Source: Actinomycetota bacterium
GTDB lineage: Bacteria > Actinomycetota > Thermoleophilia > Gaiellales > Gaiellaceae
Direction of reading: 5' to 3'
Length of the DNA stretch: 40,164 bases
Assembly (NCBI GenBank): GCA_013696805.1
Contig: JACCXX010000053.1
Coordinates: 1 to 40,164 of the forward strand
Of this stretch, positions 1 through 40,164 are shown piece after piece (position 1 is the stretch's first letter; each line of letters begins with the position of its first letter). The position numbers and the translations under genes were made by a program. A model generated the notes under the pieces. The model had not been told where the DNA came from. It saw only the letters and a program-made list of their open reading frames with translations, and made no database searches.

Positions 1-156
1 CAGGCGGAGATCGAGCGCCTCGAGAAGGAGATCGCGCGTGGCGAGGACAAGCTGGCCGACGAACGGTTCGTCCAGAGGGCGCCGGCGGAGATCGTGGAGG
101 CGGAGCGCGAGAAGCTCGAGCGGTACCGCCGTGAGCTCGATGCCATTCGTAGCTGA
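1..156 (+). CDS. valS: Valyl-tRNA synthetase, C-terminal fragment (5' end outside window)
   Basis: Frame 1 from base 1 reads QAEIERLEKEIARGEDKLADERFVQRAPAEIVEAEREKLERYRRELDAIRS*, typical of the ValS C-terminal coiled-coil arm; precedes folC. Confidence 0.8.
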   Translation, partial: QAEIERLEKEIARGEDKLADERFVQRAPAEIVEAEREKLERYRRELDAIRS

Positions 157-1213
157 GAGGCGAGGTTCGGGCCTCACCTGGCTCGAGTCGCTCAGTCCCT
201 GGCCCGAGAAGTTCGGTCTCGACACCATGCGTGCGCTCCTCGCCGAGCTCGAGAGTCCTCAACGCGCCTACCCTTCGATCCACGTCGTCGGCACCAAGGG
301 CAAGTCGACGGCGACGAGGACGATTGCTGCCTATCTCGAGCGCGAAGGCGTGAGGACTGGCGCGTACACGTCTCCGCACGTGAGTCGTTGGAGCGAACGG
401 ATCCAGGTCGGCGGGAGCGACGTCGACCTGGAGCGAGCCCTCGAGCGCGTGCGGCCCGCGGCGCAGGCCCTCGGTGCGACCCAGTTCGAGACTCTGACCG
501 GGGCGGCGCTGCTCGAGTTCTCCGAGTGTGGGGTGGAGGTCGCGGTCGTCGAAGCGGGGCTCGGCGGCCGGCTCGATGCGACGAACGTGATCGACGCGGG
601 GATCGTCCTGCTCACGAACGTCGATCTGGAGCACACGGAAGTGCTCGGATACACGCGAGAGCAGATTGCGAAAGAGAAGCTGGCAGTAGCGCATGCGGCC
701 AGAGTAGTTGTCACATCAGACAACACATACTCAGGGTTGGTTCCGAGGGACGCGGAGCACGTGTTCGGCGGCGCCCAGCCAGCGGCGGAGGCCTTCCTCG
801 GCCGCCCGGTCGAGGGGCGCCTCGAGGTCAACCTGCCGGGCCGCTTCGAGCAACGCGGCGAGGAAGTGTGGGACGGCGCTCACACCCCGGGCGCCGTCGA
901 CTGGCTACTCGAGCGCCTGCCCGCCCGCGACTACACGCTCTGCTTGTCGGTGCTAGCCGACAAGGACGTCGACGCGATCCTCGGGCGCCTGTCCCAGGCC
1001 GGGAGCCACCTGATCGCCACCCGGTCAACGAACGAGCGCGCGCTGCCCGCGGAGGAGCTCGTCCGCCGCGCGGAACCGCATTTCGCCCAGGTCGAAGCCG
1101 TCGCGGACCCGCAGGCGGCCCTGGCGCGAGCCCGTGAGCTCAGCCCCCGGATCCTCGTCACGGGATCGCTCTATCTGCTGGCGGATCTCTACGATGAGAG
1201 GAAGAGGGCGTAA
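140..1213 (+). CDS. folC: Bifunctional folylpolyglutamate synthase/dihydrofolate synthase (compact)
   Basis: ATG at 140 overlaps the valS stop; Mur-ligase-like P-loop HVVGTKGKST, YTSPHVSRWSERIQV, GLGGRLDATNV, WDGAHTPGA. Confidence 0.88.
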   Translation: MPFVAERRGSGLTWLESLSPWPEKFGLDTMRALLAELESPQRAYPSIHVVGTKGKSTATRTIAAYLEREGVRTGAYTSPHVSRWSERIQVGGSDVDLERALERVRPAAQALGATQFETLTGAALLEFSECGVEVAVVEAGLGGRLDATNVIDAGIVLLTNVDLEHTEVLGYTREQIAKEKLAVAHAARVVVTSDNTYSGLVPRDAEHVFGGAQPAAEAFLGRPVEGRLEVNLPGRFEQRGEEVWDGAHTPGAVDWLLERLPARDYTLCLSVLADKDVDAILGRLSQAGSHLIATRSTNERALPAEELVRRAEPHFAQVEAVADPQAALARARELSPRILVTGSLYLLADLYDERKRA

Positions 1214-1214
1214 A

Positions 1215-1328
1215 GTGACGAAAGCCGCCGACAGGCTGAGCGTTTTCGCATTTGCGGCGGTCGTTGTCCTTGCGATCGTCGGGCTTGCGTTTGCCGCCGG
1301 TTATCTGGTCGGACAGCTGCTCTTGTAG
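1215..1328 (+). CDS. Small single-TM membrane protein (37 aa)
   Basis: GTG start 1 nt after the folC stop; MTKAADRLSVFAFAAVVVLAIVGLAFAAGYLVGQLLL, one hydrophobic helix. Confidence 0.5.
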   Translation: MTKAADRLSVFAFAAVVVLAIVGLAFAAGYLVGQLLL

Positions 1329-1337
1329 GGAGACGAC

Positions 1338-1862
1338 ATGGTGCTTGCAGAGGGGTTCTTCGGGGTATTGCACGATTTCTTCGGATCCGGCGGTTGGCCG
1401 ATCATCCGCAACCTGTCGATCTTCCTGCTCGTCGTCTTCTGGCTGGCGATCGGCTACTGGGTCTACAAGGACGCCCGCCGGCGGATCGAGGATCCCTGGC
1501 TCGTTGCGATGGCGATGGTCCTCGGGCTCGTCCCGCCGTTCGTCGGGGTGTTCATCTACATGCTCTTCCGGCCGCCTGAGTACCTCGAGGACGTGCGCGA
1601 GCGCGAGCTCGAGATCAAGGCGATGGAGGAGCGCCTGAGCCACCGGCGGCAGCACTGTCCGGTCTGCCGCGCGGAGATCGACGAGAACTTCCTCGTCTGC
1701 CCCGTGTGCACCACGCGACTCCGGCAGTCCTGCGAGACGTGCAAGGCGCCGCTCGAGCCGCTGTGGCAGGTCTGTCCGTACTGTGAGACGCCGATCTCGA
1801 CGCCGACTGCTCTCCAGTTCCCGCCGATCGAGCCTCCGAGAGAGCAGGCCGGGTCCGAGTAG
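1338..1862 (+). CDS. Membrane-anchored double zinc ribbon protein
   Basis: Two N-terminal TM helices, then four CxxC pairs (CPVC, CPVC, CETC, CPYC). Confidence 0.75.
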   Translation: MVLAEGFFGVLHDFFGSGGWPIIRNLSIFLLVVFWLAIGYWVYKDARRRIEDPWLVAMAMVLGLVPPFVGVFIYMLFRPPEYLEDVRERELEIKAMEERLSHRRQHCPVCRAEIDENFLVCPVCTTRLRQSCETCKAPLEPLWQVCPYCETPISTPTALQFPPIEPPREQAGSE

Positions 1863-1874
1863 CATCCGGCCTCC

Positions 1875-2279
1875 GTGGCCCTCGAGAGAACACTCGTCCT
1901 GATCAAGCCCGACGCCGTGCAGCGTGCGCTGGCGGGCGAGCTTCTCGCGCGCTTCGAGCGGCGCGGCCTGAAGATCGTCGAGGCGAAGCTGCTCGCGGTC
2001 GGCCGGGCGCTCGCGGAGGAGCATTACGCCGAGCACGCGGAGAAGCCGTTTTTCGACGAGCTGGTCACGTTCATCACGTCGGCGCCGACGGTCGCGCTCG
2101 TCCTCGAGGGGGAGGGCGCGATTGCCGTCGTGCGGACGACCATGGGCGCGACGAACCCGGCGGACTCTGCGCCGGGGACGATCCGCGGCGACCTCGCGCT
2201 CTCGATGCCGGACAATCTCGTGCACGGCTCGGACTCGACCGAGTCGGCCGAGCGTGAGATCGCGCTCTGGTTTGCCTGA
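1875..2279 (+). CDS. ndk: Nucleoside diphosphate kinase
   Basis: [14 protein letters not shown] start, [18 protein letters not shown] and [16 protein letters not shown] active-site motifs. Confidence 0.95.
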
Positions 2280-3027
2280 TTACCTCGAGAAGAATCGAGA
2301 CTCCTGGACGAAGTCGAACGCGGACTACACCGATGAGCGCGCGCCCGCTGCGTGGGCCAGTCAGGAGATCGCCTGGGGGATGTGCAAGGCGCCGGAGTCG
2401 GAGGTGAAGATGCTGCCGGAGCTCGAGGGCAAAGACGTCATCGAGCTCGGCTGCGGAACGGCGTATTTCGGCGCGTGGCTGAAGCGGGCAGGGGCACGGC
2501 GCGTGGTCGGCGTCGACGTGACACCCGCGCAGCTCGAGACGGCGCGGCGCATGGACGAGGAGTTCGGGCTGGGTCTCGAGCTCGTCGAGGCGAACGCGGA
2601 GGAGACGGGGCTCCCCGAGGCGTCGTTCGACCTGGCCGTTTCGGAGTATGGCGCGTCGATCTGGTGCGATCCGTACAAGTGGGTGCCCGAGGCGGCGCGG
2701 CTGCTTCGACCCGGCGGAGAGCTCGTGTTTCTCCGCAATGCGACCCTGGCGGTGCTCTGCTGGAAGGACGAGGAAACGGCCGACACGCTCCAGCGTCCCC
2801 AACGAGGCTTGTACCGCATCGACTGGGAGGACGACGGCACGACGGAGTTCCAGATGGGGCACAGCGAGTGGGTGAAGGTTCTGCGCGGAAACGGTTTCGA
2901 GATTCTCGACCTGGCGGAGCTCTACGCGGACAAGGAGACGGCGAAGCACGCCTACTACGCGTTCAATCCCGAGTGGGCCCGGCGCTGGCCATGGGAAGAG
3001 ATTTGGCGCGCTCGTAAGACCGCGTGA
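2272..3027 (+). CDS. Class I SAM-dependent methyltransferase
   Basis: TTG start overlapping ndk end; [15 protein letters not shown] motif [24 protein letters not shown]. Confidence 0.85.
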
Positions 3028-3626
3028 GGGTCCCGCCGGCGCCACCTCTGCTCCTCGCCTCGATCTCCCCGCAGCGCCGAAAAATCCTCAGGCAGCTCGA
3101 GATCCCGTTCGACGCCGTCGGGCCTCGCTACGAAGAAACCCCTGCAAACCTACAAAAAGGGTCAGACCCCTCGACAATAGTTACGGAACACGCACGGGGA
3201 AAGGCCAGGTCGGTCGCGGACACGGCTGGGGATCGGCCCGTGCTCGGTGTGGACACGGCTGTCGTAGTCGACGACGAGGTGCTCGGCAAGCCCGCGCACG
3301 CCGTCGAGGCCGAGTCGATGCTCGAGCGGCTCTCGGGCCGAACGCACGAGGTCGTCTCGGGGCTTTGCCTCGTCACGCCTGCCTGGGAAGAGCTCCATCA
3401 CGAGACGACGCTCGTCAGCGTTCGTGAGCTCACTGCCCGCGACCTCGCGCAGTACCTCGGCAGCCGCGAATGGGAGAACCGCGCCGGTGGTTATGCGATC
3501 CAGGGCCTCGGCGCCAGCCTCGTCGAGCGCGTCGAAGGCGACTACCTGAACGTCGTCGGCCTGCCCGCCGCGCTCCTCGTGCGGCTCCTAGCAGAGCGTT
3601 TTGCAGGCATTTACGGGTTTGGCTAG
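3024..3626 (+). CDS. maf: Maf family nucleotide pyrophosphatase
   Basis: GTG start overlapping upstream stop; [63 protein letters not shown]. Confidence 0.92.
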
Positions 3627-3670
3627 TTACTAGCGTTTTCCCACCGTTTAACTACACTCGGGCGGGGCGA

Positions 3671-4726
3671 ATGGGCTTTCTAGGCTTCTTCAACGGCTTC
3701 GGCGGCCGCGACATGGCCGTCGACTTGGGCACAGCGAACACGCTGGTCTACGTCCGCGGGCGCGGAATCGTGCTCTCGGAGCCGTCGGTCGTCGCCATCG
3801 ACCAGCGGTCGGGTGAGGTGCACGCGGTCGGCGTCGAGGCCAAGCGGATGCTCGGCCGCACCCCGGGCACGATCGCCGCGATCAGGCCGCTGAAGGACGG
3901 CGTCATCGCCGACTTCGACGTCACGGAGCAGATGCTCCGCCACTTCATCCAGAAGGTCCACCAGCACCGCTTCGCACATCCGCGCGTGGTCGTCTGCGTC
4001 CCGTCCGGCGTGACCGGTGTCGAGAAGCGCGCCGTCGAGGAGGCGACGCTCTCCGCGGGCGCTCGCGAGGCGCACCTGATCGAGGAGCCGATGGCCGCCG
4101 CGATCGGAGCCGGGCTCCCAGTCTCCGAGCCGACGGGGAACATGATCGTCGACGTCGGCGGCGGCACCACCGAGGTCGCAGTCATCTCGCTCGGCGGCAT
4201 TGTCGTCTCCCAGTCCCTCCGGGTCGGCGGCGACGAGATGGACGAGGCGATCATCAGCCACATCAAGAAGGAGTACAAGCTCCTGATCGGCCAGCAGACG
4301 GCCGAGGAGATCAAGCTCGAGGTGGGCTCGGCGTTCCCCCTCAAGGAGGAGGTGCAGGCCGAGGTGCGAGGGCGCGACATGCTCACGGGCCTGCCGAAGA
4401 CGGTCATCCTCTCCTCCGACGAGGTGCGCCACGCGCTCGAGGATCCCGTCAGCCAGATCATCGACGCGATCCGCTCCACGCTCGACAAGACCCCGCCCGA
4501 GCTGGCTGCCGACATCATGGACCGCGGCATCGTCCTGGCCGGTGGCGGCGCGCTGCTCACCGGTCTCGACGAGCGCCTACGGCACGAGACGCAGATGCCG
4601 ACCCAGCTGGCCGAATCGCCGCTCACGTGCGTCGCGGTCGGCTCCGGGCGCAGCCTCGAGGTGCTCGAGGTCATGAACCGGGCTGCGAAAGCGCGTCGCC
4701 GCAGCCGCAACGGCTACCGTCGTTAG
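3671..4726 (+). CDS. mreB: Rod shape-determining protein MreB
   Basis: [74 protein letters not shown]; followed by mreC and mreD. Confidence 0.96.
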
Positions 4727-4759
4727 GCCATTTCCCGCTCTTCGTTAACCTCAAGGCCC

Positions 4760-5695
4760 GTGCCCAGGAAGCGCAGCCCGCGGGTGGCGGCGCTCGGCTC
4801 CCCGACCCGGCGGACGGTCGCCCCCTCGTACTCCTCTCGGCAGACAGGTCCGCTCAAGCGGCGCCTGATCGTTGCCGTGCTCCTGCTGGCCTCGCTCGCG
4901 ATGATCACCGTTTACTTCCGCGAGACGCCGAGTGGCGCCCTCCACGACTTCCAGAGCGTGGCCGCCAGCGCCATGAGGCCCTTCGAGATCGGCGCGCAGC
5001 GTGTTTCCCGCCCGTTCCGAGATGCCTACGGCTGGGCGGCCAACCTCGTTCACGCGAAGTCCGAGAACGAGCGCCTGCACCAGGAGCTCGAGGACGTGAG
5101 GTCACAGGTGATCGTGAGCGCCGACGCGCTGCGGGAGAACAAGCGGCTCAAGGACTTGCTCAAGTACCAGCGCGGCGCCACGTTCCCCGAGGACTTCCCG
5201 CGCAACCGCGCAGTGGCCGCCAGCGTGATGTCGAACCCGGCGGGGGAGTTCGAGCAGAAGATCATCATCTCCGCCGGATCGTCCGACGGCGTCCGGCTCT
5301 ATGACGCCGTCGTCACCGGACGCGGCCTCGTCGGGCACGTCTCGAAGGTCCTCCGCGATCAGTCCCGAGTGACGATGCTCACCGACCAGGAGAGCGCGGT
5401 CACCGCGCGCGCGGTCAAGACGGGCGCCATCGGCGTGCTGCGGCACGGTGAGGGCTCCGCACTCATTCTCGACCGCGTTCCGAAGGAGAAGTCCGTCGTG
5501 CAGAACGACATCGTCGTCACGGCGGGACGAGGCCAGGGGCGGCTCGGCTCCTTCTTCCCGGGAAACATCCCCGTCGGCTACGTGAACAGCGTCGGGCAGA
5601 CAGACGTCGATCTCTACCAGGACGTGCAGGTGCGCCCCTTCGTCGATTTCAGCGACCTCGACAGCGTGCTGGTGCTCGTCCCGAAGAAGCGCTGA
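4760..5695 (+). CDS. mreC: Rod shape-determining protein MreC
   Basis: N-terminal TM, coiled coil (ENERLHQELEDV), MreC beta domain (GLVGHVSKV...TDQESAVTARAV); between mreB and mreD. Confidence 0.92.
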   Translation: MPRKRSPRVAALGSPTRRTVAPSYSSRQTGPLKRRLIVAVLLLASLAMITVYFRETPSGALHDFQSVAASAMRPFEIGAQRVSRPFRDAYGWAANLVHAKSENERLHQELEDVRSQVIVSADALRENKRLKDLLKYQRGATFPEDFPRNRAVAASVMSNPAGEFEQKIIISAGSSDGVRLYDAVVTGRGLVGHVSKVLRDQSRVTMLTDQESAVTARAVKTGAIGVLRHGEGSALILDRVPKEKSVVQNDIVVTAGRGQGRLGSFFPGNIPVGYVNSVGQTDVDLYQDVQVRPFVDFSDLDSVLVLVPKKR

Positions 5696-6210
5696 TGCTC
5701 GCGGCGGGAGCCAAAGCAGCCGTCCTGCTCTTCTTCGCGGTCGTCGTCCAGGTCACGATCGTCGGCACGATCGGAGTTCTGGGCGGCTCCCCGGACCTCG
5801 TGCTCGTCATCCTGGTCGCGATCGCCCTGTTGAACGGGGCCGTGTTCGGAGCGGTCAGCGGCTTCTGGGCGGGCCTGCTCTTCGACGTCTCTCTGCTCGG
5901 CACGCTCGGGTTCACGTCGCTCCTGCTGACCCTGGCCGGGTTCTGGGTCGGCCGATACGGCGAGACGACGGGGCGGGGGCGCGCACACGCGCCACTGGTC
6001 TCGGTGGCCGTCGTGACCGTGCTCTACGCGCTCAGTTCCCTGATCCTCCACTTCATGCTCGGCGACCCCGTGTCCGCCAAGGTCGCGCTCGTCGACGCGC
6101 TGCCGCCCGAGGTTGCGCTGAACCTGATCCTCGCCTTCCCGGTCTTCTCGCTGTGCCGCAGGCTCTTCTTGCCGGCGGTGCCTCGCCCGGAGGTGGAATT
6201 CGTTGGCTAG
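5695..6210 (+). CDS. mreD: Rod shape-determining protein MreD
   Basis: 171-aa multi-TM protein, 1-nt stop/start overlap with mreC, followed by a PBP2 gene. Confidence 0.85.
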   Translation: MLAAGAKAAVLLFFAVVVQVTIVGTIGVLGGSPDLVLVILVAIALLNGAVFGAVSGFWAGLLFDVSLLGTLGFTSLLLTLAGFWVGRYGETTGRGRAHAPLVSVAVVTVLYALSSLILHFMLGDPVSAKVALVDALPPEVALNLILAFPVFSLCRRLFLPAVPRPEVEFVG

Positions 6211-8206
6211 CACCGGCGCACGCGTGCGCCCGGGCCGGTTCCTGCCACGGGACCCGCGCGCCCAGACCCCGTATCGCCTGACGCCGCAGATGGTATTCCG
6301 GATCGGGATCCTCGGCTTCCTCGTCCTCGTTGCTTTCGCCATCCTCTTCTTCCGGCTCTGGGCGCTCCAGGTGCTGTCCGGGACGCAGCACCTCCAGGCC
6401 GCCGAGAACAACCAGCTCCGCACGCTGCGGATCGAAGCCGCGCGAGGGCCGATCCGCGACTGGCGCGGCCGGGTGCTCGTCGACAACGCCGGCGCGACCG
6501 CGATCCGCGTCTACCCGTCAGACCTCCCGGACAAGGGCGCGTACGCCGAGCTCAAGCGCCTGGCGCAGATCCTGCGCGTCCCGCTGGTCGACATCACGAA
6601 GCAGATTGAGCAATACCAGGGCGACCCGGTCACCCCGGTCACCGTGAAGGAGGACGCGACCGAGGCCGAGGTGCAGTTCCTCACCGAGCGAAACGCGGAG
6701 TTCCCCGGCGTCGTCGTCGAAGACACCTACGTCCGCCGCTATCCATTCGGTGACCTCGCCCCTCAACTCCTCGGCCATGTGGGAGAGATCTCGCCTGAAC
6801 AGCTCGCCGAGCAGCGCAGCTATCGATCGGGAGACAGGATCGGACAGGGCGGGGTCGAGTCCGCTTTCGACAAGTTCCTGCGCGGACAGACCGGCCTCGC
6901 CCGACTCCGGGTCGACTCGCTCGGCCGACCGACGAGCGCAGCCTTGAGGGACACCGATCCGATTCCCGGACACGGCCTCCGGCTGACGCTCGACGCGAAG
7001 CTGCAGCGGGCAGCGCAGGCCGCGCTCGTCTACGGGATCGACCTCGCTCTCGACGAGGGCAACTGGAACGCGAATGCCGGCGCGATCGTCGCCCTCGACC
7101 CACGCGACGGGGCGATTCGCGCGATGGCGTCACATCCGACGTTCCACCCGGAGGTCTACGTCAAGCCCGGCCAGCGCAAGCAGTTGCAGCTGCTCCTCGA
7201 TCAGGAGGCCGCCGCGAAGGCGAACTATCCGTCTCTGAACCGGGTCACGTCCGGCCTCTATCCGCCGGGGTCCACGTTCAAGCCGGTCACCGCCCTCGCC
7301 GGGATGCAGGAGCACATCCTCGCTCCTTATGACGCGATCCCGTGTACGGGCGAGGTCACGATCTTCAAGCAGCGCTTCCGTAACTGGAACCCGTTTGTGA
7401 ACGAGGCGATGACGCTGCCGACGGCGCTCGCACAGTCGTGCGACACGTACTTCTACGAGGTCGGCAAGCGCTTCTACGACCTACCGCCGGAGCGCGGCCA
7501 CCCACTCCAGGAGTGGGCCAACCGCTTCGGCTTCGGGCAGCTGACGGGCCTCGACGTCGGGCCCGAGCTGGCCGGCCTCCTGCCGACACCCGAGTGGCGG
7601 AAGGCGACGTACACGAAAAAGACAGATCCTTGCTGCTGGGAGATCGACAGGCTCTGGAAGCCGGGCGACTCGGTGCAGCTCGCGATCGGCCAGAAGGACC
7701 TGCAGGTGACGCCGCTCCAGATGGCCCGCATGTACGCGCTGATCGCGAACGGCGGCAAGCTCGTGACGCCACACGTGGTCGCGGCGGTTCAGCAGGGCAA
7801 CGCGAGAGGGGGGCCGACCGGGCCGCTGACGCTACGCCGCTTCTCGCCGCCGCCGCGCGAAATCGCCATCGACAAAGAGGCTCTCGAGGTCGTGCGGGAA
7901 GGCCTCTACCAGGCGACGCACGCGGCGGACGGCACCTCGGCCGGGACCTTCGGCCACTTCCCGGTGCCGATCGCCGGCAAGACGGGGACGGCCGAGCGGC
8001 TGATCAACTTCACCGACTACTCGACCCTCATGGACACGTCCTGGTGGTGCGGCTACGGGCCCTCGCACGCGGCCGAGCTCGTCGTCTGCGCCCTGATCGA
8101 GAATGGCGGCTTCGGCGGCGAGGCAGCGGCGCCGGCGGCGCTCAAAGTCTTCGAGTCCTACTTCGGCGAACAGGCCGGGCTCGTGCAGCCCGCGGAGGCC
8201 GACTGA
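6203..8206 (+). CDS. mrdA: Penicillin-binding protein 2 (class B PBP, peptidoglycan transpeptidase)
   Basis: TTG start; PBP dimerisation domain, SGLYPPGSTFKP (SxxK), SCDTYFYEVG (SxD/N-like), AGKTGTAE (KTG). Confidence 0.94.
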   Translation: MASTGARVRPGRFLPRDPRAQTPYRLTPQMVFRIGILGFLVLVAFAILFFRLWALQVLSGTQHLQAAENNQLRTLRIEAARGPIRDWRGRVLVDNAGATAIRVYPSDLPDKGAYAELKRLAQILRVPLVDITKQIEQYQGDPVTPVTVKEDATEAEVQFLTERNAEFPGVVVEDTYVRRYPFGDLAPQLLGHVGEISPEQLAEQRSYRSGDRIGQGGVESAFDKFLRGQTGLARLRVDSLGRPTSAALRDTDPIPGHGLRLTLDAKLQRAAQAALVYGIDLALDEGNWNANAGAIVALDPRDGAIRAMASHPTFHPEVYVKPGQRKQLQLLLDQEAAAKANYPSLNRVTSGLYPPGSTFKPVTALAGMQEHILAPYDAIPCTGEVTIFKQRFRNWNPFVNEAMTLPTALAQSCDTYFYEVGKRFYDLPPERGHPLQEWANRFGFGQLTGLDVGPELAGLLPTPEWRKATYTKKTDPCCWEIDRLWKPGDSVQLAIGQKDLQVTPLQMARMYALIANGGKLVTPHVVAAVQQGNARGGPTGPLTLRRFSPPPREIAIDKEALEVVREGLYQATHAADGTSAGTFGHFPVPIAGKTGTAERLINFTDYSTLMDTSWWCGYGPSHAAELVVCALIENGGFGGEAAAPAALKVFESYFGEQAGLVQPAEAD

Positions 8207-9372
8207 TGGTCGATTACGTCGTCACACAGCGGATGCCGTCGCGCATGCCCGCGCGTGCGCGCGAGGCGTCACTCCTCCGCAACCTCGACTGGGTGCTGCT
8301 CGCCACGGTCGTCGCGCTCGTGGGGTACGGCCTCTGGGCGATCGACGGCATCACGAAGCTCGACGTCGCGGGCGATCCGGACTACTACGTCAAGCGGCAG
8401 GCCGCCTACGCGCTGATCGGATCGATCGGCCTGATCGGCGCGGTGCTGATCGACCCGCAGCTCTATCGCCGGCACAGCAGGATCGTGTACGGCGGGATGA
8501 TCGCGATGCTGCTCCTCGTCCCCGTGATCGGCGTCGAGGTCCGCAACACGCGGCGCTGGATCGAGCTCGGCGCGTTTCAGTTCCAGCCCTCGGAGTTCGG
8601 GAAGCTCCTCGTCATCCTCTCCCTCGCCGCCTTCCTGGCAGATCGCGGGAAACGGGTCGCCGAGGGGAGGACGATGCTCGCCGCGACGGGCCTCGCCTTG
8701 GTGCCGATGATCCTCGTCTTCCTACAGCCGGACCTCGGGACGGCAGTCGCGTATGCGGCTGCCCTGTGGGCGACGCTCTTCGTCGCAGGGACGCGCTGGG
8801 TGCACCTGTCGGCGCTCCTCGGCGTGGCCGCGCTCGCCTCGGTCGTCGTCCTCTGGGCAGCGCCGGCGGCAGGGATCCACCTGCTCGCGGACTATCAGCG
8901 GGACCGCCTCACGGGCTTTCTGAACCCGTCGGAGAATCCGCAGGGATCGACCTACAACATCACGCAGTCGACGACGGCTGTGGGCGCGGGCGGACTCGAC
9001 GGACGCGGAGTCTCCGGAGCCACCCAGACGAACCTGAACTACCTCCCCGAGCATCACACGGACTTCGTCTTCGCCTCGCTCGCCGAGCAGCGTGGCTTCT
9101 TCGGCGTCTCGATCCTGCTGCTCCTCTACCTCCTCCTCATCTGGCGGGCAATCAAAGTCATCACCTACGCGACGGACGCGTACACGGCGACGGTTGCAGG
9201 CGGCATCGCCTTCGTTTTTCTGGTGCAGATCTTCATCAACGTCGGCATGACGATCGGGATGGCGCCGATCACCGGGATTCCGCTTCCGTTCGTGTCATCC
9301 GGCGGGTCCTCGATGGTCGTGAATCTCGCGTCAGTCGGTGTTTTGCAGGCGATCTGCGCTCGACGGCGCTGA
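8206..9372 (+). CDS. rodA: Rod shape-determining protein RodA (SEDS glycosyltransferase)
   Basis: ATG overlapping mrdA stop; NTRRWIELGAFQFQPSEFGKL, LQPDLGTA, FVSSGGSSMV. Confidence 0.94.
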   Translation: MVDYVVTQRMPSRMPARAREASLLRNLDWVLLATVVALVGYGLWAIDGITKLDVAGDPDYYVKRQAAYALIGSIGLIGAVLIDPQLYRRHSRIVYGGMIAMLLLVPVIGVEVRNTRRWIELGAFQFQPSEFGKLLVILSLAAFLADRGKRVAEGRTMLAATGLALVPMILVFLQPDLGTAVAYAAALWATLFVAGTRWVHLSALLGVAALASVVVLWAAPAAGIHLLADYQRDRLTGFLNPSENPQGSTYNITQSTTAVGAGGLDGRGVSGATQTNLNYLPEHHTDFVFASLAEQRGFFGVSILLLLYLLLIWRAIKVITYATDAYTATVAGGIAFVFLVQIFINVGMTIGMAPITGIPLPFVSSGGSSMVVNLASVGVLQAICARRR

Positions 9373-9482
9373 GGCACCGCGGGCGGTGTCGCCCCCAAGT
9401 GACCCGCCGAACGTCTGAACTACCCTCGGACGCCCTAATTCGGACGTTAGTCCGTCCGGTCCGGGACCTACCCTGGCGGCGG

Positions 9483-9680
9483 ATGGCATCTAAGCGTGAG
9501 GCGCACGAGCTGCTTCTGATCGAGGAAGCCGACGCGTGGTTCGAGTATCTGGCGTCGACCAGGGGTCAGACCGCCGCGCGTTACAAGGAGGTTGAGCCCT
9601 GGGCCTGGGCACGACTGGGGCAACGGTTGCGTGCGATCCGAACGAGGCGCGCCAAGCTGAGACCCGTCGCAGCGGCCTGA
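9483..9680 (+). CDS. Small hypothetical protein (65 aa)
   Basis: ATG-initiated ORF MASKREAHELLLIEEADAWFEYLASTRGQTAARYKEVEPWAWARLGQRLRAIRTRRAKL with balanced amphipathic composition; not overlapped by another convincing gene. Confidence 0.6.
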   Translation: MASKREAHELLLIEEADAWFEYLASTRGQTAARYKEVEPWAWARLGQRLRAIRTRRAKLRPVAAA

Positions 9681-9907
9681 CTCCTGTCGTGGAGGTGCAC
9701 CGCCACCAGCACGAGCGTGCTAAACAGCGTACGCCGCCAAAGCGTGCTTTTCGCCGCCGAAAGTCGTGAGACATTCGGCGGGTCGCCGAAGGCGACCTAG
9801 GCTCCTGATACCCTGGGAATCGAGCTTTCTATGCTCGAACTTTCCACCATCCATTCGCAGCGCGCGCCCTACCGGGGCAGCGCGCGCGTCACACAAGGAG
9901 TTTTCGC

Positions 9908-12523
9908 TTGCTGCAATGGTTCAGGCGCAAGACGCGCCAGGAACAGGCGCGCGATGAGCGCCCCGCTTCGGACACTGTCCGAGAAGTAGCCGACAGGCCC
10001 GCCCCACAGGCGGCGGGCGACACGACAACACAGGAGAGACCAAAGAGGCGCCGGGGGTCGCGCGGCGGCCGGAACCGCAAGAAACGACCGTCCGACGCGG
10101 GCACGATGTCCACGTCCACAGCGAAGGCGGAGGCCAAGCCGGCTTCGGCCCGCCCGCCCACCCCGAAGCCCGCGGCCGAGAGGAAGCCAGCCGGCGCCCG
10201 GACGCGCACACAGCGTCGCCGCACACCGGCCAAGCGCCCACCGCTCCCGCCGGCGAAGCGCGAGCTGCTCGTCTCCGTCGACGTCGGTGAGCAGCGTGTC
10301 GGCGTGCTCGAGGACGGCCGCGTCGCCGAGGTCTACCTCGAGCGCCCCGCCCGCCGCTCGATCGCCGGAAACATTTACAAGGGCTCGGTCGACAACGTCC
10401 TGCCGGGCATGGAGGCCGCATTCGTCGAGATCGGCCTGGAGAAGAACGGCTTCCTCTACGTCGACGAGATCGTCAGGCCGGAGCTCGAGGGCCGGGGGAA
10501 GGGCAAGAAGATCCAGGACTTGTTGAGCCGGGGTCAGGATGTCCTCGTCCAAGCGGTCAAGGACCCGATGAAGGGCAAGGGCGCGCGACTCACGACAGAC
10601 ATCTCGTTGCCCGGCCGCTTCGTGGTCTTCGTCCCGAACGGCGAGGGCCTCGGAGTCTCGCGTCGGCTGGAGGACGACGAGCGCATCCGCTTGCGCGACA
10701 TCCTCAAGGCGCTCGCGCCGAAGGAGGGCGGCGTCATCGTCCGCACCGCCGCCGAGGGAGCTTCGGCCGAAGACGTCGAGCGCGACCTCGTCTTCCTGCA
10801 GCGCCTCTGGAAGTCGATCGAGACGACGGCGAAGTCGGCCAAGGCGCCGAGCCTCGTTTACCAGGAGGCGGAGCTTCCGCTCCGCGTCGTGCGCGACCTC
10901 TTCACGGAGGATTTCCAGCGCGCGGTCGTCGATCACGACCTCACGTTCAAGCGGGTCGTCGGCTATTTGAAGAAGACCTCGCCGCACATGGTCGAGCGCG
11001 TCTCCCGCCACCGCGACAAGACCCCTCTCTTTGAGGCGACCGGTGTTGAGGATGCGATCCGCTCCACGCTCTCGCGTCGAGTCGACCTGCCTTCGGGGGG
11101 CTACCTCGTGTTCGACTACGCCGAAGCGTTCACCGTTATCGACGTCAACACGGGCCGCTTCGTCGGTTCCCGCTCGAAGAGCTCCGGCGCCCGCCTCGAG
11201 GACACGATCACCGCGAACAACCTCGAAGCCGTCAAGGAGGTCGTCCACCAGCTGCGGCTGCGGGACATCGGCGGGATCATCGTCATCGACTTCATCGACA
11301 TGGCGAACCCGAAGAACCGGACCACGGTCGAGGAGGCCCTGAACAAGGAGCTCGAACGCGATCGCACCAAGACATACGTCGTCGAGATCTCGCCCCTCGG
11401 GCTCGTCGAGATGACGCGCCAGAACGTGACGGAGGGCCCGCGCGAGATCCTCACGCAGAAGTGTCCGACCTGCACCGGGGACGGGATCGTGCTCTCGGCC
11501 GAATCCGCCGCCGTCGACATCGAGCGCAAGCTGCGTGGCCTCGCCGTCAGCGCCAAGCGCGGCGTCGAGGCTTTCCGCGTCGAGTTGGAGCAGCATGTCG
11601 CCGAGCACGTGATTGGGCAGGGCGCTTCGCGTCTCGCCGAGATCGAGGAGCGCTCCAAGCGGCGGTTCTTCATCGACCGCCAGACCGGTGTGTCGCTGGA
11701 GCACTTCCAGGTCGTGGCTGAAGGCAAGCTCGTTGATCTTGCCCCGACCGGCCCTGTCTCGGAGGGCGAGGAGACGCGTGTCGAGCTCGTCGAGGTCGGG
11801 CGGCATGATCTCGCAGCAGCCGTTGCCAAGCTCGACGGGTCCGCGCTGATCGTCTCCGACGCGGCCAAGCTCGTCGGAAAGAAAGTCAAGGTTCGGGTCG
11901 ACCGCGTGCTCGACGGAGTGGCTTACGCGTCGCTCGTCACGCCGGCAAAGTCAGGTGCCGGCGATGGGCCGATCACCGCCGAGTCGGAGGCCGAGAAGCC
12001 CACACGGGCACCGCGGCGCAAGAAGGCCGAGGCAACGCCTGGGCTCGAAGCGAAATCGGAAACCGTGGCCGACCCCGAGGAAGCGGTTGAGCCGTTGCTC
12101 GAAGTGGAGGCTGAAGCCGAAGCCGAAGCTGTGGCTGAGCCGGATGAAGCCACCGAGGAGCCCGCTGGAGAGGGGACCGCCGCGGACGAGAAGCCGAAGA
12201 AGAAAACGCGTCGGGGAACGCGCGGAGGCCGAAACCGTCGCCGCAAGCCTGCACCGGCCACGATGGCCACGGCGCCCACTGCGGCCGCCGCGGCCGCCGC
12301 GGCCGCGAACGGCGAGCCCGAAGCAGAGGCTGTGGCCACGATTCACGTCCCCGATCCGGAGCTCGGCCGCGAGAACGGCGAGGCGCCGGTTTCCGATACT
12401 GCCGCTGCGGCCGAAGGGGAGCAACCGGTCAAGAAGAAGACACGACGTGGCTCCCGCGGCGGCCGCAACCGGCGCAAGAAGGTCGCGACTACGACCGAGC
12501 CGGAGCCGACGCCCGAGAGCTAG
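9908..12523 (+). CDS. rng: Ribonuclease E/G family endoribonuclease with disordered basic and acidic tails
   Basis: ELLVSVDVGEQRVGVLEDGRVAEVYLER, S1 domain, FIDRQ, VIDVNTGRFVGSR, IIVIDFIDM, CPTCTGDG zinc link; followed by rplU-rpmA as is common in Actinobacteria. Confidence 0.93.
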   Translation: MLQWFRRKTRQEQARDERPASDTVREVADRPAPQAAGDTTTQERPKRRRGSRGGRNRKKRPSDAGTMSTSTAKAEAKPASARPPTPKPAAERKPAGARTRTQRRRTPAKRPPLPPAKRELLVSVDVGEQRVGVLEDGRVAEVYLERPARRSIAGNIYKGSVDNVLPGMEAAFVEIGLEKNGFLYVDEIVRPELEGRGKGKKIQDLLSRGQDVLVQAVKDPMKGKGARLTTDISLPGRFVVFVPNGEGLGVSRRLEDDERIRLRDILKALAPKEGGVIVRTAAEGASAEDVERDLVFLQRLWKSIETTAKSAKAPSLVYQEAELPLRVVRDLFTEDFQRAVVDHDLTFKRVVGYLKKTSPHMVERVSRHRDKTPLFEATGVEDAIRSTLSRRVDLPSGGYLVFDYAEAFTVIDVNTGRFVGSRSKSSGARLEDTITANNLEAVKEVVHQLRLRDIGGIIVIDFIDMANPKNRTTVEEALNKELERDRTKTYVVEISPLGLVEMTRQNVTEGPREILTQKCPTCTGDGIVLSAESAAVDIERKLRGLAVSAKRGVEAFRVELEQHVAEHVIGQGASRLAEIEERSKRRFFIDRQTGVSLEHFQVVAEGKLVDLAPTGPVSEGEETRVELVEVGRHDLAAAVAKLDGSALIVSDAAKLVGKKVKVRVDRVLDGVAYASLVTPAKSGAGDGPITAESEAEKPTRAPRRKKAEATPGLEAKSETVADPEEAVEPLLEVEAEAEAEAVAEPDEATEEPAGEGTAADEKPKKKTRRGTRGGRNRRRKPAPATMATAPTAAAAAAAAANGEPEAEAVATIHVPDPELGRENGEAPVSDTAAAAEGEQPVKKKTRRGSRGGRNRRKKVATTTEPEPTPES

Positions 12524-12588
12524 TAGCACTGTGTAGGCCCCGGTGCGGGGCTTTGCAGGACTTCGGCCGATGGGTAGACTGATTCGTC

Positions 12589-12606
12589 CGCGGGCGAGCG
12601 CCCGCG
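12589..12606 (+). promoter_or_regulatory. Perfect 8-bp inverted repeat directly upstream of the rplU start codon
   Basis: CGCGGGCG-AG-CGCCCGCG, ending 6 nt before the ATG at 12613. Confidence 0.5.
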
Positions 12607-12612
12607 ATTTCT

Positions 12613-13035
12613 ATGGCCGGCTACGCGATCATCTCACTGGGGGGCAAGCAGTACCGCGTCCAGGAGGGCGACCGGTTGCTCGTGGACCGGCTCCGTCAGG
12701 ACGAGGGCAAGACGTTCCAGCCCGACATCCTGTTCCTCGGCGGCGACGGCAAGGCCGACTTCAGCCCGACGGGCACCGCTGTGACCGTTCGGGTCGTGGG
12801 CCACACCCTCGGCAAGAAGATCAAGGTCGGCAAGTACCGCAAGCGAACCGGCTACAGGCGGCACACGGGACACCGCAGCCGGCTTTCGGAGATCGAGATC
12901 GAGGCGATCGGCGGCAAGAGCTCGACCGCCTCGAAGCCGAAGGCCGAGGAGAAGAAGGCCGAGGCGCCGAAGCGGACGACGACCACGACGAAGAAGCCAA
13001 CCGCCAAAAAGGCCCCGGCCAAGAAAGAGAGCTAA
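12613..13035 (+). CDS. rplU: 50S ribosomal protein L21 with Lys/Ala-rich C-terminal extension
   Basis: [24 protein letters not shown] ... [21 protein letters not shown], then a low-complexity tail. Confidence 0.95.
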
Positions 13036-13040
13036 GCGAT

Positions 13041-13301
13041 ATGGCACACAAAAAAGGGCTCGGCTCCTCGCGCAACGGCCGCGACTCGAACTCGAAACGC
13101 CTCGGTGTGAAGCTGTTCGACGGCCAGGAGGTCAAGGCGGGCATGATCCTCGTTCGCCAGCGAGGCAGCCGCTTCCGGCCAGGTACGGGTGTCGGCATCG
13201 GCCGCGACGACACGATCTTCGCCAAGCAGGACGGCAAGGTTGCCTTCCAGACGAGCGGCGCCCGCCGCGTGGTCGCCGTCGTGCCCGACAGCACAGACTA
13301 G
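13041..13301 (+). CDS. rpmA: 50S ribosomal protein L27
   Basis: [61 protein letters not shown]. Confidence 0.97.
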
Positions 13302-13308
13302 AAGCGTC

Positions 13309-14502
13309 GTGTTCCAGGATCGGGCCCGCATCGAGTTGCAGGCCGGGCGCGGGGGAGACGGAGGGCTCAGCTTCCGCCGCGAGAAGTTCGTGCCCAAAGG
13401 TGGCCCGGACGGCGGTGACGGCGGATCGGGGGGCGACATCGCACTTGTCGCCGACGCGGCTCTGCGCGATCTCTCGTCGTTCCGTGGCCGCAAGCGATTC
13501 AAGGCCGGCCGCGGCGGGCCTGGGAAGAGCACGAACAAGCACGGGGCGGCGGGGGATCACGTCGAGCTTCGTGTCCCGGCTGGGACACAGGTCTTCGACG
13601 ACGTGGGTCAGCTCCTCGCCGACCTGGCGAGCCCCGGCGGGCGGTTCCTGGTTGCCCGCGGGGGCGCGGGCGGACGGGGAAACAAACGGTTTGCCTCGCC
13701 GACCCGTCAGGCGCCGAGGTTCGCCGAGGTCGGGCTCCCCGGGGAGGAGGCCGTCATCGAGCTCCGGCTCAAGCTGCTGGCGGACGCCGCGCTGGTCGGG
13801 TTGCCGAACGCCGGCAAGTCGTCCTTGATTCGCCGCATCTCGAACGCGAAACCGAAGGTCGCCGAGTACCCGTTCACGACGCTGGCCCCGGTGCTCGGCA
13901 CGGTGGACGCTCCGGATGGGAGGCAGCTGGTCGTCGCGGACGTGCCGGGCCTGATCGAAGGCGCCAGCCAGGGCATCGGGCTGGGGCACGAGTTCCTCGC
14001 TCATCTCGAGCGCGCCCAGCTGCTCGTGCACGTGATCGACGTCGCCGCCGGTGATCCGCACGAGTCCTTCGCAGCGATCAACGTCGAGCTCCGTGAGTAC
14101 GGGGCGGGGTTGCACGAGCGCCGGCAGGTCGTCGTCCTGAACAAGGTCGACCTGCTGCCCGAGGTACCGCCGTTTCGGGTCGACGACGAGCGCGTCGAGG
14201 CTGTCTTCGCCTTGTCCTGCGCGACCGGGGTGGGCGTCGAGGAGTTCAGGCGGGCGCTCTTCGAGCTGTGCCCGCCCACGGAGGAGCCTTCCGAGGCACG
14301 AGCAGGCGGGCTCGCCGACTTCCTCGTCTACCGGCCGAAGCCGAAGGGCCGCCGGACGTTCCGGATCCTGCGCACCGATCGGGGCTTTCGCGTCGCCGGC
14401 CGCCCTCCGCCTCAGGACGAGCTCGAGGCGGCCTTGCGGGCCGCAGGCGCGCGACCCGGCGCGGAGATCGAGATCGGCGACGACGTCATGGAGCTCGGTT
14501 GA
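13309..14502 (+). CDS. obgE: GTPase ObgE/CgtA
   Basis: Obg fold (GGDGGLSFRREKFVPKGGPDGGDGG), GLPNAGKSSL, DVPGLIEGA, NKVDLL, C-terminal OCT domain. Confidence 0.97.
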   Translation: MFQDRARIELQAGRGGDGGLSFRREKFVPKGGPDGGDGGSGGDIALVADAALRDLSSFRGRKRFKAGRGGPGKSTNKHGAAGDHVELRVPAGTQVFDDVGQLLADLASPGGRFLVARGGAGGRGNKRFASPTRQAPRFAEVGLPGEEAVIELRLKLLADAALVGLPNAGKSSLIRRISNAKPKVAEYPFTTLAPVLGTVDAPDGRQLVVADVPGLIEGASQGIGLGHEFLAHLERAQLLVHVIDVAAGDPHESFAAINVELREYGAGLHERRQVVVLNKVDLLPEVPPFRVDDERVEAVFALSCATGVGVEEFRRALFELCPPTEEPSEARAGGLADFLVYRPKPKGRRTFRILRTDRGFRVAGRPPPQDELEAALRAAGARPGAEIEIGDDVMELG

Positions 14503-15026
14503 TCGGTCTCCTGGGTGGGCGCTTCGACCCCCCGCACAATGGCCATGTCGCCCTGGCGCGCTCCGCCGTAGAGCAGCTGCCGATCGACCGACTGATCGTA
14601 ATGGTCGCGGAGCGGCCGGGTCACCGGGCCGCGTTGGCAAGCGCTGACGACAGGTTCCGGATGGCCGAGGCTGCTTTCGCGGGCCTGGGTGAGGTGGTGC
14701 TCGATCCGCATCCGTACACGGTCGACGCGGTTCGTGGTGGTCGCTTCGGCGACGCCTACTTCATCGTCGGCGCCGACCAGGCCGCCGTGTTCGAGAGCTG
14801 GAAGGATCCCGACGAGATCCTGCGCTGGGTCACGCTCGCAGTCGGGACCCGGTCAGGGTACGAGAGTGAGGTCACATTCGATTTCGACTCCCCGCGAATC
14901 TCGGGCACCGACGTGCGTGACCGAGTGTCCTGCGGCGAATCGATTGCAGACCTCGTCCCGCCCGCAGTGGCGCGGATCATCGAGGAGCGCAGCCTCTACC
15001 GGGAAGGCGCTTGCTGGAATCCGTAG
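14499..15026 (+). CDS. nadD: Nicotinate-nucleotide adenylyltransferase
   Basis: TTG start overlapping obgE stop; GGRFDPPHNGH, FIVGADQ, SPRISGTDVRDR. Confidence 0.92.
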   Translation: MIGLLGGRFDPPHNGHVALARSAVEQLPIDRLIVMVAERPGHRAALASADDRFRMAEAAFAGLGEVVLDPHPYTVDAVRGGRFGDAYFIVGADQAAVFESWKDPDEILRWVTLAVGTRSGYESEVTFDFDSPRISGTDVRDRVSCGESIADLVPPAVARIIEERSLYREGACWNP

Positions 15027-15069
15027 TGCATCTGCATGACGCGCTGGTCGATGCCGGCATCCTCGAACC

Positions 15070-15097
15070 GTGCTTTTCGTCGCGCTACGCGCGCAGC
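15070..15097. terminator. Hairpin between convergent nadD and rsfS (possible bidirectional terminator)
   Basis: GTGCT...CGCG-CTA-CGCG-C-AGCAC stem between two convergent stop codons. Confidence 0.4.
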
Positions 15098-15099
15098 AC

Positions 15100-15519
15100 T
15101 TACCGCGAGTCGCCGGAGGCGATCACCGAGGGCACGTCTTCCCAGAGCTCCTCGAGGCGGTAGTAATCGCGCATCTCGGGCGTAAAGACGTGCAGGACGA
15201 CGTCGGTGTAGTCGGCCACGATCCAGGTGCCCTCACGCTCACCGTCGACCGCGGGCGGAAGCACCTGCTCGTCTTGCTTGAGCCCTTGGCGGACATCGTC
15301 GACGATTGCTTTCGTCTGCCGCGGGTTCTGGCCCGAGCAGATGACGAAGAAGTCCGTGTACGCGCACACGGGGCGCATGTCGAGGATGACGATGTCCTGC
15401 GCCAACTTCTCCTCGGCGAGGCCGGCGATACGACGTGCTTGGTCGAGTGAAGTCAGAGCTGGTTGGTTCCTTTCCTTGGCCTGAGTGTAGCCCGAGCGGG
15501 GGTTGTCTAATCGAGACAT
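15100..15519 (-). CDS. rsfS: Ribosomal silencing factor RsfS
   Basis: LAEEKLAQDIVILDMRPVCAYTDFFVICSGQNPRQTKAIVDDV...GTWIVADYTDVVLHVFTPEMRDYYRLEELWED. The start codon may lie further in than the ORF start. Confidence 0.92.
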   Translation of the reverse strand: MSRLDNPRSGYTQAKERNQPALTSLDQARRIAGLAEEKLAQDIVILDMRPVCAYTDFFVICSGQNPRQTKAIVDDVRQGLKQDEQVLPPAVDGEREGTWIVADYTDVVLHVFTPEMRDYYRLEELWEDVPSVIASGDSR

Positions 15520-15654
15520 GGCCCTGCCGATGCGCGCGGTACGTTGGCTGACATAACAACGGATGAGAAAGGAGCGATCCCCGAGCAGGAGTCGTCCTCA
15601 GACCCACTGCGCCTCCAGTGCAAATGGGCGTCTTACCGCCAAGGTGTGATCACG

Positions 15655-15682
15655 GTGACGATTACGACTTCGCGGCTAGACT
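15655..15682 (+). promoter_or_regulatory. Candidate housekeeping promoter for tRNA-Ala(GGC)
   Basis: GTGACG-N16-TAGACT, with -10 about 13 nt before the mature tRNA 5' end. Confidence 0.4.
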
Positions 15683-15695
15683 GGGATACCTGCGA

Positions 15696-15768
15696 GGGGC
15701 CGTAGCTCAGCTGGGAGAGCGCCAGAGTGGCACTCTGGAGGTCACGGGTTCGATCCCCGTCGGCTCCA
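15696..15768 (+). tRNA. tRNA-Ala (anticodon GGC)
   Basis: Cloverleaf GGGGCCG.TAGCTCAGCTGGGAGAGC.CCAGA-GTGGCAC-TCTGG.GGTTCGATCC.CGGCTCC-A; CCA not encoded. Confidence 0.96.
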
Positions 15769-15802
15769 TCCAAAACCTTCCTCGCTAGGAGCGGGAAAAA
15801 CA

Positions 15803-15824
15803 CCCGGCTTTGCCGCAAGCCGGG
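15803..15824 (+). terminator. Stem-loop downstream of tRNA-Ala
   Basis: CCCGGCTT-TGCCGC-AAGCCGGG, 8-bp perfect stem; no U-tract. Confidence 0.4.
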
Positions 15825-15880
15825 GGGCCGTCCACGCGTCTCTCTAAGTGGACGAGCACAGACCTACGTTGCGGAGAGGG

Positions 15881-16075
15881 ATGGCCGGAGAACGGAGAAA
15901 AGCCAAGCGGAGGTCCCCCGAGGAGCAGGGTGACGAGCCCCCGGGGGAGTTCCTGTCCGACGATCTCCGCGACGACACCTCACGCTTCCTCGACGAGGTA
16001 AAACGCCAGATCAAGCGGCGCAGGGAGCCCGAGCCGGCTCCGAGGCTCGGCCCCCCGGATCGCCAGCGGCGCTAG
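15881..16075 (+). CDS. Small charged hypothetical protein (64 aa)
   Basis: ATG preceded by GGAGAGGG; MAGERRKAKRRSPEEQGDEPPGEFLSDDLRDDTSRFLDEVKRQIKRRREPEPAPRLGPPDRQRR. Confidence 0.55.
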   Translation: MAGERRKAKRRSPEEQGDEPPGEFLSDDLRDDTSRFLDEVKRQIKRRREPEPAPRLGPPDRQRR

Positions 16076-16090
16076 CGCATCCGAATTCCC

Positions 16091-16157
16091 CTCACCCGAG
16101 GGATTGGCGGTGAGCGCCGAGAGCGCGATGCAGTGAGCGAGCAGAGGCCGGCTCACC
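16091..16157 (+). promoter_or_regulatory. Candidate structured leader with two mutually exclusive stems
   Basis: CTCACC (16091-16096) can pair with GGTGAG (16109-16114), or GGTGAGC (16109-16115) can pair with GCTCACC (16151-16157); the start codon is at 16167. Confidence 0.4.
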
Positions 16158-16166
16158 CTGAACTCC

Positions 16167-19043
16167 ATGGTTACTGATTCAAAAACCCTCCGCACGCTTC
16201 TCGCCGCCGCGCTCGGAACTGTCGTGTTCCTAGCCGCCGCGCCGGCGCACGCCGCCCTGAAGGCGCCGACTCCCCTCGAGCCCGGCTCCGGAGCAAGCGT
16301 CGATGCGCTGCCGGCGTTCTCCTGGAGCGCAGTCGCCGGCGCGGCCTCTTACGAGTTCCAGCTCGCGGCCGACCAGAACTTCAACGCCCCGGTCCTCGGG
16401 CGTGGTGAGGGCCAGTTCTCGACGCGAAACACCCGCGCGACGGTCAAGAAAACCGTACCCAACGGCACGTACTGGTGGCGCGTCCGGGCCGCCACGCAGA
16501 CCGGTAACACCTCGCCGTGGTCCGCGCCGCGCTCCCTTCGCAAGAGCTGGACCGGCGCTCCGAGCTCCCTGGCGCCGGCGCCAGGGTTTCCCTTCGCCTT
16601 CCCGAGCTCTCCGATGCGGGTCAACTGGTCGCCCGTCCCGTACGCCGCGAGCTATCTCTTCTCCCTCGCCAGCGATCCCGCTCTCGCCAACCTCGTCGAA
16701 GGTGCCGGCAAGCCGGTGAAGACCTGGGCGACGAACTACGTCCCCGAGTTCAACCTCCTGCCTCAGGGCACGTACTACTGGGGAGTCACCCCGCTCGACT
16801 CCCAGGGGAACCGTGGCGCCGCGTCCACCGTGGCGAGCTTCACGTGGTCGTGGCCGTCGACCACGTCTCCGGCCGTCACCGACCTCGTGTCCGCCGACGA
16901 GTACTTCGACCCGCAGTTCTCGTGGGGCCCGGTTGCTGGGGCAACGCGGTACGAGGTCGAGGTCAGCTCATCTCAGGACTTCGCCCCTGGCTCCAAGGTC
17001 TGCTGCGCGCAGACGACGATCTCGACGTCCTTGTCCCCGACGGTCGTGTTCCGAGACAACACCTATTACTGGCGTATCCGCGCCCTCGACGCCGTCGGCA
17101 ACTCGGGTGTCTGGAACCTCGGGCCGTCCTTCACGAAGACCTTCGACAAGGTGCCCCCGGTGACCGCGCCGAGCATCAAGAACCTGCACATGCGAGACAA
17201 CCAGGGTGACCCCGGCACCGACGTCGAACCCGCTACGCCCGGATACCAGACCGAGGTCCCGATCCTCGCCTGGGACCCGGTGCCCGGCGCCTCCAGCTAC
17301 TTCGTCGAGGTTGCGCCCTACGTCACGGGCATGTGCACCTGGGGCATCTCCGCCTGGCGGGTCACCACCTCGGTCCCCTTCTGGACTCCGCTCGGAAGCG
17401 GCTGGAACAATGTCAAGCCGTATCCCGATCCGATGGCCGTCGCGTATGACTTCGAGTCCCTCGACCTCAGCCAGCCGTACTGCGCGCGAGTCCGTGCGCG
17501 CGGCGAGCGCGACTCCGCTCTCGGCGAGGTATACGGAGACTTCACGTACCTCGACGACGGCACGGGCGCCGCCTTCGAGTTCACGAGCTACCCGGCCGGA
17601 AGCGCGTGCACCCCGTCCTGCAACGTCGGTTACCCGGGCGACGACGACTACACGCTGCCGATTCGCGGCGCGACGACGACTCGCACGCCGCTCTTCACCT
17701 GGCGCCCGCTCGCCGGCCGAGCCAGCTACTTCGTGCTCGTCGCCAAGGATCCGTCGTTCAGCAACATCGTCGACTACGGCTTCACCCAGGTGCCGGCCTA
17801 CGCGCCTCGCAGCCGGACCCGCGCGACCACGTACGCCGATGAGACGACGCTCTACTACTGGGCCGTCCTGCCGGCAGCGTCTTTCAACGGAAGCGGCGCT
17901 GTGGGCAACCCGCTCGCCGCAGCCGCCTCGAACTTCCAGAAGCGCTCGACTCCGTCCTCGCTCATGTCCCCCCCTGACGGTGCGCTGATGACCGAACAAC
18001 CGGTGTTCCGGTGGAGCTCGGTCGAAGGCGCCCGACGTTACCGTTTCCAGGTCGCGCAGGAGCCGACGTTCGCCGCCCTGCTCGAGGACGTGACCACCGC
18101 CTCGACGGCCTACACGCCCTTCACCACGCACCCTGCCGACACGACGCTCTACTGGCGGGTTCGCGCCGATGACGAGAACCTGATCGGCCTCACTTGGTCG
18201 TCTGTCCGCCAGTTCCAGCGCCGCCTCCCGACGCCTGTTCCAGCATCTGACAATGCCACGAGCGGCGACTTCACGCCTACTTGGATGTGGTCGCACGTCG
18301 AAGGCGCGTCGGGCTACACGTTCTCCATGGACGGTCCCGACGGCACCCACAAGGAATGGGCGAACCTGCGCCTACGGGCCGGAGCCTTTGTCTACCTGTT
18401 CGGCCCCGGGATCTGGCGCTGGCGAGTCCGTGCCGAGTTCCCCAAGGCGACGGGCTCAGTGACGGGTCCCTGGTCGTCGTTCAGTTCTTTCACGCGCACG
18501 CTCAGCGAGCCCGCCAACGTGCGGACGAGCCTCTCGGGCAACCACCTGCTCCTCTCGTGGGGCTGGAAGCTCGGCGCCAAGAACTTCCGCGTGCAGATCT
18601 CGCCGCGGCAGGACTTCACCACCTTGATCGAGGACGTGACGACCGACAACACGAGCTACGCGCCGCTTCTGCTCCACCCCACTTACGTCAACGGGGGCAG
18701 TCTCTACTGGCGCGTGGCAGCCATGGACGAGAACCGCAACGCCGGCGAGTTCGCCCCGCCGCAGAAGATCAACATCGCTCAGCGCCTGCGCATGGCGGCC
18801 ATGGGACAACCCCGGCGCAAGAAGCGGACCCTCGTTACCGTAATGGTCTCAAATCCTGTCCGGCGTCCGGTCGCCGCCGCCACCGTGCGCGTCTCCGGGG
18901 CCGGGATCCGCGCCCGCAGCGCGCGCACGAACCGCGCCGGCCGCGTCACGTTCAGGCTTCGCCCGACGAAGCGCGGCCGTCTGAGCTTCAGAGCGACGAA
19001 GGCCGGCTTCGCAGCGGGCAGCCTCTCGATCAGAATCCGCTAG
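16167..19043 (+). CDS. Secreted protein with about 8 divergent fibronectin-III-like repeats and a C-terminal Ig-like/carboxypeptidase-regulatory-like domain
   Basis: Signal peptide (LLAAALGTVVFLAAAPAHA); recurring P-x-FxW-xxVxGAxxYxF...F...TYYWRVRAxDxxGNxG pattern; C-terminus VTVMVSNPVRRPVAAATVRVSGAGI...TNRAGRVTFRLRPTKRGRLSFRATKAGF. Confidence 0.82.
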   Translation: MVTDSKTLRTLLAAALGTVVFLAAAPAHAALKAPTPLEPGSGASVDALPAFSWSAVAGAASYEFQLAADQNFNAPVLGRGEGQFSTRNTRATVKKTVPNGTYWWRVRAATQTGNTSPWSAPRSLRKSWTGAPSSLAPAPGFPFAFPSSPMRVNWSPVPYAASYLFSLASDPALANLVEGAGKPVKTWATNYVPEFNLLPQGTYYWGVTPLDSQGNRGAASTVASFTWSWPSTTSPAVTDLVSADEYFDPQFSWGPVAGATRYEVEVSSSQDFAPGSKVCCAQTTISTSLSPTVVFRDNTYYWRIRALDAVGNSGVWNLGPSFTKTFDKVPPVTAPSIKNLHMRDNQGDPGTDVEPATPGYQTEVPILAWDPVPGASSYFVEVAPYVTGMCTWGISAWRVTTSVPFWTPLGSGWNNVKPYPDPMAVAYDFESLDLSQPYCARVRARGERDSALGEVYGDFTYLDDGTGAAFEFTSYPAGSACTPSCNVGYPGDDDYTLPIRGATTTRTPLFTWRPLAGRASYFVLVAKDPSFSNIVDYGFTQVPAYAPRSRTRATTYADETTLYYWAVLPAASFNGSGAVGNPLAAAASNFQKRSTPSSLMSPPDGALMTEQPVFRWSSVEGARRYRFQVAQEPTFAALLEDVTTASTAYTPFTTHPADTTLYWRVRADDENLIGLTWSSVRQFQRRLPTPVPASDNATSGDFTPTWMWSHVEGASGYTFSMDGPDGTHKEWANLRLRAGAFVYLFGPGIWRWRVRAEFPKATGSVTGPWSSFSSFTRTLSEPANVRTSLSGNHLLLSWGWKLGAKNFRVQISPRQDFTTLIEDVTTDNTSYAPLLLHPTYVNGGSLYWRVAAMDENRNAGEFAPPQKINIAQRLRMAAMGQPRRKKRTLVTVMVSNPVRRPVAAATVRVSGAGIRARSARTNRAGRVTFRLRPTKRGRLSFRATKAGFAAGSLSIRIR

Positions 19044-19061
19044 CTCCGTAGAATCGGCAGC

Positions 19062-19994
19062 ATGGAGCGCGCGGTCAAAGCCGCTTGCGTCCAGGCCGAG
19101 CCAGTCGTGCTCGACCGTGGCGCCACGCTGGAGAAGCTCGAGCGGCTGACGGCCGAGGCTGCCGGCGAGGGCGCGGAGCTCGTTGTCTTCCCGGAGGCCT
19201 TCATCCCGGTCTATCCGTCCTCGACGTGGGCGAAGCACTTCGCCGGCTGGGCCGACGAGCGCTCGAAGGCGGCATTCGCCCGCATCGCGGAGGAGGCCGT
19301 GGCCGTCCCGGGTCCAGCGGCCGACCAGCTGGGCGCGACCGCAAAGTCACACGGCGTGTGGCTCGTCACGGGTGTCACCGAGATCGACCCCGAGCGCCCC
19401 GGCACCCTCTACAACACACTTCTCTACCACGCGCCGGACGGGAGCCTCGCCCTGCGCCACCGGAAACTCGTGCCGACGAACCACGAGCGGCTCGTCTGGG
19501 GGCCGGGCGACGGAAGCGGCCTGCGAGCGATCCAGACCGGCGTCGGCCGGCTGGGTGGGCTGATCTGCTGGGAGAACTACATGCCGCTGGCCCGGTTCGC
19601 GCTCTACGAGTCCGGAATCGAGGTCTACATCGCCGCAACGGCCGACGACGGCGACGCTTGGCAGTCGACCCTCATCCACATTGCCCGGGAGGCTCGCTCG
19701 TTCGTCGTCTCCCCAAGTCACTTCCAGCGCGCCTCCGCCTACCCCGACGATTTCCCGCTTCGAGAGGCACTGGACGGGCTCGACGTCCTCGGCCGGGGCG
19801 GCAGCGCGATCCTCGGGCCCGACGGCTCATACCTCGCTGGACCGCTCTACGACGAGGAGGGGATCCTCTACGCAGAGCTCGTGCCGGCGCGACTGCACGA
19901 GGAGCGGCAGCGCTTCGACGCCGCCGGCCACTACCACCGGCCCGACGTCTTTCAGCTGCGCGTGCGCGAGAATCGTCGCAATTCTGTTGCCTAG
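19062..19994 (+). CDS. Carbon-nitrogen hydrolase, nitrilase branch
   Basis: Glu-Lys-Cys triad context: FPEAFIPVYP, HRKLVPTNHERLVWGPGDGSGL, GLICWENYMPLARFALY. Confidence 0.88.
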   Translation: MERAVKAACVQAEPVVLDRGATLEKLERLTAEAAGEGAELVVFPEAFIPVYPSSTWAKHFAGWADERSKAAFARIAEEAVAVPGPAADQLGATAKSHGVWLVTGVTEIDPERPGTLYNTLLYHAPDGSLALRHRKLVPTNHERLVWGPGDGSGLRAIQTGVGRLGGLICWENYMPLARFALYESGIEVYIAATADDGDAWQSTLIHIAREARSFVVSPSHFQRASAYPDDFPLREALDGLDVLGRGGSAILGPDGSYLAGPLYDEEGILYAELVPARLHEERQRFDAAGHYHRPDVFQLRVRENRRNSVA

Positions 19995-20002
19995 TTAGGC
20001 AA
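19987..20002. promoter_or_regulatory. Perfect palindrome TTGCCTA-GT-TAGGCAA, candidate operator
   Basis: 7-bp perfect arms; overlaps the nitrilase stop codon and lies 24 bp upstream of the next ATG. Confidence 0.45.
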
Positions 20003-20025
20003 GTGATCGAACTAGTGTCGGGGGC

Positions 20026-20580
20026 ATGCGAATTGCCCTGATCCTGGCCGTCGCGCTCCTGCTCGCCCCGCCGGCGCACGCCCACTTCCGCAGTCATCTG
20101 TACTCGTTCAGCGACCCGGCGTGCAGTCGGATCAGCGATCCGATCGGCGCCGTCTTCTACGGGAACGGCGACGTGGCACGAGCGCGGGCACACGTGCAAC
20201 ACCACACGGGGTGGGGCGGAGTCGTCTTCACGAACACCCAGTGGTTCTACAGCCATGGCGCGTGCCGGGCCGAGAACGGCGAGAACTCGAACGGCTCCTG
20301 GTATGAGACGCGGTACCACATTCGCTTTCGCCAGACGCCCGATTGGGATTCCGGGCTGGGTTTCACCACTGAGGGCACGCCACACTACGAAGAGGCGGTT
20401 CGCTGCGGCCATGCGACGCGGAGCTTCGACGCGGCGCGGCGCCTCCTCACGGGCTATATGGCGCTGGGAGGACACGCCACCTGGTTCGAGTACTGGGGCA
20501 ACACGGCGATTCTCGTCCAGTGCGACGGACGCGCAGCCTGGAGCAACGGCTACGTACGGTTCTTCGCGGTCCCGCTCTGA
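20026..20580 (+). CDS. Secreted hypothetical protein, His-rich with 4 Cys in the mature chain
   Basis: Signal peptide MRIALILAVALLLAPPAHA followed by HFRSHLYSFSDPAC; no catalytic family recognised. Confidence 0.75.
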   Translation: MRIALILAVALLLAPPAHAHFRSHLYSFSDPACSRISDPIGAVFYGNGDVARARAHVQHHTGWGGVVFTNTQWFYSHGACRAENGENSNGSWYETRYHIRFRQTPDWDSGLGFTTEGTPHYEEAVRCGHATRSFDAARRLLTGYMALGGHATWFEYWGNTAILVQCDGRAAWSNGYVRFFAVPL

Positions 20581-21119
20581 TGCGCCGGGTTGCTCTCATC
20601 TCGGTCGCCGTCGCCCTCGTGGCCGGGTCGGCCGCGCTCGCAGGCGCCTCTCCTCGCCGCTCCGACGTGAATGGCAACTTCACGCTGGCGTGGGCGAAGG
20701 CGTTCGACGAGTTCCCTGTCTATTACCTCGGCGAGTCGTTTGACGGACTGCCGCTGTCGGCGATCTACAGGATCGACGACCGTCCGTTCCCTGGTGAGGC
20801 CGTGCGTCGCGACGATGTCACCTTCGTGTACGGGAGCTGCGTTGCCGAGCGCGGCTCCGGCTGCCTGCCGCCCCTGCAGGTCCAGAGCTGGTCGGCGTGC
20901 GAGCGACCTCGCGGTCTCTACCCGTACGCCGCGGACGAGACCTTCACGATGGATGGAAAGCCGGCGGCGATCTACGAGGAAGGCCGGCGGCTCGAGCTCG
21001 CTGCCGGGCGCACGACCGTCGTGCTCTACGCGAGCGATCCCAAGGAACTCAGGTCGGCTGCCGCGGCTCTGCGCCCGATCAACGAGCCCGGGGAGGAAAC
21101 GTGTAAGGCGCCGGGGTAA
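20580..21119 (+). CDS. Secreted hypothetical protein
   Basis: Stop/start overlap with the previous gene; signal peptide MRRVALISVAVALVAGSAALAGA; YGSCVAERGSGCLPPLQVQSWSACERP. Confidence 0.7.
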   Translation: MRRVALISVAVALVAGSAALAGASPRRSDVNGNFTLAWAKAFDEFPVYYLGESFDGLPLSAIYRIDDRPFPGEAVRRDDVTFVYGSCVAERGSGCLPPLQVQSWSACERPRGLYPYAADETFTMDGKPAAIYEEGRRLELAAGRTTVVLYASDPKELRSAAAALRPINEPGEETCKAPG

Positions 21120-21123
21120 GCTT

Positions 21124-21375
21124 GTGTTCTTGGTCGAGTTGGTCTTCATGATGCTCGTCCTGAAGCTCCCGCTGGTGTACCTGGGGCTGGTCTGCTGGTG
21201 GGCGATCAGGGCCGAACCGAAACCGCTCGAGCCTGTGCTGCTTCCGGTCGAGCCCGCCGAGCCCACAGGTCCCGCAGGGTGGCGGCGTGCATCCAGGCCC
21301 CGCCGCCCGGGCCCGCGAGGTGGGCCGGTCCGCGGCTACGCCCGCACCGAGCGGACGGCGGCCACTCTGCCGTGA
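21124..21375 (+). CDS. Small membrane protein
   Basis: GTG start; VFLVELVFMMLVLKLPLVYLGLVCWWAIRAEPKP TM segment then a Pro/Arg-rich tail. Confidence 0.5.
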   Translation: MFLVELVFMMLVLKLPLVYLGLVCWWAIRAEPKPLEPVLLPVEPAEPTGPAGWRRASRPRRPGPRGGPVRGYARTERTAATLP

Positions 21376-21650
21376 GCGCGTACGACGAGGAGCGGGTTCC
21401 TGTCGAGCGAACCCGGCCGGCGGAGGCCGTCGGTGGGTTTCTCGCGGCTGCCTCAATGGCCTTGAGCGCAGTTGCGATGGTGTATCGCCCGGTGCGGCTC
21501 GTGCCCTTCGCGCTCGTGATCGCGTTCGTCGCGGTCGGCCTCACTAGCGGGCGCCACGCACGACTGGCGGCGTTCGCAGTCGCGGTCGGCGCACTCGCCT
21601 GGCTCGTGGGGATGATCGTCGCCGTACTGACGGGCAAGCCGCTCTTCTGA
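21372..21650 (+). CDS. Small multi-TM membrane protein
   Basis: GTG start overlapping upstream stop; MSAYDEERVPVERTRPAEAVGGFLAAASMALSAVAMVYRPVRLVPFALVIAFVAVGL..., three hydrophobic segments. Confidence 0.6.
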   Translation: MSAYDEERVPVERTRPAEAVGGFLAAASMALSAVAMVYRPVRLVPFALVIAFVAVGLTSGRHARLAAFAVAVGALAWLVGMIVAVLTGKPLF

Positions 21651-21693
21651 CGCGGCCCTGGCCAAAGGGGCGTTCGCTGATAGAAAGAACCTC

Positions 21694-24579
21694 ATGAGCG
21701 TGCACGACGTCGATGGGATGAACGTCGGCTACGCCCGCGGCCTCCTCGAGGAGTACCTCGAGAACCCCGAGGCCGTTCCGGCCGAGTGGCGCGCGGTGTT
21801 CGAGAGTGGCGACAGTGACCTTCTGGAGTCGCTACCCGGCCTTGCGCGCCTGCTCGAGACGCTTCGGGCCGACGGCGACGGGGCAGCGCAGGTCAGTTCG
21901 CCGGCCGTCGAGGAGCCGGCGCCGGAGATCGAGCGCACCCCGGCACCGCCGACAGACGCCACCGACGACGAGTTGCTCGGCGCCGTGGCGGCCGCAATGG
22001 CGCTCATCAAAGCCCACCGCACGCATGGACACCTCGCGGCGCGGCTCGACCCGTTGGGCTCCGAGCCCGTGGGCGACCCTGCGCTCGAGCCCGAGCTCCT
22101 CGTCCCAAAGCTGACCCCCGAGCTCCAGGCCCGCGTACCCGCGTCGGTTCTCCGCGTCGGGATCCTGGGCGAGACGCTGGCCGACATCCTGCCCCATCTG
22201 CGCGAGACCTACTGCGGGACGATGACCTATGAGATCGAGCACATCTCCGACCATCAAGAGCGCGTCTGGTTGCGGCAGGCGATCGAGTCGGGCCGGTATC
22301 GCACCCCTCTCACGGCCGACGAGAAGAAGCGGATGCTCGCGCGGCTGACCGAGGTCGAAGGCTTCGAGCACTATCTGCGCCGCGCCTTCCTCGGGCAGAA
22401 GCAATTCTCCATCGAAGGGCTCGACGTCATGGTGCCGATGCTCGACGAGTCGCTGGGCCTCGCTGCGGAGGCCGGGGCACACGAGGTCGTGATCGGCATG
22501 GCACATCGTGGGCGCCTGAACGTCCTCGCGCACATCATCGGCAGGCCGTACGAGGAGCTCCTGCGCGAGTTCGAGGGCGAGCGGACGATCGAGGCCGTCT
22601 CCGCGACGGCCGAGGGCGCGAGTGGGGACGTCAAGTACCACCTCGGTGCGGTCGGGCGCCGCCCGACGAGTGCCGGGGAGCTCACGGTCTCGCTCGCCGC
22701 CAACCCCAGCCACCTCGAGGCGGTCGACCCCGTCGTCGAAGGCATCACGCGCGCGGAGCAGACCGATCGCGCCGTCCCGGCGGCCCCTCACGATCCGTGC
22801 ATAGCCCTGCCCGTCCTCATCCACGGCGACGCATCGTTCCCGGGCCAGGGAGTCGTCGCGGAGACGCTGAACCTGCAGGGCCTCGTGGGGTACACGACCG
22901 GCGGCACGCTGCATGTGATCGCCAACAACCAGGTTGGCTTCACGACCGATCCGGCAGACGGGCGCTCGACCCGCTACTCGAGCGACCTCGCCAAGGGGTT
23001 CGACATCCCGATCATCCACGTCAACGCCGACGACCCGCAGGCCGCCATCTGGGCGATTCGTCTCGCGCTTGCGTTCCGCCGGCGCTTCGGCCGCGATGTC
23101 GTCGTCGATCTCGTCGGCTACCGGCGGCATGGCCACAACGAGGGTGACGAAGCGGCGTTCACGCAGCCTCTGATGGCCCAGCAGATCGCCGAGCAGCCAT
23201 CTGTCCGAGACCAGTTCGTCGAGGCGCTCGTCGCCGAGGGGACAACCACGCGTGAGGAAGCGGAGCGGTTGGCCGCCGAACAGCAAACGCGGCTCCGGTC
23301 TGCCCACGAGACCCTGAAGACGACCTTCGGCGCCCCGTCGGCCGATGCAGGCGACCGCACGCCCGAAGCGGCGGACGCACGGGTGGTGACCGCTGTTCCT
23401 GCCGAGCGTCTGCGGCAGTTGAACGCCGAGCTCGTCAGCACACCCGAGGGCTTTACCGTCAATCCCAAGCTCGGGAAACAGCTGCAGCGCCGCGTGGAGG
23501 CTCTGGACGCGGGCGGCATCGATTGGGGCCAAGCTGAGGCGCTCGCATTCGCGGCGCTGCTCGTCGAAGGCATCTCCGTCCGGCTCACCGGCCAGGACAC
23601 GGAACGCGGCACGTTCTCGCACCGTCACCTCGTCCTCCACGACGTCGTCACCGGTGCGCAGTACGCCCCCGTCAGGCACCTCTCCCAGGCTCAGGCCTCG
23701 TTCGAGCTCCACAACTCGCCGCTCTCCGAGTATGCGACGCTCGGCTTCGAGTACGGCTACTCGATCGCGGCGCCGGAAGCACTCGTGCTCTGGGAGGCGC
23801 AGTTCGGAGACTTCGTCAACGGGGCGCAGATCGTGATCGACCAGTTCCTCGTCTCCGGCCTGCCGAAGTGGAGACAGAGCTCACGGCTGACACTCCTGCT
23901 GCCGCACGGCTACGAGGGGAACGGGCCCGAGCACTCGAGTGCGAGGCTCGAGAGATTCCTCCAACTCGCGGCGCAGGAGAACATCCGCATCGTCAACGCG
24001 ACGACTGCGGCCCAGTACTTCCACCTGCTTCGCCGGCAGGCGCTCGATCCCAGCGCCCGACCTCTCGTCGTGATGACCCCGAAAGGGCTCCTGAGACTGA
24101 AGGACGCCGCCTCGACCCTGGCCGACCTTTCCTCGGGCTCGTTTGCTCCGGCACTCGACGATCCGAACGCAGACCGTGAGCGGGTTCGCCGCCTCGTCGT
24201 CGTCTCCGGAAAGCTCTACTACGACATCGTCGGCCACGAGGCGCGTGCCGCCGCCAAGGCGGCGGCGGTCGCCCGGATCGAGCAGCTCTACCCGTTTCCC
24301 GTCGGCGCAACGGAGGCTCTCGTCGCCTCGTACCCAGGGCTGGAGGAGGTCGTCTGGGCCCAGGAGGAGCCACAAAACATGGGCGCCTGGCGCGCGATCC
24401 GGCACCGGCTCGAAGAGGCTGTCGGCGACCTACCGCTCCGCTACATCGGGCGACCCTGGCGCGCCAGCACTAGTGAGGGCTATCCCACCGCCCATCAACG
24501 CATGCAGGACCGGATCGTCCGCGAGGCGCTCGAGGTGCCCGACACCTTGCCGGTGTCAGACACTGCCGAACAGACCTAG
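21694..24579 (+). CDS. sucA: 2-oxoglutarate dehydrogenase E1 component
   Basis: N-terminal YLENPEAVPAEWRAVFE; GMAHRGRLNVLAHI, SLAANPSHLEAVDPVVEG, HGDASFPGQGVVAETLNL, VGYRRHGHNEGDEAAFTQPLM, LLPHGYEGNGPEHSSARLERFLQL. Confidence 0.96.
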   Translation: MSVHDVDGMNVGYARGLLEEYLENPEAVPAEWRAVFESGDSDLLESLPGLARLLETLRADGDGAAQVSSPAVEEPAPEIERTPAPPTDATDDELLGAVAAAMALIKAHRTHGHLAARLDPLGSEPVGDPALEPELLVPKLTPELQARVPASVLRVGILGETLADILPHLRETYCGTMTYEIEHISDHQERVWLRQAIESGRYRTPLTADEKKRMLARLTEVEGFEHYLRRAFLGQKQFSIEGLDVMVPMLDESLGLAAEAGAHEVVIGMAHRGRLNVLAHIIGRPYEELLREFEGERTIEAVSATAEGASGDVKYHLGAVGRRPTSAGELTVSLAANPSHLEAVDPVVEGITRAEQTDRAVPAAPHDPCIALPVLIHGDASFPGQGVVAETLNLQGLVGYTTGGTLHVIANNQVGFTTDPADGRSTRYSSDLAKGFDIPIIHVNADDPQAAIWAIRLALAFRRRFGRDVVVDLVGYRRHGHNEGDEAAFTQPLMAQQIAEQPSVRDQFVEALVAEGTTTREEAERLAAEQQTRLRSAHETLKTTFGAPSADAGDRTPEAADARVVTAVPAERLRQLNAELVSTPEGFTVNPKLGKQLQRRVEALDAGGIDWGQAEALAFAALLVEGISVRLTGQDTERGTFSHRHLVLHDVVTGAQYAPVRHLSQAQASFELHNSPLSEYATLGFEYGYSIAAPEALVLWEAQFGDFVNGAQIVIDQFLVSGLPKWRQSSRLTLLLPHGYEGNGPEHSSARLERFLQLAAQENIRIVNATTAAQYFHLLRRQALDPSARPLVVMTPKGLLRLKDAASTLADLSSGSFAPALDDPNADRERVRRLVVVSGKLYYDIVGHEARAAAKAAAVARIEQLYPFPVGATEALVASYPGLEEVVWAQEEPQNMGAWRAIRHRLEEAVGDLPLRYIGRPWRASTSEGYPTAHQRMQDRIVREALEVPDTLPVSDTAEQT

Positions 24580-24758
24580 CGGCGCCCGCTGGTGCGGCGT
24601 TGGCGTGCCGCTCTGGCCAGTCTCGGGCCGTGCCTGCGCGCCTCGGCGAGGATGCGCTTGCGGTGCTTCGGCGGAATCCGCCGCCAGATGTCGACCGCGG
24701 TCAGGACGAGCCCGAAGGGGCCCATGCGTCGATAGACGAGATGGCGTAGGCGCGGCAC
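24576..24758 (-). CDS. Small basic hypothetical protein (60 aa)
   Basis: MPRLRHLVYRRMGPFGLVLTAVDIWRRIPPKHRKRILAEARRHGPRLARAARQRRTSGRR; convergent with sucA, sharing CTAG as overlapping stops. Confidence 0.55.
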   Translation of the reverse strand: MPRLRHLVYRRMGPFGLVLTAVDIWRRIPPKHRKRILAEARRHGPRLARAARQRRTSGRR

Positions 24759-24767
24759 GCGCCCATC

Positions 24768-25406
24768 CTAGTCGTCATCGTCCGAGTGCTCGCCCTCTTC
24801 GCCGCGTTCCTTTTCGGCGTCGTATTTGTCGTCGTCCCACTTCTTGTGTTTCTTCTCCTTGCGCGGCTTGTCACTCCCCTTGTCCTTCTTGCCGGCTTTC
24901 CCCTTGTCCTTCCTGTCGCCTTTCCCTTTGTCCGTCTTGCCGCTCACGCTTGCCACCCCGATCGCTGGGGGCTCGATCGGCGTGACAGGAAGAGGGGCGG
25001 CCGTCTCGAGTGGCGGCGGTGGGTTGGGGACGACCGTCTGAACCGGCGGAGGCGGAGGCGGAGGCGGTGCTACGGGGGGCCCGACGGGAACCTGAACCGG
25101 CGGAGGCGGTGCTACGGGGGGCCCGACGGGAACCCGACCGGAGATGGCAACGGCGACCGGTACCAGGGGCACCGGTGCGCGGCGTGCCACCACGACCAGC
25201 GGGCGGCGAGTCACCGGTGCGGCGTGCTGCACGCGCTGCGGGCGAAACGTCGCCGCTCGCACGACCATGCGCTCGGCAGGAACCTCGAGCGCGAGGCCCG
25301 GGACGGCAGCATCCTCGGGTCCGAGGAAGCGCTCCGGCACGAGCATGGAGCCCGTTACGGCTGCCAGAGCCAGTCCACTCAAGATGTTTCCGACCGCCGG
25401 CCTCAT
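24768..25406 (-). CDS. Low-complexity secreted or membrane-anchored protein (Pro-rich, then Lys-rich, then acidic tail)
   Basis: N-terminal hydrophobic segment, PVGPPVAPPPP repeats, GKGDRKDKGKAGKKDKGSDK, ...EEGEHSDDDD. Confidence 0.6.
   Translation of the reverse strand: MRPAVGNILSGLALAAVTGSMLVPERFLGPEDAAVPGLALEVPAERMVVRAATFRPQRVQHAAPVTRRPLVVVARRAPVPLVPVAVAISGRVPVGPPVAPPPPVQVPVGPPVAPPPPPPPPVQTVVPNPPPPLETAAPLPVTPIEPPAIGVASVSGKTDKGKGDRKDKGKAGKKDKGSDKPRKEKKHKKWDDDKYDAEKERGEEGEHSDDDD
25060..25135. repeat. 42-bp tandem repeat (about 1.8 copies)
   Basis: GGAGGCGGTGCTACGGGGGGCCCGACGGGAACC recurs at 25060 and 25102; encodes VPVGPPVAPPPPVQ on the minus strand. Confidence 0.85.
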
Positions 25407-25476
25407 GTTTTCCCCTCTCTCGCCGACAACTGTGTAGATGAGGTATCGGCCGCTAGGCGTAACGCTTTAGGGGGTA

Positions 25477-27273
25477 GTGGTGGGGAGTTTCAAAGTCAGG
25501 CTCGCTGCTTATTTCGCGTTGATCGCGTTGTTGCCGTTTGCAGCCGCTTTCCAAGGGTTTCACTCCCTCTCCAAGCGCAGCGAGACGCGTCGCGTCGACT
25601 CCGTGTTGCAATCCGGCTTGCGCTCGTCGCTCGCCGCCTACCGCGATGAGCTCGACGACGCCGAGCGCTCCGCGGCCACGCTCGCCGACAAGCGCAGCTT
25701 CCAGCGAGCTCTGGCGGCCAGAGATCGTGGTGAGCTCGAGCGCATGATCCGTCCGCATCCGAACGTCAGCGTGCGTGCGGGCGCGAAGCTGAGTGTCGGC
25801 CAGACACCGAACCACGCGGCAACCCGGGTGGTCACAGTGGTCGGCGGCAACCGCCCCCTCGGCGAGGTCGTAGCGGCGCTGCCGATCGACACCAGGCTCG
25901 TGCGCCGTCTCAGGACCCGAGCAGGGCTCGAGACGAATCAACGCCTCGCGTTCGTCGAGAATGGCCGCGTCCTTGCCGGCGCCGGCGGCGACACCAGCGG
26001 CGCCGGCCTGCACATCTCCTCCGGCCGACCGAGCACCGTTTCGCTGCGGGATCAGCGGTTCCGCGCCCTGGCTTCCGAGCCGCTCCTCGATCCGGGTGAC
26101 GCGCGGCTCGTGCTCCTTGCCCCTCAGGAACCGATTGACCGCGCAACCGGCTCGATCGAGCGGAGGCTAGAGCTGACGATGCTCGTGTCGCTTGTGCTCC
26201 TTGTCCTGCTCGCCTACTTCGAGGGTCGCTCCATCGTCCGCAAGCTCGGCCAGGTCGTGTCGGCCGCGCACGACATCGCCCAGGGCCGTCTCGACCGCCG
26301 TGTGCCCGTGATCAAGGGCCGCGACGAGTTCGCGCGCCTCGGCCGCGCCTTCAACGAGATGGCCGATCAGCTCCAGGCCCGGATGACGGACCTCGAAGAG
26401 GAGCGCCAGCGGCTGCGCGAGGCGACGATGCGCTTCGGTGAGGCGCTCGCCGCGACGCACGACGTCGACCGCCTGCTTCGCACCATCGTCGACGCAGCCG
26501 TGGACTCCACCGGCGCCAAAGGCGGACTGCTCATGGCGGAGGCCGGCGAGATCATCCGCAAGGGCGAGCCCACCGCCGGTGCCGTGCACCTCGAGCTTCC
26601 GCTGAAAGCGGGGCGCGAGAGCTTCGGGACGCTGATCCTGTCGAGCGACGAGTTCACCACGGATGACCGCGAGACGGCCAACTGGCTCGTCGGCCACGGC
26701 GTGATCGCACTCGAGAACGCGCGGCTGCACCGGACGGTCCAGCGGCAGGCGCTCGTCGACGGGCTGACCGGGCTCGCGAACCGGCGACTCTGTGAGGCCG
26801 CGCTGCAGAAGGAGATCTCGCGAGCCGATCGCTTCTCGGAGCCAGTGACGCTGGTGCTGGTCGATCTCGACGACTTCAAGAAGATCAACGACGCGCATGG
26901 CCATCCCACGGGGGACGAGGTGCTGCGCGAGGTCGCCCGAACGCTCAAGGACTGCCTTCGCGAGATCGACCTGGCGGCCCGCTGGGGCGGCGAGGAGTTC
27001 GCGGTCGTTCTCCCCGGGACGGACGTCGAGGGCGGCATCAACCTCGCGGAGCGCGTGCGGAGCACGCTCGCGGATCGCGTTGTTGTCTCGGCCCTTGGCG
27101 ACCACATCGCAGTGACGGCTAGCTTTGGAGTCGCGGAATGGGACGAATCCGGCACTGTGAACAGCCTCATGGCGTCCGCTGATGCCGCTCTGTACGCAGC
27201 GAAACGGCGCGGAAAGAACCGCGTGGAGGCTGCTGCGGGCCCGTCTCTCGAGGCCGCCCACGCTTCGGCCTAG
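25477..27273 (+). CDS. Diguanylate cyclase: extracytoplasmic sensor region, HAMP, GAF, GGDEF
   Basis: Two TM segments flanking about 200 aa, HAMP (RGRDEFARLGRAFNEMADQL), GAF-like region, DGLTGLANRR...ARWGGEEFAVVLPGT; RxxD I-site (REID) five residues before GGEEF. Confidence 0.92.
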   Translation: MVGSFKVRLAAYFALIALLPFAAAFQGFHSLSKRSETRRVDSVLQSGLRSSLAAYRDELDDAERSAATLADKRSFQRALAARDRGELERMIRPHPNVSVRAGAKLSVGQTPNHAATRVVTVVGGNRPLGEVVAALPIDTRLVRRLRTRAGLETNQRLAFVENGRVLAGAGGDTSGAGLHISSGRPSTVSLRDQRFRALASEPLLDPGDARLVLLAPQEPIDRATGSIERRLELTMLVSLVLLVLLAYFEGRSIVRKLGQVVSAAHDIAQGRLDRRVPVIKGRDEFARLGRAFNEMADQLQARMTDLEEERQRLREATMRFGEALAATHDVDRLLRTIVDAAVDSTGAKGGLLMAEAGEIIRKGEPTAGAVHLELPLKAGRESFGTLILSSDEFTTDDRETANWLVGHGVIALENARLHRTVQRQALVDGLTGLANRRLCEAALQKEISRADRFSEPVTLVLVDLDDFKKINDAHGHPTGDEVLREVARTLKDCLREIDLAARWGGEEFAVVLPGTDVEGGINLAERVRSTLADRVVVSALGDHIAVTASFGVAEWDESGTVNSLMASADAALYAAKRRGKNRVEAAAGPSLEAAHASA

Positions 27274-27336
27274 CGCACAAGCCCGTTACAATCCCCCGCC
27301 GACCATGTCCCACGACCTTTCAGCGAAGGAGGAACA

Positions 27337-27630
27337 ATGCCAGTAGAGACACCTTCGCTCTTCGCCAACGTCATCCAGGATCACCTCGAGCTCAAGCGCA
27401 AGAACACGGAGATCGAGACGGATTTGCCGATCGACCGCTACAAGTCCGAGGATCCATTCGACAACCACCCTCTGTTCAAGAGCGAGGAGCAAGCCCGAAT
27501 CGAAGAGACCATGGACGGCGAGGAATCGGTGCCGTCTGAGCGAGTCAGCCTGGTCGCCGCAGAGCCCGAGCCGCCGGCCGAGGAGGACACGCTCTGGGGT
27601 CGCTCCCGCGACTTCGACTGGGGCGACTAG
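27337..27630 (+). CDS. Small acidic hypothetical protein (97 aa)
   Basis: AAGGAGG Shine-Dalgarno, ATG; MPVETPSLFANVIQDHLELKRKNTEIETDLPIDRYKSEDPFDNHPLFKSEEQARIEETMDGEES... Confidence 0.7.
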   Translation: MPVETPSLFANVIQDHLELKRKNTEIETDLPIDRYKSEDPFDNHPLFKSEEQARIEETMDGEESVPSERVSLVAAEPEPPAEEDTLWGRSRDFDWGD

Positions 27631-27639
27631 CGTAGGACT

Positions 27640-27666
27640 CGGGGAAAGTGCTTCGCACTTCCCCCG
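27640..27666 (+). terminator. Stem-loop terminator candidate
   Basis: CGGGGAAAGTGC-TTC-GCACTTCCCCCG, 12-bp stem with one mismatch, 10 bp after the stop at 27630. Confidence 0.5.
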
Positions 27667-27723
27667 ACCTAGATCACGCTTCGTCGACAGCGGGACCCCG
27701 CTGACCCTCGTGTGGTTGGGACT

Positions 27724-27748
27724 GTTTCGCTAGGTGGCGATCGGGTAC
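27724..27748 (+). promoter_or_regulatory. SigB/SigF-like promoter candidate
   Basis: GTTT-N15-GGGTAC, matching the actinobacterial general-stress sigma consensus GTTT-N14-17-GGGTA; 41 bp upstream of the BON gene ATG. Confidence 0.5.
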
Positions 27749-27788
27749 CCCTGAGTTACCGCAAACAATCGAACGCAAAGGGGTTTCC

Positions 27789-28241
27789 ATGCTTCGCCTT
27801 CTCCGTTATGCCTCCCTTGGGGCCGCACTCACGTACTTCTTCGACCCGCAGAATGGCCGGCGCCGGCGCGCGCTCGCCATGGACCGCATCCCGGCTTTTC
27901 TCCGGGGTAAGGCGCGCCATGCGGAGCGCCTTGGTCGCACCGCCCAGTCGCAAGCCTACGGTGCGACGCAGAAGCTCAAGCACCGCCAGGAGGAGGACAA
28001 GCCACAGCCCGACGATGTCACCCTCGCGCGCAAGGTCGAGACCGAGATCTTCCGCGACGCCGAGGTCCCGAAGGGCCAAATCAACGTCAACGCCGAGAAC
28101 GGCGTCGTCGTCCTCCGCGGTGAGGTCGAGCAGCCCGAGTTGATTCGCGACCTTGAAAAGAAGACACGGAACGTGCAGGGCGTCCGCGAGGTGGAGAACC
28201 TCCTCCACGCGCCGGGCACCCCTGCCCCGGCGAAGAGCTAA
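27789..28241 (+). CDS. BON domain-containing protein
   Basis: YFFDPQNGRRRRALAMDR N-terminus; BON domain VTLARKVETEIFRDAEVPKGQINVNAENGVVVLRGEVEQPELIRDLEKKTRNVQGVREVENLLH. Confidence 0.88.
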   Translation: MLRLLRYASLGAALTYFFDPQNGRRRRALAMDRIPAFLRGKARHAERLGRTAQSQAYGATQKLKHRQEEDKPQPDDVTLARKVETEIFRDAEVPKGQINVNAENGVVVLRGEVEQPELIRDLEKKTRNVQGVREVENLLHAPGTPAPAKS

Positions 28242-28705
28242 CGACTCTCGCCGGCCCGGCTGAGCCGCCGCAGGAGCGGCAGCACGTACCAGAAGAGCGC
28301 GTAGAAGGCGGCCGTCGCCCCCGTCAAGAGGGCGGCGGTCGTCGTTGCGAAGAGCAGGTCGGTGACCACGAAGACGGCGGCTGAGATCGCCACGGCCAGG
28401 AAAAACGTGCCCGCGATCGTGAAGGCGTTCCCGACCTTGAGGAGGTGCTCCTTGTCGCCCTGCCTCCACGTGAGGCGGTGGTAGGCGGAGGGCGCGATGA
28501 GCAGAGCCGTGGCGGCGGCTGTGCAGAGAAAGGTGAAGAAGTAGGCGTCCTTCTGGAGGCCTGTCGCCTGCGCGAATCGCTGGGTAAAGGGGACACCGAG
28601 CAGGAACGCGAAGAGCACCTGCACTCCAGGCAGAGCCACGCGGAGCTCGTTCAGGAGCTCGATCAACTCCCGGTTGAGGCGCTCATCCTTGCTCTCGTCT
28701 GCCAC
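28238..28705 (-). CDS. DUF6328-like four-TM membrane protein
   Basis: LNELRVALPGVQVLFAFLLGVPFTQRF...; hydrophobic helices; pattern typical of DUF6328 proteins. Confidence 0.72.
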   Translation of the reverse strand: MADESKDERLNRELIELLNELRVALPGVQVLFAFLLGVPFTQRFAQATGLQKDAYFFTFLCTAAATALLIAPSAYHRLTWRQGDKEHLLKVGNAFTIAGTFFLAVAISAAVFVVTDLLFATTTAALLTGATAAFYALFWYVLPLLRRLSRAGESR

Positions 28706-28916
28706 GGGCCTACGTTAAATCTTTTTCGGGCCGCAATCCGGTGAGCGCTCTCTTCCTATTCCGGAATGCCCGCAAAACAAGATTCTCTCTCGATCGCGTC
28801 TCCCCAAGAGGCGCCGGAGGGGCATACCCTCCTTGCTCCCCTCCGGCCCGTCTTGCCGTCGGCCGAGGCTTCCCCTACGCTGAAAGCGTCCACTGTCGAC
28901 GGAAGGAGGCGCAGAG

Positions 28917-28964
28917 ATGACCGCTATTGGCTTTGCCGTCCGTCGCACGGTGCGCGCCGGCTAG
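28917..28964 (+). CDS. Possible leader peptide (15 aa) upstream of rsgA
   Basis: GGAAGGAGG at 28901-28909, then ATG...TAG: MTAIGFAVRRTVRAG*. Confidence 0.35.
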   Translation: MTAIGFAVRRTVRAG

Positions 28965-29041
28965 ACCTCGGACTAGCTCCTCGGCGCGGGTCGTGCACCT
29001 ATCTCGAGCCCCCGCATTTCGTCGACCGAGGAGGTCACCGT

Positions 29042-30142
29042 TTGTCCGAAGAATCGCACGCGGAAGCCAGACTGAAGTCTGGCACCGAAGAACTGGAAAA
29101 GCTCGGTTGGAGCGCACATTTCGAAGAGGCGTTCGCGCCCTACTTGGAGGAGGGATTCCTCCCCGCGCGCGTCGCGGCGCAGCATCGTGGCGGCTACGTC
29201 GTCTACGCAGAGACAGGCGAGCTGTCAGCGGAGCCGAGCGGACGCTTGCACCACGAGACCGCTCCCGGCGGGTTGCCCGTCGCCGGCGACTGGGTTGCCG
29301 TCCGCCCGCACGACGATGGGTCCGGCGCGATCATCCACGCCGTTCTCCCGCGCCGCACATCGATCTCGAGAAAGGCTGCGTGGCTAGCCGCCAAAGAGCA
29401 AGTTCTCGGCGCGAACATCGACGTCGTCTTCCTGGTCGCCGGCCTCGACGGTGATCTCAATCTCCGGCGTCTCGAGCGTTACCTGGCGACCGTGTGGAAC
29501 TCGGGCGCAACCCCGGTCGTGGTGCTCTCCAAGGCCGACCTCTGCGACAACGTGGAGGCGGCACTGGCCTCGGTCGCCGGCGTGGCGATCGGAGTTGCAG
29601 TTCACGTGGCCAGCGGGCTGACCGGCGAGGGCGTGGACGAGCTCCGCGGATACCTCACCGACACTCGAACGGTTGCTCTGCTCGGGTCCTCGGGAGTTGG
29701 AAAGTCGACCCTCATCAACCGTCTTCGCGGCGAGGACGTCCAAGCCGTCGGCGACGTTCGTAGTGACGGGCGCGGCCGGCACACAACTACGACCCGAGAG
29801 CTCGTCGTTCTCCCCGAAGGCGGCCTGCTGCTCGACAGCCCGGGGATGCGCGAGCTGCAGCTCTGGGACGCGAACGAGGGCCTCGGCGCCACCTTCGGCG
29901 ACGTCGAGGCGCTGGCCGCCGAGTGTCGCTTCTCCGACTGCTCGCACGACGGAGAGCCGGGGTGCGCGATCCAGCGCGCGCTCGTGGACGGCTCCCTCGA
30001 ACGCGAGCGCTATGCGAGCTACAGCAAGCTGCAACGAGAGCTGCGGGCGCTGGCGATCAAGCAGGACAAGCGGCTACAGGCCGACGAACGGAAAGCGAGA
30101 CGTCGCTTCGGACGGGCCCAGCGGCACCCCAAGCGCTGGTGA
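29042..30142 (+). CDS. rsgA: Ribosome small subunit-dependent GTPase A
   Basis: Circularly permuted GTPase: SKADL (G4), LLGSSGVGKSTLINRL (G1), GRGRHTTTTREL (G2), LDSPGMREL (G3), C-terminal zinc Cys/His cluster CRFSDCSHDGEPGC. TTG start with GAGGAGGT SD. Confidence 0.92.
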   Translation: MSEESHAEARLKSGTEELEKLGWSAHFEEAFAPYLEEGFLPARVAAQHRGGYVVYAETGELSAEPSGRLHHETAPGGLPVAGDWVAVRPHDDGSGAIIHAVLPRRTSISRKAAWLAAKEQVLGANIDVVFLVAGLDGDLNLRRLERYLATVWNSGATPVVVLSKADLCDNVEAALASVAGVAIGVAVHVASGLTGEGVDELRGYLTDTRTVALLGSSGVGKSTLINRLRGEDVQAVGDVRSDGRGRHTTTTRELVVLPEGGLLLDSPGMRELQLWDANEGLGATFGDVEALAAECRFSDCSHDGEPGCAIQRALVDGSLERERYASYSKLQRELRALAIKQDKRLQADERKARRRFGRAQRHPKRW

Positions 30143-30179
30143 TCTAGCCTTGGCATCTACAGCGAAGGAGGAGATGACC

Positions 30180-31169
30180 ATGCGCATCGAGTCGTCCGTC
30201 ACAGCCATCTCGTGGATCCCGTCGGAAGCCGTCGAGGGGTTGCCGAAGCTCCCGTTTTCGATGGGCGTCGCCCACTACGACGACCCGCCCCCCGAGGTCA
30301 TTCTCGACCTGGAGGCGATGACGGAGGCCGATGCGTTCCGTGAGGCAAACGAGCTGCGCGCGTTCATCGAGGTGGAGGACGGCGGCAAGATCGTGGGCTA
30401 CGGCCACCTCGGCGGGGGTCACCTCGGCGTCACGAAGGTCAAGGTCGGGCCGCGCGAGGTCAGCGTCCCTGCGGTCGCCATGCCGACGCTGCAGCCAGAG
30501 CCTGAAGTCGGCGAGGGATGGGTGCGCTTCACCCAGACAGCCGGTGGTCGCACGGGCATGCCGGCTCCGCGGCATGTGCGCGGAAAGCCCTTCTTCCAGA
30601 TCTCCTCTGCGCTGGCCTGGACGACGCTGTCGCTCACGCTCCACGCCGACGGCTCGTCCGAGCACAAGCTCGTCGGCGCCAGCACGTTCCCCCGCCACTG
30701 GGTCTACCGAGAGGAAAAGCTCGTCGAGAAGAGCGGTCTCATCGACTTCAAGGAGTGGTACCGGAAGGCGTTCGGCGAGAACACGCCCTGGGGCAAAGAG
30801 GACACGGAGCCGTTTGTGACTGCTGTGGAGACGGCCCTCGAGCGTGACCTATCGAAGACGATCATGAGGAGCGGCTCGTCCTCGAAGCCGCGCACCCTCG
30901 CAGTCGACGACACGCTTGTCGAGCAGGGTGAGGAGAGCGACGATCTCTACCTAGTCCTCGATGGAGTGCTGGCGGCAGAGGTCGACGGCGAGACAGTGGC
31001 CGAGATCGGGCCCGGCGCCGTTCTAGGCGAGCGGGCGGTGCTCGAAGGTGGCGCACGTACGGCGACGTTGCGCGCCGTCACGCCCACGAAGGTCGTCTCC
31101 ATCTCGTCCGGCGAGCTGAGCCCCGGCGCGCTCGAGGAGCTCGCGGCGAGTCACCGCCGGGAGGAGTAG
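30180..31169 (+). CDS. Cyclic nucleotide-binding domain protein with N-terminal acetoacetate-decarboxylase-like region
   Basis: C-terminal DTLVEQGEESDDLYLVLDGVLAAEVDGETVAEIGPGAVLGERAVLEGGARTATLRAVTPTKV is CNB-like; GAAGGAGG SD. An in-frame ATG at 30174 is an alternative start. Confidence 0.75.
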   Translation: MRIESSVTAISWIPSEAVEGLPKLPFSMGVAHYDDPPPEVILDLEAMTEADAFREANELRAFIEVEDGGKIVGYGHLGGGHLGVTKVKVGPREVSVPAVAMPTLQPEPEVGEGWVRFTQTAGGRTGMPAPRHVRGKPFFQISSALAWTTLSLTLHADGSSEHKLVGASTFPRHWVYREEKLVEKSGLIDFKEWYRKAFGENTPWGKEDTEPFVTAVETALERDLSKTIMRSGSSSKPRTLAVDDTLVEQGEESDDLYLVLDGVLAAEVDGETVAEIGPGAVLGERAVLEGGARTATLRAVTPTKVVSISSGELSPGALEELAASHRREE

Positions 31170-31174
31170 CCCTC

Positions 31175-31543
31175 CTACGGGGTTGCCGTGCGGACGGCGG
31201 CGACGACGCGGTCGCCGTTCTCAGCGCGCATGGCCGAGGAGAGGCGCTCTTCACCACCGAGCCCGAGCCTGGCGGACAGGACCTCGTACAGGCGATCGGC
31301 GCCGAGCCCGCGCTCGCGTGCCGCGCTCGTTACTCGTTGAACGGCGGGTAAGGGCCGCCAGTCCTCGTCGAACTGCCAGACCGGGTAGTAGTGCTCCGAC
31401 GAGCCGGGTGGACGGATTGCGATCAGCTCCCCGGAGCGGCGCATGACCTCGATCAGCCTCGGCTCGATCGCGAGCCGCTGCGCGAGCCACGAGCCGGTGA
31501 GCGCCTCGGTCGAGAGGCGCTTGAGCAGATCGTCGCGGGCCAT
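31175..31543 (-). CDS. Hypothetical protein (possible winged-helix/antitoxin-like DNA-binding)
   Basis: MARDDLLKRLSTEALTGSWLAQRLAIEPRLIEVMRRSGELIAIRPPGSSEHYYPVWQFDEDWRPLPAV..., helix-turn-helix-like then YPxWQF pattern. Confidence 0.6.
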   Translation of the reverse strand: MARDDLLKRLSTEALTGSWLAQRLAIEPRLIEVMRRSGELIAIRPPGSSEHYYPVWQFDEDWRPLPAVQRVTSAARERGLGADRLYEVLSARLGLGGEERLSSAMRAENGDRVVAAVRTATP

Positions 31544-31583
31544 GCCGCTCTTGAGCGTATCGCGACCCCACTAAGCTGGTCGC

Positions 31584-32024
31584 ATGAGCAGGGACACCGT
31601 GCGCGAGCAGCTGCAGCGCGGCCTCGAGGTCGACGAGTACCGCGAGATCCGCGAGCTCTGGAAACGGCACTCGATCGCGGAGGACGAGCGCGACCTGCCC
31701 GGCCTCATCTCGACGCTGACCTCGGACTGCGTCTACGAGCTGCCCCAGTCAGCTCACACCTGGGAGGGCCACGAAGGCGCCGCTCGCTTCTACGCCGGGC
31801 TTCTTGGCGCCTTCCCGGACATCCATTTCGACCTGACGGACATCGTGATCGGGCCGCAGGGCGTCTGCGAACGGGCCCGCGTGACTGGCACCCACCTGGC
31901 GGACTGGCTCGACTACCCGGCGACCGGCGAGCCCGTGGAGTTCTTCGTCGTCATCTTCTTTCCCTGGGATCGTGAGCAGCGCTTGTTCGACGGCGAGACC
32001 GTGTACGTCGACCTGCGCCGGTGA
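31584..32024 (+). CDS. SnoaL-like / NTF2-fold ester cyclase family protein
   Basis: DLPGLISTLTSDCVYELPQSAHTWEGHEGAARFYAGLLGAFPDIHFDLTDIVIGPQGVCERARVTGTH. Confidence 0.8.
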   Translation: MSRDTVREQLQRGLEVDEYREIRELWKRHSIAEDERDLPGLISTLTSDCVYELPQSAHTWEGHEGAARFYAGLLGAFPDIHFDLTDIVIGPQGVCERARVTGTHLADWLDYPATGEPVEFFVVIFFPWDREQRLFDGETVYVDLRR

Positions 32025-32227
32025 TCGCAGGGCTGCGAGACGCGCTCATTGCCGTGGGCTAGACGGCAGAGAGGCCTCAAGCGAGCGCCTGGCACGCCGT
32101 CCCGCATCGGCCACGGCACGACCAGGAGGTGTACGTCAGGCAGCAGCTGATGCTGCGTGGCATGGTCGTCCCGGCGGTCTGATCCTGTAGGAGCTGCCCG
32201 CGAAGCGGCCGGACTTCGTTTCGGGAA

Positions 32228-32300
32228 TGGAGCGTACCGGGATCGAACCGGTGACCTCCGCCTTGCAAAGGCGGCGCTCTCCCAGCTGAGCTAACGCCCC
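32228..32300 (-). tRNA. tRNA-Ala (anticodon TGC)
   Basis: Minus strand GGGGCGTTAGCTCAGCTGGGAGAGCGCCGCCTTTGCAAGGCGGAGGTCACCGGTTCGATCCCGGTACGCTCCA; loop TTTGCAA. Confidence 0.96.
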
Positions 32301-32351
32301 GTAGGCTAGAAGTGTAGAGGCCGTTTCGGAGCAGGCGCCTTGCTGGGCGGA

Positions 32352-32368
32352 GCCGGGCTTTGCCCGGC
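32352..32368. terminator. Short perfect hairpin
   Basis: GCCGGGC-TTT-GCCCGGC. Confidence 0.3.
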
Positions 32369-32408
32369 GGGAGCCCAAGATCCAGCCACGACCGACCAGG
32401 GCACCAAA

Positions 32409-32436
32409 CGCCGGGGGAAGCCCGCTTTCCCCGGCG
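32409..32436. terminator. Hairpin downstream of the minus-strand small ORF
   Basis: CGCCGGGGGAA-GCCCGC-TTTCCCCGGCG, long stem with one G/T wobble, just beyond the 32440 stop. Confidence 0.45.
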
Positions 32437-32439
32437 CCG

Positions 32440-32682
32440 CTACGCCGCCCGTGCTAGTCGTTCTTCGAGCCGGGCCCGCTTGATGATGCGATCCCGGTCA
32501 CCGAAGCGCTGCGTCACGCGTGCTTGACGGTGTTCGTCCCAGAGCACCTTGATCTCGGCTTCGAGCTCCTTGAGCTCGGCCGCCGGCACGGGGTCATGGG
32601 CTTGCGAGAGCGTGTGGTACAGATCGGCACGCCGTTCGGTGGCCCGCTCGATCTCGAGCTTGATGTCTTCGATTGTCCTCAC
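32440..32682 (-). CDS. Small coiled-coil hypothetical protein (80 aa)
   Basis: MRTIEDIKLEIERATERRADLYHTLSQAHDPVPAAELKELEAEIKVLWDEHRQARVTQRFGDRDRIIKRARLEERLARAA. Confidence 0.68.
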   Translation of the reverse strand: MRTIEDIKLEIERATERRADLYHTLSQAHDPVPAAELKELEAEIKVLWDEHRQARVTQRFGDRDRIIKRARLEERLARAA

Positions 32683-32849
32683 GTCTTCATAAACGCCCGA
32701 GGGGCGCAGGACATTCCGACGAAGAGCGCCAGCCTCACGTTGGAAGTGAGGCCAGGTGGTGTGGAACGTCGTGCCATTCGGCCTTCGGCACGGTGTCCGC
32801 CGACGAGCTCAGCGCTCACGTTCCGCCGGCAGGCGCGGCGTGCCCCTCC

Positions 32850-32939
32850 CTAGTGCCAACGGCCGAAGAAGAAGACGAGCAGGACGCCTGCGCCCACGAC
32901 GCCGGCTCCGATCGCGACCACGTTGAGGAAGGTGACCAC
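32850..32939 (-). CDS. Very small TM peptide (29 aa)
   Basis: GTG overlapping the metallopeptidase stop; MVTFLNVVAIGAGVVGAGVLLVFFFGRWH*. Confidence 0.45.
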   Translation of the reverse strand: MVTFLNVVAIGAGVVGAGVLLVFFFGRWH

Positions 32940-33271
32940 TATTCGTACCCGAGCTCGCCGAGGCGGGACTCGTCGATCCCGAAGTAATGCGCGAGCTCGT
33001 GCAGGACGGTGATCCGGATCTCGCGCCGCAGCTCGTCTGGATCGGCGAACGCTTCCTCGAGGGGCCGCTGGTAGATCGTGATCGTCGCCGGCGGGCTCGG
33101 CCCGAAGGAGGAGCGCTCGGTCAGCGGAACGCCGTGGAACGAGCCGAAGATGTCGCGGTCCCCCGGGTCTTCGTCCTCGACGACGACGACGACGTTCTCG
33201 AGCCCCTTTGCCAGGTCCAGCGGCACCAGGTCGAGGGCGGCTCGGATCTGCTCCTCGAAGTCCTCTGCCAT
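32939..33271 (-). CDS. Minimal zincin metallopeptidase family protein
   Basis: LENVVVVVEDEDPGD...ITIYQRPLEEAFADPDELRREIRITVLHELAHYFGIDESRLGELGY: HExxH and downstream D/E. Confidence 0.88.
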   Translation of the reverse strand: MAEDFEEQIRAALDLVPLDLAKGLENVVVVVEDEDPGDRDIFGSFHGVPLTERSSFGPSPPATITIYQRPLEEAFADPDELRREIRITVLHELAHYFGIDESRLGELGYE

Positions 33272-33975
33272 CAGTGGTGGGAGGGTCGTAACGGCCTTCG
33301 CCCGGCCGCGAAGACGTACACGAGCAGCATTCCGAAGACGAAACCTCCGATATGCGCGAAGAACGCGACACCGCCACCGGCCTCAGGGTGCGTCAGCGAG
33401 ACCCCGCCCTCCCAGAGCTGGAAGAGGAACCAGAAGCCGAGGAAGAGGAAGGCCGGGACCTCGGGGAAGAAGATGATGATCATGAAGATCAGGACGCGGA
33501 CACGCGCGTGCGGCAGCAGCAGGAGGTAGGCGCCGAGCACACCGGACACAGCGCCGCTCGCGCCCAGGTTCGGAATTGCCCCCTCTGCGGGCGTGCTCGT
33601 CTGGAGCGTGACCGCCGTCTGCAGGGCGGTCGCCGCGAAGCCGGCCCCGAGGTAGAAGACCAGGTACTTGACCCTGCCCATGGTGTCCTCGACGTTGTTG
33701 CCGAAGATCCAGAGGAACAGCATGTTGCCCCCTATGTGGAGCCAGTCGCCGTGCATGAACATCGAGGTGACCGAGGTGAGGGGCCAGTCCTCACCGACGG
33801 CGCCGCCCGGGAGGCACGAGTCGTCGAACTCGCACGGCTGGTAGGCCAGCTCCCGTGCGGAGGCGTCGAGATCGGGGAGTTGGTAGAAGATCCAGACGGC
33901 GGCGTTCACCGCGATCAGGAGCACGGTGACGATCGGGAAGTGCCTGGTCGGGACGTTGTCCTTGAGGGGGAGCAC
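33271..33975 (-). CDS. Rhomboid family intramembrane serine protease
   Basis: PIVTVLLIAVNAAVWIF, TSMFMHGDWLHIGGNMLFLWIFGNNVED, GASGAVSGVLGAY (catalytic Ser), AHIGGFVFG (catalytic His). Confidence 0.94.
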   Translation of the reverse strand: MLPLKDNVPTRHFPIVTVLLIAVNAAVWIFYQLPDLDASARELAYQPCEFDDSCLPGGAVGEDWPLTSVTSMFMHGDWLHIGGNMLFLWIFGNNVEDTMGRVKYLVFYLGAGFAATALQTAVTLQTSTPAEGAIPNLGASGAVSGVLGAYLLLLPHARVRVLIFMIIIFFPEVPAFLFLGFWFLFQLWEGGVSLTHPEAGGGVAFFAHIGGFVFGMLLVYVFAAGRRPLRPSHH

Positions 33976-34935
33976 CTACGCGATCGTGAGCGCCATCAGC
34001 GCTTTCTGTGCGTGGAGGCGGTTCTCGGCCTCGTCCCACACCGCCGACTGTGGCCCGTAGAGCACGTCCTCGGTGATCTCCTCGCCGTAGTGCGCAGGCA
34101 GGCAGTGCAAGACGATTGCGTCGTCGGCGGCAAGTTTCAGCAGCTCGCTGTCGATGCGATAGGCCGCGAGGTCGCCGCGCCGCTTCTCCGCCTCGTCCTC
34201 CTGGCCCATGCTCGTCCAGACATCGGTGTACACGGCATCGGCGTCACGCGCGGCCTCCTGCGGGTCGGAGACGAGCTCGACGGTTCCGCCCATCTGCACG
34301 GCTGCGCGGCGCGCGGCCGTGACGGCGTTGGCGTCTGGCTCGTAGCCCGGCGGCGTCGCCGCGACGAAACGCATCCCGAAGCGGGCCGCGCCCACCATCA
34401 GCGACACACAGACGTTGTTGCCGTCTCCGAGATAGGCGAGGCGGGTCCCGGAGAGGCGGCCCAACTTCTCTCGAATCGTCATCAGGTCGGCGAGCGCCTG
34501 GCACGGATGCGCGTAATCCGTGAGCCCGTTGATGACCGGGATGTCCGCGTGCTCGGCGAGCTCCTCGACGTCGTCCTGCGCGAACGCGCGGATCATGATC
34601 GCGTCGAGATAGCGGGAGAGCACGACCCCGGTGTCCCTGATCGTCTCCCCGCGGCCGAGCTGGAGATCGTTCGCCGCGAGGTAGAGGCCGCGGCCGCCGA
34701 GCTGGGCGATCCCGACCTCGAACGAGACGCGCGTCCGCGTCGAGGGCTTCTGGAAGATCATCCCGAGCGTTCGCCCGGGGAGCAGCTCGTGCGGCTCTCC
34801 CTGCTGCTGGAGCTCCTTCAGGCTGTCAGCAACGTCGAGCACGGTCTTCAGCTCTTCCGTGTTCCAGCTGCCGAGGCGCGTGAAGTCGCGTCCCTTGAGG
34901 TGTTGAGGAACCTCGATCATCGCGCGAGGCCGCAT
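33976..34935 (-). CDS. argF: Ornithine carbamoyltransferase
   Basis: KPSTRTRVSFE, HPCQALADL, YLGDGNNVC, DVWTSMGQE, HCLPAHYGEEI. Confidence 0.93.
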   Translation of the reverse strand: MRPRAMIEVPQHLKGRDFTRLGSWNTEELKTVLDVADSLKELQQQGEPHELLPGRTLGMIFQKPSTRTRVSFEVGIAQLGGRGLYLAANDLQLGRGETIRDTGVVLSRYLDAIMIRAFAQDDVEELAEHADIPVINGLTDYAHPCQALADLMTIREKLGRLSGTRLAYLGDGNNVCVSLMVGAARFGMRFVAATPPGYEPDANAVTAARRAAVQMGGTVELVSDPQEAARDADAVYTDVWTSMGQEDEAEKRRGDLAAYRIDSELLKLAADDAIVLHCLPAHYGEEITEDVLYGPQSAVWDEAENRLHAQKALMALTIA

Positions 34936-34952
34936 GCTAGCGCCGTTCTGTA

Positions 34953-35585
34953 TCAGGGAGCGGCGGCTTCGAATCCTGCTTCGTCGAGCAGGCCGCGCAG
35001 CCGTTGCAGGCCTGCGAACATCCGGCTCTTGATCGTACCTAGAGGCTCGCCGAGTAGATCCGCAAGCTCCGACTGGGTGTAGCCGCCGTAGTAGGCGAGC
35101 TCGATCGCCTCACGCTGCTCCGGTGGGAGTTGCCGGAGCGCCTCCTGGACGACCTCGCGTTTCGACCGCCGTTCGACAGCCTCGTCCGCGCCCGGCCCCG
35201 TAGGCACCGGCGCCGCTTCCGCGGGCTCGGTTCGGCGGCGCTCCTCACGTCGTACGAGATCGACGGAGCGCCGGTGCACGAAGGTGAGAATCCATGTGCT
35301 TGCCTTGGCACGTCGCCGGTCGAAGCGGTCGGCGGAGCGCCAGACCTGGAGGAAGGCCTCCTGGACGGCGTCCTCAGCCAGCGCAGCATCACGCAACACG
35401 CGCAGGGCAAGCCCGTAAGCGACGCGGCCGAAGCGGTCGTAGAGCTCCGCGAGCGCGGTCTCGTCAGAACGCGCGACGGCGCCGAGTAGCGCCTCGTCTG
35501 AAAGTTGTGCGGCGGCAGGCACGAGCTCAGGTCTGTTGGCTCTCCTCCGTGAACCCACATCGAGTCCCAGTTCGGCCGTGCACAT
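34953..35585 (-). CDS. ECF-type RNA polymerase sigma factor (SigK-like)
   Basis: YDRFGRVAYGLALRVLRDAALAEDAVQEAFLQVWRSADRFD...WILTFVHRRSVDLVRREERRR; LPPEQREAIELAYYGGYTQSELADLLGEPLGTIKSRMFAGLQRLR. Confidence 0.94.
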   Translation of the reverse strand: MCTAELGLDVGSRRRANRPELVPAAAQLSDEALLGAVARSDETALAELYDRFGRVAYGLALRVLRDAALAEDAVQEAFLQVWRSADRFDRRRAKASTWILTFVHRRSVDLVRREERRRTEPAEAAPVPTGPGADEAVERRSKREVVQEALRQLPPEQREAIELAYYGGYTQSELADLLGEPLGTIKSRMFAGLQRLRGLLDEAGFEAAAP

Positions 35586-35588
35586 GAC

Positions 35589-36293
35589 TCAAACCGATTC
35601 CGAGCGCACGAGCACCCGCCCCGTGGGCTGCGGTGCCCCGCCGCCTTGCTCGAGCGTCACTCCGACCTGCTCGTCGACGGACACCGGTTGGTCGAGGAGG
35701 ATTGGGGCGCAACCGGCCGTCCCGCCGCGGAACAGTCCGGCCGGCCTGTATGTCCTGTCCTTGATCACCCACGCTTCGTACGTCTTTCCCTTCGGCGCCG
35801 CCTCCAAGCCGCAGACAACCAGGGCGGCGGCGCCGTCGTCGTCCACCAGCAGTCCGCCCTGAGCGCCTCTGATCTTCACGACCTTGGCGTCACCGCCGAG
35901 GATCTGCGAAATGTCGGACAGCTCCGCATTCGCCGACCGCTGCCGGTCGAGGTCGCGAGAGAGCGAGTTCGCCCACAGCCCGACGCCAATGGCTACAACG
36001 GCGGCGGCGGCCGCTGCGGCGGCGGTCACCGGGAGGAGCCAGCGGCGGCGCGGGAACTGAATGATCTTGGCGCCGTTCTCGGAGCGTGCCGCCTCCAGGA
36101 TCCGCTCGCGCAACCCGGCCGGCGGCTCGGTGCTCTCGCCGTAAGCGAGGGCAATCGTCGCCTCCTGCAGATCGGCCAACTGCTCTTGGCAATCTGCGCA
36201 CTCGTCGAGGTGGCGTTCGAAGGCGTCGTGGTCTGCGGGCTCGAGCGCGTCGAGCGCGTATGGAGCTACGAGGTCGTGAAGTTGATGATTCAT
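35589..36293 (-). CDS. RskA-like transmembrane anti-sigma factor
   Basis: Zinc anti-sigma motif HLDECADCQEQL, central TM (LLPVTAAAAAAAAVVAIGVGLW), RskA-type C-terminus (APKGKTYEAWVIKDRTYRPAGLFRGG). Confidence 0.92.
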   Translation of the reverse strand: MNHQLHDLVAPYALDALEPADHDAFERHLDECADCQEQLADLQEATIALAYGESTEPPAGLRERILEAARSENGAKIIQFPRRRWLLPVTAAAAAAAAVVAIGVGLWANSLSRDLDRQRSANAELSDISQILGGDAKVVKIRGAQGGLLVDDDGAAALVVCGLEAAPKGKTYEAWVIKDRTYRPAGLFRGGTAGCAPILLDQPVSVDEQVGVTLEQGGGAPQPTGRVLVRSESV

Positions 36294-36335
36294 GGGCAAA
36301 AGTGATTCGACTTACTGTCCGATACGGTTTGAAGT

Positions 36336-37082
36336 CTAGAAATAGTAGGGCACTAGCTCCTGGGCCCCGAGTGCGTACCACGCTCCGAAAACGAGGCTCA
36401 CGAGCCCGAGGACCGGGGCGAGACGTCCATACGAGCGGCTGATTGGATTCGAGGTGAGCGTGATCCCGAGTCCGGTCGTCAACAAGGTCATCGAGACGGC
36501 CGTGAAGAAGGCGAGGATTCCGAGCGCGGCCACAGCCACGAGCTTTCCGTCGATCGTGCTGATCAGCAGGATCCCGACGCCAGCGCTGCCGCCCATTCCG
36601 TGGAGCAGGCCGATCGAGAAGGCCTGGAGCGGTGACCGCGCGCGCGCCGGGTGCTGGTGAGCATGCGAGGAGCTCCTTTCGTGCGAATGGAGGTGAACGT
36701 GCCGGTCTTCTGCGTGGTCGTGCGCATGCGCGTGCAGAGCGCCGCGGCGCCAGCGAATCAGCAGCCAGACAGCGAGGCCCACGATCAGGATTCCGACCGC
36801 GGTCTCGGCCCCTCGCTGCACGGCGTCCGGCAGAAAGGCGCTGTAGAGGACGATCGGCAATCCGAAGGCGAAGAGCGTGACCGCATGACCGAGGCCCCAA
36901 GCGACGCCGAGACGGGCCGCATCGCGCGCACGGCTTCCCTTCGTTGCAAGCAAGGTTGTGACAGCTGCCAGGTGGTCGGGATCGGTCGCGTGTCGCAAAC
37001 CGAGCAGCACGGCGACCGCGAGCACGACGACAAGCGACGCGCCGTCGGAGAACGAAGCGAGATGGTCATCGAGACCGAACAT
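36336..37082 (-). CDS. NicO-type nickel/cobalt transporter-like protein with His-rich loop
   Basis: LLGLRHATDPDHLAAVTTLL (HxxxxDH), HAHAHDHAEDRHVHLHSHERSSSHAHQH, GLLHGMGGSAGVGIL. Confidence 0.83.
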   Translation of the reverse strand: MFGLDDHLASFSDGASLVVVLAVAVLLGLRHATDPDHLAAVTTLLATKGSRARDAARLGVAWGLGHAVTLFAFGLPIVLYSAFLPDAVQRGAETAVGILIVGLAVWLLIRWRRGALHAHAHDHAEDRHVHLHSHERSSSHAHQHPARARSPLQAFSIGLLHGMGGSAGVGILLISTIDGKLVAVAALGILAFFTAVSMTLLTTGLGITLTSNPISRSYGRLAPVLGLVSLVFGAWYALGAQELVPYYF

Positions 37083-38413
37083 CAGAGCACCTCCGGTAGG
37101 GCGTTCAGGGTGATGCCGACTCCGACCGCCAGGATCACGAGCGCGCTGACTGCGGGGAGGGCGTTGACCAGGGGGCCGTCGAGCCGGAGGCGCCCGAAGA
37201 CGCGGCGGGCCAGGACGGCGACGAGGCCGATTGCGGTGATGGTCGCGGCGAGGCCGACGCTGAACGCCACGATCAGGGCGAGACCGAGGCCGATGCGATG
37301 GAGGGCAATCGCCGACAGCAAGACGACGAGCGCCGAGGGGCACGGAAGCAGGCCGGCGGCGACGCCGACGCCGAGGAGGCCGCCGCGCCCATAGCCGTTG
37401 TCGTGGCTGTGTTCGTGGCCGTGGTGGTGGTGCCCCTGGTGATGAGCCCGCCGATGCCGAAGGCGCTTCAGGAGCACCGAGGCGCCGACCGCGACGACCA
37501 ACAGGCCCGAGGTCAGCGTGAGCCACGGATACAGCCGTTCCGGGACGATGAACTGCGACAGGGCCAGGGTGATTAGGCCAATCGCGAAGACGCCCACCGT
37601 GTGGGAGACCGTGACGATCAGCCCGAGCGCAACCGCATGGCGAGGTCGGCCGCGGGAGCCGACGAGGTAGCCGGCGACGATCGCCTTGCCGTGACCCGGG
37701 GTCAAAGCATGCGCGGCTCCCCAGAAGGCCGCGATGAGAAGGGAGAGCAGAATGACACCGAGTCCGAGGTCCTCTCGCGCGATGAGGCTTGCGAAGCCTC
37801 CGGAGGAGCTGCGCACCGTAGGCGCCTCACCGAGCGCGGGCGGCTCACCGGCGCCGGAGCCGAGCGTAACCGCAGCAGTCCCGTATTCGACGTTGAGGGG
37901 CTCCTTGAGCAGATCTCGCGGGTACCTCCGCAACTCGTCGCTCACGCTGCGAGAACTGACGCTTGCCGACTCGATTCGCGCCCCTCGACTCGCGCGCACG
38001 ATGACCTCTTCCCAGCCGATTCGCGAGCCGAACGACTTGTCGCGGAAGCGCAGCGAGCGGCCGCTCAGGTTCGACTCGTAGACCGCCTCGAAGCGGAGTG
38101 TCTTCAGCCCTCCGGCCCCCGGGCGGAACGCGACCGAGGAGTCCAGGAGCCGAAGAGAAGCGCGCTTCCCGTCAACGTGGAGCTGGAGGCTTTCGGCGAG
38201 CTCCCTCGCGTATCCGGCCCGCCGAACCCGTTTCCCCTCCTGGAACGTCGGGATCTCAGCGAGGTCGAGAACCTGTTTGACGTAAATCGTCTCGCCCGAC
38301 ACTTCGACGGCGCTGAAGCGGTTGACCGTGAAGTTCCCGAGGGGGTGCGCGAACGCGTCCGCAGAAATGACGAGCGCGCCTAGCAGTGTGACGAAAACGA
38401 CGAAACGCTTCAT
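37082..38413 (-). CDS. NicO-type nickel/cobalt transporter with N-terminal extracytoplasmic domain
   Basis: Signal peptide then HPLGNFTVNRFSAVEV; GAAHALTPGHGKAIVAGYLVGSRG; HHQGHHHHGHEHSHDNGYG; GLLPCPSALVVLLSAIALHR. Confidence 0.85.
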   Translation of the reverse strand: MKRFVVFVTLLGALVISADAFAHPLGNFTVNRFSAVEVSGETIYVKQVLDLAEIPTFQEGKRVRRAGYARELAESLQLHVDGKRASLRLLDSSVAFRPGAGGLKTLRFEAVYESNLSGRSLRFRDKSFGSRIGWEEVIVRASRGARIESASVSSRSVSDELRRYPRDLLKEPLNVEYGTAAVTLGSGAGEPPALGEAPTVRSSSGGFASLIAREDLGLGVILLSLLIAAFWGAAHALTPGHGKAIVAGYLVGSRGRPRHAVALGLIVTVSHTVGVFAIGLITLALSQFIVPERLYPWLTLTSGLLVVAVGASVLLKRLRHRRAHHQGHHHHGHEHSHDNGYGRGGLLGVGVAAGLLPCPSALVVLLSAIALHRIGLGLALIVAFSVGLAATITAIGLVAVLARRVFGRLRLDGPLVNALPAVSALVILAVGVGITLNALPEVL

Positions 38414-39726
38414 GACGCGTACCTCCTGGCGACGGGCGCCCAGACGAGGGAAAAGTGGGGGTTGGTGTCGATCGCCCTGGCGAACCAGCCGCGAGCAGCG
38501 TCGCTTCGGCCCAGGCAGCGCTCAATCATTCCGCGGTGAAAGAACTTCGAGGCATCGAGGGAGCCGAGCCGGAGCGCGCGGCGTGAATAGCCGAGCGCCT
38601 CCTGGCAGTGGCCGTTTCGCGTCAGCGCCCAGGCCAGGACGTCGTCGGCTTCGATGCTCGGCCGCTCACGGTGCGCTCTGCGGGCGGAGACGAGCGACTG
38701 CCGCAAGCGACGGCCGTGGTCGACGTTGAAGAGTGCGATCTCGAGGTCGGTGCGTACGCCGTTTGCGCGGAGCAGCTGCTCGATGGCGCCGACGAGCGCG
38801 AACTGGTCGCGTGCCTCGCGCTGGCGGCCGGCGGCAAGCTGGAGATCGCCGAGGGTTGCGACGAACTGCGGAAGCGGAGTCTGCTCGGTCGCTTGGCTCG
38901 CAAGCGCTACTCCTCGCTCGAGGTGACCGTCTGCCGCCTCGACGCGAGCGAGCCCGTCCAGCGCGAAGGCGTAGCCGGGGAACGCGCGGAGGGCGGCGCG
39001 AAAGTGTCTGCCCGCCTTCCCGACCTGCCCCTGGGCGAAGGCCAGCTTGCCGAGCTCGGTGTGCGTCCAGGCTGTCGGCTCGGGCTGGCCACCCGTGGCG
39101 TCGAGTGCGAGGTTCATCGCCTGCTCGGCCGCACGGGGCCGGCCGAGCAGCTCGCGTGCGTAGGACACCCTCGCATAGGCGCCGAGGCTCGGCTTCAGCT
39201 CGGCCATCCGGTCAAAGGTGCGAAACGCCTGCTCGTAACGGCCCAGCTCGATGAGTGCGTCGCCGACGACGCCGTAGTTTCGTGCCGAGTACGGGGCGAG
39301 CCGTTGCGCACGGCGGCCGAGCGCGAGCGCGCGGCGGAAATCGTGTCGGGCGAGCGCCAACGAGCCGAGCGCGCCCAGCGTGAGCGGGTCCCGGGGGGCA
39401 AGGGCCAGCGAGCGGCGCAGAGCGCGGTCGCTACGCGAGTAGAAGTCGGCGCTGCCGGTCTCACGCGCCCGCTGCTGGTAGGCGAGGCCGAGCAGCGTGA
39501 ACGAGCGTGAGTCGTCGGGTTCGGAGCGCAGCTTGTCCTGAAGCGAGCGGATGAGGCCGGCCGTGTCGCCGGCGGCGAAACCGGCCTCGAGCCGATCGCC
39601 CGTCGGGCCAGCCACAAGGGGTCCGGCGGCGGCGGGCTCTCCCGAGTTGCGGAGAGCGCCACCGGCGAGTAGGACGGTGGCGGCGAGCGCCGCCACCGTC
39701 CCTGCGAGTGCGAGTCGTTTTCGCAT
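38410..39726 (-). CDS. Secreted/periplasmic TPR-repeat protein
   Basis: Signal-like N-terminus; multiple TPRs (FTLLGLAYQQRAR, LGALGSLALARHDFRRALALGRRAQRLAP, YGVVGDALIELGRYEQAFRTFDRMAELKP). Confidence 0.88.
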   Translation of the reverse strand: MRKRLALAGTVAALAATVLLAGGALRNSGEPAAAGPLVAGPTGDRLEAGFAAGDTAGLIRSLQDKLRSEPDDSRSFTLLGLAYQQRARETGSADFYSRSDRALRRSLALAPRDPLTLGALGSLALARHDFRRALALGRRAQRLAPYSARNYGVVGDALIELGRYEQAFRTFDRMAELKPSLGAYARVSYARELLGRPRAAEQAMNLALDATGGQPEPTAWTHTELGKLAFAQGQVGKAGRHFRAALRAFPGYAFALDGLARVEAADGHLERGVALASQATEQTPLPQFVATLGDLQLAAGRQREARDQFALVGAIEQLLRANGVRTDLEIALFNVDHGRRLRQSLVSARRAHRERPSIEADDVLAWALTRNGHCQEALGYSRRALRLGSLDASKFFHRGMIERCLGRSDAARGWFARAIDTNPHFSLVWAPVARRYAS

Positions 39727-39745
39727 TGCCTCGCGACCTCCGTCC

Positions 39746-40164
39746 CTACGGCTGAGGAGGATTGTCGTGTTGCCGATTGCGGCCGTCAGAAGGCGTTCCC
39801 AGGTAGGGGAAGCCCGCCGTCAGTGCCGCGTCGTCCGTATTGACGCCGTCACCGATGCGGTTGGCGACGTAGTTCGCTCCGCCGACCACGCGGACCGCGA
39901 TGTCCGTCACGTCGTCTTTTGGCCGGCGTCCGTTCGGCCAGGCAGCCGGATCGGGTGCCGGTGTGGCCAACGGGCCCATGCGCCGCTGTGCAGCGAAAGC
40001 CGTGGGCGCCACTGCCAGGTTCAGCCGGAGCAGCTCGGAGAGCCGCCGGTCACCCGGCTGGTACTTGAGCAGCAGGTCGACCAGGTCCTCGCGACCCGTC
40101 GTCTCGGCGGGTACGCCGAACACGAGTTGGAGGGCGAGGGCGAGCCGCGGGTTGACGTAATAGT
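39746..40164 (-). CDS. DUF4331 family protein, C-terminal part (start outside window)
   Basis: ELLRLNLAVAPT...WPNGRRPKDDVTDIAVRVVGGANYVANRIGDGVNTDDAALTAGFPYLGTPSDG, characteristic of the DUF4331 C-terminus; the frame stays open to the window edge. Confidence 0.82.
   Translation of the reverse strand, partial: YYVNPRLALALQLVFGVPAETTGREDLVDLLLKYQPGDRRLSELLRLNLAVAPTAFAAQRRMGPLATPAPDPAAWPNGRRPKDDVTDIAVRVVGGANYVANRIGDGVNTDDAALTAGFPYLGTPSDGRNRQHDNPPQP

Follow-up and report, generated by a model that had tools for sequence, protein, structure and literature searches.

In Haemophilus, the ZevA/ZevB system (DUF1007 plus a NicO-like protein) pairs a periplasmic protein bearing an N-terminal His-Pro with a NicO permease. 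The anglerases Ang-1 and Ang-2 carry a signal peptide, an N-terminal histidine (His1), a beta-sandwich and a permease in a single chain, for which metal fishing has been proposed, and they bind Cu with a Kd of 62-74 nM and Ni with a Kd of 220 nM (Franco Cairo et al. 2025, PMC12537917). The main text of that paper mentions neither DUF4331 nor NicO nor the motif HPLGN. On the regulatory side, the redox cysteines 133 and 183 of mycobacterial SigK are important (PMC7509140). Here, an undescribed gene set common to bacteria of several phyla is compared with these systems.

The window, that is, the whole stretch of 40,164 nucleotides analysed, is contig C43 of a draft genome that is 72% complete. 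Its last part holds the following features, given in the order of transcription:

39746..40164, minus strand: C-terminal part of DUF4331 (copy 2 of a tandem pair); PF14224, 85.3 bits, profile positions 291-421 of 421
38410..39726, minus strand: TPR protein of 438 aa, putatively secreted or anchored; TPR families above cut-off, hydrophobic N-terminus in the sequence
37082..38413, minus strand: NicO-A permease; PF03824, 45.5 bits
36336..37082, minus strand: NicO-B, a short NicO permease with HATDPDH and a His-rich loop; PF03824, 40.5 bits
36305..36330, minus strand: ECF promoter-like element AAACCG-N15-CGAAT, one mismatch, before the anti-sigma and sigma genes
35589..36293, minus strand: membrane anti-sigma factor of the RskA type; RskA_C, 78.7 bits (cut-off 29.4); NF052375, 171.5 bits (cut-off 100)
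34953..35585, minus strand: SigK-like ECF sigma factor; Sigma70_r2 and r4_2; best NCBIfam match SigK, 177 bits, below the cut-off of 226

The genes are closely packed: a gap of 19 nt separates DUF4331 from TPR, TPR and NicO-A overlap by 4 nt (ATGA), NicO-A and NicO-B overlap by 1 nt, and gaps of 42 nt and 3 nt precede the anti-sigma and sigma genes, respectively. The first-pass annotation had described six minus-strand genes of these families, joined by such overlaps and gaps, with His-rich loops in both NicO proteins; Pfam and NCBIfam profiles and the coordinates bear out all of this, and the loop is present in both proteins. The two permeases that it had treated together are indeed both NicO proteins, but they differ in kind: NicO-A has two domains, is tipped by His1 and resembles RcnA, and NicO-B is short and carries HX4DH.

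The window cuts off inside DUF4331, leaving that gene truncated at its 5' end, because contig C43 ends there. The end of contig C45 of the same genome shares an exact 127 nt with the window end in the right orientation, which is typical of an assembly-graph overlap, and the two contigs probably join at this point. C45 supplies the rest of DUF4331; it also carries the other DUF4331 gene of the tandem and a carbamate-type amino-acid kinase gene, these two at positions 2788-5189 (C45 of G000, L133). The joined strand would read amino-acid kinase (carbamate kinase by sequence), DUF4331 copy 1, DUF4331 copy 2, TPR, NicO-A, NicO-B, anti-sigma, sigma and ornithine carbamoyltransferase; with the kinase upstream and the carbamoyltransferase downstream, the cassette is flanked by two arginine-pathway genes. 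The directon extends upstream onto C45 and downstream through ornithine carbamoyltransferase, rhomboid and zincin genes. In a sister species, a kinase likewise lies upstream of DUF4331, and the downstream gene order is identical.

Forty distant NicO-A loci, those with enough upstream sequence among 80 named genome loci, were scored for gene order. DUF4331 lies within 6 kb in 36 of them, TPR also in 36, and 34 keep DUF4331-TPR-NicO-A in this order on one strand, which places the grouping beyond chance. The conserved unit is this set of three genes, found in Actinomycetota, Chloroflexota, Cyanobacteria and Acidobacteriota. The first-pass annotation proposed to check whether the six-gene set recurs across distant genomes; this linkage does, but NicO-B and the sigma/anti-sigma pair are optional, lineage-dependent additions; the sigma family occurs within 9.5 kb in 11/40 distant loci. 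The genes that recur across phyla are limited to NicO-A, TPR, DUF4331 and the sigma pair, with no further recurrent partner gene in the distant loci. The overlap between TPR and NicO-A also recurs in distant phyla, and within the same family and order, TPR and DUF4331 accompany NicO-A wherever the contig is long enough. Across 296 sampled genomes of the phylum, DUF4331 is present in 29/30 genomes with a full NicO-A vs 21/266 without NicO-A (Fisher p about 1e-25, a value that takes no account of ancestry), and it is also found alone. A search limited to open-access literature found no mention of DUF4331 or PF14224. The cassette on one contig filed under Burkholderiales (L073) is most similar to those of Actinomycetota, reflecting contamination or transfer. 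Behind the cyanobacterial cassettes (L075, L078, L080, L081, L089, L090, L097, L100, L103) comes a gene for a secreted protein of ~240 aa, seen nowhere else. The cyanobacterial carriers of the cassette include a cultured Nostoc, N. mirabile CHAB5784.

NicO-A consists of a predicted signal peptide (aa 1-22), a His1-tipped beta-sandwich (aa 23-185) and a NicO permease with its His-rich loop at about aa 323-337. Both NicO proteins of the window exceed the PF03824 gathering cut-off of 27.7, and 78/78 NicO-A relatives match NicO. The stretch A22/H23PLGNFT is conserved, and His23 stands directly after an Ala-ending signal-peptide site, so that cleavage at this Ala-x-Ala-type site is predicted to expose it as His1; for NicO-A and DUF4331 alike, such sites were read from the sequence without a trained predictor. 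A signal peptide followed directly by His1 is present in 17/17 readable relatives found by homology and also in those from an HMM search of the phylum. HPLGNFT seems invariant in 60 sequences from genome contigs, a set that is biased because AHPLGNFT served as the search pattern; the His1 claim rests on the sets found without that pattern, one member of which (L143) has HPLGT. In the mature chain, Asp28 and Glu31 are invariant among 78 sequences, and the PGHGK/His motifs are conserved together with His1 and the His-rich loop.

The AlphaFold2 model of NicO-A (mean pLDDT 86.9) shows a beta-sandwich of ~160 residues followed by membrane helices. For NicO-A, Foldseek ranks the Cu-bound anglerase domain of Ang-1 (9GCE) first (probability 1.00, E = 1.4e-3, TM 0.38), a weak fold match; the Zn-binding ZrgA and PA4063 appear at lower ranks. 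A sequence-profile comparison of the outer domain with Ang-2, whose profile comprised two sequences only, detected no homology. Two further identities were considered and dropped. Pfam matches to ZrgA were ascribed to the His-rich loop, and a ZevA/DUF1007 identity was rejected, PF06226 being absent among the 25 Pfam families listed for 78 NicO-A members at E values up to 10. DUF1007 was found in none of 61 relatives, and the control genomes were equally silent.

A second processed N-terminus is predicted in DUF4331. Wherever the N-terminus is readable in the alignment (52 rows), His stands at predicted mature position 3, and position -1 is Ala in 50 and Gly in 2. In addition, 16/16 leaderless members start with Met-(Ala/Ser/Pro)-(Asp/Ser/His/Asn)-His; that is, their translation starts one codon ahead of the predicted mature end of the exported forms, so that Met removal would yield an identical X-X-His end. 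A free amino terminus of the form X-X-His is an ATCUN motif, a site for Cu(II)/Ni(II). Two routes of making an N-terminus, by cleavage and by Met removal, thus appear to converge on a putative metal-binding end in this family. The AlphaFold2 model of DUF4331 has a pLDDT of 82.7, and neither sequence nor fold gave a confident match in the PDB.

Cu(II) and Ni(II) are the metals to which the predicted His1 and ATCUN ends alike point (for His1, PMC12537917), and membership of the NicO family favours Ni/Co. The envelope transition-metal module proposed by the first-pass annotation gains from recurrence across phyla, but its metal and its direction, acquisition or efflux, stay inferred. An unlikely reading, although well short of negligible, is homeostasis specific to Ni/Co, through either RcnA-like efflux or the supply of Ni; DUF4331 and TPR would then be periplasmic auxiliaries, and the N-termini would relay no metal. 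It would accommodate two NicO permeases, the HX4DH signature of NicO-B and the best NCBIfam match of NicO-A, the RcnA-like subfamily, at 105 bits; however, this score is below the cut-off of 195, and the conserved N-termini are left unexplained. When lineage is ignored, nickel enzymes seem to point the same way, since NiSOD is present in 22/30 genomes with NicO-A vs 55/266 without (p = 1e-8) and urease co-occurs with NicO-A as well (p = 7e-4). NiSOD is equally frequent in same-family genomes without NicO-A, and these co-occurrences were dropped as proof of nickel because they are confounded by lineage. Moreover, near the cassette no metal riboswitch, Ni/Co or other, reached the gathering threshold, and neither NiSOD nor urease was found in the home genome, at its 72% completeness.

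As to regulation, GAACC-N16-CGAA(T/C) lies in 21 of the 22 distinct DUF4331 upstream regions from the family and order, starting 53-99 nt 5' of the start codon. The spacing is fixed at N16, with zero matches at nine other spacings tested. The stricter GAACCG form gives 82 sites vs 1 for the reversed control in 41 genomes (that of the host and those of 40 relatives). Strict sites number five in the 1.64 Mb of the home genome, and two of them stand in front of its two DUF4331 copies. Within the family, the sigma pair accompanies the cassette either downstream of it or divergently, and in nine loci a reverse copy of the promoter faces the divergent sigma gene. From these positions, we infer that the home sigma factor reads GAACC-N16-CGAA(T/C). 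In the window, the sole match to [AG]AACC-N16-CGAA[TC] is the one-mismatch copy in the gap between NicO-B and anti-sigma, and a sister species (L051) has a perfect GAACCG copy in the same position; the sigma/anti-sigma pair is therefore probably also under its own promoter. A single transcription unit, as the genes had been read at first, does not agree with this copy or with a sigma-type promoter before each tandem DUF4331. Outside the order, the promoter is rare (3/41 upstream regions in a mostly distant set of DUF4331 genes), which makes the regulation lineage-specific.

Genes behind other promoter sites include those for proteins resembling Ferritin_2 (eight judged by sequence, counting the home genome, of which three were also compared with Pfam), SPW, DUF4383, a cupredoxin-like protein, FtsH and a leaderless DUF4331, and several sites have no plausible gene behind them. 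With Ferritin_2, SPW, DUF4383 and cupredoxin-like predicted targets outside the module, the sigma factor is no dedicated metal switch; its apparent regulon seems wider than the cassette and is not obviously metal-related. The claim of a module under its own sigma factor thus stands in part: position and the conserved promoter tie the two together, but the predicted targets reach beyond the module and the sigma pair is optional. Among individual sites, a secreted Ferritin_2 gene lies behind the same ECF promoter at L164 (G000:C25:28100), and related Ferritin_2 genes recur behind such sites in relatives. Two other matches in the home genome lie in front of a gene for a small secreted membrane protein that has no Pfam match (L165, G000:C42:2981) and in front of FtsH (L168, C116:6972), the latter recurring in L206. 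At L229, a strict site precedes a small secreted cupredoxin-like protein whose Copper-bind score of 20.3 bits is just below the cut-off.

The envelope character of the predicted targets (Ferritin_2, SPW, DUF4383, possibly FtsH) would also suit a NicO-type permease that moves no metal, in a cassette for general envelope-stress or secreted-protein maintenance whose His-rich and N-terminal motifs are structural. This explanation could further draw on the Pfam match of NicO-A to DsbD_2, on CcdA among its Foldseek matches and on a DUF4331 without a solved or confidently matching fold, but it is improbable given that His1, the His-rich loop and the PGHGK/His motifs are conserved in NicO-A and that start codon and cleavage site converge on X-X-His in DUF4331. 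An accidental link between the cassette and an unrelated, adjacent sigma pair would fit the scarcity of that pair in distant loci and the rarity of the promoter outside the order, but is very hard to reconcile with a pair that accompanies the cassette either downstream or divergently in the family, with one and the same promoter on either side, and with the placement of two of the five strict home-genome sites.

Based on the computed cassette, its linkage, the promoter motif and the conserved N-termini, the reading toward which we lean is an envelope module that captures and transports Cu(II)/Ni(II) (square-planar-type) under an autoregulated ECF sigma factor. DUF4331 would be exported, processed to a free X-X-His (ATCUN) N-terminus and loaded with metal. 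TPR, translationally coupled to NicO-A, may tether the parts. NicO-A would then pass metal from His1, on its mobile beta-sandwich, to its own NicO channel, with NicO-B as an accessory permease. In the host's order, the set would be transcribed from GAACC-N16-CGAA(T/C) promoters by the SigK-like sigma factor, which would autoregulate, be held by the RskA-type anti-sigma factor and serve other envelope genes too. A broader proposal is put forward only tentatively: DUF4331 may be a widespread family whose conserved role is the free X-X-His (ATCUN) terminus, which signal-peptide cleavage would produce where the protein is exported and Met removal where it is cytosolic. Together with TPR, it may pass Cu(II)/Ni(II) to a second metal-gripping N-terminus, the His1 of a NicO permease, which would make a protein relay of processed N-termini in several phyla.

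If the reading of the module is true, it would be a new route for metals across the cell surface. For DUF4331, which is widespread and without known function, the convergence gives a prediction that is cheap to test, Cu/Ni binding at the free X-X-His. His1 'angling' would extend from HupE/UreJ-2 to NicO permeases and gain a soluble partner, and one SigK-like ECF group acquires a promoter along with a list of predicted targets.

Compared with the known systems, the regulator resembles mycobacterial SigK/RskA in joining an ECF sigma to an RskA anti-sigma factor (PMC7509140), but the home sigma scores 177 bits against the NF007228 cut-off of 226, has other predicted targets and lacks both SigK redox cysteines, its sole Cys being at position 2. 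NicO-B shares HX4DH (HATDPDH) with the HoxN/NixA NiCoT permeases (TIGR00802); however, it reaches 18.1 bits against a cut-off of 333, is shorter and has a His-rich loop. Like the RcnA-type Ni/Co efflux permease (NF007454/PRK10019), NicO-A belongs to the NicO family and has a PGHGK-type motif and a His-rich loop, but it carries an extra secreted domain and stays below the curated cut-off (NicO-A 105 and the other NicO protein 39, against 195 bits). ZevA/ZevB is a lead only: an N-terminal His-Pro and a NicO permease are the likeness, and no DUF1007 match is among the Pfam families listed for NicO-A or in 61 relatives.

In NicO-A, as in the anglerases (HupE/UreJ-2 fusions), a predicted signal peptide is directly followed by His1 and the same chain ends in a metal permease; a beta-sandwich is modelled in between. 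The anglerase permease is HupE_UreJ_2 (PF13795), a family absent from the home genome. At another locus (L150, G218:C25), an Ang-2-type HupE/UreJ-2 protein adjoins a metallophosphatase-like gene, as reported for the Ang-2 neighbourhood. Because the permease of NicO-A is NicO (PF03824) and its outer domain has no detectable sequence homology to the anglerases, it is kept outside that class, while the sequence features and the model suggest an anglerase-like architecture. NicO-A also differs from the anglerases in its almost constant linkage to DUF4331 and TPR and in its occurrence in several phyla.
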